A DNA stretch of 64,000 nt. Source: Eublepharis macularius (Eukaryota > Chordata > Lepidosauria > Squamata > Eublepharidae). The stretch spans positions 23,456,001 to 23,520,000 of the forward strand of contig NC_072801.1 of the NCBI RefSeq assembly GCF_028583425.1. Reading direction: 5' to 3'. A model generated the notes under the pieces. It saw nothing but the letters and a program-made list of their open reading frames with translations, had not been told where the DNA came from and searched no databases. This document shows, piece by piece, positions 1 to 64,000 of the stretch (its first letter is position 1; each line of letters opens with the position of its first letter). A program made the position numbers and the translations under genes.

Positions 1-204
1 TCTGCAGACCAGTGAGGGGGTGGAGCCTAAAACATCATCGTCACATCACTGGTGCAATGTCACTTCCAGCAAATACTCAGGAGTGACATCACATTGCCAA
101 CATGATGTTAATCTGATGCGCTAGGATTCAGACAAAACTCAATGGTTCCCTCCTGCATCCCCATACCCATCCCTCCCTCTCCCACTGATTTCCAGCCAAT
201 GGCT

Positions 205-366
205 GGCAACCCTATCCAGGCTATAGAGACCAGTTCCTCTGAAGAACACAGCAGCTTTGCTGTGGTGAGCTCCATGGTATCACATCCCTGCTTTCCCCAA
301 ATTCCATCTTCCTCAAGCTCCACCCCCAAATCTCCAGACATTTCTCAACCCAGACTTGGCAGCCCT
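205..366. repeat. Degraded GTTGCCA-type MITE
   Basis: Carries the hallmarks of the short fold-back family seen many times in this window: a GAGAYCAGTTC core, CCCCCAAATCTCCAG near the far end and GGCAGCCCT at the end. Old copy. Confidence 0.5.
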
Positions 367-371
367 AAGAC

Positions 372-699
372 TAGGGTTGCCAGTCCCCCTCTGGGGGCTG
401 GGGATCCCCCACTCTCACTCTCCTCCTCTCGCCCCCATTTACCTGGCCGGCGGGGGAAAAGGCAGGGGAACGCACCTCCCGGGGCCCGTCACACCACCAA
501 TTCTGCCTGCTGCGGAGTGCAGGAGCACTCCCAGGGGTGTCAAGTGGCCCGCGTAATGATGTCACTTTCCAGAAGTGACATCATCATGTGGCCCAGGAGT
601 GCGCTCATGCACCCTGAATGCTCGTGCAAAGATTTCAATAAACGTACGTGCCAGGTTTCCTGGCTCCCACCCAGAGGGTAAGGGGACCTGGTAACCCTA
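372..699. mobile_element. hAT-type MITE, TAGGGTTGCCAG family, 328 bp
   Basis: Termini TAGGGTTGCCAG and GGTAACCCTA are inverted. The flanks are CCTAAGAC (364-371) and TCTAAGAC (700-707), a 7-of-8 match that fits an 8-bp hAT target duplication. Near the middle is a fold-back GATGTCACTTTCCAG facing AGAAGTGACATCATC. Confidence 0.75.
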
Positions 700-1254
700 T
701 CTAAGACATACTTTACATTTTCTATAACTTTTCTGTAAAATGATCCTTTTCTACCACTCCTTTTGAGATTTTTGCCTGGTGCTCTTTTAACCTTTCTAGC
801 AGTATATTATATTTATATTCTATTTTATTAATTAATATTTCTATTCCATTCCATTAATTTATTTTTATTTTTTCCCCTTAGTGTCCTAATTGCATTTAGT
901 TTTCTTGTGTCATTGTCATGAGCTGCTCTCAATGCACACTGGAAAAGGAGGATATAATTATTTAAAATAAATAATAAATAAGTAATGTTGAGAGACGCAT
1001 TGCATCTATTGGAATCAACAAACACATATTTCTTTTGTGCCATGGTCACCTCTAATCAAACAGGTTCTTGAAACAGTACAGAAACCAAAATGCAGGACAG
1101 GTGTACACACACATTCATCCAACCTAAATGAGTCAAATTAGCCACCTTGGGTAGGGAGCAGATGATGCTATCATAATATACTTAAAAAAAATAAATTAAA
1201 ATTCTGCACCAACAAAAGCAACCTGAAGAGAATTAATCAGTAACCTCTTAGTTG

Positions 1255-1700
1255 TAGCTAAGAATCTGATAGCTTTAAACTGGAAATCAAAGAAGGTACC
1301 CTCAACAGACAAATGGCTAGAGAAAGTATGGGATTACTACATTCAGGAAAAAATATGTGATAGATCATATCAAAATGAACACTACCCAAAAGAAACTGAC
1401 TTTATAGCAAAATGGTTACCATTTATTGAATTTATAACTATTACTAATCAACAACCCCCTAAACATTTATTCTTCATCGCACAAGACTGAAGAAATGGCT
1501 ACTAAGTTTATAAAGCTTTAGTTTTCTTTGAATTAGCAAACTGGTTTATCAATCACCATCTCTCTTCTTTCTTTTAGTACAAAACTATGTATAGAATCAT
1601 TAGAAACAATGATATATATGAATATGGTTGACTGTTCATTTGCAGTTGTTTGTTAACGTTGTATATTGAATTTGGAAATTTAAAATAAAATATTTTTTTA
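1255..1700 (+). mobile_element. L1-type LINE, 3' end with poly(A)
   Basis: Bases 1297-1490 read like the C terminus of an L1 ORF2 protein (KVPSTDKWLEKVWDYY, then FIAKWLPFIEF). An AT-rich 3' UTR follows, ending in AATAAA-like sequence and an A-rich tail near 1680-1705. 5'-truncated, as most LINE copies are. Confidence 0.65.
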
Positions 1701-2490
1701 AAAAAACAAAAGCAACCTGCATAAATTAAGTAAAACAAGCATGATGTATTCTGCTTCCGTATTTATGTTTAGAAGCATAGGGGTGACACTCACGGCACAT
1801 ATTCCCCATTTGGGTTGAATCTAGAATGTCAATGATGGAAACAACAATCAGAAGGTCAAATCTTGATTCAGTCATCTTTTAAAGAACTGTGATTTGGTGT
1901 AGCATATTGAGAACGAGAGCCAAACTAGATGTTACAGCACCCACAGGTCAAATCCCTGGCCGCGGACACTTTTTTAAAAGTGATCTTGCATGGTCATCCC
2001 CCTCCACACCTTTTCTACTGCCAAAAAGCCTACAGGCATTTGAAAAGATATGCAGAAGGAAACAAGATCTCCTGGTCCCGCTACACCACAGGTCCAATCC
2101 CCTTATAGCATTTTTAAACGGCCAAATTCTTCTTTTAAATGGTATCAGTGGCCATGGGTTGGACCATATCTTCTTGTTTGATGTCATTATAAACTCTTCA
2201 AATGGTGTCAGTTCATATGCTACATTACCAGATTGAATATGCTGTATGAAAAAAAGCTTCTAACTTGTAGATAAGACATGTGGGAGACTTCTTTCACTTC
2301 TTGGGGAAAAAAATTCTTCATGTGGAACGACTTCAAGTCTTTTAATCAGATCAAGGCACCTCCCAAATTTACATACTTTCCACTTATTGAAAACTCCTTG
2401 CTTAAATACAGATTAATTTTTTTCCTTGTCACTACTCTGAGCAGGGAAGATTCAGGTACACAGAAAAATTAATCATAATTCCCACACTAC

Positions 2491-2573
2491 CTGCAGAATA
2501 AGGTTCTTGCTTCTCAATGTAAATGAATTCTTGTCTTTCATATTTGGCTCTGATCCACTGCTCCCGTAGCAGT
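2491..2573 (-). CDS. ADAP1: ADAP1 coding exon 4 (linker before first PH domain)
   Basis: 83 bp: one base completes a Gln codon, then LLREQWIRAKYERQEF through EPYSA and one base of the next codon (Gly). It is nearly identical to the human linker. Human has FIYPEKQ where this has FIYIEKQ. The acceptor is TTACAG and the donor GTAGTG. The next exon is beyond the left edge. Confidence 0.95.
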
Positions 2574-5500
2574 CTGTAAAAAAAAGAATAGGAGGGGGGA
2601 CGGTAATCAGATGTGTGATCCATAATCAGCCACGAATTATTAGTTTTCTATTAAAAGCTGGCATACTCCCAAAACAAGTTAAGGCCAGACTGGAATCCTC
2701 ATTTGGTTTCTGTTTCCTCTCTTAGGGCCAAGCTACAAGTAATGAATGACACTTGAATGGCAAGTGAACGGACTCACGTGTATTCCTCCCTGTTCACTTG
2801 TGCTCCACTTGCGCTCCACTTGATCATGTAGTGGAGCGCAAGTGAACAGGGAGGAATACACGTGAGTCTGTTCACTTGCCATTCAAGTGTCCATCACTTG
2901 TAGCTCAGCTCTCAGTGGCCAGGATTAAAAATAAATCAAGTTCCTTTCCATGAACATACAATTTTTAAAAAAGAAATTTGAAAAGAAATAAAACTGGCCC
3001 ACCAATTGTGCCAGTAAGCTAGGGTAACTATCATATTGTTTAGATGTTGAAATCTGATCCAGGAGGGAAATTTTTTTGCTCAGATTGCATCATTCTCCAG
3101 CAAAACCAGAGAAAGGGTAAAGGGGTATAAGGCAGCAAAGGATGGAAAGTCATTACAAGACGCAATCCGAATATGGAATGGAAGCAAACTTTGAAGCAGG
3201 TGCAACCAGTCCGAGGGTAGAGTTTGGCCTTCCCTTGGGCACTGAACTGCTCAAACAGGCAGAGTCAGTCTACCGTATGAGCCTCACTACGGTCAGGTGG
3301 AATCTTACGGGCCCAAATTTATCACCTGTGCAACTGCTGAACTAGTAGAAACTGTAATTCCACACTCCATCCAGCGGCACATATTCCACCTAAAGTCATT
3401 CAAGGCTTGGGTTGCCAGCTCAGGATTGGAAAATTCCTGGAGGTTTGGAGGTGGACCCGGACAGGACAGGGCTTGGAAAGAGAAGGGAACTCGGTGAGTA
3501 GGCTTACCTCCTGCGGGGGGGGGGGGGGGGAGACCTGGAACTTGCTTGTAAGATCTTTTCGCGTGTGCACAAAGCGTTTGCACGCTCCCACAGAGCGCAG
3601 CAGTTGTGTGCTTAGGGTTCCCATTCCCCCAGTGGGGGCAGGAGTCCCGTGCTCCCCCCCACCCCCGCCCCCACTTACCTGGCCAGTGAGGGTGTGCACC
3701 CCCTGGCGGCACCCCCCCCCGGGTGGTGCGGCGCATCCCCATGCAGCGTAGCGTGCTCCCGCGCCCCACAGCGGGCTTGTTTCACCTGAATCAGGGCCCA
3801 CAGGGTCCCAATTCAGGCCTTGGGCGAGCGCAGGAGCGCTCCCAGCCACCCTTTGACTTGTGTGATGATGGCACTTCCCAGAAGTGAAGTCATCACACCA
3901 GCCAGGAGCGAGGGCACACATGCAGGTAGGAACCAGCATCCTGGTCTCCCGCTGAGAGACCGAAGGGACCTGACAACCCTACGGGTGCTGGCTCAGGAGG
4001 TTTTTTGCCTCCCAGGCATGTTCCTCAGGCCTTTCTCCCCACCAGCCATTTCTTCCTGTAGTTTGAAAAACCCTTGTAATTCCAGGAAATTTTTAGGCCC
4101 CAGCAGGAGGATAGCAATCCTAGGTTACACCCAAGAGCAACGGAAACCATGGCCTTTTGATTCAAGTCACCACACATAAAGAATACGACTTTTATAAAGA
4201 CAGATCAGTCTGGTTCAAACTTGCAACTGAAAGAAATCAAGGCTTTAACAACTAGGACAGAGCTTGGGGGTTCTGTGGCCCTCCCTGCTCATACCACATC
4301 AGTTTTCCAGAGTTAGCTGTGATGACCCGGGTTAAAGCGGAAGCAATTGTACTCCTACAATGAGAATCTGAGATTCTCAAACATTATTTCAGTTGCAGGT
4401 TTTGTCTGGGCTCTAATGAACTCCAACCAGATCCTAAATCTATTTACCTGCAAATAAACTCTATTGATTTCATTGACAGAGACTTGTCTCAGACGCACTT
4501 AACTGTAAGTATATAGCTGTATCAAATTAATGTATAAAGAATTATTCATAGCAAGCATCGTACATCAAAGGGGAGGATCAACCCTTCAAGTGGAAAGGAC
4601 AGAAAGTTGCTACATGCAGCATTTTAAAACAAATCCATAGAGACAAAAGATCAGCAAGATATGACTACGGTCTCCCCAGACAAAAAAGCAAAGCCTCCTA
4701 ATTTTCCTGATCAAAAATCCTTCCAGGTCCTTCAGATTCAAAGCAAATGCTGCAGCAACAAACAGCATTCTTGCCTACAGATACAATAAGCCTCTTGCTA
4801 AATCAGGGTCAAGCTAAATGTACAAGTTTTTAAAGAGTTGGGTCTGGGTTTAGGGTTCCCAGGTCCCTATACCCTCCCAGTGGGTGGGGTGGACCTGGGA
4901 CTAATTGGGAGTTATCTTTTTGTGCGCATGCTTTGCGTGCATGGGCTCCCAGCGAGGCATAATGATGACACTTCCAGGAAATGACATCATCACACCAGCC
5001 ACGGGTGTGCCCCTGTGCTTCACACAGAGCCAATTCAGCCTATTTGGGGCCAAAATTGGCCCCAGCAAAGCGCAGGAGCACGCCTGTGGCTGGTGCAATG
5101 ATGTCACTTTGGACAGTGACACTGTCATGTCCTACCAGGAGTCCACCCAGCACATGCTTTCCCAGGTTGTCTGCCAGTGGAGGGCGATTGCTGGCAGCGA
5201 GGGGGTGGTTTACCACTTTCTACTGATCACCAGCAGTCGATGGGCATGGGACAAATCTCTGGGAGATTTCCCAGACCCAATTTGAGTTCCCTGCAGGCAC
5301 ACAGCAGATTTGGGGAATTGCTGCTAAATAATAAAGGCGAGCCCAAACAGCCTCAGAATGTTTCTGAGCTCCACGTGGAGTATTCTGTGCACTTGGAGCT
5401 GTAAAAACAGGGGGGGGGTTCCTCCCTGCTATTTTGACACAGGAAATTGTGTGGGGAGAACAGAAGAGCTCCCCCCCCCCCGAGGCTGTTTGGGTTCTCC

Positions 5501-8500
5501 TTTACTTTTTAACAGCAATTCCTGAAAGCTGCTGTGTGGCTGCAGGGAACTTGAGTCGGACCTGGGGAACCTGCGTGTCTAGCTTGACCCTCTGCTCAAG
5601 GCTGATCCCGTGTAGCATTCTGTGCAAGGAAAAAAAAAACAGAAATAAAGCCAGTGGTTCACTGTTGGATAGTGACCCAACTAATACCCTGTCTCCCTCT
5701 CCCATTCAACATCAACATCACCATGGAGCAGCGGCAGCAGCTGCCCTAGGCCTTGGGCTGGGTCTTGACCATTCATGGCTTGGCCCCTCCCCCGACAGAG
5801 CGGGAATGAGGAAGAAGAGTAAGGGGTGACTATACATACCTGCCCCCTCTGAGGTTTCAGCAGGAGCTGCCAGCTCAGTGATCACTGTGTGTGATTGGTT
5901 GTTGTCACACATGCCTGCCAACCCACCCTCTCCAGCACTCTGGCAGCGGCCAGCCCTGCATGGGGCAAAGTCCACCCCTTTCTTGAGCCTTTGGTGGCCA
6001 AGGCAGAGGCATGAGAGGGCCTCAGAGGGGTGCCAATGATTCTGGTACGCCATCCTGGCCTTTTGCCCATGATCCCAGAATCACTAAGACCGTCCCTGCA
6101 TGTCACATCTATAAAAACATTTCCAGCACAAGAGACCCCCTTTTGAAGCTGTCTGTCAACCACCCAGTTCCACCAATGAAGGGTTCCTAGACAGATTCCT
6201 GAGAGAGACCGCTGACCGTCTATCTAAACCTTATTTAGGTCCTGATCACAGCACAGAAGCTCACAGACCCACCCGCCAAGTTTTATGCTGTGCACTCTCT
6301 GCCCTGCTCCACTTCCCTCTTTGGCTCACCACAGGCTTCCTGAAAAAGCCCTTTTACAAGGGCTCCAGGCCAGCCCGACAAAGTATGTTAACGTATATAA
6401 ATTTAACTCCTTGGCTTCCTTTCTCATCCCCTTGGAGCACAGCAATGGTGGGCTTATTTAACCTTGAATGCTGCACTGGAAGCTCGCTCTGTGTCTAACC
6501 TGTCTGTGTCGAAATAGCACCTGTTTCAAGGTTTGCAGACCCACGAAGCACCACTCTGGCCACAGCCAAGTTCCATTTCAACAAGTCTTTTGGTCACCTG
6601 GGCAACCAAGTGGTTTGGTAGGGTTCCAAAGGTTCTAGCAGTCACAATTTGTCAATGACCCACTGTAAGGACGTCTTGGGACATAATCAAGGGGGCAGAA
6701 ACGGCTGGTGCTATCACATCTGACAAAGGTGTGCATGGCTGGGTATGCATGCATAAGAGACAGAGAGGATGTGCATACATTCCCACGGTAATAATCAAGT
6801 CATCTGCTTTGCAAACAATGGAGGGATCACCTTTATTTCATCTAATTCAGGAGGAGAAAACGGCTTTTAATTTAATGTGCCCAACCAACTCACGGTGACC
6901 CCATCCGTGGGATGCTCAAGGCAAGGGATGAACAGGGGTGGTTTGTCATTGCCTTCCTCTGCATAGCCACCTGGTCTTTTCTGGAGGTCTCCCATCCAAA
7001 TAATAACCATGGCTGACCCTGCTTAGCTCTCAAGCCCTAACAAGCTCGGGCCAAACTGGTTTATTTGGGCTGCTGTGCAAATGGCTACTTAAAGACAATA
7101 AAACTAGCCTGCTAGGTTAGAACAAGAACTGTCAAGCATCCTGTTTCCATCAACAGCCATTTAGTCACATCAGCTATACACCTTTTCCCCTCCTGATGTC
7201 CCAAAATAGTTTACATCATTCTTTCCTTCTCCATTTCATCCTCACAACAACCCTGTGAGGTAGGTTAGGCGGAGCGAATGTGACTGGCCAAAGGTCAGCC
7301 AGCAAGCTTCCTTGGCAGAATGGGGATTCGAACCTGGGTCTCCCAGATCCTAGTCCAACACTCTATTCACTGCAACACGTCCATGCAGAACTTGGAGGCA
7401 CTGATGCTTCTGTATTTTTGAACCCTGGCTGGTATATTTTCTCTGGCCCATAGAGGTTCCCGTCATCCATGAATAGACCCTGCCCTCCTCCATGGCTTAG
7501 TTGGTTTTAAAAAGGGAGTAGACAAAGCCAGGAGTTCTCTGTGTGTGACCCACAGATGGGCCATAACGAAGGAGAAGGAAAAGAATGAGAAAGAAAGAGT
7601 TTGTTCTGGGCCTCCCTTTCCTACCTACAAGCGTCACAATGCACTCTACCCTCCAGTCCTTTCTTTTTTCTGCAGAATTTTGTTTGCTCCAACCAGGACA
7701 GGATGGAACAACTTACTGCAACTTACTGTCTAGGTGTACAGCTAATGACCTGTATTCCACTCTGCTCAGCCAAGTATGAAGATTTCTTTGGTGGGAGAAA
7801 AGCTTGCAACGTTGCTGAGGAGAGTGGAAGAGACTGGATGCAGGCATTAGTTTTGAAGCGTGCACCTCCTAACACAAATGCCGCTTGCATGTACGCACTT
7901 GTAGCTGAGCTCCTGGACAAAATACTCATCAGGAACCAATGACTGTTGCGCATATGCGCAATGGCAAATTTGGAATGACCCTGCACAATACGTGAAATAA
8001 CAATGAAAAAATGTATTGTTCAATCTTGCTATATACATACATGCCATTAAATTGCAACTGACGTATTGCAACTCCAGCAAAGGGCTTTCAAGGGAAGTGA
8101 GGAGCTGAGGTGGTTTGTCATTGCCTCCTTTTGTAGAACAACCCCAGACTTCCTTCGCGGTCTCCTATCCAAGTCCCAAATGGAGCTGACTGTGCTTAGC
8201 TTCCGAAATCAGGCTATACCATGTCACCTTCCCTCCCCAGCTATATCTTTACAAATATTAAAAACAAATCTTAAAACATAAACTTGTTCTGTGTTAAGCG
8301 ATAAGAGATTCTTGCATTTTTATTTCGGAGACGGGGAACGTCGATTGAAAGTACTTTGCAAGTGGGTCCCATAAGGTAAAGTAAACCTAGAAGCAGTTTC
8401 CGCTTCCAAAAGTTTGAAAAACCACTGAACTATGTTACTGGCGATCATTGACTCTTGTTGCAGTGAGTTCCACAAGTTAATTCCACATATAGGAACAAGC

Positions 8501-8759
8501 GAATGGGAATGAGCAGCCACAGCGCTTATGCAGAGAGATCTGCCTGATAGTCTCTTGCGATTCTAAACAGGGCAGAAGAGAGGAAGAGGTTAAAAGCTCT
8601 GTCTTGACATGTACTGTAGAAGAAAATGGCTGAAATGCAGGAGGAAAGAAAGGAAGAAAGAATCAGGAACTCAGCTAGCTGGAAAGACTTCTGGTGGAAA
8701 AATGCCATGGGCCCTGATTAAGCCCCGACTGCTGACGGCCTCTTCCGTCTAGAAGGTAC

Positions 8760-8801
<42 letters not shown>

Positions 8802-11800
8802 AGGACGCCATGATGGCACGAGGAAGTCTAAGAAATGAATTTCAGGTGTGACCTGCTGCAGAATTAGACCTGCAGGCATCTTCTGCTGCCCCTGCTGTCC
8901 AAATGAGGTTCTTGACCCCCTGCCTCTTCAGACACAGCTCCAGCCAAGGATGGCAAACATGTGACTCAGCTGTGCAGAATCGGGACAGCAGTTGGCCAGC
9001 CTGCATTTTCTTGCACTGGGTGTCAAACAGAAATGGAAGGAAGGTCAAGAAATCCCTTTACAAAGAACCGGTTTGATGCCGTGGGGCCAGCAGGCTGCAA
9101 CGGAAGCACCCGCAGTGCACGGATGGAGCTGCCTCAGCTGGATATCGGCCCGAGCTCTTGCTCTCCTTTCTGTCCCGAGAAATGCTAAGTAGGGTAAGAA
9201 GAACATGAATTACGTTCTCTCCAGAGGCTTTCCCAGAAGCCACAAATAGCCTGTTGGTTCCAGGCCAATGCTGAGAAAGGAATGTTTGCAACACTTTCCA
9301 CTAAGAGACTACAGAACTAAAAAGAGCAGAGACCATCTGAACAGCGAGGCCTCAGAAGGCGCTTTAGGAAGTCCGACTAAATGGGTAGCGCCTCAGGCTC
9401 AAACCAGACACAACATCTTATATGTGCCGGGTCAGGGATGCCGTTCTCTAGGCATCAAGCAGGGGTCATCGGGGGAGGGAAGGGGGGAGATAGCTGTGAA
9501 TTCCTGCATGGTGCAGGGGTTGGACTAGATGACCCTTGGGAGTCTCTTCCAGCTCTATGTTTCTATGCCCATCCCAACTCACTATCATGCAGAAGAAAGG
9601 GGTATCTTTCCTTAATAGCCCTCTGTTACATTGTACATTTGGCATGAGAGGGAGACTGGAAGCGCCCCCCCCCCACACACACACACAAGTGATCTGGAGC
9701 CATACAGAGCAATTGATTGCTGAGAAGGTAAGAGACTCAGTTCTTCTGTGTGACTGTGACTTGGGGCAGGCACCCATGTCCCTGACCCATCTAAAATGTA
9801 ATACTTGGTTTGTCCTTCAGCCTTGTATGAAGCCAAGCCAAGAGACACACCAGCTCCATGAAGAGGGAGGGTCGGCTTGGAACAGCCACTGTCCGGGGAG
9901 AGGAGTCATGCTCAGTCCAGATACTGAAGCTTTGCATGAAGTCTTTCATTCTGTTACACCACAAACTTAGGCGCATGTGCAGCCAATAGCCTGGTCACTT
10001 TTGTGGATGTTATTTGCTGCAGCTGGGGTGGGGGGAGAGGGATTTAGGATCACTATGCATGACCACAGGATGAGTGAACAGGCCTGCCAGGTCTCCAGAT
10101 ATAAAAGGGGGTGTGTGTGGCAAACCCCGGTTTAACCTGGTAGGAGGGGAAGGACAAGCCCACGGGGAATACAGTGAAACAATACTTTACAAAATGTTAA
10201 GTTTTTAAAGTGCCAGTGCTATATAATTCATACACTCATACATATTTATGTAACTCTCTCAGGAACAAGAATAAATACATAATACAAAAAGTGCATTCAT
10301 GAGTATAGCAACATGTCCGGGTGTAATGAAGTCAGTTGGAATTCAAATCCTTGCGTTGGTCTCTTTCCTTCTTTCTTATAACTTTTCCATGCACAGAGTA
10401 AACACAGAGGTGGGATGGATGTAGAAATCCTCCTCAGGCCCGATCTGGGGCCGGCTAGGAACCGCAGGTTTCGTGTCCTCTTCTACGGGAGCACTGCCTC
10501 TGGTTACATATGCTTGAAGATTTTCACATTACATCAACCGGATTGGCAGCCGTCTATTCCAACGCGCGCCTGCCAGGTCTCCAGATATAGCAATGGCAGC
10601 TCCTGACCTCTGCTGCCCGTCTGAAGGACAGTGAGGGAAAACACGAGCAAAAAAACCTCTGACAACAGGACATTATTTTCGCAGTGAACACAGAAATGAT
10701 ATCATGCCATTGACGCGACGCTCTAGCATTCACCAGAGCATAGTGTCAACAGCATGATGTCACATCCAGTTCAGTCCTGGAAATAATGTCATGCTGTGGA
10801 TGTAGTAATTTCCTCCTCCCTGTCTCCCTGCACCCTAGGCTGTTTTCACACTGCTCACCGGCCACGGAACATCGCGCCAAGCTCCCAGAACGACAGTGTC
10901 TTCTTGGCACAGTTCTCACGTGAAATCACGCCAGGAAGACACCGTCATTCCGGGAGCTTGGCGCGATGTTCCGTGGCCGGTGAGCAGTGTGAAAACAGCC
11001 CTAGTTTCCCATCAGGTGCCATCCACCAGCTGGAAGCCCTATGAATGAACCTGGAAGGATGTTTCACTTTGTCCTGGGGGATCCTGGTAGAACCCAAAGT
11101 TTGAGAGGTGGAATGAACAAGGAATACACAGCAAAGTTGTTTTCCTTCTGAGGGGAAAGGCCTGAGGACTTGTGGAAGCTCTGTAACCACTCTACTCATT
11201 CTACAAGTGCATCAAAGAAGGGTACAATGTTCTTGGGGACCTTTCGTAAATCAAGCCAGGCTGGAAAAAAAAATTCAACATAAATAAGCAAAAAGAAAAA
11301 GTATTGGTGTGTTTTGTAAGCCGTTTTAGGTCTTCCATTTGTGGCTTGCTACACATTGAGGAGAAAAGCGGGGGGCAGGGAGAAAGATAGCTAGACAGAC
11401 TATAAGGTAGAGGCTGCAAATGTGTCTCTCTATGGAACTTCTGAGAATGAGTATTGGGTTCCACCACAAAATGGCTGAGTCTGCCCGTCCCCTGGTGAGA
11501 GCGGGGGATTCCCCCAGTTCCCAACTTCTGTCCTCCACCATCACTCACTGGGCCAGAACACAGCAGGCAAACTCCTGGCGGTTGTGACGACTAGAGATGG
11601 GCACAAACAGCAATACAAACAAGCAAAAAGCCACGAACAGCCCAATCCGCTGTTCACGAGCAAGCTGTTCGTGAGGCCCCATTCCCAGCTAACGTGTTCG
11701 TTCCAAGCCCACTTTGTGGCGTTCGTCAGCCATTCGTAAAGCCAGACAGTCTGGCGCCTTTCAATCAATTCTCCTGGCAACATAGGCATGTCTGAACTCT

Positions 11801-14800
11801 GTCTGAACTCCTTCAGGCTTTCCCTCTAGCTTGTAACCCCTCAAAGTAGCTTCCAGCAGACAGTCCAGTTTTTTCCACCGTGAAAAGAAAATGACAGGAA
11901 AGGGAGGGACCCATGGATCAAGGCTTTCCCAGGGTCCAATCTCTCTGAAACTTGGGGGGTCTTCAGAGGACGGTGAGGACTATGTCCCCTGCAAATTTGG
12001 TGGCTATTGGACATTGGGAAGGTCAGTTTGTAACCCCTCAAAGTAGCTTCCGGCAGACAGTCCAGTTTTTGCCACTGTGAAGAGAAAATGACATGAAAGG
12101 GGGAGACCCATGGATCACACCTTTCCCGGCTCAAGTTCAGCTAAGTCCCAAGGGGGCTGTTCTGGGTACCACGAACGTCCAACTACAAACATGTTTGTGA
12201 ACATGTCATGTCCGTCGATGTTCGTGAATCCCTGTTCGTGGATGGCAACGAACAATGAACATCGTGTTTGGGGTTTTTTTTCCTGTTCATGTCCATCTCT
12301 GGTGATGACATCACATCCAGAAGTGACATCATCGCTCCCATTGGCGAGCATGCTCCAGGCTTCAAAGGGGCAAATTAGCTAGGTGCAATGACGTTTCTTC
12401 CAGGAGCACGGACACACAAAGACCAACCAAGGTAAGTGCCAGGTTCCCTTCCACTCCCACCAGGAGGAAAAGTGGGCCCTAGTCCAATCACATGGTGTTG
12501 GGATGTTTTTATTCCACTTTTCCTCCAAAGAGCTCACAGCTAGGTAATAATTTCCCAATCCTCCATTTTATCCTCACAACAACCAGCCTGAGGTCACCCA
12601 GAAAGCTTCCATGGCAAAGTGGGGATCTAAAACTGGATCTCCCAGATCCTAGTCCTGGTCCAACACTCTACCACACTAGATCCCAGATGATCATCCTATG
12701 ATGAAGACAGTGTTTTACAAATGCATGCTCCCTACACACACAAAGGAGATGCCTCCTAGGTTCTTTCAGAAGCACCTTCTGCTCCCCTGAAGTGCAAAAA
12801 AGCCAGAAATGGCTCTTAGCTTTGTGGAAGGAAGCACATCAGTAGGTGCCACGGCGCCCAGGGGCACCACGTTGGGAATCCCTTCAATAAGGCAGTGTGT
12901 GAAGGCGCTATATAAATGCCAAGCAACATTATTATATTTTCAAATTCAACTGGAAAGGCAAATTTTAAGATGTGGAATGAAAGAAGATAAAAATGGAAAA
13001 GTTTAAAATGGAACTTTTTATCAATTGATCTGCAATACAGCAATCAAGGAAGGAAAGCGGAACCAGTTCCTTCCCCTGCAAGATGCAAACACGCAGAAAC
13101 GACTGACTCAAAGCTGCACAGGACTGCGGTATCCCTGAGGCATCCCAGACAGACCAAGGTCTCAGGGCTTTCTTGGCAAGTCAAGCCCCACAGAGAAATT
13201 AAAAATTCAACATAGACAAGCAAAAAATATTATGAACGCTGCAGCTGCACACAAACTGTTTATCCTGAGGGGAAATGTGTGTGTGTGTGTGTATTTGAGG
13301 TACTTACTGACAGTCTGAAGAAGTTGGCTTGTAATAAAACGGTGGGATTTCAGACTCATATTTTGCTTTTGAGGCATTGTTTCCAGTGGAAGCCATAAAC
13401 TGCAAAGGGGAAAAAAATAGGCTTTAAAAAAAATGAACACGCAGCCTGTTTTATTTATTAATTACATACTTAGTGCTATTTTTCAACAAAAATTAGCTCC
13501 CACAGCAATTATGGTACAGGGTATTTGAAAACTACTGGATCGGTTAAAAGGGATGCCCTGTAAAAACGGGTGAAAGAAAAATGCTCAGAATTTGCCCCCC
13601 TATTCACTCGCTCCTATAATGATGATGATGATGACGACGACGACAACAACAACATTTGATTTATATACCGCCCTCCAGGGCAACTTAACACCCACTCAGA
13701 ACAGTTTACAAAGTGTATTATTATTATCCCCACAACAATCACGCTGTGAGGTGGGTGGAGCTGAGAGAGCTCTGGAAGAGCTGTGACTGACCCAAGGTCA
13801 CCCAGTTGGCTTCAAGCAGAGAAGTGGGGAATCAAACCCGGCTCTCCAGATTAGAGTCCTGCCGCTCTTAACCACTACACCAAACTGGCTCTCACCAAAC
13901 TATGCTACCTATCCCCCTTTTCCCTGTGTGTAGTAGCATTGGCAAATGCATGAGAATTCTAGAATTGCTAACTTTGGCTTGGGAAATTCCAGGAGATTTG
14001 GGAGCAGTGCCTTGGGAGGGACTCCTAGACTCAGTGGTATACCAGAGTCTACCCTCTGAACGCTGCCATTTTCTCCAGGAGAACTGATCTCTGAAGTCTG
14101 GAAATCAATTGTAATCCCTGGAGAACTCCAGGCTCCACCTGGAGGCTGGTAACCCTAGCACATATATGGTAAAGCATCAGTACACAGGCCCCCTTCCATT
14201 GAGTCTGCCCCAAAACATTACATTTTAACGGATATTCATGTTAAAAATTAACTCCTAGGGCCCTTTCATTTTGTCCCTGGCAAAACTTCTCAAGGGAAAC
14301 AGCTAATATTTTATCTCAGCAAACTGAAAATGGAGATATCTTTCTCCACCACAGTCCCATATCCCAGGGACAGTAGCCGATACGAGAGTGCAGTGGAGAA
14401 AGCTGTGTCCCTTTTATGTTTGCTGAGGTAAAGTTGTTAGCTCTTTCCCTTGAGCCATTCCCCACAGAAAAGTGGAATGGAAAATACCCAGAGCGTTTCT
14501 GCAAAGCATAATTTAAAAATCTTTATTTTCCAGACAGCCTTCGGAGCATTTGGCTTGAGTGGACGTCTTTTAGACATCTTTTTAAGAGATTCAGACTGCT
14601 GCAATAATATCCATTATTATTAGATGCCTGCTGCTGTTTTATTTTATTCTGAACTGCTTTGGGGGTGAATTTTCTAAGCTTTCTGCTGCTTTTGAGCTCC
14701 TAATGTATGTTTTCTTGTGTATTACATTGCTTATTAAATATCTCATCATTAGGGTTGCCAGATGGGTTCTTTAAAAATACCGGAAAGAGGGGTGGGGGTC

Positions 14801-17800
14801 CCCAGAACTCACCAGAGTAGATTTCTTTGTGCACACACACTCCTGGCCCTGGTGCAATGATGTCACTTCTGGAAGTGATGTCATCCACCCCATGCAAAGG
14901 TGGCTGGATGGCTTTTGCAGGGGGCTCTGCTTCCTGAGGGCCCAGCTGTGGCATACTCCCTTGTGCTTACCCTTCTGGCACACCTCTGCCAGCTCAGCCC
15001 TGGAGGGCCACCGCCGCAGCAACAGCGGTGCCTCACAGGGCGACCCTACATCTTATCAGTTTGCAAGACATGAGCAACGACAGGACATTTTGGAGGTCAT
15101 TAATTCATAGGGTTGCCATAAATCCAAAGTAACCTGATGACACATAACTTACATCAGTTGCATCAATTTACACACTGTAATTATTTGTTTTGAATACTCA
15201 TTGTTGGGCTACTGATTGTAATTTTTGACATTTGTTTATTACACTTTTATCCCTCCCCTCCTCTCCCTCCCAGGGCAGCACCCATGTTTTTTCCTCTTCT
15301 CATTTTATCCTTATAACAACCCTGTTAGGTTGGCCGAGAGACAATGATGAACTCAAGGCCTATGAATAAGAGTCATGGTTCTCCCCTCCTCTTTTTCTTT
15401 GTCACAATAACCCAAGTTAGGCTGAAAGAGAGTGCAACTGTCCCAACGTCTTCTCAGGCCTAACGCAGCATTTTAACCCCCCCCCCCACACACACAGAGA
15501 GAAACCCTGTGGCTGTCACAAAAATACTGTTTGTACTGTAAGCAGCTGCACAACAAATGCTCTTTCATTATACAGTTTCTCTAAATAAATCAATAAGGAA
15601 GGAAGGTAAAAAGGTAAAGGTAGTCTCCTATGCAAGCACCAAGTCATTACTGACCCATGGGGGGAAGTCACATCATGATGTTTTCTTAGCAGACTTTTTA
15701 CGGGGTGGTTTGCCATTGACTTCCCTAGTCATCTACTACACTTTACCCCCAGGAAACTGGGCACTCATTTTACCGACCTCGGAAGGATGAAAAGCTGAGT
15801 CAGCCTTGAGCCGGCTACATGAACGCGGCTTTTGCCAGGATCGAATTCAGGTCGTGTGAACAGAGCTTGGGCTGCAGTACTGCAGCTTACCACTCTGCGC
15901 CACAGGGCTCTTTTTCAAGGAAGGAAGGTAGGAACCACCTATATGCCTTTAATTGGGTTAGGCGTGAGGAAAGATGGGGGAAATGCCTGAGGCTGCCACT
16001 GCCTGAAGCAAGAAGGGAAATCCCTGAAGAAAATGGCAGCCATTCTCATCTGAGGCACCTTTCAGAGGCCTGGTGCAAAGGAATGAGGTGGTTATGAGGT
16101 GGTAGGAGGGTGACCAAAATTGGAACCCCCCTCTGCCATGGAAACTCATTGGGTGACCTTCGGACAGTCACATATGGTCAGCCTAACTTACCTCACAAGG
16201 TTGTTGTGAGGATAAAATTAAAAACTATAGAACAATGAAAAAGCTGCTTTGGGTTCCCACTGGGGAGAAAGGCAAGGTATAAATGAAGCAAAAATATATA
16301 TATATATTTTAAGTTCCTCTAGATCAATAATTTCTTGTTAAGCAGAAACCTAGAGGATAGAAACTACTCCCCATGGGCTACCTTTATTTGGCTGGGCTTT
16401 TTAAAATGGTCTTCCATGCAACCATGTGATTTCCCCATCCCTAAACAGTCTGGAACAGCTCCTTCCACCACCTGCAGCTGCCAACCTTCAGGTGGAGTCT
16501 GGTGATCTCCCAGCATTACAACTGATCTCCAGTCTACAGAGATCAGTTCCCCTGGAGGAAATGGCACTATATACCCATGGCACTATATACCCTTCTAAGG
16601 TCCCTCTCCTCCCTAAACCCCACCTTCCCCAGGCTCAACTCCCAAATTTCCAGGAACTTCCAGGAGTTGACAACCATAACACCACCACAGTTGGCAGAGG
16701 TTCAGCCCACTTTAATAATGATGATGATGATGATGATCATCATCATCATCGCCGGCAGCAGGGTTTCTGGTGCCTGCAGCCACCCTCCCATGCGCGCGCG
16801 CCCCCAGACTGCATGATGTCATCATGTGATGATGTCATCACGCAGCAAAACCGGGGCCATTGGCCGGAGGGTGGCTGGGGTAGCGTGAGGAGGCTGCCCA
16901 GCTCTGCACGCGGCCCCTGGCCCACGGCGGCCGCACCTGGCTGGGGGCGTGTGGCGGCAGTGGCGGAAGCACGGGCCAGGCACGTCAGCTCCGTGGCGCG
17001 CACCTCCGCCCCCAGCACCCCCTCCAGCGCCCCAGCACCCACCTCAAAGGCCCTGATGATGATAACAACAGCACTTATATACCGCTCTTCCAGACAGATT
17101 AGTGCCTCACCCAGAGCAGTGAATAAGTCAGTGTAATTATTATCCCCACAATGCAGCTGGGGAGCTGGGGCTGAGAGGAGCGGCTTACCCAAGGCCACCT
17201 ACTGAGCTCATGGCAGTAGTGGGATTCGAACCAGCAAAGTGCAGATTCGCAGCCAAATCACTTAACCACTATGCTACTGCAGCTCTCCTCATAAAAGAAC
17301 GTAACAGGTTCCTCATTGTATTGGGCCTCCAGTCCGCAGGGTGGAGCTAACTGAGGACACTGACTAGGGTCAAACATTCGCCCCCAGTATGGCAACAGCA
17401 GCACGTGGGGCAAGATTCTTCCTCTCTACATGGAAGTGTACAGTTTAGAAAGCAGTGCCTTTTCTGAAACAGCAGCTAGACATGTCCCTTTCTTTGCCTT
17501 GGCTTGGTAGACGTGCTCCGAAATAGCTAAGAGCAACGGATGCAGCTTACGATAGCCTGGGTCACTTTGAAAGGAGACAGGCCAAGAATGAGGCAGGTTT
17601 CAAGCCACACAGAAGGTGCACGGAGACTTGATATCATCTTGGGGGGCACTGAATTATGAGACTTCTTCACTTGCACAGATGGCAAGAGAGCTCAAACTAC
17701 GACACCTGATTAGGCAGTGCAGACAAGGACACTCAGCCGTTATTAGATCACTGTCCACCGAGAAGACCCGTCATAGCATTCTGTCCCTGCGTCTCTGGAC

Positions 17801-20800
17801 ACAGGGGAAATCTGGAAGGCTGCGAGAAGAGACCAAATTAAATCTCTCATCTCGTCATCGGTTTGAGCATCCAGTGTCATAACGGCAAGCAGCGACAAGA
17901 AAAGCAGACAACGCCCTAAGCAGCCCCAGCGTCTCAAGGTCAATCAATGAGATCCTCGGAGCCTGTGGATATTTGAAGAGCACACCCTGAGCTCCGTTAA
18001 GGACAGTGGAAGGACTGGGTGACTGCCTCTGCTGTGTTCCATCCATCCCCTCGTGCAAAGAGCATACCTCCACCTGAGCATCGTCCCATTCATCCAAACG
18101 GACAGATTTCACTTTGCTGACTTGCGGGATGTTGCGGTGAATTCCTGAACAATTTAAACAGATAAAGATTCCTAAAGTATGAGATGCCCAGTCTGGACCT
18201 GCAAGACAAAATATATATATATATTTTTCTCCTAGTTTCATAGCATAAATCTTTTGAGCAAGAAAACAGGACGTAAGAAAATAATGGCACATATAGAGAG
18301 TTTATAGCAAGAATTCTTAAAAACAACCCCATAAGGTAGGACAGTACCTCCATATGGCTGATCAGGGAGGCGGAGAGTGGAAAACAACAATTTGGCCATT
18401 TCCACACAGCTTACCTTCTTCCGGAAAACAGCATCTTCACGTGCGAAATCGCGCTAGGAAGACACTGTTATTGCGCGAAAACGCACAAGAAGACGCTGTC
18501 TTCCGCAATAACAGCATCTTCTCATGCAATTTCGCATGATAACAGCATCTTCTCGTGCAATTTCACACATGAAGACACTGTTTTCCAGAAGAAGGTAAGC
18601 CATGTGGAAACAGCCATTGTCTAAGGGCCTAACAACATGCTACAAAGCCTTTGGATTGTGTCTGGGTTTGCCACAAAAGCTTTCAACAGAATGCGAATTG
18701 TGAGTTCCCATATGCTCTACATCAGTACCCCCTCCCCAATAGTGCCTCCCAGAGCTGTTTCAGGTTGGGAAAAGGTTGCTAGGAGGGAAGGCTTAAGTGA
18801 TCTCTCTCTCTCTCTCTCTGCCATGGTCCCATTGTGAATCACGCCTCTGCATGCCTGGGAAACTGAATTCCTGGCAGGGGACGTACGACTTAGATCGGAA
18901 TGAAAGTCTTTGTGGTGGAACCTGACACAACCCCCTTTGGATCTCTTAGCCCACAGCTAAGAGATCCAAAGTGGGCAGCAGGATTGGGTGCCCCCTTCCC
19001 TCTCTGGTAAGCTTCCTCTACCCCAATCTGCTTCAATGGTGTCAATCATTACATCGGAACGAGCATTGACCCCATTGAATGACAGTCAGTTTCACCCTTA
19101 ACTACAGCTTTGTGTGTGCTTTATGTGCCGTCAAGTCGCCTCCGACCTATGGCGACCCTATGAAGGAAAGACCTCCAAAACATCCTATCGTTAACAGACT
19201 TGCTCAGATCCTGCAAACAGGAGGGTGTGGCTTCCTTTATTGAGTCAAGCCATCTCGTTTTCGGTCTTCCTCTTTTCCTACTGCCTTCCACTTTTCCTAG
19301 CATTATTGACTTTTCCAGAGAATCTTCCCTTCTCATAATGTGACCAAAGTACGATAGCCTCGGTTTTGTCATTTTAGCTTCTAGGGAGGATTCAGGCTTC
19401 ATTTGATCTAGTACCCACTTGTTTGTCTTTTTGGCTGTCCATCTACAGCTTAAAAAAAACAAACTCATGAAGATGGACTCTTAGTGTATCGGCACTGTCT
19501 ACTCAGACTGGCAGTGGCTCTCCAGGGTCTCAGGCGGAGGTTATTCATATCACCTGCTACTTGATCCTTTTAATTGGAGATGCTGGAGATCGAACCTGGG
19601 AGCTTCTGCATGCCAAATAGATAGACGCTCAACCATTGAGCCATGACCCCTTCCTAGGAAGGTGTTGCTTTTAAAACTTTAACCCCCACGTTATGTCTGC
19701 ACCAGCCTATCCATAATGAGTCCAGAGTGGCAGTGGAACCTGGATGAAGAACTTCTTCCATGAGTGCTGTCAGGGCCAGCAGACACTGGCTGTCAACGAG
19801 AGATATCAGGGTTGATCTCTCATTCCCCAGTGGGAAAAGTGCAAGGGGGCCAGATGGGGGCGAGGGGAAATCACCTGTGCAGTGGAGGAAATGGAGTGCA
19901 AGCATGCACGCACTCCACCATCTGCAACTGCCACTGGGAAATGAGAGATCGCCTAGGAGCCCCTGGGGGGAACTGCCCCATTTCTAAACAGAAGAAGTGC
20001 TGGAGGAAGCACAACCCAACTCTTTCTTGCTCCCAGCTTTTAAAAAGGGGCATGAGAATTGCACCTGTATGGTGCAGCCAGCCCACGCAGGGCTAACACC
20101 CCCAGCCACCACATAACATTGGCACAGAGATTCTGTAAGGCAGGAGCTGTCTATGGCCTTAAGCACAACATCTGGAGAGCTGCTGCAGCACAGTGGTTAA
20201 GTAGTTCAGCTGTGAATCAGCACTCTGCTGGTTGGAATCCCACTACTGCCATGAGCTCAGTAGGTGGCCTTGGGTAAGCCACTCTTCTCAGCCCCAGCTC
20301 CCCAGCTGCATTGTGGGGATAATAATAACACTAACTTGTTCACTGCTCTGGGTGGGGCACTAATCTGTCTAGAAGAGTGGTATATAAGCGCAGTTATCAT
20401 CATCTCTCTGGAAAATCTTTCCTAAGCAAAAATGCACCTTGTAAAAGACAGTATTTCTAAGTGACGCAGAATGCATATGAAATTTTGCCAGCCCTATTCA
20501 TTTATGCATGTGGTTCAGTGGTTTTTAACACCGCTTCCCCGCCAAAGACCATCTCACAAGCACAATCCTGCGTACCCTCAAATTTCCACAAGTTCAATAC
20601 CCCAATTCTGCAGCAACTCATTATGAAAAGGAGCCATTCAGGTTACAGTGCTTCTGTTTAATGAAAAACTTGACCCCTCTGCCCACAGGATCCAAGCACA
20701 GCTCAAAGAGAAGATGATAATAATTATGCAACCCAGGAATTACCCCAAGAAAATACTGAAAATCCAATGAGAGAGACATCAACCTAGAGGTAATTAAAAC

Positions 20801-23800
20801 AGAATGCACACCTAAACCAGGGCTGCTTCCACACACATTGGATAATCCACTTTCAATACTCTTTAGTGAACATTTGAAACTGATTTTCCATGTGTGGAAC
20901 AAAAAATCCACTTCAAAAGGATTGCGAAAGTACATTGAAAGTGCATTATTCAACGTGTGTGGAAATGGCCCAGGTGTATTCTCACTGCCTTACACAATCC
21001 TAATATTACTTTCAAATATAATGAAACTTCAATATTTTTTTAAATACGCATTTCCTGAATACCTGCTTGGGACAGTAATTTCATATTGCTACAAATCAAA
21101 ACTGTCATATTGGATTTAAGATAGTGTTGGGTGTTGGACTGGTTATGTACAATTCTTGATCGCTGCATGCAAGTTTACAAGCAGCTGAATGTCTGAACTA
21201 ACTCCACCAAGGAGTGTAATTTTTAGATGGAAGCCCCAGAAGCAAAGGGGCCAGATGGGGGCGAGGGGAAATCACCTGTGCCAAGGTCCTCCCACACACT
21301 TCTGAATCCACACCTGTGTGACTACCCCACCTGTGGTATTTATCCCTGTGATGGCTCATTCAACCCTGCGCTCTGTCACTGTACGGCAAAGTCATGTATG
21401 CGGCATGTCCGAATCCATCTCCCAATGCAATTCTTAAACGGAGTCCTTACGTCCTTTTGAGCCCACTGATTTCAACTGATGTAGAGAGGTACAGCTCTTG
21501 GATTCGCACCTAAAAGATGCAACTTCTTCACACAACCCCTTAACAATGATTAATAATCCATGAACATGCTGTTTGTCTGTTAGTGTCGAGCAGCTGAGCT
21601 TTGTTGCAAGACTTCTGTTAAGTGAGGGGAATATTTTGACAAGAGGGCTCAGATCGACTGAGTCAATCTCTTCCTTCCTTCTTGTTCTGATGTTTGCTGA
21701 TAAGAAGCTGAGAAGTGTGTCTGTAGGTTTCTTCTTATCCCTTCAAGCCCAAAATGTCATGAAAACCAAGAAGGATTTCAAACCCTTCTGGTCATTGGAG
21801 GAGTTTCTGGATTTTAGAACATTAGGCACCAGGCAATCCTTCAACTCCAAACTTTAGAACCATTGTGGGGTTTCAGACGTGCATCCCAGGAATGTATTAC
21901 TCATCTGTTTGGCAAAATGGAAAAAGCCCCCATCAAGCCTTGATGCAGTCAGGTAACAGATGCGGGAAAAGAGGCCGCTTGCTAAAACAACAACGGTTAC
22001 TATTTTGAGGTCACAGTAAAAATCTAACAAGTGAACAAGACAAACAGATGCTTGCAAACGTACATCGCTCAAGTCTGGGTCTGGGGTGGGGCTGTGGCTC
22101 CATAGTAGGGAATCTGCTTTGCACAGAGAAGGCTCAGTCCCCCGAATCTCCATTCAAAAGGATCAAGTATTAGGTGATGTGAAACACCTTTCCCTGAGAC
22201 CGTGGAGAGCTGCTGCCCGTTAAAGGAGACCAGAGTGGCCTTGACAGATCACTGAGCTAATACAGTACAAGGCAATTGCGTGTGTTCATGTGTGTGCTGC
22301 TATAACATGGCAGAGCTGCTGTAGCACAGTAGTTAAGAGGTTGGGTTACAAATCAGCGCTCTGCTGGTTCGACCCCTATGATTGCCATGAGCTCAGCAGA
22401 TGGCCTTGGGTAAGCCACTCCCCAGCTGTATCGTGGGGATAATAATGACACTGACTTTGTTCACTGCCCTGAGTTGGGCACTAATCTGTCTAGAAGAGCA
22501 GTATATAAGCACACTGTTGTTGCTGTGGTTATTAGTATACTGAGGTCAGGTTATATGGGACCTACGGCAGGATTTCTGCCGATCTCCCCACAAGAGGTGA
22601 TTAAAGCTACATCTGGGCCTGGTTGTTCCATGTCAATCACAGTGTGAAAAATCACTGAAAGGCACCCATGTCCTGCAGAAGGCAATTTCATCACTCACTC
22701 TTTCACTGGTTTGCATCTGTGAACCACGGTTTCTCACAACTAAGGGAAGCACTTTCAAAGAAAAAAGCCCAAATTAAAATCAGAGGCACACTAACACCAG
22801 GTAACTTTATTCCTCCTGTTTCCTGCATAAGCCATCATTCTCTTGATTATTGAAAGAAACTAGCCCGAAGTGGTTATTCATGCAGAGACACACCGACAGA
22901 GGCCGTTCCTCTGAAAAGGGCAACGCCGCTGCATCTCTGCATCGGAAGTCATCCAAAGTCACACTTGATGCAGAAATGCATCAAAAATTATCTGCCCCCA
23001 GCAGAGGCCGTTTAGAAAGAGGGCAGGGACTCATACAGAGATGTATTGTCACTCCTCTCCGCTTGTAAATGTTGGGGGCCCACGGCCACCTTTAAATGCG
23101 TAATCACTCAATTTCATCATTCCATTTAGGAATTACTGCACATCAGGAAGAATCGTCACAAAGCAGCCAGAATCAGGCTTCGCAAATCAGGTTAATACAA
23201 TTACCCTGCAATAATTAGTCAGCAGGCAGGAAAATGCACAGGTGGAGCAGAATAGCTGCGTGAGACTAACAGGAAGGCCACCAAGCAGATCTTTAGCCAG
23301 GCTTTACACTAGAACATGTTACTAAAGCATGGGACACATGCACAGGAGCAACTCCACTTCTCAGGTTAACACATTCATGCAGGGCTTTTTTTCTAGGAAA
23401 AGAGGTGGTGGAACTCAGTGCGTTGCCAGCACAAGGGGCAACTCCTGGTGGGAGGTGGTGCCCCTGGTACCACATGTGCACGCGCAAAGTGCGTGCACGC
23501 TCCCAGGACCTCACAATGACGTCACTTTGGGTCAGCTGGAACATGGGGTGGTTTTTAAAGTTTAAATCGCCCTCCATGAAAATGGTCACATGGCCAGTGG
23601 CCCCGCCTCCCTGATCTCCAGACAGAGGGGAGTTTAGATTGCCCTCCGCGCCGCAGTCTAAACTCCCCTCTGTCTGGAGATCAGGGGGTGGGGCCACAGG
23701 CCATGTGACCATTTTCAAGAGGTGCCTGAACTCCGTTCCGCCGCATTCCAGCTGAAAAAAAGCCCTGCATTCATGCAGCGTCATTTAGATGTTGCACCCA

Positions 23801-26800
23801 GGATGCTTGACAGCTGAACTGATGAACCATCTCCACAGGAAAGGCAATAAGATGATGTCAAACTGATGTTCTCTCCCACATCTGTGATGGTCCATTTACA
23901 CAAAACACTGATAACTCGTGTTGCAGCAAACAGGCGCATGTGAACCAAGCTCTGGGAGCTGCAAGCTCAAGGTTCCAGGGTCTAGAAGACAGACCCCATG
24001 TCCTCTCTCTCTCTCTCCTCATCAGCACAAATCAATAAATATTTGCTTTCAAGAGGGAAAAGACTAGGGGGACAAAACACCAACGGCCCATACAAGACAG
24101 GCAGTCCCTGTAAAATTGTTATTACACAATGTTCAGGCAGGATCTGTTAGAGAAAGAATGTTTTGGAGGTCTTTCATTCATAGGATCGCCATAGGTCGGA
24201 AACGACTTGACGGCACATAACACGCACACAGGCAGGATTCAGAGGGAATGTTTAGGTTGGGTTCAGAGGGAAAGGGCTGGATCTCCTGGATGCTGCTAGC
24301 CATGGTGCTTCTTCCCGGTGCAAAGGAGGCTTCTCCGAGTCCTGACACAAGAGACTCAAGGAAGGTTCCTTACATCAGACGAAAGTGCCTCTGCTAATGG
24401 AACAGATCCGCTAATGCAACCCACCCTTTCTCTGGGGGGCCCCATAGCAGCTCTTTGGCCGTCCTTGCATCGTTTCAGTCGCTTATGGAGGTATTTTTAA
24501 AACATCCTTAACCATCACAATGCATGGGTCGGTGGCTGCTTCATTCAGAGGCACAAAGAGGCATAGAAATATGCTGAAGAACCAAATGAATCAAGGGTGA
24601 CTGTTCTGGGGCAGGTGCTCATTGGTACAGGGGTTTCTTGTCGACTTCCCTGGTCACCTGAAGTGAACAGGCAGGCAGGAAAGCACTACAAAAGTTCCTT
24701 CCCCTCCCTTTTCGGCTACCAATGATTACCCGTAGTAATGCGCAGGGAGGCTGGCTAGTGAAAGCATCGTTGGGTTTCACAGCTTCTGAGGCCTTATTGC
24801 CCTGACCTGCAAAGCATTCCTCTAACACACAAAGAAACATTTCATAGTGAATCTTGAAATACTCAGAGAGGCAAAACAAACAAACAAGAACTTCTTTACC
24901 AGTGTCTCAGAAGAAACAAATCTCTGTCATTTCAGTTAAGACTGTGCCATTTGTATTTTTCAATTTAAAAATTCTATTCATAGATCTAATAGTGATACGT
25001 AGCCCTCCTGTGTAGTCTAAGAAATCGACAAGAAGAAGCAACCCACAGCCAAAGTATACGTTTCTGTGAACCTGGGCTCAATATGACATTACGGGGTGGG
25101 GTGGGGATTACCCCGCTCCAAATAACTGTGTGTGCATGCACAAGCATCACATTAAAAAATGCATGAAAACAGGAGGGGGGATAGTGAATGGCGGGCGGGG
25201 GGAGGAATCAATTGCATCGGTTGAGGATGGGAAACCAGGCAATGAAGCAGAGAAAAAGGAGAGAAAGTGTAAGGGGGCGGGGAGGGATTTCCCTACCCCT
25301 GTGAGTGCTCCACAATCTGCCTCTTGTACAACGGCATGAGCAAACAGCACCATGCAGATAATGGTACGTTCTTCGCTGCACTAGGGGTGGGTGGGAATAT
25401 CAGTCAAGGCGAAGGGTGAAGTCCACCAAGCCATGTGCCAGTCAGAGGCTGGCTGCCAACGCCCGGTACGCCAGCGCCTTCATTGATTTTCATCTCTTGC
25501 TAGAGAAGGAACTCCAGATGAAAGAAAGAGAATAAAGCTTCTTTGCCCTCTGCCCCTTTAACAAGGTCAGGGTTCCAGAGGGCTCAGGCACCCGCTTTGG
25601 CCGGGCAAGGTCCCAACCCACAACATTGCCAGGCACAGGGACAGGCCCTGTGTCTTGACACCCCAAAGAACACACTGCCAGTCAAAGCAGACGATAGCTC
25701 CATTCCTAGAGGGCAAATGCACATGGGTCCAATTTCCTCGCCACCAACCCTCTCTCGCTGCCCACCGATGCTTCCCTAGCTAGCAGGCACCCCTTTCCCC
25801 AGCTTTCCCACAGAGGATCTGACCAGACATGCACTGCAGTTCGTAACAGACATGCTGCTGAGTTCCAAAGTCGCTTCTTGCGATGACATCAGCATCCACA
25901 GCTCAGCCAGAGAAAGATCAGGGAGGGAGCCAAGCCATCTCTCCCCTGACTCTTCCTTCTCTTCCTTCCAGACCCTGTGGTCTCTTTCCCTTGCACCCAG
26001 GATGCCAACTTTTTTCTTTTTAATGCGCCTTTGCACCTCTGCTTGATTTGCAGATGTTAGCAGAATTGCCTGCCGGCTGATTTCTACGTTTCAAGTTCAA
26101 GAAAGGCATAAGACAGCAAGACGGGCAGGGGTCTGTCCCTTGGTCCGTTGGCAACCCTAAGTAGTCCCTGCTTGCTTGGATGGAGGAAGGCATGAATATT
26201 GGACCATCCCTCTCAACACAGCCCCAATGATGAAAATGGAGATCTTCACCAAGCCATCCAAATGCTTGAAGCCCACCCCCCATAATTCCTATCAGCATAT
26301 TTGATACCCACCAGCAAAGATACAATCCCTTCCATCCTCCCCCTGATTGTTTTTGGAGGGAGGGCCCCTAATCTCCTAAGAAGTTTTTGGGGTGTCCCCC
26401 CTCTTGACTACCAGCCCAAACCATCAACTCTCTTCCAGCTTCCTCTTTCTTCCTTACAATTTTGCAATAGTAGGGGGGGGGGAGGATGGAGACATGGGGG
26501 GCAGGGCTTCACACACAGCCACCACCCTAAAAGAGGAGGTTCAGTTACATCTATCCTGGCCCTGGGGGGGAAGGGGGAACACACTGAGCCCTCCTGAGCC
26601 CCGGGAGCTATTTGATGGGGGGAGGCAAGTCGGGGGGAGGCAAAGCGGCTGAGAGAAGGGAGAGGGCGTTGATGCTGCCAGCTGATACCCCAGTAAGAGG
26701 GACTCTCTCTCCATCCTCCACAGGGGTGACCGGACAACCCCCCCCCGCAACTCTCCCTCCTTACCTGGAGCCTCGCAGTCCGCACACACGTCGTTGCCCT

Positions 26801-26849
26801 CTTTCCGGAGCAGTTCCAGCAAAGCCTTCTTGCTCTTCTCTTTCGCCAT
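2491..26849 (-). CDS. ADAP1: ADAP1 (centaurin-alpha-1), 5' part: coding exons 1-4 of a spliced gene
   Basis: Spliced minus-strand gene. ADAP1 is an Arf6 GTPase-activating protein with two PH domains that binds PtdInsP3 and InsP4 and acts at the plasma membrane, notably in neurons. Four exons (26765-26849, 18068-18198, 13308-13399, 2491-2573) join in frame through GT-AG borders and give the first ~130 residues. The ArfGAP zinc finger is complete, CX2CX16CX2C at C22, C25, C42 and C45, and the arginine finger R50 follows in GIHRN. The segment ending QEPYSAG matches the human protein just before the first PH domain. The PH-domain exons must lie left of position 1. No frame damage is seen in any exon. 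ADAP2 is the only close alternative; the residues and the COX19/CYP2W1 neighbours favour ADAP1. Human comparison is from memory. Confidence 0.95.
2724..2913. mobile_element. Fold-back MITE, 190 bp, AGGGCCAAGCTACAAG ends
   Basis: Nearly the whole element is one inverted repeat. The left arm AGTGAACGGACTCACGTG faces CACGTGAGTCTGTTCACT, and the tip is near 2824-2830. The outer ends share GCCAAGCTACAAG with the elements at 56012 and 63248, but the interior differs. Confidence 0.75.
3411..3490. repeat. Partial GTTGCCA-type MITE
   Basis: GGGTTGCCAGCTCAGGATTG then AATTCCTGGAGGTTTGGAGG is one end of the common ~195-bp fold-back family. It is cut short at about 3490. Confidence 0.5.
3613..3981. mobile_element. 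hAT-type MITE, TAGGGTTCCC family, 369 bp
   Basis: Inverted ends TAGGGTTCCCATTCC and GACAACCCTA. The flanks TGTGTGCT and CGGGTGCT match at 6 of 8 sites, a worn target duplication. It contains the family's GATGGCACTTCCCAGAAGTG fold-back and GC-rich runs of G and C. Confidence 0.65.
4851..5165. mobile_element. hAT-type MITE, TAGGGTTCCC family, truncated
   Basis: Begins TAGGGTTCCCAGGTCCC and has two copies of the ATGACATCATCACACCAGC type core. The far terminal repeat is not found, so the end is approximate. Confidence 0.55.
6883..7060 (-). repeat. 5S rRNA-derived SINE (minus orientation)
   Basis: GGAGGTCTCCCATCCAAATA and CTGCTTAGCTCTCAAG are the reverse complement of the 5S rRNA internal promoter region (ACTTGGATGGGAGAC, GAAGCTAAGC). 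The body (GGTGGTTTGTCATTGCCTTC) is shared with the other copies in this window. Confidence 0.75.
7195..7380 (-). repeat. tRNA-derived SINE (Sauria SINE-like), minus
   Basis: GGATTCGAACCTGGGTCTCC is a reversed tRNA B-box region. CAACCCTGTGAGGTAGGTTA is the usual body of this lizard SINE. Both are shared with copies at 12505, 36711 and 59741. Confidence 0.75.
8082..8230 (-). repeat. 5S rRNA-derived SINE, minus
   Basis: GGTCTCCTATCCAAGTCCCA and GTGCTTAGCTTCCGAAATCA match the 5S promoter region in reverse. GGTGGTTTGTCATTGCCTCC is the shared body. Confidence 0.7.
8763..8797. repeat. (AG)n microsatellite
   Basis: About 17 uninterrupted AG units in ADAP1 intron 3. Confidence 0.95.
8801..10830. other. 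ADAP1: Intron 3 of ADAP1, mostly unique sequence
   Basis: No exon or clear transposon seen. It holds a C/CA run at 9666-9690 and two copies of GCCAGGTCTCCAGATATA (near 10088 and 10570) that suggest an old uncharacterised repeat. Confidence 0.4.
10838..11000. mobile_element. Fold-back MITE, GGCTGTTTTCACAC ends
   Basis: Long, almost perfect inverted repeat: GGCTGTTTTCACACTGCTCA at the left and TGAGCAGTGTGAAAACAGCC at the right. The arms run about 52 bp (through GGCGCGATGTTCCGTGG). The flanks CTA/CTA would fit a 3-bp target site, but the superfamily is not settled. Confidence 0.75.
11592..12301. mobile_element. hAT-type non-autonomous transposon, TAGAGATGGGC family, 710 bp
   Basis: Ends TAGAGATGGGCACAAAC and GTTCATGTCCATCTCTG are inverted. 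The flanks GTGACGAC and GTGATGAC match 7 of 8. Inside is a direct duplication of GTAACCCCTCAAAGTAGCTT (11835 and 12030). Same family as the element at 48936. No transposase frame is seen. Confidence 0.8.
12505..12690 (-). repeat. tRNA-derived SINE (Sauria SINE-like), minus
   Basis: ATCCTCACAACAACC body and TGGATCTCCCAGATCCTAGT match the family. It ends in the reversed tRNA-like head at about 12680. Confidence 0.65.
13308..13399 (-). CDS. ADAP1: ADAP1 coding exon 3 (end of ArfGAP domain)
   Basis: 92 bp, from FMASTGNNASKAKYE to PTSSDC plus two bases of the next Gln codon. It corresponds to human residues around FMASHGNDAA and PTPSDCQ. The acceptor is TTGCAG and the donor GTAAGT. A (GT)n run lies about 20 bp downstream of the donor, inside intron 3. 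Confidence 0.94.
13617..13893 (-). repeat. tRNA-derived SINE, CAAACTGGCTCTC head, minus
   Basis: Begins with a (GAT)n(GAC)n(AAC)n tail. The body is TTTATATACCGCCCTCCAGG and the end the reversed head ACCACTACACCAAACTGGCT. A near-identical copy lies at 62062. Confidence 0.75.
13960..14157. repeat. GTTGCCA-type MITE (~195 bp family)
   Basis: Has GGAAATTCCAGGAGATTTGG at one end and CACCTGGAGGCTGGTAACCC at the other, with the TCTCCAGGAGAACTGATCTC core. Non-coding fold-back family, probably hAT. Confidence 0.6.
14750..15048. mobile_element. hAT-type MITE, TAGGGTTGCCAG family
   Basis: Starts TAGGGTTGCCAGATGGG and ends near GGCGACCCTA. The core fold-back GATGTCACTTCTGGAAGTGA is present. Target duplication not convincing. 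Confidence 0.55.
15075..15148 (+). repeat. BovB-type 3' tail
   Basis: TTTTGGAGGTCATTAATTCA and GGGTTGCCATAAATCC, then CTGATGACACATAACTT: the 3' terminus of BovB LINEs, shared with SINEs that use BovB for transposition. Confidence 0.6.
15240..15470 (-). repeat. Degraded Sauria SINE-like fragment, minus
   Basis: TTATCCTTATAACAACCCTG and GTTAGGTTGGCCGAGAGACA are the SINE body. The tRNA-like head is worn out. Confidence 0.45.
15612..15910 (-). repeat. tRNA-derived SINE, GGCGCAGAGTGGTAAGC head, minus
   Basis: Body GGTGGTTTGCCATTGACTTC and TTTTACCGACCTCGGAAGGA. The reversed tRNA-like head GGATCGAATTCAGGTCGTG then CTTACCACTCTGCGCCAC holds B and A boxes. The tail GGTAAAGGTAG is at the low-coordinate end. 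Confidence 0.75.
16118..16290 (+). repeat. Sauria SINE-like fragment, plus
   Basis: CTCTGCCATGGAAACTCATT, CCTCACAAGGTTGTTGTGAG and GCTTTGGGTTCCCACTGGGG are the standard body. The 5' tRNA part is worn. Confidence 0.65.
16484..16680. repeat. GTTGCCA-type MITE with internal 16-bp tandem duplication
   Basis: Family core ACTGATCTCCAGTCTACAGA and GATCAGTTCCCCTGGAGG. ATGGCACTATATACCC is repeated twice at 16561-16592. Confidence 0.6.
16716..16750. repeat. (ATG)n(ATC)n palindromic triplet array
   Basis: ATGATG repeats switch to ATCATC repeats, so the array is its own reverse complement and can form a hairpin. Confidence 0.9.
17053..17284 (-). repeat. tRNA-derived SINE, GAGCTGCTGTAGCACAG head, minus
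   Basis: ACTTATATACCGCTCTTCCA body and the reversed head GTTAAGTGATTTGGC/ATGCTACTGCAGCTCTC. Two plus copies are at 20175 and 22312. Confidence 0.7.
17290..18060. other. ADAP1: ADAP1 intron 2, nothing recognised
   Basis: Looks unique, with no exon, repeat family or regulatory motif I can name. Confidence 0.4.
18068..18198 (-). CDS. ADAP1: ADAP1 coding exon 2 (ArfGAP core)
   Basis: 131 bp, split phase: two bases complete Gly29, then 43 codons from PDWASHTLG to DDAQVE. It carries the second zinc pair (FICLNC), the arginine finger in CSGIHRN and the conserved stretch IPQVSKVKSVRLDEW. The acceptor is TTGCAG and the donor GTATGC. A short AT repeat lies just upstream of the acceptor, at about 18210-18225. 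Confidence 0.95.
18394..18615. mobile_element. Fold-back MITE, GGCCATTTCCACAC ends
   Basis: GGCCATTTCCACACAGCTTA faces AAGCCATGTGGAAACAGCC. The interior repeats AACAGCATCTTC several times with inverted partners. Confidence 0.7.
18809..18829. repeat. Short (CT)n tract
   Basis: About ten CT units. Confidence 0.85.
19112..19445 (-). mobile_element. BovB (RTE) LINE, 3' end
   Basis: Minus-strand translation reads YFGHIMRREDSLEKSIMLGK, then KRGRPKTRWLDSIKEAT, DRMFWRSFLHRVA, the conserved C terminus of the BovB ORF2 protein. It is followed by the terminal CGACTTGACGGCAC-type 3' end. The rest of the LINE is missing (5' truncation). BovB is common in squamates and known for horizontal transfer. Confidence 0.88.
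19472..19655 (-). repeat. tRNA-derived SINE, GGCTCAATGGTTGAGCG head, minus
   Basis: The reversed head has GATCGAACCTGGGAGCTTC and CAACCATTGAGCCATGACC. The body is TATCACCTGCTACTTGATCC. It lies beside the BovB end. Confidence 0.7.
19845..19880. repeat. Dispersed 35-bp repeat, copy 1
   Basis: GGGCCAGATGGGGGCGAGGG then GAAATCACCTGTGC recurs almost exactly at 21246-21281. Family unknown. Confidence 0.6.
20175..20401 (+). repeat. tRNA-derived SINE, GAGCTGCTGCAGCACAG head, plus
   Basis: The tRNA-like head includes GTGGTTAAGTAGTTC (A box side) and GGTTGGAATCCC (B box). The body ends GAGTGGTATATAAGCGCAG. Confidence 0.75.
20821..20971. mobile_element. Fold-back MITE, GGCTGCTTCCACACAC ends
   Basis: GGATAATCCACTTTCAATAC faces GTACATTGAAAGTGCATTAT. 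The ends CACACACATTGG and CAACGTGTGTG are inverted. Same family as 53362. Confidence 0.7.
21120..22080. other. ADAP1: ADAP1 intron 1, one short repeat only
   Basis: Apart from the 35-bp repeat at 21246-21281 I see no exon or named element. Confidence 0.4.
22093..22270 (+). repeat. tRNA-derived SINE, GGCTGTGGCTCCATAG head, plus
   Basis: Head with GAATCTGCTTTGCACAGAGA and the body GGTGATGTGAAACACCTTTC. Same family as 19472 and 59290. Confidence 0.65.
22312..22531 (+). repeat. tRNA-derived SINE, GAGCTGCTGTAGCACAG head, plus
   Basis: Clear tRNA-like head with GGTTCGACCCC, body CCTTGGGTAAGCCACTCC, end AGAGCAGTATATAAGCAC. Confidence 0.78.
22540..23370. other. ADAP1: ADAP1 intron 1, nothing recognised
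   Basis: No exon, tandem repeat or known transposon end seen. Confidence 0.4.
23380..23767. mobile_element. hAT MITE, CAGGGCTTTTTTTC family, 388 bp
   Basis: Ends CAGGGCTTTTTTTCT and AAAAAAAGCCCTG are inverted and flanked by an exact 8-bp target duplication CATTCATG (23372-23379 and 23768-23775). This is diagnostic of hAT. A second inverted repeat sits inside, at ATGGTCACATGGCCAG facing GGCCATGTGACCAT. Confidence 0.92.
24140..24232 (+). repeat. BovB-type 3' tail
   Basis: TTTTGGAGGTCTTTCATTCA, GGTCGGAAACGACTTGACGG and CACATAACACGCACACA are the BovB 3' terminus. No coding part remains. Confidence 0.7.
24240..26760. other. ADAP1: ADAP1 intron 1 near the promoter, nothing recognised
   Basis: GC rises toward 26.7 kb. 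G-rich runs occur near 25176 and 26471. No named repeat or exon found. Confidence 0.4.
26765..26849 (-). CDS. ADAP1: ADAP1 coding exon 1
   Basis: 85 bp: the start codon plus 27 more codons and one base, beginning MAKEKSKKALLELL and ending in the first zinc-finger pair VCADCEAP. The start sits in a good Kozak setting (CCCCCATGG). The donor GTAAGG follows directly at 26764. The last base pairs with GT of exon 2 to make Gly29. It lies at the edge of a GC-rich promoter region. Confidence 0.95.
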
Positions 26850-27360
26850 GGGGGCTGTACTTGGGGGGGGGGGCGTAGAGAGCAGACTCTCGGGTCTGAA
26901 TTCTTCCCCTTCCTTTTTTTTTTGGCTCGTCCTGAGCGATCTCCGCGAACCTGTGCTGGGGGAGGGGGCGGCGAGGCTTGTGGGGTGGGAGAGAAGGGCA
27001 GGGTGGGGGCTGCTTCGCGCACACACCCCGACCCCCGGGTCTACTAGCAGCACCTCGGGGGGGAGAGGGAAGGGCGGGGTCGCTCGCCTCCCCTTCCTTT
27101 CCGCAGCATCCCTCCCCCGAGGGCTCTGCCGCCGGCACAAGCAACGACCGCGGGCAGCCCGGCTCCGCACGGAAGACGGTTCCGCATTCCGGCACCCAGA
27201 AAGCTCATTCTGCCTCTAAGAAAGAAGGAGAAGATTCATCCCACTTTGCTGTCCCCGTCCCCGGTTCCACGCCTCCACGGAGGGCGGCCTGGCCCGAGGG
27301 CGACCCCTAGCGGCTGCCGGTGATTCTGACAGCCAGCGCAGAGCGGAGGAAGGGGCGCTC
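26850..27360 (-). promoter_or_regulatory. ADAP1: GC-rich promoter / 5' UTR region of ADAP1
   Basis: About 500 bp directly upstream of the ADAP1 start codon is rich in G, C and CpG, unlike the AT-leaning introns around it. This fits a CpG-island promoter. It contains long G runs (near 26867) and C runs. No convincing TATA box is visible. The exact transcription start cannot be set from sequence alone. Several long open frames here arise from the lack of AT-rich stops and are not genes. Confidence 0.6.
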
Positions 27361-27465
27361 CTGATGGGCCAGGCTGTGCGTTGGCGTGGAAGGTTTAACT
27401 CAAAAGGGGGGGGGCAAGCAAAGGCTAAATAAGGGGTCCAGAGTTCCACAAAGGGGTAAGAGATG

Positions 27466-27647
27466 CGGAGATCTCCTGGAACTACAACATCTCCAGGGCA
27501 CAGAGATCAGTTCCCCTGGAGAAAATGGCTGTTTTGGAGGGTGGACTCTGGCATTATACCTCCTCCCCAACTCTGGCTCTCCAGGTTCCACCTCCCCCAC
27601 CCCCCCAAAAAATCTCTAGGAATGTCCCAACCTGGAGCTGGCAACCC
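27466..27647. repeat. GTTGCCA-type MITE (~195 bp family)
   Basis: Core GAGATCAGTTCCCCTGGAG and end AACCTGGAGCTGGCAACCCC. Confidence 0.65.
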
Positions 27648-27649
27648 CA

Positions 27650-27760
27650 AGGTGACCTGCCACTGCCTTCCTCTGCATAGAGGCCCTAGACTTCCCATCT
27701 AGGTACTTACGGACATCTCTGCTTAGCTTCTGAGATCAGGCTAACCAGGGCCACCCAGGT
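27650..27760 (-). repeat. 5S rRNA-derived SINE fragment, minus
   Basis: CCCATCTAGGTACTTACGGA and CTGCTTAGCTTCTGAGATCA match 5S in reverse, preceded by the shared CACTGCCTTCCTCTGCATAG. Confidence 0.7.
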
Positions 27761-27848
27761 CAAGGCATAAAAGATTAGATCACTAACGAGTCTTTAAATG
27801 ATTGAAATTAAGATTCTTAATGCGATGTAATTGCTTATGCTTTCGGAA

Positions 27849-27990
27849 TGCTACTTTTCTCGCCAGAGGGAGCCCAGAGAAGCTTATGACTTTGTTCTCC
27901 CGTTCTTCCATTTTATCCACACAACCACCGTCTCGTGAGGCAGGTTAGGCTGAGAGTGACTGGCCCAAACTCACCCGATGAGGGATAAAG
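27849..27990 (-). repeat. Sauria SINE-like fragment, minus
   Basis: CATTTTATCCACACAACCAC and GTGAGGCAGGTTAGGCTGAG. Confidence 0.6.
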
Positions 27991-28079
27991 CAGGCTCTTA
28001 CAGCCAGATAAAGAATCCAGCATCACAATTCCCATGCCAGATTTTCTAGCTGCTAATGCAAGATTACCCTACACTAACC

Positions 28080-28520
28080 CAGTTGGTTCAGGATAGCCCA
28101 ATCTGATCATATCTGGGAAGCTAAGCGCTTGAAGCTTAGTATTTGAATGGGAGATCACCAGGGCTTTTTTTTGTGGGAAAAGAGGTGGTGGAACTCAGTG
28201 GGTTGCCCTTGGAGAAAATGGTCACATGGCTGGTGGCCCCGCCCCCTGATCTCCAGGCAGAGGGGAGTTTAGATTGCCCTCCACAAGGAGGGCAAGCTAA
28301 AATCCCCTCTGTCTGGAGATCAGGGGGCGGGGCCACCAGCCATGTGACCATTTTCAAGAGGTTCTGGAACTCCGTTCCACCGCGTTCCTGCTGAAAAAAA
28401 GGCCTGGAGATCACCAAGAAAGCCCAGGATTGCCTACGCATAGGCAGGCAATAGCAAACCACATTTGTTCATCTCTTGCCTTGAAAACCCTATGGGTCTC
28501 CCCTAAGTCAGCCGCCACTT
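28080..28520 (+). repeat. 5S rRNA-derived SINE, plus, split by an hAT MITE
   Basis: AGCCCAATCTGATCATATCT then GGGAAGCTAAGCGCTTG and GTATTTGAATGGGAGATCAC follow 5S rRNA in order. The body resumes after the MITE (28407) with AGAAAGCCCAGGATTGCC and ends near 28520. Confidence 0.8.
28159..28406. mobile_element. hAT MITE, CAGGGCTTTTTTTT family, 248 bp
   Basis: Inverted ends CAGGGCTTTTTTTTGTG and CTGAAAAAAAGGCCTG. An exact 8-bp target duplication GAGATCAC (28151-28158, 28407-28414). It is inserted in a 5S-SINE, so it is the younger of the two. Shares its core with the copy at 23380. Confidence 0.92.
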
Positions 28521-28529
28521 GAGAGCACT

Positions 28530-31260
28530 TTACACGCAATGGAAGTTAGGAATTATTGACTGGTATCAAGCCCTTGACAGTTTAGCGACCAATAAATAGG
28601 ATCCCCCCTATTGTTCCACTTGCTATTGAAATTCTGTAATGTGTAGAGAATGTTTATTTCTTGCACAGGGTTTTTCGTGTGATAAATTTTTGACCTCATT
28701 TTAACTGTGCGTGTTTTTTTAAAAAAAAATTTTTTAAATAACCCTAATAATTAAACCACACATGGTTGGAGGATAAAGCGAGGGCAGGGGGGAACCTCCA
28801 TGAAATGAACTCTGTTAGAGGAAGGATATGTCAGTAAATAAGAATCAGCTGGTGACACAGAAAACCATAGGCAAACTGTGTCTGTGTTGCTAATTGGCAC
28901 AACTTTATATTCATAATTATAATACAGAATGTCACCAATTAAAGGCAAGACAGAAATGCCCTTTCTCCTGGAGACGGATTCAGTCTCATAGGACTGCATA
29001 TTAGTTTAAGTTTTCTAAAAGTCATCTGACTGTAGTAACTGATCTACTAGGAATAGGCATTTTTAAAAGAAGATCTGGGTTTAAAGTCCCTGTTTAGCTT
29101 ACTGTGGAAGTTTATTGATTCTCTCCCTCTCCCTTTTTTTGGTCCCCTGTTGCTAAGCAATCCCTTTCTCCTCCCTACCTGCTGTACACAGGGGCCACCA
29201 AGAGAAATTTATATCTTGCAATAAAATCAAATAAAACCAGGGAACATTTCCTACCTTCAGAATCAAGACAAGAGGGAAGAGGGGGCAGAGGCGGAGGGGA
29301 ACGTCAGGGCTCAGTCAATATTAACAAGCATCATTTCAAATACAAGAAACAATGCAATTTATAGAGCAATCTCATTCACTGCTATTGCTGCTGCCAGAAC
29401 CAGATGGGGAGGGGAGGTAAAACAGACCCTCGACATCCAACACAGGTTTGAAGTAGCTGCACACCAGCCCGATGGAGGCCTTTATAGGGTGCAGCACCAA
29501 GCCATACAGAAGTTCCAATTCTCCCACTGCAATGCTTCTGTGGCTGTCCATTCTCCTCCCTTATTTGTTATAACTGTCTTAATTTTTGTCAATCTTTATG
29601 TTGTTTTATAGTATTCCAGACACTGTAGCCAGGCAAATGCAACAACTAATTTCTGAAGATGAAGCCACTCAATGAAAAGGCAGAAGAGCTGGCCAGGCTG
29701 GTTTGTTCTGATCCGCTGGCAACCCTAAAGAAGCACTTACGGTCAGGATGGCCATCTTTTCATTTTCCAGCAGGGTTTGCATGCTTTCTCCAGCTTCCAA
29801 AAAATTGCACCAGCGGTTACACAGACGTTTGCAAAGTTATCTGAACAGCCTTAAGGGCTAGATCTCTGCTGGGTTCTTTCTGATGTTTAAACTGAACGCT
29901 GAAATTCTTGGTAGGTTCTAACACTGCATTTTAAAAGTGGAGTTGCAAAAAACACAATACCTTGAGTATATTCAGTGCAGTCATTCGGCCACTGCAGAAC
30001 TGGGGTACTGCCACTGGGAAAAGATACTTTAGGGATGCATCTCCAGATCTGCGTGTGTGTTGTGCTTTCCTGCACTTTCAACAATACTTTCCGCTTGTGG
30101 CAGCTTTGCAACATCTGAAAACAGTTGTAGCTCAGTGCAGGCTTTCGAAATTTGGCGTGTGTGTAGAGGGGGGCAGGACTGAGCCTGCTGCCCCTCTCTG
30201 GGATCCATAGGTTCAGCCCAACCTAAGCAAGCCCAATGCACACAGCTTTTCCCACACATTCAAATGGAGTATTTTGTACCTTTCTCGGCTGCAAGGGAAA
30301 ATCTTCAATAAACCTGCAAAAATTTGGTGACATCTTTTTTTTTTTTGATAATTCATAGTAGGTCACAGAATTTAGCATTTCTAGGTGGAAAACAAGTTAC
30401 TTCTTCCGTACTTTCTTGTACCACGTAGTATACCCATGTTTGGAATGTACATCAGCGCTAAAAGGCGTTAAGGCTCAAAGCACCTTAAAATGCCACACAG
30501 CGATGAATTCAAAGCAGCATGTCAATTGAAAGGTAATGATTCCGAGATGCCAACAACCCCCCAAAGAGAAATATCAGTAACTCAAGCTGACAAGAACTGC
30601 ATCTTAAGCAAAATTGCCTGCTGTTCAAGAACAGAAAAAAGGACAAGAATTATGAAGGTATAGAAACGACAGCAGGTTGAAAAGGAGCTCCTATCAAGAA
30701 CAGAGAACTTCATGGATCTACTTGCGTTGATCCATTAATACTCAAGGATAAGAACTGTTTTGCTAGATCGGGCCAAGTATCTACCTAAGCGCAATACATA
30801 ACTAGACCCTTTTTAAAAAACATAAAACTCACTCACTTTGTCTGCAACTGCACAGGAGCTGTGGGGAATTGCTTTTTAAAGGACCACAGGGATGGGGCTC
30901 GGCTTGAAACCCAGCATGGAAGGAAGAGGGACTCTGGCATTCCTCTCTTGCTGTTTTCCTGAGCCATAACAGCCCCTGGGGGAGATTTGCCCCAGATGCA
31001 TGGAAAATGGAGCAAATAACTCCCCTTTGCAGGGCCCTTTTGGCTTGGAAAAACGGCAAGCAGGGGAAGGAAAGAGCCACCTCCCTCCCATCTGCTGTGT
31101 GACCACAGGGAAAGTGAGTCTGCTCCGGAGAATCCAGACCTGACTCATTAAAAAACATCAAGTGAAGTTTGGACCTAAGGCCTGGTTCTCACAAAGCAGG
31201 CAAAGACCTAGTCATTTCAGAAGACACGTGGAGGCAGACATGGTTGAATTCTACTCCATA
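28530..31260. other. Intergenic, ADAP1 promoter to COX19 3' side: mostly unique
   Basis: No gene or clear transposon seen. AT-rich runs are near 28715-28740, and a T10 tract is near 30335. Confidence 0.4.
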
Positions 31261-31264
31261 CACA

Positions 31265-31366
31265 TTTTTAACCGTTTGTTGCTTCAATTGCTATTTTAAT
31301 GGTAAGCTGCCTTGAGCAGGACTCTGAAGAGGTGGCACAGAAATATTTTTAATAAATAAGTAAAAG
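31265..31366 (+). repeat. L2/CR1-type LINE 3' tail
   Basis: GTAAGCTGCCTTGAGCAGGA and CAGAAATATTTTTAATAAAT, the usual 3' end of these LINEs in reptiles. Confidence 0.55.
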
Positions 31367-32279
31367 ACCTCCACACAGAAAACTACCATGTCAGGGAGAA
31401 GGTTCCCTGACATGCTACTTTTCTACAGGCAGAGTACTCCATCATCATTTGCAATCTGAGTCCAGAAACAAGCGATGCTCTGCTTGCAAGAATGAAGCCT
31501 CAGGCAGGACATTTGAAATTTGGAACTGAAAAATTAGTATTTTTAAAAAAGGCTTCTCTTTGTTCCAAGCTTCAGAAAGATGCCTCTTAATAAAGATGCT
31601 GCCAAATTTAACCTAAACTGGAATTCATAGGACAATCCGGAGGTGCCTGCTTGTGTCAAGGATCCAAGGAGTTTTAGACGAAGCATAAGCAGCATTTAAG
31701 AGACTGAAAATACTTTTAAGTTTGTATTTGTAGATGCTGTTATTTTTTCCTCTGCGTTTCTGTTAATGTTCTGATATTTACTTTTTGGATTTGAAACTCC
31801 TGCACTGTTGGCAGCAGGTTGACCCATAAAGTTGACCCATAAAGATTAGCTTGCTGCTCCTGTGGAAATGGGCCTCAGATCCCAAAAATAAAGCTAAGTC
31901 CACGTCACCATTTTCTTAAATTTTTTTAGCCCAGTGTTTAATGATCTCAAAACCATTCCGATAGAGGCAAGCTTCAAAAAATCCACCAATGCCGGCCAGT
32001 CCTTTCCTTAGTGGAAATCACTTTTGAAGCTCTGCGCATCTCTAGTAATTTGATCTCTTCCTGTCCCAAGGCATATCCTTCCAGGAACGTCTCCCAGAGA
32101 CATTAGAGTTGATCGATTCCTCCTGCGCAGCATCTTGGCATCTCTGGGGAACCAAAGCAAAAATCAAGGGTGATGAGCTTCGAAGTGCTTGTGCCAGGCA
32201 GGAACAGTCTGCAGGAACAGGCTGAAATGACGTGCTGTACAACAAGAAAACGGCTGGCGCCAAGGAAGCAACACCAACA

Positions 32280-32337
32280 GGGTTGCCAATTCTGGTTGGA
32301 AAATCCCTAGTGAGAGTTCCCAGAGTTGGCAACCCTA
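32280..32337. repeat. Minimal GTTGCCA-type MITE (both ends, core deleted)
   Basis: GGGTTGCCAATTCTGGTTGG and GAGTTGGCAACCC are the two ends of the ~195-bp family with the middle missing. Confidence 0.6.
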
Positions 32338-33242
32338 ATCTAGCCAGGCTGTCATGCATCTGTGAAGCCACAGACACTTTCCCCTGCAGCCTGACCAGAA
32401 GCATAAAGCAGCATTATAAAGGTATCTATAAACCTGCCCTTGGGGCTAAAAGCAGACTCTAAAAGCAGCTTTAAAAGATGAAATCTCTCCGTTAAAAACC
32501 TGGGGTTAAAAAAATGTTTTGAACTGGCTCTTAGCACCAGGCAAGATTTAAGGGTGAGGGCACTGCAAAGGAATAGGAACCCCAAATGGCCGCCACACCA
32601 TTTACTGGGGAAAGGTCACCTTTCCCTTTCCATTTATAACACACGATAAGATCTTGCAGACGCCGTGTTAAAAAAGGGTGCCATTGTTCCGCCGCAAGCA
32701 GTAGCCTCAAGCAGATTCTCTTCGTAACAATTAGAGAGCAGAGAGTGGTCAGGAAAATGTCATTCCTCTCCTTGGAAGATGCCAAAGATTGTTCTCACAT
32801 TTTCTCTGTACTGTTCAGGGGGAAAGTTCCTTGGCTCTCTGGTATGACATCAGATCTACACATTCTTTTCCAGTAAGGCATTAATCCCCTTTTGCACAAT
32901 AATCCACACCTATAAAGGTTCATTTCACAAATCAACAAACCCCCACTTGCCACAGCAGCTAATCCCACATGCCAAGCTCCATTCCAGATTGTGGACCACA
33001 TTTCCAACTGACTGCCGTGTTATTAGTAGCTTCCCATGTGGAAAATACTGCAACACAAGCATTATGAAGCATACCGTACCATTACATCATATTAGATACA
33101 AGCTATTTTGCTGAAATACGGAAGTTTGGAATGAAGGGATGGCCCAAAAGATTGGCCTCTAGTAAGAAAAGTCTTTTTCATATCTAAAACAGCCAGAGAG
33201 AAAAGAAAGGAGAGCAAAAATCAGGAGTAAAAAACCAGGGTT

Positions 33243-33248
33243 TTTATT
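33243..33248 (-). terminator. COX19: Candidate polyadenylation signal of COX19
   Basis: TTTATT on the plus strand reads AATAAA on the minus strand, about 500 nt past the COX19 stop codon. This is a plausible poly(A) signal but is not unique: the six bases occur often in AT-rich DNA, and a longer 3' UTR is possible. Confidence 0.3.
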
Positions 33249-33751
33249 TTCCCCCAGTAAATGTAACGCACATTGCAACTACCCTTTACACACAGACCAA
33301 CTCTAGATGCTTATGCCTGAACGGAAGTCCTACTGGAAATTGAGTTCTAAGCAAGCACACTTAAGATCCATACAGCCATTTCAGGAGAGATAAGACTGGC
33401 AGAATTTGATTTATGTGCATTGTCAGCCATGCTTACAACGTCCTTTGGAACCCAGCCATCTGACTCTCTTCTGTTCAGCTAATGCAAGAGGATACAGGTT
33501 GTCTGTCATAGATGTTTCAGCAAAACACCAGGCACTATCTGTGAAACAAATGCTGGAATATATAGAGAAAATCTGAATCTCCAAGGAAGAGCTGCCCTCT
33601 ACCCCACCCCTGAGCCATGTTCTGAGCGATCATTTCAGTTTTTTCTTTCATAACAAATAGCCCCCCAAATATTTTTCCGCAACATACAGTACAATGCGCC
33701 TCAGAATTTACGTTGTTCCATGAAAGGCAGCCAGGAATTGTCTTCCTTTCA

Positions 33752-33839
33752 TTATAACTTCTCGTTCTTGGCTTCAAATTTCTCTTCTATGAGGTCTTTA
33801 AATCCTAGTTTCTCCAGTGGTTCTCTAGCCATCAGTTGC
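33752..33839 (-). CDS. COX19: COX19 coding exon 3 and stop
   Basis: 88 bp: one base completes Arg65, then [16 protein letters not shown] to the end KNEKL and TAA at 33754-33752. The acceptor is TTTAG. The C-terminal tail is a few residues longer than in human. Confidence 0.93.
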
Positions 33840-36319
33840 CTAAACAAAATTTAAAATATTTTTTTAGAAAATATTAAGCTTGGAAGCAACAGGCTTGTTG
33901 CTGTTACTAGATCTCCACAATCTTGGCCCCTTTAAAGCAATAATTAAGAGTTAGAGATGCTGAGCCTGGGGTTCCTCGGGTTTACACTCAGAGATGGGCC
34001 AGGAGAGCGCGGGGCTTGGAGCTGAGTACATGACTTCGCAGGGTAACTCGTATGTATGAAAACTTCTGATATCCAGGCAGGTCCCTAGGGCAGAAAATGA
34101 CCTTTGCCCAGCAAACCACTAGCTGATACCTTTTACTGGAGATGCCAGAAACTGACCCATGTCAGAACTGGGATTCAAATCCAGACCTCAAATCAGGGTT
34201 GCCAACCTCCAGACGGGTCCTGAAGATCTCCCAGAATGACTACACCCCCAAAATCTCCAGAAATTTCCCAGTCCAGAGCTGGGAACCCTACCCCAAACAG
34301 AGACAATAATATAAACACAGCATCGTTCTGATATCCTAACTGGCACTAATGAAGATATCGGCCTCTGCAGGGGAGAGGGAGGGAAAGAAAGTAAAGGAAG
34401 TTTGTGGGATTCAAACCTACAGGCACAACGCAAGAATTACCACACCTAATCAACTGCATCCCAAGAATATCAAAATCAGCTTCAAGCAATATGATTGGTT
34501 TGGCAGATCAGTGTTTGGAGGGTCTGCGCTTGGCAAAGTCAATTCCAGGTACTTGCCTACTCAGAACACAGCTTTGCACCTCCAAACCCACTTCTAAATC
34601 TGAGCTGTGACTGAACATGTACAGAGGCAAATACCCGGTTTCAAAATGCCACCCCTCTTTTTTCTGCAAGCAAGCTAGCAACAGAAGGCAGGTAAAAGGA
34701 GGAATATCCCCCACCACCACCACCACCGCAACACCACAATAATGATTTCACAGATAAACCAGTGAGAAGAACCCAGGGGAGTTGACATCCTGGTGTAAGT
34801 TGATCCAGCATTCACAATACCACAGCAAATATCCATTTACATAAGTGAGGTTTTGCATAAGCAGAAAAGCACTCACCTGTCCATTCTGCATTCTAAGTAT
34901 TCCTTCGATTCCTGCCTGCACAGGCTGTTCTCAAAGCTGTTCTCTCGTAGACACCTCATATATTTTTCTTTGAATGCTTTACATTCACCTGCAACAGAAG
35001 GAAGGTACATGGGGCGTGGGTGGGGGGAACAGATACAGAATCAGCTCCAAGGTAAAACAAACTGTGATAAAGACAAGACTGGCAGGTGGAGTATTCCATT
35101 CTCTCAAGACATTTCTGTAGAGTTCATAAAGCAGCCATACTTAGATGTATTACCCTCACCCCACCCCTTATCGTCCACTTTTTATATTTTGTTATTTTTG
35201 TACATTTTTCCTATTATTACATTTAATAAAAGATTATCATTGCATTTTTTAAAAGAATGGCTGTATGTAGGAAGCATAGATAAACAAAATAATTGTGCCT
35301 CAACTGGCTACTCTGAATTCTTTTGAGGAAGAACAAGATAAAACTCTTCTTATGAAAAAAAACAGTGTACATTTGAATAATAATTTAGGAAGCTGGATTA
35401 TTTGAGTGGAGGTTGCAATGACACCTCTTTTCCTCTTCCATCACATAAAATACCCTCCAATTCTTTTCCCAATTTTATATTGTCTTATTATTTTTACACC
35501 CTCCTGCTATTCCTCAGTCTACGTTTACACAACTATTGGCATTTATTTTTACTTTTAAAGTGTGACAGAAGAGCTATAGATACATACTTGAAGCAGGTAA
35601 GTAAATAAACATTTAAGCAAGAATGGATGACATAGGTGATTTTTTAAAAAAATTACACCTTACAAGGGAAGAGTGAGTATATTCTGTCTTACCTCATTTT
35701 TCTCTGTGAAATGCTATTGGATGTATTATGCTATTTTTATTTCATTGTTCTTTAATTGTGCCATCCAGCTTTGGTTGTGTGTATCGTTACTGGGTTTTAT
35801 TGCATTTTTTCTTCTCAGTGCAACATAAAGAGAGGGACTAGCATCCCTTAACTTATTTATTTATTACTTACCTACATGGAGTGGGGAAGAATGAGAATGG
35901 TAGATTTCATTTAAGGAGAGGGGAGAGAGATACTGCGTGTTTTTTAATTTTATTTTAATTTGAAACGTTTGTTAACTCTTATCTTAAGTCGCCTTGAGCC
36001 AAGGTGAAAAGGCGGGATAGAAATGTTTTAATAAAAACCACCTGTCCGAACCATTATTGTTAGAACCACTTAAAACTGCTTCTCAGTCTGCAATGAAGTA
36101 GCAAAAAGGCGGGGGGCGGAAGTTTTCCTTTGCAGACCAACCAAGGCAAGAGTGCCTCGGGGCATAAGCAGAGTGCTCCAAGGGACTGGCGCTTTGACCA
36201 GCCGGAGGGCTCCAAGCCCCGCCCTCTCCCCCCTCACCGAAATGATCCAGGGGGAAGGAGCCTTTGTCCGGCGGCCTGGGCTTGAAGCTCTTGCTCCCGA
36301 AGTTCATCGCAGTCGACAT
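33752..36319 (-). CDS. COX19: COX19 cytochrome c oxidase assembly factor, complete (3 coding exons)
   Basis: Spliced minus-strand gene with exons 36238-36319, 34877-34988 and 33752-33839, all joined in frame with GT-AG borders, giving 93 residues (human has 90). COX19 is a small twin-CX9C protein of the mitochondrial intermembrane space and cytosol. It is needed for copper delivery to cytochrome c oxidase, is imported by Mia40 oxidative folding, and works with COX11 and SCO1. The start [23 protein letters not shown] is almost the human sequence. Both CX9C pairs are intact (C30/C40 and C51/C61). The tail LEKLGFKDL is followed by a Lys/Glu-rich end and a TAA stop. It lies between ADAP1 and CYP2W1, as in human. 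No defects seen. Confidence 0.96.
34119..34190 (-). repeat. tRNA-derived SINE fragment, minus
   Basis: AGCTGATACCTTTTACTGGA and GGGATTCAAATCCAGACC resemble the head and body of the 19472 family. In COX19 intron 2. Confidence 0.45.
34196..34291. repeat. GTTGCCA-type MITE, short form
   Basis: AGGGTTGCCAACCTCCAGAC and CCAGTCCAGAGCTGGGAACC are the two inverted ends. In COX19 intron 2. Confidence 0.65.
34877..34988 (-). CDS. COX19: COX19 coding exon 2 (both CX9C motifs)
   Basis: 112 bp: GT completes Gly28, then 36 codons from [12 protein letters not shown] to YLECRMD plus two bases. It holds all four redox cysteines. The acceptor is TTGCAG and the donor GTGAGT. Confidence 0.95.
35000..35960. other. 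COX19: COX19 intron 1, AT-rich, nothing firm
   Basis: Blocks such as ATTTAATAAAAGATTATC suggest old LINE 3' ends, but no family is certain. Confidence 0.35.
35965..36040 (+). repeat. L2/CR1-type LINE 3' tail
   Basis: TTAAGTCGCCTTGAGCCAAG and GGCGGGATAGAAATGTTTTA. Confidence 0.6.
36238..36319 (-). CDS. COX19: COX19 coding exon 1
   Basis: 82 bp: 27 codons plus one base, from [10 protein letters not shown] to FPLDHF. The donor GTGAGG follows at 36237. The start codon is the first ATG in the frame and matches the conserved COX19 N terminus. Confidence 0.95.
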
Positions 36320-36470
36320 GGCTGCAAGAATCGCCTCAGGGCACGGGCCGCCCGCCCGGCAAGCCTCAAATCCGCTTCTACTTCCGGCTTCCGGCGTCGA
36401 GCCAAGCTTAACAGAGGGGAAGCGAGATCGCCGAGCCAGGCCAGAGCAAACGATGGCGAAGTGACTCGAG
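36320..36470 (-). promoter_or_regulatory. COX19: GC-rich promoter / 5' UTR region of COX19
   Basis: A short CpG-dense stretch runs upstream of the COX19 start codon, and the GC-rich zone extends into exon 1 to about 36110. Typical housekeeping CpG promoter; no TATA box recognised. No plus-strand gene starts on the other side, so I see no evidence for a bidirectional pair. Confidence 0.5.
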
Positions 36471-36562
36471 CAGGGATTTCTCCTCTCGTCCTTTCACCCT
36501 GGATGGCGTTTCGCGTTGCAACCTTCGCACGTTATTCAGGCTTGAAATCGTAACACGCAGAT

Positions 36563-36580
36563 ACACACACACACACACGG
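36563..36580. repeat. Short (CA)n tract
   Basis: About eight CA units. Confidence 0.85.
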
Positions 36581-36710
36581 TACTGGCAGTACCCTTATGC
36601 ATTTTTATAATAAGGAGGAAAACCTTGATTTTACAGTTCTCTGCTGCAGGAAAAAACAACATGGTGGCGCCTCAAAGAGTAGTTTTAAAGATGCAACAGT
36701 GGTTAGTAAG

Positions 36711-36957
36711 GTAGTGTGGTGTAGTGGTTAGAGTGGTCTGACTAGGATCTGAGAGACCCAGGTTTGAATAGCCACTCTACCATGGAAGATCACTGGGTGA
36801 CCTTGGGGCAGTCACACCCTCTCAGCCTAATTTACCTCACAGGTTTGTTGTGAGGATGAAGCGGAGGAGAAGAGAACTATTTTAGCCCCTTTGTGTCCCC
36901 ATTGGGGAGGGAGGCTGGATGTTAATTATGACTATAAATAAATAAAACAAATCGATT
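36711..36957 (+). repeat. Sauria SINE-like tRNA-derived SINE, near full length
   Basis: Head GTGTGGTGTAGTGGTTAGAG (A box) and CCAGGTTTGAATAGCC (B box). The body is ACCTTGGGGCAGTCACACCC. The end is TTGGGGAGGGAGGCTGG, with an AAAT-rich tail. Confidence 0.82.
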
Positions 36958-37199
36958 CATGACAAAGCAAAATCCTTACCAACTCCTTAAAAATGGTAGG
37001 TAGGGAAAACATCACCTGTGACTCAATTCAAACAGGTGTTCTGTTCTTAGATTTTTTTTGTTCCCCCACTACACCTACACTGAAACTTGAAACTGAAAAC
37101 GACACCCTGGTCAATTATACAACTACTAGTTTCCATGGGTTGAAATGTGAGGTTTTTATTAATGTTTCTCTTGCGGCCATCAACATCTGATTTTTTTTC

Positions 37200-37740
37200 T
37201 AGATTTGCACACCATTGGTTGTTTTCTGTAATGCAAAACCATACTTTGTAATTAGCTTCCCTTCCTATCATATACCAATAAACTAATATTAGAGGCTTCA
37301 AAAGACAAACAGAATGAGTCAAAACAAAATGTTGCATAACAATCAGATTTTAACAAAGCAGATCTTATTTAGAAGGTGCTCTTTGTCTGATCTCTATAAA
37401 GGACTTAAGGTTAAATTTGACCAGCTTTTCCGCTGGTGGAACTGGGAGGAGGCCATGTTGGGGATCCTGGGACCTGCATGGCCAAAAGTTGTATGAGATG
37501 GGAATTGTAGGAAGGAAAAGGAGTGGGTGAGATGAGCGGAAAAGCTGGCTGCATCCAACCCACAAGTAATTTACAATCCCCTCAAAAGTACATTCTAGTA
37601 ATTCACCATAATGTTGACAGCCTATTTGAACAGGGAGCTGAAATCACAGTGGAGGGGGAGGGAAGACCCTCACAGATACAGTTTCAAAAAAAGTTAATGC
37701 CAAATCTTAACTAGGGAAGAGTGAATTGGGTTTATGTACC
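37200..37740. other. Intergenic, nothing recognised
   Basis: No repeat family, exon or regulatory motif that I can name. Confidence 0.4.
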
Positions 37741-37890
37741 TAGGATTGCCAACCACTTGGTGGGGCCTTGATATCTCCTAGAGTTACAACTAATTTCCGG
37801 ACTAGAGAGATCAATTCCCCTAGAGAAAATGGCAGCTCCACAGGCTCTGCCTCCAAATCTCCAGGAATGTCCAAATCCAGAGCTGGTGAC
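37741..37890. repeat. GTTGCCA-type MITE
   Basis: CTAGGATTGCCAACCACTTG start, GAGAGATCAATTCCCCTAGA core, CAAATCTCCAGGAATGTCC near the end. Confidence 0.65.
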
Positions 37891-37894
37891 TGTT

Positions 37895-39375
37895 TGTACC
37901 AAGTACCTTCTTTTTCAGCCAGAGTGACCCAAGCTGAACGTGGGTTTGTCCACTCTGCTTAGCTTCCCAGGAAGGTTCTTTCACAATTTCTACAGTAATA
38001 TTGAAGAGATACTGCCAGCGAAGGATGACACCATTTCTATATTCTTGGGCCAGCTATCCCATCCAGATACTTTGAGAACTATCAGAGTCTTCTTTTAACT
38101 TATTTTTAACCTTGGGCAAATTTGTTTTTAACAAAGACTCAACTTTTTTTCTGTTTTAATTGTGATAACAGTTAAGACATACTATTCTTTACAAAGTATT
38201 TGATTTTCAAGGGTCTTTGGCAGTGTCCGTTTTCAGAGATGGTAAAATTAAAGATAGAAATAAACAAAGAAAAAAATCAGAGGACTTGGGAAGAATCATA
38301 GAGGCTAACAATGCCAGGCATGTTCTTGACAGATTGAAGCCAAATCCTTATGTGTAACTTGCAGAGGAAGGTTTTCTGGGCAAGCTGACGGTTTCAGGTT
38401 TTTTTCTGATTTTGCTCTGGGACGAGGGATCTGAATCCTGCCAGAGAGGAAGTCAATGAGATCTTTGCACATTTCTGAGCTTTCCAGTTTTCTGTTAACC
38501 CAGCAAAACTCAGGGAAGTGCCAAATGGCTGGGCAAAAATTCCTTTATTTATAACAGGGCTGACAGGATTTTGGATATCCTTTCATCAGCAACAGGAGAG
38601 GTGAAGAACTGAAAGGAGACTTGCCAGAGGCATCTCCCCCCTTCCCAAATTCAGGCAGACTAACCAAATCATTGGCAATGTTATGTTTATTTAATTTAGA
38701 AGATTTCTGTACTGTCCCTTCAGAGATCTGCTCAAAGTGGCTCACATGACAGAAACATAAAACCATTCAAATTGACAACTGTTTAAAAAAAACCACCAAT
38801 AAAAACCCAAGAGCTTAAATGCACATAGAAGCCCAAATCACAAACCTTTTAGTTACCTTAAATAATCCTCACAACTGTCCCACAGCCAGAAACAGAAAAT
38901 CGGTTGCAAAAATGATTCAGGAAAAATAATCCATCAAATCAGCCAATCTGGAACTTGGTATGGTAAAACGGGCATTTCAGGAAGCGCAGTTGAGGCTTAA
39001 ATCAGCAATGTGAAGCCCCCTGTGATGTTTTTGAAGGTCATCCCCAGCTTTCTCTGACTACCTCATCAGCCCTGGGCCACAGAGCTCTTGCTCCTGCCCC
39101 CCCAAGCTATCTTTCATGTGTGAACTCTCTCCAGTGGCCCAATTTTATCACTACAAGCTCCCTGTAGTGCCTGTCAGTTTTGGACAAGAAGCTTGGCTAT
39201 GTGGTAAAGCATCATGGGACATGTTCAGACATGGGCAAAGCTCATCTCTTGATGCACAGAGAAGTTACAACGGATGACTGTTGTGTCGTCATCCTCCCCC
39301 ATCGCCAACCTCAACTGCCTTCTACCCCTAGGGCCAAAACTAATTCGTTTCCTCCCTGACCTCTCTCCCCCTACC
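37895..39375. other. Intergenic, nothing recognised
   Basis: Unique-looking; no exon or element end found. Confidence 0.4.
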
Positions 39376-39379
39376 CTTT

Positions 39380-39538
39380 CTGTTTGATGGGGCATCAATC
39401 ACTTATCACACTCTGAGTGTGATAAGTGCTTTTAAATGTTCTTATTTGATATGTGATATTTGTATTTTGTTATCTGCCCTGAGCCTGCGAAAGTGGGGAG
39501 GACGGAATATAAATATAATAAATTAAATTAAATTAAAT
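39380..39538 (+). repeat. L2/CR1-type LINE 3' tail with (TTAAA)n
   Basis: TATCTGCCCTGAGCCTGCGA and GGAGGACGGAATATAAAT, then AAATTAAATTAAATTAAAT. A Penelope-like element begins right after it. Confidence 0.6.
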
Positions 39539-39540
39539 GA

Positions 39541-39578
39541 TGGCTGTTGTGGGTTTTCCAGGCTGTATTGCCGTGGTC
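39541..39578 (-). repeat. Inverted terminal segment of the Penelope-like element (left)
   Basis: TGGCTGTTGTGGGTTTTCCA and CTGTATTGCCGTGGTC are the reverse complement of 40812-40850, with two differences. Confidence 0.85.
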
Positions 39579-40749
39579 AGCACCCCACAAACCTAGTGTA
39601 TGGTTCTGGTTTGTGGATGATACATTTATCATTTGGAGCCATGGGGAGGAAGAATTGATGGGGTTTTTGAATCATCTCAACAACATCCACCTGAACATAC
39701 AATTCACAATGGAGAAAGAAATCGAGGGAAAACTCCCATTCCTGGATACCTTGGTCATCCACAAAGCAAACTTTCAGTTAGGTCACAAGGTCTACAGGAA
39801 ACCAACTCACACTGATCGGTACTTACACAAAAACTCCAATCACCACCCCTGATAGAAAAGAGGCATAATGAAAACATTAGTGGATCGTGCAAGACGGATA
39901 TGTGAGCCGCACTTTCTCAATGAGGAAATTAATCATCTAAACCACGCACTTCAGGCAAATGGCTACTCCAGAAATGAAATCCGAAGAGCAATCAAACCCA
40001 GGATGAATCAAACAACCAAGGAAAAACAGTCTCCTACAGGAAAAGTGTTTTTGCCATATATCAAAGGAATTACTGATCAGATGGGAAAGCTTATGAAAAA
40101 GCATAACCTTCAAGCAGTATTCAGACCCACCCGAAAAATACAACAGATGCTACGATCAGCAAAAGACAGTAGAGACCCCCTCACCTCTGCAGGAGTATAC
40201 CGTATACCCTGCAGCTGTGGACAAGTTTACATCGGGACCACAAAGCGTAGCATCCAGACAAGAATAAAAGAACATGAAAGACACTGCAGACTTGGACAAC
40301 CTGAAAAATCAGCAGTGGCTGAACATAGCCTAACTCAAACAGGGCACAGTATCTTATTCCAGGACACCAAAATACTGGACAACACTTCCAACTACTTTGT
40401 CAGACTGCACAGGGAAGCCATTGAAATTCACAAGCATAAGCAAAACTTCAACAGGAAAGAAGAAACCTTAAGAATGAACAGAGCATGGGCTCCGGTTCTG
40501 AAAAACACCAGGCCAACAAAACATTCTATCCCCGGCAATAGCCCTGCAGAGAAGATTAGCACATCAAGTACCAATCGATATGCAAAAGAACCTCCTCAGG
40601 ATACAGTGAAGCCTCCCGCCATTAGCATTCCACACCCTGGGAAACTCTTACAGGATGACTCAGCTCAACCCCACCCCTCCTGAGTAGATACAAATGACCT
40701 ACATCTTTTCCACACTGTGACACTGAGAGATCTCTGTCTTTTGGTGCTA

Positions 40750-40795
40750 CACCTCTGAAGATGCCAGCCACAGCTGCTGGCGAAACGTCAGGAAC
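40750..40795 (+). ncRNA. Hammerhead-ribozyme-like motif in Penelope-like element
   Basis: CTGAAGA (40755-40761) is followed by T, a 6-bp stem GCCAGC/GCTGGC (40763-40768 with 40776-40781), GAAA (40782-40785), C and GTC (40787-40789). CCT before the core pairs with AGG after it, as stem I would. Penelope-like elements are known to carry minimal hammerheads. The extra T before stem II is unlike the canonical core, so activity is uncertain. Confidence 0.5.
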
Positions 40796-40811
40796 TACAA
40801 TGCCAAGACCA

Positions 40812-40850
40812 CAGCAATACAGCCCGGAAAACCCACAACAGCCATTGTTC
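40812..40850 (+). repeat. Inverted terminal segment of the Penelope-like element (right)
   Basis: ACAGCAATACAGCCCGGAAA and ACCCACAACAGCCAT, the inverted partner of 39541-39578. Confidence 0.85.
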
Positions 40851-40859
40851 TCTGGCCGT

Positions 40860-41765
40860 GAAAGCCTTCAACAATACAAATTAAATGATGCTTTTTATAA
40901 ACACACACACACAACGGATCAGTGTCATCACTTCCCTCTGAGAGACAGTAAATGAGGCTTGGGTAAAAGCAGAAACAAACTCCAATAGCAGCAACGCTTC
41001 CTAAATGAGGCCATTCCCCACCACCACCCATGTATGGAAGCAAGCCAGTTGGGAAAATCTGATGTCAGTTCACTTCAAGTGCCGTGCAGAAAGCATCGAG
41101 TCAAACTCACACCTGGCTGTTCTCCGCAGGTTCCGGATTCAAAGCTGCCTGGAAACCCCAGAAGGAAGACTGCCATCCAAGATGAAACATCCGTCTTTTA
41201 AAGAATTGGGGATTCTCCATCAAAGGGCCAGGCTGACGTCTGTTGCTGCCCTAGGCAAACTAAAAGATATTCCTCTCCTCCTGGTTTTATTGGAGAACAG
41301 CAGCTGTGGCACACTGCTGTGATCAAAAGTAAGTTGTGATACAGCTGGCCTCATTTTTAACTCCTCCCTTTTGCAAACATGTATCTAATAGCCACCATCC
41401 AAATCAAATAATCCACAAAAGGGAATGTAAGGTAAATATGAAAAGTAAAACAAAATCACAGGATAAAATAAAATCAAGGAAGGATAAAAAAAATGTCAAT
41501 ATCTCAACAGAACTTGGTTGCTGTTTGGTGTTGCCTAGGCAACCAAGAAAGCCAACCAAGATCTCATGATGCTATCTTGCAAAATCTTAGCAGCTATTTT
41601 GAGCTGCGGGTGCGGGCAGAACTCAGAGCAAAAGAGGAGAAAGCAAGGATGAGGGGATTTCCTCTGTCCTGGGAGTCCTCAAATCTTCCCCTTAAGTGGT
41701 CAACCTGTGTCTGATGTAACACTTCAAACTGCATGCGAGATACTAAATTCTCCTCTGTACTAAGA
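40860..41765. other. Intergenic, nothing recognised
   Basis: A short (AC)n run at 40902-40913; otherwise unique-looking. Confidence 0.4.
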
Positions 41766-41767
41766 AA

Positions 41768-41866
41768 AATGCTCTTTGCACACAGAAAACTAACATGCCA
41801 GGAGAAAGGCTGTTCTGGAACCTCTCTCCCTGGCATGCTAGTTTTCTATGTGCACAGAACATTCAT
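41768..41866. mobile_element. Short fold-back MITE
   Basis: TGCACACAGAAAACTAACAT faces ATGCTAGTTTTCTATGTGCA. A shorter relative is at 31366-31440 (CACACAGAAAACTACCATGT facing ACATGCTACTTTTCTAC). Confidence 0.65.
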
Positions 41867-42419
41867 TTTTGTACAGAAGCACATTTCCATCATGTCAGCC
41901 CACACCTGCATCCCTGTGCGGTCTGGCCCAGATGCAGCAAGTATCTGTGTGTCTGTGCCATGATCCATAGAGGGAGATCAAAGGACACCCCCTGTATCCC
42001 TTGCAAATGCAAAGCTGGTGAAAGCAGATTCCTTAGAAGTTTGGAGCCAAAGACCCAGACTGTCTGTAGCAACTCTTTTGCTAGAGTCCAAGATTTTCTT
42101 CAAGGCACGTACCCATTCCCATCTGATACTGGGAAACATTTGCTAAGTCCCACAATTGTAAATGGTATTGCTTAAGTTTTGGATGGCCCTTATTTGAATG
42201 GGTTCCTTCCATTGTGTTTATGAACTATCCTTGCCTGAGTACTGCTTCTAGTGGGGGGAACTTGTTTGTCTTTAAAGTGCTACTGGACTCAGATTTTGTT
42301 CTATTACTACAGATTAAAATGGCTAGCCACCTGAAACTAATTCTAGGGGAATTACGGTGTATTTTAATACCTTTTAATTGATCTCATAAGCATATTTGGA
42401 GGGTATTTTTATAAGAGTT

Positions 42420-42590
42420 TTTGTCATGAAGTCACAGCCTACTTACGGTGACTCAGTAGGGTTTTCAAGGCAAGAGAGGTTCAAAGGAGGCTTGCCTGCC
42501 TGCGCATACTGACCCTGGACTTCCATGGTGGTCTCCCATCCAAGTACTAACCAGAGCTCACCCTGCTTATTACCCAAGATCCAGTGGCAT
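42420..42590 (-). repeat. 5S rRNA-derived SINE, minus
   Basis: GGTCTCCCATCCAAGTACTA and CACCCTGCTTATTACCCAAG are the 5S promoter region in reverse. TTTTCAAGGCAAGAGAGG is the shared body. Confidence 0.75.
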
Positions 42591-42904
42591 AGTGTGGGAG
42601 GGGCCAGAGGGGCGGCCGCCCTGGGCACAAAATTATTAGGGAGTGCCAGCCACCGAGGAGAGCCTGCGCCACGTGCGTGGGAGCCAGGAGGCCACCTGCA
42701 CCACCCTGGCTGCCCACCATGCTGACAGGGTAGCCAGCTTGCTGGGCGCTGAGCTGGCCCTCCGTGGCTGCTGGCCAAGGAGCACACCAAGTGGGTGGCA
42801 GCAATGCGGGCGGCTGCAGTGAGCGGCTGTGGTGGAGAGGTAAGGGGTGAGGAGGCAAGCGGCTCCCAAATCGCGGGAGCGCTCCCGAGGGGGGCAAGCA
42901 GCTG

Positions 42905-43600
42905 TGGCAATATGTTCAAATGTTGATAAGTTTATAAGATCTTCAATCCAGTGATTTACAGGAGGTGGACCTTTATCTTTCCAGTGTTGAAGTATAAGTC
43001 TTTTAGCAACTGTAAGGGCACAGAGGTTCCATTTCTGTTGACCATCAGTTAGATTTCAAGAGACAGGCAAGTAGTTTAAGAGTGTATTAACATCCTCAGA
43101 AATAAATGAGTTTTCTAACACAGAATTAATATAACTAATAATTTCCTCCCCAAAGGGCTGAATGACTAAACATGACCAAAGCATATACTTAAGAGATCCA
43201 TTTTGTGAATTACACCATCAACAGACACTGCGCTTAAACCTTTAGTAAAAAGATGCTGTGGTGTCCAATATACCCTTAATATATTTTTTTTTGCTGATTA
43301 AATCGCAACTTAAGATCCATAGTAGCAACAGGTATATGACTTAAGTCCTTATGCTGTTGCTGTAGCAAAACTGGACATTCCAGGTTATTATTCCATGCAT
43401 CTCTAAGATTCTGTGTATCATATTTATTAATCAACTTCTAATATTTATATACAAATATTGTAGATTTTGCTTTCTGCATTGATTCAATAAGAATCTCCAA
43501 AAGTGGGGGAAATTCTGAAGCACTCAAAGCTGCCGGACCATATTTGGTCACCAAAAAATGTTGCAATTGTATATATTGCCATTTGGCAAATCATATTTCC
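42905..43600 (-). mobile_element. L1-type LINE, ORF2 C-terminal piece, minus
   Basis: The minus strand reads YLKYMLWSCLVIQPFGEEII, then QQKWNLCALTVAKRLILQHW and GPPPVNHWIEDL, the C-terminal pattern of L1 ORF2 (aromatic block, then AKRLI--HWK). Stops and frame breaks show it is old. The low-coordinate border is near the GC-rich block that ends at 42904. Confidence 0.65.
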
Positions 43601-43624
43601 CAACCCAGAGTTGGCAACCCTAGG

Positions 43625-45240
43625 TAACAAGTAACCATGGTGATAATAACCCTAACTGATTAAGGTCTCCTAGCTGGGGGACCTAATTTAAAAAATGCAT
43701 GCGCAAACCTCCACATTCCCTCTGTCTTAATCTCTGTGCTGAAAAATAATATATACATCACCCCATTTCAAGAAAGTGGGCTTAAGTTCATGGTATCCCA
43801 GTGACACCTATGTTCTGCTTTGCCAAGAGAATGAAAAAAAAATTGTGATGAGCCAGTTTTGGGTAAACCCCCCTACAAAAAAAGGAATGTACTACCCCCC
43901 CTCCCACCAACTCAAACCAAATATTAACATTTTTGGGTGAAAGGAAACACCTGCAAGACAAATTTGATCACAAAGGTTAATGGAAAGAAACATTCCAAGC
44001 TGACAGAAGACATTATCCTCATTGGCCACGCCTGCCATTTTGGTATAGAAACTGTATTCTGGGTCATCAACCTGTCATTTGATGGGGGAGAAAATGTGTT
44101 TAGTTTTAACGACATTAACTTCTTCTGAGATTTGTAAAGCCGTTTACACTCCATGCATAGTCCACTCAAAATATATGTCAGGTACCGTATGCATGAAATA
44201 CTAAAGGAATCCATCAACTGTCAAAGGCTGCTCTTACGGTTAATGGATGAGCCCTATACTTCACTCCGGCACAGAGACAATGTAAAGGCTGATCTGCCCC
44301 TGGGCAGGTTTTAAGTCTCTGGTGGACAGTGCAATTAATCCCTCCTTGTGACAAACACATTTTTTCTTGTCATGAGTAGGTGATCCAGCATCAGGAAAAG
44401 GGAAGACAGACATGGTGGCAACTACACTTTTCTGTAAGCCTCATGTGGACCCTTTAGAACTGATCTATCCATGATACAGACGGAGGTGGTAGATTGAGGA
44501 GGGGTGGGATGGGAACGGAATTCTGAAATCTGCCGTGTCAGAACACAGTGAATAGTACAAACAGCACCATTTGTTCCTTTGCAGGGGGGGAAAACTCCAT
44601 GCATGCAGAAAACTAGCACACAAGGATGGAAAGTTCTACACTTTCTTATTTATCCTGCCTACTTCCAAAGTGCTCAGGGCAGCGTATACAGCTCTCCTGT
44701 CCTCCATGGATGAGGAAGAGTACTAAGAGGCCCAAGACTGGCCCATATGTTATATGGTAGATTGGAACTGTCTCAGTCCAGGGCTCTAAGCGATGCACCA
44801 CACTGGCCTACATGGGTAGTTTTCCATTTGTAGGGAGCTATAAGCCCCTTTCTGCATCAAAAGTGATGTACTCTCCCCCCTCAGGTAGGGTTGCCAGCCT
44901 CCAGGTAGTAAGCAGAAATAGCAGGGAAGACCCGGATAGTAGTGGCTAGAAATAACAAGTCCGGGAATATACCGTTAGCCAACAATTAAATTGTATAATA
45001 TTCTTTTTTAAATAAGTGCAAAGTGCAAAAGTGCCAAAAGTGCCTTAATAAATATACAATTTCAATAAATACAATTATACACAATACTCTTCCTATGTCC
45101 AAGTTGTTATGGTAAACACTTATATCCAACAAGACTGTAGTAAACGCCACAATGGGCACACTCATAAAAGTCACAGAGCTAGGAGAAGAGGTGACTCCAG
45201 TCCAATCCTAGTTGCAATAATCTCCAAAGATGTGCCGACG
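43625..45240. other. Intergenic, few recognisable parts
   Basis: One end of a GTTGCCA MITE is at 44884-44910. The rest is not assignable. Confidence 0.35.
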
Positions 45241-45259
45241 GGATTATGCAGGCATATTA

Positions 45260-45300
45260 GACAATTCCCGTTTCGTGTATATAACACTTCTTCTGGGCAC
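45260..45300 (-). ncRNA. Degraded hammerhead-like core in an unclassified repeat
   Basis: On the minus strand CAGAAGA (45295-45289), one A, a 4-bp stem GTGT/ACAC and GAAA (45274-45271), then C and a later GTC. The second core base is A rather than T, and no stem I is visible. The layout copies the one at 40755. Confidence 0.25.
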
Positions 45301-45631
45301 AATTAAAGCTGGACTTTTTTGAGAACTACTGGAATTGTTGTGGTTATATTAATTTCCTCCTAGGATTCAGTCATTGACAGAACTCAACGTTGGGGCTCAC
45401 TGAGGATTGAGCTGCAAGCCATGGGCCTTTGTCTGCAGATTCACATCTTTTGTCTCACCCAAGCTTTGTAGGGTACAGCTTCAAATCCAAAGGACATTCT
45501 AGAAACAAGTCCACAAGAACAGGCCCCAGTCAGAGACAAGAAACTCCATTCCAAACACAGCACCAAGGTCAGTAATGAGCTGACAAGTTGCTTCCACTAC
45601 AGCTGACAAGTTGCTTCTTGCAGCTGTAATG

Positions 45632-45734
45632 GAGAGCCAAGCTGTAAAACCAGGATGCCTACATTTCCCATCAAAACTTGAGGTAAGCTGACAAGTGTCC
45701 AACCTGTGTAAGGCGTCACTTGTAGCTTGGCTCT
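45632..45734. mobile_element. Half of a fold-back MITE (AGAGCCAAGCTACAAG family)
   Basis: GAGAGCCAAGCTGTAAAACC, TCCCATCAAAACTTGAGG and CACTTGTAGCTTGGCTCT match the right half of the element at 56012. Confidence 0.7.
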
Positions 45735-45784
45735 ATAACTCTGGGCCTTTCTCAAATACTGACAGACAGTACTAATGAAAGAGG

Positions 45785-47383
45785 CCATACCTTGGACTTA
45801 ATATTTTCCACTGAACTTTTGAGGAAAAGTCTTGTTTCAACATTGAAGATTCGGTCTGAACTGTGGACAGACCATCATTTGAAGGCAAAAGTGAATATAG
45901 CCCTCAAAGGGTGACCAGTTAAAATGATTCCACAAAGGCTCATGGATCCTTCTGGGTTCCAAAATGCCTTGAGGGATTTTAGAATTCCAGGCGCATGTTC
46001 TACAGAGGCTGCTGTAGGAGCTTGGAACGTGAAGCTATTGATGCCCTTGATCCTTGCTGACTCCTTGGGACAGAAGCCAGCCCCATGGTTTGCCATGGAG
46101 CTGGGTGACCTAAAGAGGGTTGGAAGATGCCTTGAAAGATGCTGGCAGAAAACTCGCACTGTAACTGTTAGATGGTGCTACGGAACCCACTGGGGGACCC
46201 ACGAAACGGAAATGAAAACTGCAAAGAAACGTTATTTCTTGGCAACTATTGCACCAGCTAGTTCACGACCATCCCAATTGTTCAAGGTATCTCATCATCC
46301 TCTGACTCCTAAATCTGAATATTTACTGCGTCAAGAACAGACAATTAGCTGTGAGGCCTTTGCAATGTTTCCCCCCCAATAAAATAGCACGAATACGCTT
46401 TGATCCGGCTGTTGGCTGTAATACAGATGAAATGGAAGAAATACTTAATACACCGTCTGGCTCACGTGTGGACTGCTTTGAACCAGTTACAATGAGAGAT
46501 CTTAACAGGGTCCTGACTTCTGTGAAGGCCACTATTTGTGCACAGGCTCCTTGCCCATCCTGGATGTTAAAATCAAGCAAGGACCACATAAATGAACCAC
46601 TGAGGTCAATTGTAAATCAATTGCTCACTCAAGATACTTTCCCCCGGCTGCTCAAACAATCCATCCGCTAATTAAAAAACCATCCCTAGACAGAAATGTT
46701 GTGGCCAATTATCATCCAGTCTCTAATCTGCCCTTTCTGGGGGCAAAGTGATTGAGAGAGCAGTAGCTGACCAACTACAGGTGCCTCTAGTGCTCTGGAC
46801 CTATTTCAGGCTGGATTCAGAACTGGACAGAAACTGTTCTAGTAGCTTTATTGGATGATCTCTTTCTGAATATTGACAAAAGCCATGCCTTGTTATTGCT
46901 CCTCCTGGATCTATCTGCTGCCTTTGACACAGTACACCATGCCATCCTGTTGAGGTGTTTGGAGGCAGAAGTGGGCATCAAAGTATGTGCCTTGGACTAA
47001 ATAATTTCTCATGGAATGGACTCAAAGGATTTCCATCGGAGATCATCTCCAGGATAGGAATTACCTTGCAGGGTTCCACAGGGTGCAATCTTATCTCCCA
47101 TGTTATTCAACCTTCATGTAACGCCTTTAGGAGAACTCATCCACATCTGTGGAGTGGGATGCCATCAATATGCAGATGACACTCAACTCTGTATCGCACT
47201 ATTGAAATCACCACAGGATGCAGTAGAAATCTTAGATCACTGCCTGACAGCCATGGTGAAATGGCTGAAAACAAATAAACTGAAATTGAACTCAGACAAG
47301 ACAGAAGTGATGCTGGTTGGGAAGACAGACATCTTGAAGGACATTGTACTCCCCACTTTCAATGGGAGGTCGTCTGACCCTTG
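45785..47383 (+). mobile_element. L2-clade LINE, partial ORF2
   Basis: The frames include the endonuclease end (DLIF and a W-DHH-like stretch near 45870), VKATICAQAPCPSWMLKSS near 46530, LLLDLSAAFDTVHHAILL near 46905, GVPQGAILSPMLF-type sequence near 47070 and the catalytic HQYADDTQL near 47163-47190. This order is that of an L2/CR1-type reverse transcriptase. Several frame breaks and stops separate the blocks, so it is not functional. It ends abruptly at a second Penelope-like piece. Confidence 0.85.
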
Positions 47384-48500
47384 CAGACTCAATTAAAAGC
47401 CATGGGGTACTCCTGTACTTAAGGTTCTTGAATGACATCTTCATCATTTGGACCCATGGGAAGGAGGCCCTTGAGAGATTTCACCAGGACTTCAACAACT
47501 TTCACTCCACCATCAACCTGACCACTCTACACAACAGGTACACTTCCTGAACACCACTGTACAAGTACATAATGGACAGATAAAGATCACTTTATACCAA
47601 AAACCCACTGACCGATACTCATATCTACATGCCTCCTGCTACTACCCAAAACATACCACTCGGTCAATTGTCTACAGCCAAGCCTTACATTACAATCGTA
47701 TTTGCTCCATTGCTCTTGATCAGGACTCTCACTTAAGAGATTTACAACAAGCATTTTGGGGGCTACAGTACCCACCAAATGAGATGAAGAAACAAATCGA
47801 CAGGGCTAGACTAGTACCCAGAAACAGCCTACTCCAGGACAAACCAAAAAGAACCAAAAGAACACCACTGGTTGTCACCTATAGTTCCCAGCTCAAACCT
47901 ATCCAACGTATCATCAGTGATCTACAGCCCATCCTGGAAAACGATGCCTCTCTCTCACAAGCCCTGGGTGGAAGACCTCTCCTTGCCTACAGACAGCCCC
48001 CCCAACCTTAAATAACTTCTCACTAACAACCATGAACTGGCTAACAGAGTCACCGACACATGAACCAGACCCTGCAACAGACCCAGACGCCAACTCTGCC
48101 CACACGTCTACCCAGAAAATACGATCACAGGACCCAATGGTGTCAACTACACAATCTCTGGCTCTTACAGCTGCTTATCCTCCAATGTGATATATGCCCT
48201 CATGTGCCAACAATGCCCATCTGCTCTGTACATAGGACAAACCAGCCAACCTCTGCACAAAAGAATAAATGGACACAAATCTGACATCAAAAATGGCAAT
48301 ATCCAGAACCAGTAGGAGAACACTTAAATCTACCAGGACACTTCATCAAAGACTTAAAGACTACCAAAGTTCAACAGAAACATTTCAAAAACAAAATCCA
48401 ATGGGAAGCTGCTGAATTGGAATTCATATGTAAATCTGACTCAGTCAGACTTGGATCGAATAGAGACTCTGAACGGTTATCTCATTATCAGAAGTAACTG
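47384..48500 (+). mobile_element. Second Penelope-like element (Neptune-type), degraded
   Basis: RT palm remnant FLNDIFIIWTHGKEALERF (near 47427), then KKQIDRARLVPRNSLL, and a GIY-YIG endonuclease YALMCQQCPSALYIGQTSQ (near 48190-48245) followed by KRINGHKSDI and a REAIE-like end. The cysteine-rich stretch before the endonuclease (PCNRPRRQLCPH) is Neptune-like and absent from the element at 39541, so the two are different lineages. Multiple breaks. Confidence 0.8.
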
Positions 48501-48579
48501 CCTTCAGGCATTCCAGTCAGATTCAGCAATAGAGGGAAGGAGTCACACCCAGCCTGGATTGCGCGCTCCACCTCTTTCA

Positions 48580-48935
48580 GTCAGTCAGTAACCTTTTATT
48601 GGCATTCAATTAAAAAAAAAACAATTTACACGAAGAGAGACAGAGACAAGGTACAACAAGATCAGACGGCAGTAGAATTAACCATGTACTCCCTAATCCA
48701 CATGGCAATTGAGAGGTACAATGTAACCGTATAAGTGGTATGGGAGCACTGGTTGGATAGTAACAAAAAAACTAACCTTCTGTCAGATTGACCCTGTAAG
48801 GTTATATAATAAAGGGCTAATCAAGGAGTCCCGCACATGAACATAAAAGTCACAATAAAATAAAACATGAATTGCTTATTCAGGTTGTCTCCTTCCGCAG
48901 GGACAGAGTCTTTTAAGATAGGGCGTATTTATAAA
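48580..48935. repeat. Unclassified repeat, left part
   Basis: CAGTAACCTTTTATTGGCAT and an A10 run look like a LINE 3' end. The hAT element at 48936 appears to interrupt it, and the likely other part runs from 49709. Confidence 0.35.
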
Positions 48936-49700
48936 TAGACATGGGCACGAACCGCATTACAAACCAATAAAACCCACGAACTGCCTGATTATCAGTTCGC
49001 GAACCGGTGGTTCATGAGGGTCCCTGGCCAACGAACCAGCGTTCGTTTGAAGCCCGGTTCGTTGCGTTCACCCGTGGTTCGTGAAGCCAGACAGTCAGGC
49101 ACAAGCAATCAATTCCCTTGGAAACAGAGCTGGGGGAATGCCTGAACTCTGTCTGCACTCCTTCTGTCGCCCTGGAAACCCGAATCGAAGTTCAGCTTAC
49201 CTTGATCGGCAGGTCTTCCTTTCAACCATGGAGGTGCAAATTGGTTACAATTGGTGACATGGGAGAGGACACCCGGGGGGAGGGAGGGGGAAGGGGGTGT
49301 TCTGTAGTAGCCATGGACACTTCAATCTCATCCCTGCAAACCCTGATAGGCAGTTCTGACGGCCAAACCCTTGTACACTGGGCCAACGTCAACTGGTGGC
49401 TCTAATTGTATTGAATGGGAGTTTCCTGGGGGCTTTGGATTGGAGAGGGTATAACTCCAAGATCCCTATTGCAATCTTGACCAGACTTGGGTGCTGGCTG
49501 GAGGAGAGCCTGCTAAACACTCCCTGGGAATATGGGCTCTCTAAGTCCAATGGGGGCCATTCTGACGCCCACAAACCACGAACCTCGAACCGGTTTGGCA
49601 ACAGGAGAAGTTCATTGTGGTTCGCTGGTTCAGGTTCATCGTCGGCACCGAACCACGAACTGCTGGTTCATTAAATTTTTTTGGTTCATGCCTATGTCTA
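48936..49700. mobile_element. hAT-type non-autonomous transposon, TAGACATGGGC family, 765 bp
   Basis: Ends TAGACATGGGCACGAACC and GGTTCATGCCTATGTCTA are inverted and lie between exact 8-bp repeats TTTATAAA (48928-48935, 49701-49708). It is dense in GTTCG/CGAAC motifs, as is its relative at 11592. No transposase frame. Confidence 0.92.
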
Positions 49701-50084
49701 TTTATAAATCTCCCTAACAGAATTTCAGAGGGTAAAACGTTAAAACGAGCGAGCATAAAAGCTCGGCGAAACTGGGGGAAAGTCAACAATGAGAGGTAAG
49801 TGACAGGGGTTCTGTACTTAGGAGTGATTCCGAACTCCAGCGGGGAGCAGGTCTACTGTGCAAGAGAACAGAGAGTTTGCCTATCGATATCTAGCAGCCT
49901 TTGTTTTAGGAATCTATATGCTTGACTTTCAGTTAACATTAGGAGGGAATTAAAAGAGATCCCTATAGACTGTAATTTTCTCAGGCTGTACTGTAGGTAG
50001 CTTGTTTCAAAGAGATGCTGTAGGGACCGCAGATTTCACCACTATGTACTATTTATTGCCTTATGTCCTATCTGTTGTCCTATC

Positions 50085-50340
50085 TGTTGCTTTAAATATC
50101 ATCCTACTGGGTAGTTCTAGGTTGTTTAATGTCAGTCTTAGATTTGCTTATGCTCTGTTTCAGCATTTTTTTCAACTTTGTATTGGATTTTTGCTGATGC
50201 GATATCTTTGTAAATTTGCATTTATGTGCCCAATGACATTGTTTATTGAAATGTCCTTGATATTGTCTGCACTAATCTCACACTATGTAATCTGCCTTGA
50301 GTCTCAGTGAGAAAGGTGGACTATAAATGTCATAAAGAAA
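50085..50340 (+). repeat. L2/CR1-type LINE 3' tail
   Basis: TAATCTGCCTTGAGTCTCAG and GAGAAAGGTGGACTATAAAT are the typical end of reptile L2-type LINEs. Confidence 0.65.
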
Positions 50341-50801
50341 TTTAAAACATGAAAATCCTACCACTGCACTGTCTCTCACACCAGATAGGGAATATGGGTT
50401 TGTGAGGATTTGCAATGGAGGCCCTATCTCCCCTCGCAACTGACCACCATTCATGAAGGAGCATCACAACCCACCTTTCTCACTTTTGCATGCACTCAAC
50501 CAAAGAAGCACGTACGCTGGCCTTTGGGGCATTGACACAAAACAGAAGCATTCTCTAGACAGGAATTTCTTGTTGCTACAGGAGCCCTGAGTAACTTGGC
50601 ATTTAATGGCTCTATTCTAACATCCAGAGCCTTTTGTATGAGACCATTTAAGCTTGCGGAGGACAACATTCTCCCTATCAATCATGAGCAGAAGTCCAGA
50701 GTATGGGTCAGGCACATACTTTGGGAGGCTGGGGGGTATATTTTGGAAAGAGAAATCCACCCAGGTTATGATGACTTATATCAAGCTGGTTCTGGGTTTT
50801 T

Positions 50802-50932
50802 AATACAATACAATACAATACAATACAATACAATACAATACAATATAATATAATATAATATAATATAATATAATATAATATAATATAATATAATATAATA
50901 TAATATAATATAATATAATATAATATAATATA
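50802..50932. repeat. Pentanucleotide array (AATAC)n then (AATAT)n
   Basis: About 26 five-base units. The first third is AATAC and the rest AATAT, with one sharp switch near 50845. Confidence 0.95.
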
Positions 50933-50979
50933 TAAATCACACACACACCTACATGTGTGATTCATGAAGAAAAGAAAAT

Positions 50980-51105
50980 GACTCATGTCTGAAGAAGGGA
51001 GCTCTGACTCTCAAAAGCTTACACTCTGAAAATCTTGTTAGTCTCCAAGGCGCCACTGGACTCAAATCCTGCTGTTCTACTACAGACCAACAAAGCTACC
51101 CGCTT
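50980..51105 (+). repeat. Interspersed repeat with hammerhead-like core
   Basis: CTGAAGA (50989-50995), A, a 5-bp stem GGGAG/CTCTC, then AAAA. The tail is TCTCCAAGGCGCCACTGGAC and CTACTACAGACCAACAAAGC. Related worn copies: 52640-52850 (CTTATGA core) and 42250-42335 (tail only). Confidence 0.5.
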
Positions 51106-51759
51106 AAAGAACAAGGTACCCTCGATAGTTATACATTACAAAACCAGCCCTGTTCAACCATCACAAAGACTAAACAGTACCTGGGCCAAAACACCAGCCA
51201 CAGAGAAAGCTGTAAGGTATGACCTACATAAAAAGTGAAGAAATCAAATGGAAAACATTAGCGAGAAAGTCGAAACATGTTTCTGAGGGATTAAATTTGT
51301 TCAGGAGTTCCAGAATCACCTCGAATGCAAAAGCTAAGACGCTCACTTCCAGTACCATACACGTGATTTAGGTCTTAGAGTCCAGGAGCAATCCCAGACA
51401 CTCGGGTGCCCTGGAGTCCAGATGCTTACACCCATCCTCCTACTCAGAAATTAATCTTCCTGGGAACAAAACTGCACCCTGAGTAATACTAACTTCAGCA
51501 GTGCAAATAGCTGTGCTGGGCAGGGGGGGGCAAATTTTGCTATAAAAATATTAGGGGGGCTTGTATCTCTGGCTATGTAAAGGTGGGAAGGCTTACCTGC
51601 AATATGGCATAATGTGATCAAGAGTGCTGTGTGGGAGAGTTCTGTATCCCTGCCCCCAGACAGCATGAATAGCAGGGCCCCCCGCAATTAGAGACGGGGA
51701 AAGGAAGATCGGATCTCTCCCTGTTAGAGGTATCCACCATCCAGTTTTTTAAGTGGCAG

Positions 51760-51960
51760 GTTGCCTCCTATTAGTCAATTGCTACCATCTTGTGAATTTT
51801 TAAATATTTATACTGTATTCTTATTGTTTGGTTTTAACTGTTTTTAAAGTATAGATGTATTATGAATGTTTTTTATTGGATGTAATCCGCCGTGAGCCTG
51901 CCTGTGTCGGGGGGGGGGCGGAATAAAAATGGAAAATAATAAGTAATAATAATAATTAAT
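51760..51960 (+). repeat. L2/CR1-type LINE 3' tail
   Basis: TGTAATCCGCCGTGAGCCTG and GGGCGGAATAAAAATGG, then (AAT)n. Confidence 0.65.
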
Positions 51961-52399
51961 AATTTTGATCATGAAAATGGTACCTAATAAAAAAGTTATT
52001 CTCTCCTCCAAAAGAAACTGGCAGCCACCCAAATGCAGCACATTTTTTTTGTGTAAAAAATCAGGAGATTCCCCACCCCCCACCCCGACCACAATGTACA
52101 ATTTGGCCCTGAGTTCAGATCCGTGCCAAAAGGGCCCCAGGACTAAAAATGTCTAATCCCTTTTGCCTTTTCCTGCAGGACCTGTAACCTGAAACCTCCC
52201 CTCAACTTTCCAATCAAACTTTACAAACTGCTTAGACCACATTCTCCAGAAGTGTTTAAAGAGGGTGGGGTTATAGCTTTTATTCAAACGCCTCGCACAC
52301 ATTTGTGGCAATCGCAAAAAGAAATGGAAAGTTGGTGACGGACAACTGCGGCGTGCCAAGCCCCCCCATAAGGAGTCTGTGTGTGCATGTTAGCATGAG

Positions 52400-52594
52400 A
52401 TGGCATTGCTAACTTTATTTCTCTCTTATCCTGCGTTTGTTTGTCTCCTGTGCACGCTGATCTTTTTAGTCTCCTATTTTTCAACCAGCTCAGGAAAATC
52501 AGCTTTTAAATTGCCACCTGGTCCAAAGCCTCTGCCGATCATTGGCAACCTGCATTTGCTGGATATTAAGAGACAAGACAAATCCTTAATGAAG
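52400..52594 (+). CDS. CYP2W1: CYP2W1 coding exon 1 (membrane anchor and proline hinge)
   Basis: 195 bp, 65 codons, phase 0, from MALLTLFLSYPAFVCLL to RQDKSLMK. It has a hydrophobic anchor of about 25 residues, then KLPPGPKPLPIIGNLHLL, the usual CYP2 hinge. The donor is GTAGGA. This ATG is the only one giving a normal-length CYP2 N terminus. Confidence 0.93.
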
Positions 52595-55500
52595 GTAGGA
52601 TGAAAAATTGCTTTGCACAGTTATACTAGAGCAAGATTCGAATCCAGAAGCACCTTAAAGATCAACAAGATTTCCAGGGTATGAGCTTTTGGGACTCAAA
52701 GCTCCCTTTGTCAAATAGGAATTGATCATCAGATATCTTATGAAGGGAGTTTTGAGTCTTAAAAGTTTATACTCTGAAAACTTTGTTGGTCCTTAAGGTG
52801 GCTGTGTTGGTCTGTTCTTCTACTGCAAACCAACACAGCTGCACGTCTGTAGTTATACTAAACATCCCACTATTTAAATTCAATATGAATATTTTAATTT
52901 GGTTCCCCCCCCCCCTGATTAAGTTTGAATTACATTTCTGGGATATGTTTACATTAATGCAGAGTCATGCAATAGACTGCAAATACATTTTACTTAAAGC
53001 TCAACAGAATAGTTATTTCTTTGATGCATAGTGGGATTTTTAAAATGTATTTCATACAGTACCTCTAACGTTAAACAGGATTACTCAAGAGTAAATATAC
53101 AGAGAGCAGTGATGATTTTTTTTTTAAAAAAGGTAGTATGCAATAATTTTTCTTCCTATGTAATATACAACATATACGGTGCTTGTGAGATTTTAGTGTA
53201 CTAATTTGACAGTTTCTCTTCCCTGAAGACAAGGACAGTTTGCAAACAGCTGATGCCAGGAGAACATCTCCTGCAGATATCTATTTCCAGATAATAAGAT
53301 GCAAGAAATTAAGATACTGTTTGAACAAGAAACAAGAATTTTGGTTATTTACTATATTTGCTGATTTCGCACATGCTGGATAATGCACTTTCAATGCACT
53401 TTATCAATCATTTGAGGTGGATTTTTTGTTCCACACGCAAAAAAATCCATTCCAAATGATCTATAAAGAGGATTGGAAGTGCATTATCCAATGTGTGCGG
53501 AATGGCCCATACAGTGCTTTTTTTTTTTTTTTTGTAAAAACGAAATTGCTGGTACTCGTGATGTTTGCTGCCTTGGGAATCCTATTTGGGGGGAAAGGCA
53601 GCTCAGAAATGTTTTAAATAAATAACATAACATCATTCGGAATTTTTTATATTATAAACACTCTCATATAAATATACTTATTTACATTACTAGAAATCCA
53701 GGGAACAAGTTAAGGAGTAAACAGTTCACATTTCTTTTTCAGTTAGATGAGCAGACAATAAACAAAAATATCTTTTAACACAACTCAGTGAGACAAGTGA
53801 ACTATTCCTGATTATGATTTCTGGCTGCAACCAAACTGCTATCCCCACCTCTTAATCTAGCCAATGGCATCAGTTTAACGTACTAAATTTACTTGCCTGC
53901 AAGCTGGCAAAGAAGGTCACAGGGCAGGAGGCAGGCAGGTGAAGGCAGCGGGCAAGTGAGCTGGAAAAAATGCAGCCCATGTACACCGTCATGTCAGCTG
54001 GCCACGTTGGCTGCAGGACGTTGCTTCTCAATTGGCCCGGCCCCAGCAAAGATGATCCAAGCCCTGCCAGCCAAAAGAGGTGCCAGTATCCTGTACCACT
54101 GTGTACCCGCACAAAAAAAGCCCCTGGCTATATCTGTCATCCTTTTTCACTTTCAAGGCAGATTACACAGTGTAAATCCATGCAGCTGGTAGGATGAGAC
54201 ATCTAACAAGCAAGGTAATAGGGATAGTGCTACAGAAATCTGAAACCAAGCACAGAGGCTCTTCCCCCCTCAACAAACTCCTACTGTTTCACTAGTTGCA
54301 TTTTCCAGAACTCAGAGTGCAATAGATTTCAGCACCTTTAAGACTAACCAACTTTATAGCAGCATAAGCAAATACATCTTGCATCTGACGAAGAGAGCTG
54401 TGGTTCTCGAAAGCTTATGCTACTATGAAGTTGGTTAGTGTCTTAAAGGTACTACTGGGCTCTTTACTATTTTGTGACTACAGACTAACATGGCTAGCTC
54501 CTCTGGATCTATGATTGTGGAAAATGTCATGAAATGTAGGTATTATTGATGGTGAGTGATGCAAGGTGGATGGTATTTGTTTAAAGGGTGAGCTTGGGTG
54601 TGGTAAAGGTGCTTTGATGCACTTTGTGCACATGAGCAACAGTTCACTTCATATAATAATAAAGCCCCAACAAGTTGCAACTAGCTCATGGCAACCCCTC
54701 AGAGGTGGTTGGCCATTGCCTTCCTCTGCAGAGCAATCCCTGTCTTCCTTGGAGGTCTCCCACCCAAGTACTAACTATGGCTAACCCTGATTAGCTTCCT
54801 AGTTTGGGCTGGAGAAAGTCAAGGGAGTGTGCAAAGACACCCCCTTTGTGTCTTTCTCACCCCCAGCCAATTCTCACCCCCAGCCAATGAGAATCCAGGC
54901 TGCTTCTCTAAGTGCCACCCTACGGTCTGTTTCTTGGTCATGCCAGAGAGTGATGGAATGTCGGGAGAAGCTTTTATATAAGACCTAAGTATGTGATTTA
55001 ACGCCCCCCCGCCACAAACTGTTGCTATATAATATGTAACATTAGAGTTCTCCACTCCAGAGCTTATGTAACTTTCTCACAACATTGCAAACCATAATCA
55101 AGACTACCCTCTTCCCTTTACAGCAAAACTCCATGGGGTGTATGTGTTTGTGTGTCTTCCTAAGAAGTATATTATCCCTCTGCTGCAGTGGAGAACAGCC
55201 TGCAGTGGTTTAGAGGCAAACAAAAGGAAATATTGCTTCCTGCAACAGAGAGCGGGCTTGCAGAACAGACTGCCACCACCCTTCACTAGGGTTTCCACGG
55301 CTGGGTTGGGAATTCCTGGAGATTAGAGGGTGGAGATGGAACAGGGTGGGGTCTGAGAAGGGCCCCCATCAGGGATGGGATGCCAGAGTCTGCCATTCAG
55401 GGGAACTGATCCCTGTAGCCTGGAGATCAGTTGTAATTCCAGGAAATCTTCAGGCCCCACCAGGAGGTTGGCTGTCAGTCCTTGGCAGTTAGATCTCCAA

Positions 55501-58500
55501 GTTCTCCACAGTTAGCACACAGGTGTTCCAGTTGAAGCAACTTTATTAGAGATCCATTCAGTACAAGGTGTTCAGACAGTGGAACTGGCAGAAATGACGT
55601 ATGTGGGGCTAGCAATGTTAGTTATAGGGAATATTCCTGTCTTTGGGAAAGAGGACTGTTAACAAGGGGTTGGGGGTTGGGGTGAGACATTATTTTAGAG
55701 TAGACAGTGAGAAAGACAAACTTATCTTTGGTTCTCAAGAAGGATACATTTCGAGCCAGTTTCAGCTGGCAGTCAAGGACACTGGCTTAGCGGAGCGAGA
55801 AAGAGAAAGTAAACATTTGCGAGAAAACCTGCTGGCATTACAGCAATAAAGAATTTCCCATACTTTCAGAGACCAAAGGCAGAGCCCATATACATTCATG
55901 GCAGATATGCAGAAGGCATATATGACATTGTCAATGCTACCCTTCACACTCATCTTTATGAAAAACAGCTTCTGGGCTGAAAAGTCAAGGCAGCCTCCAT
56001 TGAGTTTCTGAGAGCTAAACTACAAGTGACGCCTGACACAGGTTGGACACTTGTCAGCTTCCCTCAAGTTTTGATGGGAAATGTAGGCAGCTTGGAGGAA
56101 TGCTGGATAAGTGACAGTTGAAAAGTCCATTGGGCAGTAGTCGGAGAGCCAAGCTACAAGACCAGGATGCCTACATTTCCCATCAAAACTTGAGGGAAGC
56201 TGACAAGTGTCCAACCTGTGTCAGGTGTCACTTGTAGCTTGGCTCTGAGTGTTCTCCCATCCAGGAACAAACCACACCCACACCTGCTTAGCTTCAGCAC
56301 AGAGGCCTGGTTCCTTCAGACCCAGCAATGAGATACCCGTCTCTGCAGTCTAATATGGATGAACGGTTTTAGTATTATGCAACTGCTTCACTGGTCTGCC
56401 TTCCTTTCCAGTTTGCCAAGGAATATGGGCCCGTGTATACCCTCCATTTCGGATTCCAGAAAGCCGTAGTCCTGACCGGCTATGAAGCCGTGAGGGATGC
56501 CCTTGTCAACTTCACAGAAGAATTTGTGGACAGGCCGCCAATACCAATATTTGAGGAGATTCAGCACGGCAATGGTAAGGAGGAAATAGAACAGCTTTAA
56601 TTTCCAAAGCTCAGAGCAAAGAAAAATTTGCTTAACGAGGTTTGTTTGCCAGGTGGAGCGCTAATTGTTTGGTGCTAATAGTTTCAGCTACTAATGCCAT
56701 GTTCTCTTGGTTTGATTGGAGTTGGCACCAATTTGCATCATAAGCAAATTAAACTGCCCAGATTTGGGGAAATGGGAACACGGCACCCCTACCACCATTA
56801 TCTCATCATATCTGCTGGTCTGGGTTGGAATATTAGGAATGTGGCCCAGAGGGAAACCTGCTAGGCGGAGTGTCCCTCCAAGCCAGCTGAATTTGATGCC
56901 CTTTCTATAGGGCCCAAGGCTTCTAGCATCACAACAAAGAATCTTGTTCAGTGAGACTCAACTCCAAACAAATGAGACCAGGTTGTATCTCTGCTGCTTA
57001 CAGGTGTTTTCTTTTCAACTGGAGAACTGTGGAGGACGACCCGCCGGTTCACCATGGCCAGTATGCGCAATCTTGGAATGGGGAAGAAATTCCTTGAGGA
57101 CCAAATTATTGAAGAACTCTGTTTCCTTATAAGGAGCATTAAAGCTTTTGAAGGTGTGTATGTGTGGGGTGGGTGGGTGGGTTGGTGATCATGGCAGTTC
57201 CTGCACCGGCTGTGCCCAATAGCAAATCTGCACACCCCGGGCAAAAGTTTAAATTTATAAATCTGTATTTCTTCATGCCACATATAAATCAAGTAAAACC
57301 CCAGTTTGTTTAGCTTAGATACCTTGTGATGTTCTAGTTCTTCTTTTGTGGTATCAAAGAAATCAGTCACTCGTATGGATGCCAATTGTCGAATGCCACT
57401 GTACATTTTCTGGCTAATACAGAAGCAAACATGAATGCAAAGCAAGCCAATGTTGCCAGCTTTCAAGTGCCCCAGGCAGGTAATCTTCACTTGTAATCGT
57501 TGAAAGAGTGGGGGCAGCGATTCCTGCTCATCCTTTTCTTCCACAGCAGATGGTTTGTTGGTCCCCCAGCAACAAAATTTCAGGGGCTTAGGGAAGGTTA
57601 TTTTATTATTTATTAAATTTATAGTCCGCTCTTCCCGCAAGTGGGATCAGAGCAGATAACATCACAAAATATAATCGTAATAAAATCACATAAAATTCAG
57701 TAAACACAGAGCTCTAGGCAGCAGCCCATATGGCTTAATCCGACCAAAATATCCCAAGAGATGGGAACTGGTAGACAATATTAAGTGTCTCAGTGGCAAG
57801 CTGAGGTGAGGGGGGTTTCAATCCCCCCCTCAACAGGAGACCAGCAGGAGAACCCACCACCACCCTGACTACAACCATATGCCTGGCAGAACATCTCTGT
57901 CTTACAGGCCCGGCAGGATAGCAAATCTCGCTGGGCCCTAACTTCAGCAGAAAGTTCCACCAGGTTGGTGCCAGGACCAAAAAGGCCCTGGCCCTGGGCG
58001 AGGCCAGGCAAGCATCCTTGGGGCTAGGGATCACCAGCAGCTGTTTTTCGGCCAAACAAAGCGCCCGCTGAGGAGCATATGGTAAGAGGCGGTCCTGCAG
58101 ATATGCTGGTCCCAGTCCGCTAAGGGCTTTATAGGTTACACCCAAATCTTGAACCTGATCCGGAATTTCACTGGGATCCGGTGCAGCTGGCACAGGACGG
58201 GTGTGATATGTGCCCTATATGGTGTCCCCATAAGGACACGTGCAGCTGCATTCTGGACAGTTGTAATTTCTGGGCCAGACCCAAGAGAAGCCCTGCATAG
58301 AGCAAGTTACAGTCATCTAATTTGGAGGTAACCATTGCCTAGATCACTGTCCTTAGGTCCTGGGTCGAGAGGTAAGGGACAAGCTGCCTGGCCTGGCGCA
58401 GATGGGAAAAGGCAGATCTGGTAACTGCTGTGACCTGGGCCTCCATCGAAAAGGAGGCATCCAGGATCACCCCCAGACTCTTAACCATCACAGCAGGCAC

Positions 58501-61500
58501 AAGCGGTGCCCCATTGAGGGTCGGGAGCCGGATTCCTGAGCCCAACAGCCCACGACCCAAGTCCAGGATCTCCGTTTGCATGGGGTTCAGTTTCAGCCAA
58601 CTCTGTTTCAACCATCCAGTCATGGCCTCAAAAGCTCTAGCCAAGGCATCTGGGGCAGAGTTGGACCATCCGTCCAGCCATCAACAGATACAACTGGGTG
58701 TCATCTGTAGTAAGTAGGGAATTCCCACTCTACACGGTCTGAAGATGGTTGGATACATCCCAATTTTGCATGCGGCCACTGAACAGATGCTAAATTTTTC
58801 TTCTGCTCTGCCTGTTCACTGCAGGTAAGCCTTTTGGCCTCAGGACCTTCAACACTGCCCCCACCAATATCACCTTTGCCATCTTGTTCGGGGAGAGGTT
58901 CGACTACAAAGATCCGGTATTCCTGACTCTGTTAAGACTCATTGACGAAGTGATGTGCCTTCTTGGGTCGCCACTCTTGCACGTAAGCCGATATTCTCCT
59001 TGTAGCTATTATCCCTTACTCGTGTACTCACCTGGCACTGATGCATTCGCAAAAATCAGAAATGGAAACCTTCCTCCCCAAATCCCTATACTTCTACATT
59101 CACTTCAGATTCTTTGGGTTTAGCTTAACCATGGAAAAAATTCTTGCTTGCTGCTTTTCCCTGCTGCACTAGTTTTCTACTTGAAGGGAGGTTTTCCAAA
59201 ATGCAATTTCTCTTCCAGCAACCCAAAAGCAGTATTATCTATCCCACCAGCTAATTCAACATTGAGCACAAGAAGCTTGCCTTTGACTTGAGTCTTGCCC
59301 TTGGGGTTTATCCTGGTTAGTCTTGTGAGCTCTGATAGGCAGCAGCTGTTCAGGAACTCAGGTGGAGGGCTTTCACATCACCTGCTACCTCATTCTTTTA
59401 AACAGAAATGCCAGGGATTGAACCCAGGACCCTCTGCATGCCAAGCAGATGATCTAACATCAAGCCCTGGCCCCTCCCCAGCCTCATTCTGCCACGTGCA
59501 CAGAGGGAGATAAAAACTACAGAATCATATTGTTGCAGTCTAAAAATAGAATTGGTTATCCACTCTAAAATTCCAATGAACGGCATACAGAAGTTTCACC
59601 AAACAGATGCCAATATTTAGAGCATCCATCACTAACCAAGAACTGTGGCTAATGGTGATTTTTAGTTCTTCTGTTAGATTGGGGGCGGGGGTGTCGTGTG
59701 AGTTACAAAACTGGCGTTTAAACGTGAAGTCCAAGGAAACTAGTGTGATGTAGTGGTGAGAGTGTTCGATTAGGACCTGGGACAACTGGTTTTGAATCCC
59801 TCACTCAACCACAGAAGCCTGTCAGGTGACCTTGGGCCCATCACAATCTCTCGGCCTAATCTACCCTCACAAAGTTGTTGCAGGGAGGATTAAGTGGAGG
59901 GGGAGGACAATGTGAAAAGCCACTTTGGGTCCCTGATCAGGGAGAAAACAGGGATATAAATTAAAACAAAAAAGAGATAAGGAAACCAAATTCATTAAAT
60001 TTTATTTAAAGACTGTTAATTTTAATTTGCTTCTTCCCACATTTCTTCCCACTGGGGACCCAGGGTGGCTTACATAATTGTTCTCTCCTCTATTTATCCT
60101 CACAAGAACCCTGCGAGGTAGGTTAGGTTGAGGATGTGTGACTGGCCCAAGCCACCCAGTGAGCTTCCAAAGCAGAGGTCGTTTCCACACGTCCCAGCAT
60201 AGTGCTAAAAAAACACAAGGGCGTCTTCCTGGCGTGATTTCTGACATCATCAAAATCGTGCCGGGAACCTGCCCTCGTCGCATTCGTTTAGCGCTGCACC
60301 GGGACATGTGGAAACAATCAGAGAGTCTCTCTACACAAGACAACTTACACGGGGACGCTCAAGTGACCTACTTTCTGTGTGGTTTTATACTCACGTGTAC
60401 TCAAGTCTCCGTAGCAATGCATGGGTATCCACAATGGGAGAACAAGCATAAGATCTTTCACTTCAGTGTCCCTGTGTAAGATGTCTTGTGTAGAGAATCT
60501 AAATTTCGAAGCAAACTTTTTCCTTGTTCGATTGGCAAAGAAACTACTGTAGACTTGCTTGCTTTGTATTAATTTAGTTGTAATCATTCTGTACCTGATC
60601 TATATCCTCCTTGGAGCTCATAGATTTCCTCTCCTCACCTTGAGAGAGAGTTAGGCAGAGAGAGTCACTGATAGGACTACTGACCTCTAAGTACAGCCGG
60701 GAGGTCTCCCTGGATTACAACTGATCTCTGGACCATATTAGTCAGTCCCCCTGGAGAAATGGCTGCTTTGGAGGGTGGACTTTATGGCTTTATACCCCAT
60801 TGAGGTCCCTCCCCTTCCCAAATCCCACCCTTCCCAGGCCCCACCCCCCACATCTCCAGGAATTTCCCAATCCAGAGTTGGCAACTTAAGAGTTTCTCTG
60901 CACAAGGCATCTTACATGGGGAAGCTCAAGTGACTTACTTTCTGCGTGGTCTTATATTCAGGTGTACTCTGTCTCCCTAGCAGTGCATGTGTATCCACAA
61001 TGGAAGAACAAGCGTAAGAGCTTTCACTTGAGCGTCCCCATGTAAGATGTCTTGTGTGGAGACTCAGAGTGAGGATTCAAACCTGGTTCTCCCATATCCT
61101 AGACTGAGGCTCTAACCACTACACCAAGATGATCTGGTAATTCAAGATTATCATAATCCCCATTGGAGGTATCCTCATTTGCAGTTGGGAAGGGGGGGGG
61201 GTCAGGGCTGTCCTTGCCCCTGGAAAATTCAGATGGGGAGGCACTGGAAACCGCATTTCGTCTAGACCAAAAGTTCCAATAGTTAATCCTACGCCCCAGG
61301 CCAACAGGTGCTATTAAGGCAGAGAAACACTTTTAATAAGGGTGGGTTTTGGTGGGTATACATTACTTGGCAACGTAACTAATCTTTCTCCTCCCTCTGT
61401 CCAATGCCTCCCCTCTTTTCCCCATTGTTTGCTCTCAACTAGCTGTTCAACTTCTACCCCTTCCTGGGTTTTTTTTTCAACGTCCACAAAACGTTACTCC

Positions 61501-63996
61501 AAAAAGTCGAAGAGGTCCGCATCATTATCCGGGATTACATTAAGGCTAGCAAGCAAGACATCCACGCCAACGGCCTCAAAAGTTATACGGACGCATTAGT
61601 CTTCAAGCAGCAAGAGGTATTTGGGGGCTGGTTGAGCCCTGAAATCACAAGACCCACCTGCTGGGTCAGACTGAAGGGTGCTCCAGGTTCAACAGCAGCC
61701 TCCAGAAATGCCAAAAGCAGGCCTTGATGGCTGCCAGGAATGTGGAGGTCGGAAGGGGGCAAAATTTTGTGGGCCTAATCACCCTGGAGCCCCGAGATTA
61801 GTTTGTGTTTGTTGGTCTGATGGGGGCCCAGAGGGAGTCTTTGTGTGCAGGCCCATGAGGGCTCTCAGCAAATCCTTTTCCTTCTCTCAGCATCTGATAC
61901 TCAATGGTATCCTGCCTCTGAATACAGAGGTTACATTAGGCTATCAACAGCATTTGATAGACGTTTCTGTAGATGTGTTTAATCTCTCCAAATGGCCTTG
62001 CCGGGAAGCCAAGATCATCCTTTGAGAACTTGATTTTTCCTTCCTAGTGTTTAATAACATTAACAACAACAACAACATTTGATTTATATACTGCCCTTCA
62101 GGACAACTTAACATCCACTCAGAGCGGTTTACAAACTACGTCATTATTATCCCCACAACAAACACCCTGTGAGGTGGGTGGGGCTAAGAGAGCTCCGAGA
62201 AGCTGTGACTGACCCAAGGTTACCCTTTGGCTTCAAGCAGAGGAGTGGGGAATCAAACCCGGCTCTCCAGATTAGAGTCCCATGCTCTTAACCACCACAC
62301 CAAACTGGCTCTCTGTAAAATTTAATTTACAGTCTCATGTTTTTCTGCATATTTGGGGAGTCCTGAGTACATAAGGAGTCCCACTTTGTCTGGAGGGTGG
62401 TGGCCTGGTTTTGTTATTTTTTCACAGTGGGGTGACAGTCATTTTACTGTTCAACAGATTGATAGTAATGAGCCTAGACAACCAAATCTAAGGAAAACAT
62501 TGTGGCCGAACTGACAGTATTAAAAAAAAAACCTGTTTGTTTGAAAGACATAACACACCCTTAAGCCTCAAGGAACTGTTTTAGTTTACTTTTTTTTTTA
62601 AATGAAACCACAATTGTTAATATACTTTTGTACAACCTCAGGTGCTATAGGTGGCTGAATCAACTTTCCAGTTGAGCAATGGAATGGTTTTCTTCCAAAA
62701 ATTGTGGAATCTTTATTTTAAAGGCAAGACCATCCAATCATTGCAACCTAGTTTCCTTAAATGGCAGGCACATCTTTATAAAAGGTCCAAAGTTGAATTC
62801 GCCTGTACCTGCTTAGTTGACCAGTAGAATTATCCACCTATTACGCAGGGGAGCTGGGACTGCATTGGCAAAGAGTTATTTTGTGAGTTTTTACTGGGGT
62901 GAGATTTGAATCCAGGACTTTCTGGACCTCAGCTGTCGTCTCTGAGGCATGGCACCCTAGCAATCTGGCAGCAGTCATAAGCTTGTGTGAATATGCAAGC
63001 AGAATTTTCTTTTCTTTGTGGATTTTCTACATTCCCGCAAGCCATTTTATTATTGAGCACAGGTCTCTAAATTCTACTCAATGGAAAACAGCAGACAAAT
63101 ACAACCCAAATGACTCTGTTCTTGATGAGAATCCATAGCCTTTCCCAATCTCTGCCATTTTAAACAAGCCAGTTCACACAAGTGTGCACACCTGAGAATC
63201 TGTAGCTGAACTAATTCCACTGCACTTTACACTGTAGCTAACACTGTGGGCCAAACTACAAGTGACGAATGACACAGGTTGGACACCTGTCAGCTTCCCT
63301 CAAGTTTTGATGGGAAATGTAGGCAGCTTGGCGGAATGTTGGACAAGTGACAGTTGAAAAGTCCATTGGACAGCAGTCGGAAAGCCAAACTGCAAGACCA
63401 GGACGCCTGCATTTCCCATCAAAACTTGAGGGAAGCTGACAAGTGTCCAACCTGTGTCATTCATCACTTGTAGCTTGGCCCTGAGTGAACCAACTCCACT
63501 GTAGCCAAATCGCTTGCTTCCTTTTAATCCTCACAACAACCCAGTGAGGTAGGTTAGGCTGGACGAGAGGGAGCAACAGGCCGGTCAGCTTCATGGCTGA
63601 CAGTTTGGAAGCAGGGTCTCTTTGGTCTTTCCCCCATGCTGTAACTTCTATGCTGCACTGGTCGACTACGGTAACCCATGCCATTGTTTGAGCTAACATG
63701 AAATTTAATCTGTGGAGTTAGGATCTGGGGTGGCTCATTTGCACAAGCTTTAAATCTGCCATCCTAAAGGGTAGAAAGGTGCACATCTGAACCAGCCTTC
63801 GGAACACTGCCCTTCCCCTTCCTTTCAATTGTGCACGTGCTTTCTCCCCACCAGGATGCAAGCAAGAAAGAGAACCTTTTCCATGACGACAACCTGATAG
63901 CATCCATCCTGGATCTGGTCATGGCCGGCACTGAAACCACTGCGACAACGTTGCAATGGGCTGTACTGCTCATGATGAAATACCCCTCGATTCAAG
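52400..63996 (+). CDS. CYP2W1: CYP2W1-type cytochrome P450, coding exons 1-6 of a spliced gene
   Basis: Microsomal haem monooxygenase of family CYP2. Six exons (52400-52594, 56412-56574, 57004-57153, 58825-58982, 61443-61616, 63855-63996) join in frame and give about 327 residues of a ~490-residue protein. Visible parts: an N-terminal membrane anchor (residues 1-30), a proline hinge PPGPKPLP (39-46), helix-C WRTTR (129-133), and I-helix AGTETT (304-309) with the acid-threonine pair used in oxygen activation. Exons 2, 3 and 6 (163, 150 and 142 bp) have the standard CYP2 lengths. Blocks such as RPPIPIF, NITFAILFGERFDY and LIDEV resemble human CYP2W1, and COX19/ADAP1 adjacency supports orthology. 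The haem-cysteine exons lie off the right edge. No stops or frame damage seen. Another CYP2 paralogue is the main alternative. Confidence 0.9.
52640..52850 (+). repeat. Interspersed repeat, worn copy of the 50980 family
   Basis: ACTTTGTTGGTCCTTAAGGT and CTGCAAACCAACACAGCTGC. It starts about 45 bp after the CYP2W1 exon-1 donor. Confidence 0.55.
53362..53508. mobile_element. Fold-back MITE, relative of 20821
   Basis: GGATAATGCACTTTCAATGC faces GGAAGTGCATTATCC. The centre is GGTGGATTTTTTGTTCCACA. Confidence 0.7.
54310..54512 (+). repeat. Interspersed repeat with long hairpin and hammerhead-like core
   Basis: CCAACTTTATAGCAGCATAA faces TTATGCTACTATGAAGTTGG. In the loop is CTGACGA (54385-54391), A, GAGA/TCTC and GAAA (54409-54412). 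The tail GGTACTACTGGGCTCTTTAC and CAGACTAACATGGCTAGC resembles that of the 50980 family. Confidence 0.55.
54660..54815 (-). repeat. 5S rRNA-derived SINE, minus
   Basis: GGAGGTCTCCCACCCAAGTA and CCCTGATTAGCTTCC (5S in reverse), with GGTTGGCCATTGCCTTCCTC as the shared body. Confidence 0.72.
55288..55475. repeat. GTTGCCA-type MITE
   Basis: Starts TAGGGTTTCCACGGCTGG, core GGGGAACTGATCCCTG, end CCACCAGGAGGTTGGCTG. Confidence 0.6.
55480..56005. other. CYP2W1 intron 1: possible old unclassified repeat
   Basis: An antisense AATAAA (AACTTTATTAGAG near 55540) and uniform AG-rich sequence suggest a retroelement remnant. No ends or coding sequence let me name it. Confidence 0.2.
56012..56246. mobile_element. 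Fold-back MITE, AGAGCCAAGCTACAAG family, 235 bp
   Basis: AGGTTGGACACTTGTCAGCT faces AGCTGACAAGTGTCCAACCT, with arms of about 85 bp. The inner TTTGATGGGAAATGTAGG faces CCTACATTTCCCATCAAA. It lies 165 bp before CYP2W1 exon 2. Confidence 0.88.
56412..56574 (+). CDS. CYP2W1: CYP2W1 coding exon 2
   Basis: 163 bp, the standard CYP2 exon-2 length. It encodes FAKEYGPVYTLHFG through RPPIPIFEEIQHGN plus one base. The acceptor is TTTCCAG and the donor GTAAGG. The preceding intron is 3.8 kb and holds SINE- and MITE-like repeats. Confidence 0.94.
57004..57153 (+). CDS. CYP2W1: CYP2W1 coding exon 3 (helix C)
   Basis: 150 bp, the standard CYP2 length. It reads VFFSTGELWRTTRRFTM through IRSIKAFE plus one base. 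W-R-T-T-R is the helix-C WxxxR motif, whose Trp and Arg contact a haem propionate. The acceptor is CTTACAG and the donor GTGTGT. A 230-codon open frame on the other strand here is an accident. Confidence 0.93.
57605..58715 (-). mobile_element. L2-clade LINE, 3' end, antisense in CYP2W1 intron 3
   Basis: The minus strand reads WLKQSWLKLNPMQTEILDLG, VKSLGVILDASFSMEAQV and KLDDCNLLYAGL in order, the C-terminal half of an L2/CR1 ORF2. The last protein block and then the AT-rich 3' end (TATAAATTTAATAAATAATA at 57600-57620) follow. Frame breaks present. Confidence 0.85.
58825..58982 (+). CDS. CYP2W1: CYP2W1 coding exon 4
   Basis: 158 bp: two bases complete a Gly codon, then KPFGLRTFNTAPTNITF through LLGSPLLH. 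It is one codon shorter than the commonest CYP2 exon 4 (161 bp) but equal in residue count to the human CYP2W1 segment. The acceptor is CTGCAG and the donor GTAAGC. Confidence 0.93.
59290..59479 (-). repeat. tRNA-derived SINE, minus (19472 family)
   Basis: TTTCACATCACCTGCTACCT body and GGGATTGAACCCAGGACCCT reversed B-box head. Confidence 0.72.
59741..59972 (+). repeat. Sauria SINE-like tRNA-derived SINE, near full length
   Basis: TAGTGTGATGTAGTGGTGAG head, GGTTTTGAATCCCTC B box, GACCTTGGGCCCATCACAAT body, AAAGCCACTTTGGGTCCCTG end. Confidence 0.82.
60177..60319. mobile_element. Fold-back MITE, GTCGTTTCCACACG ends
   Basis: GTTTCCACACGTCCC faces GGGACATGTGGAAAC. AGCGCTGCACC is near the right end. 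Relative of the 10838 and 18394 group. Confidence 0.6.
60321..60500. mobile_element. Fold-back MITE, CTCTACACAAGAC ends, copy 1
   Basis: CTCTCTACACAAGACAACTT faces AAGATGTCTTGTGTAGAGAA. Inner GGGGACGCTCAAGTGAC. Confidence 0.75.
60694..60887. repeat. GTTGCCA-type MITE, near full length
   Basis: GGTCTCCCTGGATTACAACT start, GGCTTTATACCCCATTGAGG core, CAATCCAGAGTTGGCAAC end, which is cut by the next MITE. Confidence 0.7.
60889..61064. mobile_element. Fold-back MITE, CTCTGCACAAGGC ends, copy 2
   Basis: TCTGCACAAGGCATCTTACA faces TGTAAGATGTCTTGTG. About 85% like copy 1 at 60321 by eye. Confidence 0.75.
61443..61616 (+). CDS. CYP2W1: CYP2W1 coding exon 5
   Basis: 174 bp, 58 codons, phase 0 at both ends. 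It reads LFNFYPFLGFFFNVHKT through SYTDALVFKQQE. It starts with the LFN-YP-LG pattern typical of this exon in CYP2 genes. The acceptor is CAACTAG and the donor GTATTT. It is three bases short of the common 177. Confidence 0.92.
62062..62313 (-). repeat. tRNA-derived SINE, CAAACTGGCTCTC head, minus
   Basis: (AAC)n tail, TTTATATACTGCCCTTCAGG body, reversed head ACCACCACACCAAACTGGCT. Very like the copy at 13617. Confidence 0.8.
62320..63240. other. CYP2W1: CYP2W1 intron 5, nothing recognised
   Basis: A short A9 run near 62522 and a T9 run near 62591; otherwise unique-looking. Confidence 0.4.
63248..63481. mobile_element. Fold-back MITE, GGGCCAAGCTACAAG family, 234 bp
   Basis: GGGCCAAACTACAAGTGACG faces TCATCACTTGTAGCTTGGCC. 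The interior is the same as 56012 (TTTTGATGGGAAATGTAGG and its inverse). Confidence 0.88.
63505..63570 (-). repeat. Sauria SINE-like fragment, minus
   Basis: ATCCTCACAACAACCCAGTG and GGTAGGTTAGGCTGGACG. Confidence 0.6.
63855..63996 (+). CDS. CYP2W1: CYP2W1 coding exon 6 (I helix)
   Basis: 142 bp, the standard CYP2 length. It reads DASKKENLFHDDNLIAS through LLMMKYPSIQ plus one base. It contains the I-helix signature AGTETT. The donor GTGG starts at 63997, four bases before the window ends. Exons 7-9 are not visible. Confidence 0.93.
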
Positions 63997-64000
63997 GTGG

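Follow-up and report, generated by a model that had tools for sequence, protein, structure and literature searches.

Within the window (the whole stretch of 64,000 nucleotides that was analysed), one hammerhead-like hairpin layout recurs in several repeats, which raises the question of what these repeats are and what the hairpin does in them. The first-pass annotation had seen the layout in at least three repeat families, some of them called non-Penelope repeats. Its observation was confirmed and its interpretation was in part supported. Judged from sequence, the repeat at 54310 (E1) is probably the transcribed leader of a Neptune-type Penelope-like element (PLE) and not an independent SINE. 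The features concerned are as follows.

39541..40879, + strand: Poseidon-type PLE copy with ORFs and a weak domain match; truncated on its 5' side, where it carries an inverted tail (39541-39578)
40752..40792, + strand: minimal hammerhead of this copy, with ATG at 40761-40763 and predicted cut after 40789; layout as in PAc, the Poseidon PLE of Anolis carolinensis
42261..42327, + strand: E4, tail fragment without hammerhead
45150..45315, - strand: terminal-repeat piece of a third PLE family, hairpin without U4 and cut-site UC
47398..48585, + strand: piece of a Neptune-type PLE comprising the RT end, the endonuclease and the UTR, with its leader missing here
50985..51110, + strand: E3 copy (sister subfamily of E1), sense arm only
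52630..52845, + strand: E2 copy in head-to-head arrangement and with a decayed core, related to E3
54331..54512, + strand: E1 copy, with inverted arm (54331-54369), then putative hammerhead leader and tail
54381..54420, + strand: predicted E1 hammerhead, stem I GCAT/ATGC, stem II GAGAGC/GTTCTC, predicted cut after 54416
54434..54489, + strand: E1 downstream stem, GTTAGT..CT paired with AGACTAAC, from the sequence and from pairing counted across copies; the window copy carries a 2-nt insertion in it

The layout consists of CTGANGA, one extra base, stem II, GAAA and a palindromic stem III stub. Exact descriptor matches were obtained at 40755 (CTGAAGA, extra T, 6-bp stem GCCAGC/GCTGGC, GAAA) and 54385 (CTGACGA, extra A, 6-bp stem GAGAGC/GTTCTC, GAAA), and 45295 on the minus strand matched a relaxed core only (CAGAAGA, extra A, 4-bp stem GTGT/ACAC, GAAA). 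The copy at 50989 had been described as worn; reading of the sequence showed this to apply to GAAA, which is replaced by AAAA, and not to the core or the GGGAG/CTCTC stem, both of which are kept (the descriptor script matched this place only via another pairing). At 52737 the core was indeed decayed (TTATGAA). Matches with exactly one extra base numbered 2 in the window; 100 dinucleotide shuffles gave 0.13 on average and a maximum of likewise 2, so that the window taken alone is no more than suggestive. Genomic copies outside the window make the hairpin structure convincing. Stem pairs were counted on 33 aligned E1 and E3 sequences (18 and 15, respectively, hand-picked from 98 loci and the window; the hairpins of L046, L068, Poseidon and the 45295 family lay outside this alignment). 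Pairing was kept though the letters differ, as had been claimed, and the compensatory stem changes that the first-pass annotation had proposed to look for were found.

A minimal type I hammerhead core (CTGANGA..GAAA with stems I and II) was present in E1 and Poseidon and absent from the 45295 family. The extra base and the near-absent stem III, earlier said to differ from the textbook core, do not set these hairpins apart from PLE hammerheads: all 4 Poseidon hairpins (window and retrieved loci) have one extra base, and PLE motifs are described as minimal, without helix III, in the available parts of two reviews (PMC6155905, PMC7761336). The Rfam scan that had been suggested as a check gave no hammerhead match in the window or in slices around 40755 and 54385, which we attribute to the models being poorly suited to hammerheads without helix III. 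RNA folding of single copies was no better than that of shuffles; one of the six folded stretches (L078) beat most shuffles (z -1.50) and was not counted as evidence. Relatives were sought by pattern and BLAST in viral contigs, GTDB genomes, phages and plasmids, and none were found; two matches (L001 and L002), on phage-like contigs, were dropped as they look like chance.

The hammerhead at 40755 fits the published one of PAc, which is likewise minimal, without a real helix III; the predicted cut lies 26 nt past the ATG, a distance identical to that given for PAc in the available part of PMC11167929. The ORFs of the window copy gave a weak T5orf172/GIY-YIG-like match, under the cut-off, and the inverted tail at 39541-39578 is 94.9% identical to 40807-40845. 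The ends of Poseidon were known only from copies in the flanks of other loci.

For E1, the link to a PLE came from a single long copy (L079, same genome, truncated), the only locus in which an RT and GIY-YIG endonuclease ORF was found joined to the E1 unit. In it the endonuclease ORF is followed by a UTR, a TATA box and the E1 unit, and a further E1 arm, inverted, lies upstream. The ORF, in which CNRPRCQLC and CQQC were recognized by eye as candidates for the cysteine-rich stretch that Neptune-clade PLEs have between RT and endonuclease, is 91.3% identical at the DNA level over 768 nt to window positions 47819-48579, within the Neptune-type fragment, whose own GIY-YIG match (E 0.00027, 21.6 bits) falls just under the Pfam cut-off of 22.6. 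Direct terminal repeats around the ORF were not seen for E1 in the truncated L079. L079, L120 and L142 contain the TATA region with the same spacing: counted from the first T, the A of ATGC is nt 34 in each. The repeats at 50989 and 52737 form a sister subfamily to E1, with compensatory stem changes, and TATAAAG occurs upstream of E3 in 4 of 28 loci; E3 may, by analogy with E1, be a PLE leader as well.

The 45295 hairpin had also been called worn. All five hairpins read from this family (the window copy L144, L145, L146 and both repeats of L147) share CAGA[A/G]GA, with U4 and the cut-site UC missing from each, which makes the form typical of the family and not a sign of wear. In L147, identical 485-bp direct repeats flank an ORF with RVT_1 (E 5.3e-9, above the cut-off) and GIY-YIG (E 0.003, below the cut-off) matches, so that RT and GIY-YIG lie between direct repeats, as in a PLE. 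Sharp 5' ends suspected for this family were rejected: the window copy itself begins at query 5-8, which is why the matches start there. The suspected connection to Penelope machinery is thus borne out, and the label "non-Penelope" is not, as E1 ends a Neptune-type PLE and 45295 is a PLE terminal repeat. The 54310, 50989 and 52737 repeats being related subfamilies, the independent families number three PLE lineages, and of the two origins offered earlier, pieces of one family fits better than short elements mobilised by Penelope machinery.

The ends of E1 copies were read in two sets (n = 39 and n = 29) drawn from the best 40 of thousands of candidates, which are not a random sample; the 39 copies were chosen solely on unit positions 40-134, downstream of the predicted cut (39/40). 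Sense arms in these 39 started at unit 1-3 in 25 copies, 5-8 in 4, 12-24 in 6 and 32-34 in 4. Two of the 25 run on into the TATA region; measured from the place of the TATA box in longer copies, the start of most copies lies about 33 nt downstream. At the other end, sense arms stopped at unit 125-135 in 23/29 and at 91-95 in 5/29, and inverted arms began at 90-99 in 21/29. These two 3' end zones, approximately 39 nt apart, correspond to two RT start sites with an optional tail between them. Head-to-head copies made up 29/39 and 22/29, respectively, and a target duplication score of at least 9 was obtained for 38 of 70 rows, whereas only 0.7% of 691 mismatched flank pairs scored as high; E1 thus has the inverted repeat arrangement and target duplications of PLEs. 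Variable joints are likewise a known PLE trait. The copies without an inverted arm (10/39 and 7/29) count against the leader model, as does the small share of joints that are perfect ATGCAT palindromes (4/39 and 7/29).

Given that E1 and E3 are short, non-coding and present as thousands of first-look candidates, they could be independent SINE-like or retrozyme-like elements that borrow PLE proteins and move via self-cleaved, perhaps circular, RNA, and PLEs are proposed as likely movers of animal retrozymes in the available part of one review (PMC7761336). Tandem partial hammerhead units, present in 7/39 and 9/29 copies (in L113 and L119 within the sense arm), also speak for such elements. We consider this unlikely, as the E1 unit itself ends a Neptune-type PLE, the copies lack the TATA region found in the three loci named above, and the tandem pieces are partial, no tandem of whole units having been seen in the copies read. 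Nor did any of the 39 sense arms start around the predicted cut (unit 35-45), which, with 25/39 reaching the probable transcript start, makes the inserted templates look uncut. That the hammerhead cuts the template RNA prior to insertion appears very improbable on the same count. Some tandem joints do fall at unit 38, near the cut, but others lie at 42, 47 and 56 and a constant GAC follows most of the listed 41-nt joints; PAc hammerhead mutants, moreover, insert normally, and RNA-seq gave no ends at the cut (PMC11167929, available part). Identical joints inside some tandem arrays also allow DNA-level expansion. A foldback DNA transposon would account for inverted arms with target duplications; the variable joints, two 3' end zones, single-arm copies and TATA-spaced starts leave that idea hardly credible.

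A closer contest concerns the head-to-head arrangement. For rotifer PLEs the available part of PMC3846280 proposes self-priming on an antisense transcript of the element, and this route, in place of priming from both target strands, may have produced the arrangement here. Perfect ATGCAT palindrome joints, consistent with self-priming, were found in just 4/39 and 7/29 copies, the majority of joints being imperfect. At five diagnostic sites the arms of one copy agreed at 0.79, compared with 0.70 between different copies, which favours self-priming and leaves the independence of the two templates unproved; about one fifth of the sites nevertheless differ between a copy's two arms, and in vitro extension of both strands by the PAc protein is described in the part of PMC11167929 available. 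Self-priming is a possibility that we hold to be less likely than not.

The leader model, in which reverse transcription starts on the PLE leader, cDNAs are made from both target strands and the template is uncut, is as a whole the reading we hold with good confidence. Under this model, PLE transcripts would carry, close to their 5' end, a minimal type I hammerhead, the predicted self-cleaving fold of E1 and Poseidon; in E1 it would be followed by the stem-loop where reverse transcription would start. From this stem-loop of the leader the PLE enzyme would copy as far as the 5' end of the RNA. Each of the two target strands would yield a cDNA of roughly 90-135 nt, and the cDNAs would then be joined, in some copies via the ATGCAT palindrome with which the RNA begins. 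The tandem hammerhead units would come from template jumps, and the inserted template would be one that the ribozyme has not cleaved. Short copies, without the TATA region, are probably dead on arrival.

Earlier publications already describe hammerheads, inverted repeats and tails in PLEs. Minimal PLE hammerheads, cleaving as dimers, were reportedly described by Lunse and others in 2017 and Cervera and de la Pena in 2014, going by title and reviews. A limited literature search found no leader-only PLE copies of this kind in print, and one with the element strings returned only papers unrelated by title. PAc resembles the present elements in its two internal RT start sites, in the cutting and extension of both strands and in insertion that does not need cleavage; E1 and, presumably, E3, unlike it, belong to another PLE type with a leader without ORF, and leader-only copies and tandem hammerhead units are not described in the available part of that paper (PMC11167929). 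Penelope families of the rotifer Adineta vaga share head-to-head inverted repeats with a palindrome at the repeat's 5' end, an optional 31-bp tail, TATA in the terminal repeat, 9-10 bp target duplications and solo repeats, but they are low in copy number and the part of PMC3846280 available mentions no hammerhead. Animal retrozymes are likewise short and non-coding, with type I hammerheads and a weak helix III; they form whole tandem units via circular RNA, whereas E1 repeats partial units only (PMC7229834 and PMC7761336, parts available).

The insertion route of PLEs and the purpose of their hammerheads are described as open in the available parts of PMC11167929 and PMC7761336. As a tentative suggestion, to which we give somewhat less than even weight, the main role of the PLE hammerhead fold at the 5' end of the transcript may be that of a scaffold next to the stem-loop where RT starts, and not that of a cutter; uncut templates, a hairpin kept despite loss of its cut site in a family with identical terminal repeats, and a SINE-like leader population with both-strand cDNAs joined partly via the RNA-start palindrome would all be in keeping with this. 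Short, alignable insertions of the E1 type, with readable ends, joints and duplications, would permit genome tests of both-strand against antisense self-priming and of cut against uncut templates. For repeat annotators, the SINE-looking repeats here would probably be PLE leaders.

The hammerhead motif described in the first-pass annotation was recovered by a descriptor scan of the window as exact matches at 40755 and 54385 (two observed versus 0.13 expected by chance in the window alone; shuffle maximum, two), and 52737 held a decayed copy, as described. A copy was also present at 50989, but with AAAA replacing GAAA, while the minus-strand site at 45295 matched with a relaxed core and not with the exact motif. 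Instead of three unrelated repeats, they represented three lineages of Penelope-like elements (PLEs): a Poseidon type, the related repeats E1 to E4, and the 45295 family. Copies were searched for in the same genome (2.24 Gb, 72 contigs), probably that of a squamate reptile to judge by its content, from which numbered loci (L) were read.

Penelope-like features (window positions unless a contig is named)
39541-40879, Poseidon-type PLE, inverted tail at the 5' end
54331-54512, E1, kin to E2, E3 and E4
52630-52845, E2, kin to E1, E3 and E4
50985-51110, E3, kin to E1, E2 and E4
42261-42327, E4, kin to E1, E2 and E3
C4:92929150-92933400 (4,251 nt), locus L147, PLE with two identical 485-bp direct repeats

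The hairpin of the Poseidon-type element fits the hammerhead of PAc, the Poseidon PLE of Anolis carolinensis (PMC11167929), with the ORF start at stem II and, as in PAc, a predicted cut 26 nt beyond the start codon; its extra base is the U of the ORF-start ATG. The window also contained a non-PLE reverse transcriptase fragment (47058-47393; RVT_1, E 4.1e-15) immediately 5' of a Neptune-type fragment, and, at about 52480-52595, a candidate coding stretch resembling, by eye, a CYP2-type cytochrome P450 first exon. Two further long imperfect inverted repeats, 53364-53503 and 41745-41886 (arms of 64 and 58 nt, respectively), were, as far as seen, not connected with the hammerhead finding.

Members of the 45295 family are terminal repeats of the third PLE. 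Among the best 40 of 630 candidates scored, pairs on one strand with a spacing of about 3.76 kb were found on contigs C3, C4 and C2, and the L147 repeats extend to both ends of the 4,251-nt stretch read, flanking two ORFs (256 and 751 residues), the longer of which has RVT_1 over and GIY-YIG under the Pfam cut-off. Each of the five hairpins read from this family (CAGA[A/G]GA, GTGT/ACAC, GAAACGGG) was without U4 and, unlike Poseidon, had no UC at the cut site; under the hammerhead rules, a hairpin of this kind should not cut. Where the window copy starts, L145-L147 continue, and about 32 nt further upstream they have a stretch that is AT-rich and TATA-like; in this one copy, the spacing would fit a transcript start.

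E1 is the leader of a PLE. The long copy L079 carries, in order, an inverted E1 arm, ORF, 3' UTR, TATA region, E1 hammerhead and a tail extending to about the proximal end, and its ORF shares 91.3% DNA identity with the Neptune-type fragment of the window over 768 nt. The TATA region also lies 5' of E1 in L120 and L142, and ATGC begins, in each of these three loci, at nt 34 counted from the first T; neither the whole region nor its TATA end was found in the other loci read, and L060 gave a weak 28-nt match (E 0.044). For E3, TATAAAG was present in 4 of 28 loci, in which ATGTCTG began at nt 32, and no E3 joined to an ORF was found among the E3 loci read. Among the papers found by literature search, titles and opening lines of abstracts yielded no description of leader-only PLE copies in reptiles.

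Stem pairing was counted over 70 E1 and 28 E3 rows. Stem I pairs were TA, AT, CG and GC in E1, and TA, GC and TA in E3, the fourth being mostly A.C (paired in 9/28); position 5 of E1 stem II was GT in 41 rows, GC in 14 and AT in 10, and the downstream stem changed from A-T to G-C between the subfamilies. An alignment of 33 hairpins (18 E1, 15 E3) had 88.4% of cells paired, 29 doubly changed cells and a covariation score of 0.333, values reached by none of 500 shuffles, and all six slid registers scored below the true one on all three measures. Doubly changed pairs (three) and pair types (nine) did not exceed shuffles in this alignment, and the single E1/E3 split accounts for most stem change. 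A further subfamily (L005 near 923, minus strand, and L080 downstream of the E1 unit) has stem II GTGAG/CTCAC and keeps the one extra base (CTGAAGA A GTGAGCTGTGGCTCAC GAAA).

Copy ends were read in E1 unit numbering (predicted cut at 39/40) in two samples: a downstream-selected one (query, unit 40-134 only; best 40 of 3,220 first-look candidates scored, one being the window copy and 39 examined) and a hammerhead-selected one (L052-L080, 29 copies), with L061 and L064 in common. In the former, sense arms started at 1-3 in 25/39 (L120 and L142 of these extending further upstream), 5-8 in 4, 12-24 in 6, 32-34 in 4, and at 35-45 in none of the 39. Starts at 32-34, directly past stem II, would match a reverse transcriptase stop at the hairpin. 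Because no sense arm started at the predicted cut, the inserted templates look uncut, in agreement with the continued insertion of PAc mutants defective in cleavage (PMC11167929). Sense arms ended at 125-135 in 23 of the 29 hammerhead-selected copies (for L079, taken from the inverted arm, which bears the long end), 91-95 in five and 116 in one, and inverted arms started at 90-99 in 21/29 of the downstream-selected sample; the two end zones lie about 39 nt apart, a distance similar to the length of the PAc tail (30-40 bp). Two end zones, about 30 nt apart, were also seen in Poseidon copies in the flanks of loci read.

Repeated hammerhead pieces occurred in 7/39 downstream-selected and 9/29 hammerhead-selected copies. 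Tandem partial units with periods of about 41, 47 and 52 nt adjoin E1 insertions in L052, L053, L061, L068, L073, L074, L113, L116, L119 and L124, and exact joints of the searched kind numbered 2,187 genome-wide versus none for the reversed pattern. Among the first 100 of these joints (all on C1), most with the 41-nt period had GAC, or its CpG-decayed form, after GAAAGCT, and the cut-site base is therefore G. We read these pieces as template jumps; expansion at the DNA level may also have produced them. At one locus, L133, Poseidon tail pieces are fused directly to E1 pieces, a junction that may reflect cross-family template jumping.

Head-to-head copies made up 29/39 and 22/29 of the downstream- and hammerhead-selected samples, respectively; a third sample (39/39) was excluded from this count because its query contained the inverted arm. 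In E3, an inverted piece lay directly 5' of the sense arm in 11/28 (hand count). Perfect ATGCAT palindromes formed the joint in 4/39 and 7/29, and since joints vary between copies, we infer that they form at insertion. Target duplications scored at least 9 in 38 of 70 rows (including the window copy, and with L029 and L077 being one locus), versus 0.7% of 691 mismatched flank pairs. An older proposal (PMC3846280) derives such copies from self-priming on an antisense template. Across 81 head-to-head copies, arms agreed at five diagnostic sites at 0.79 within and 0.70 between copies, the former matched by none of 1,000 shuffles; this intermediate outcome shows that the arms have ancestry or age in common but falls short of full identity. 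Our preferred reading is that head-to-head copies would represent two cDNAs meeting mid-element, because in vitro the PAc protein both cleaves and extends the two strands (PMC11167929).
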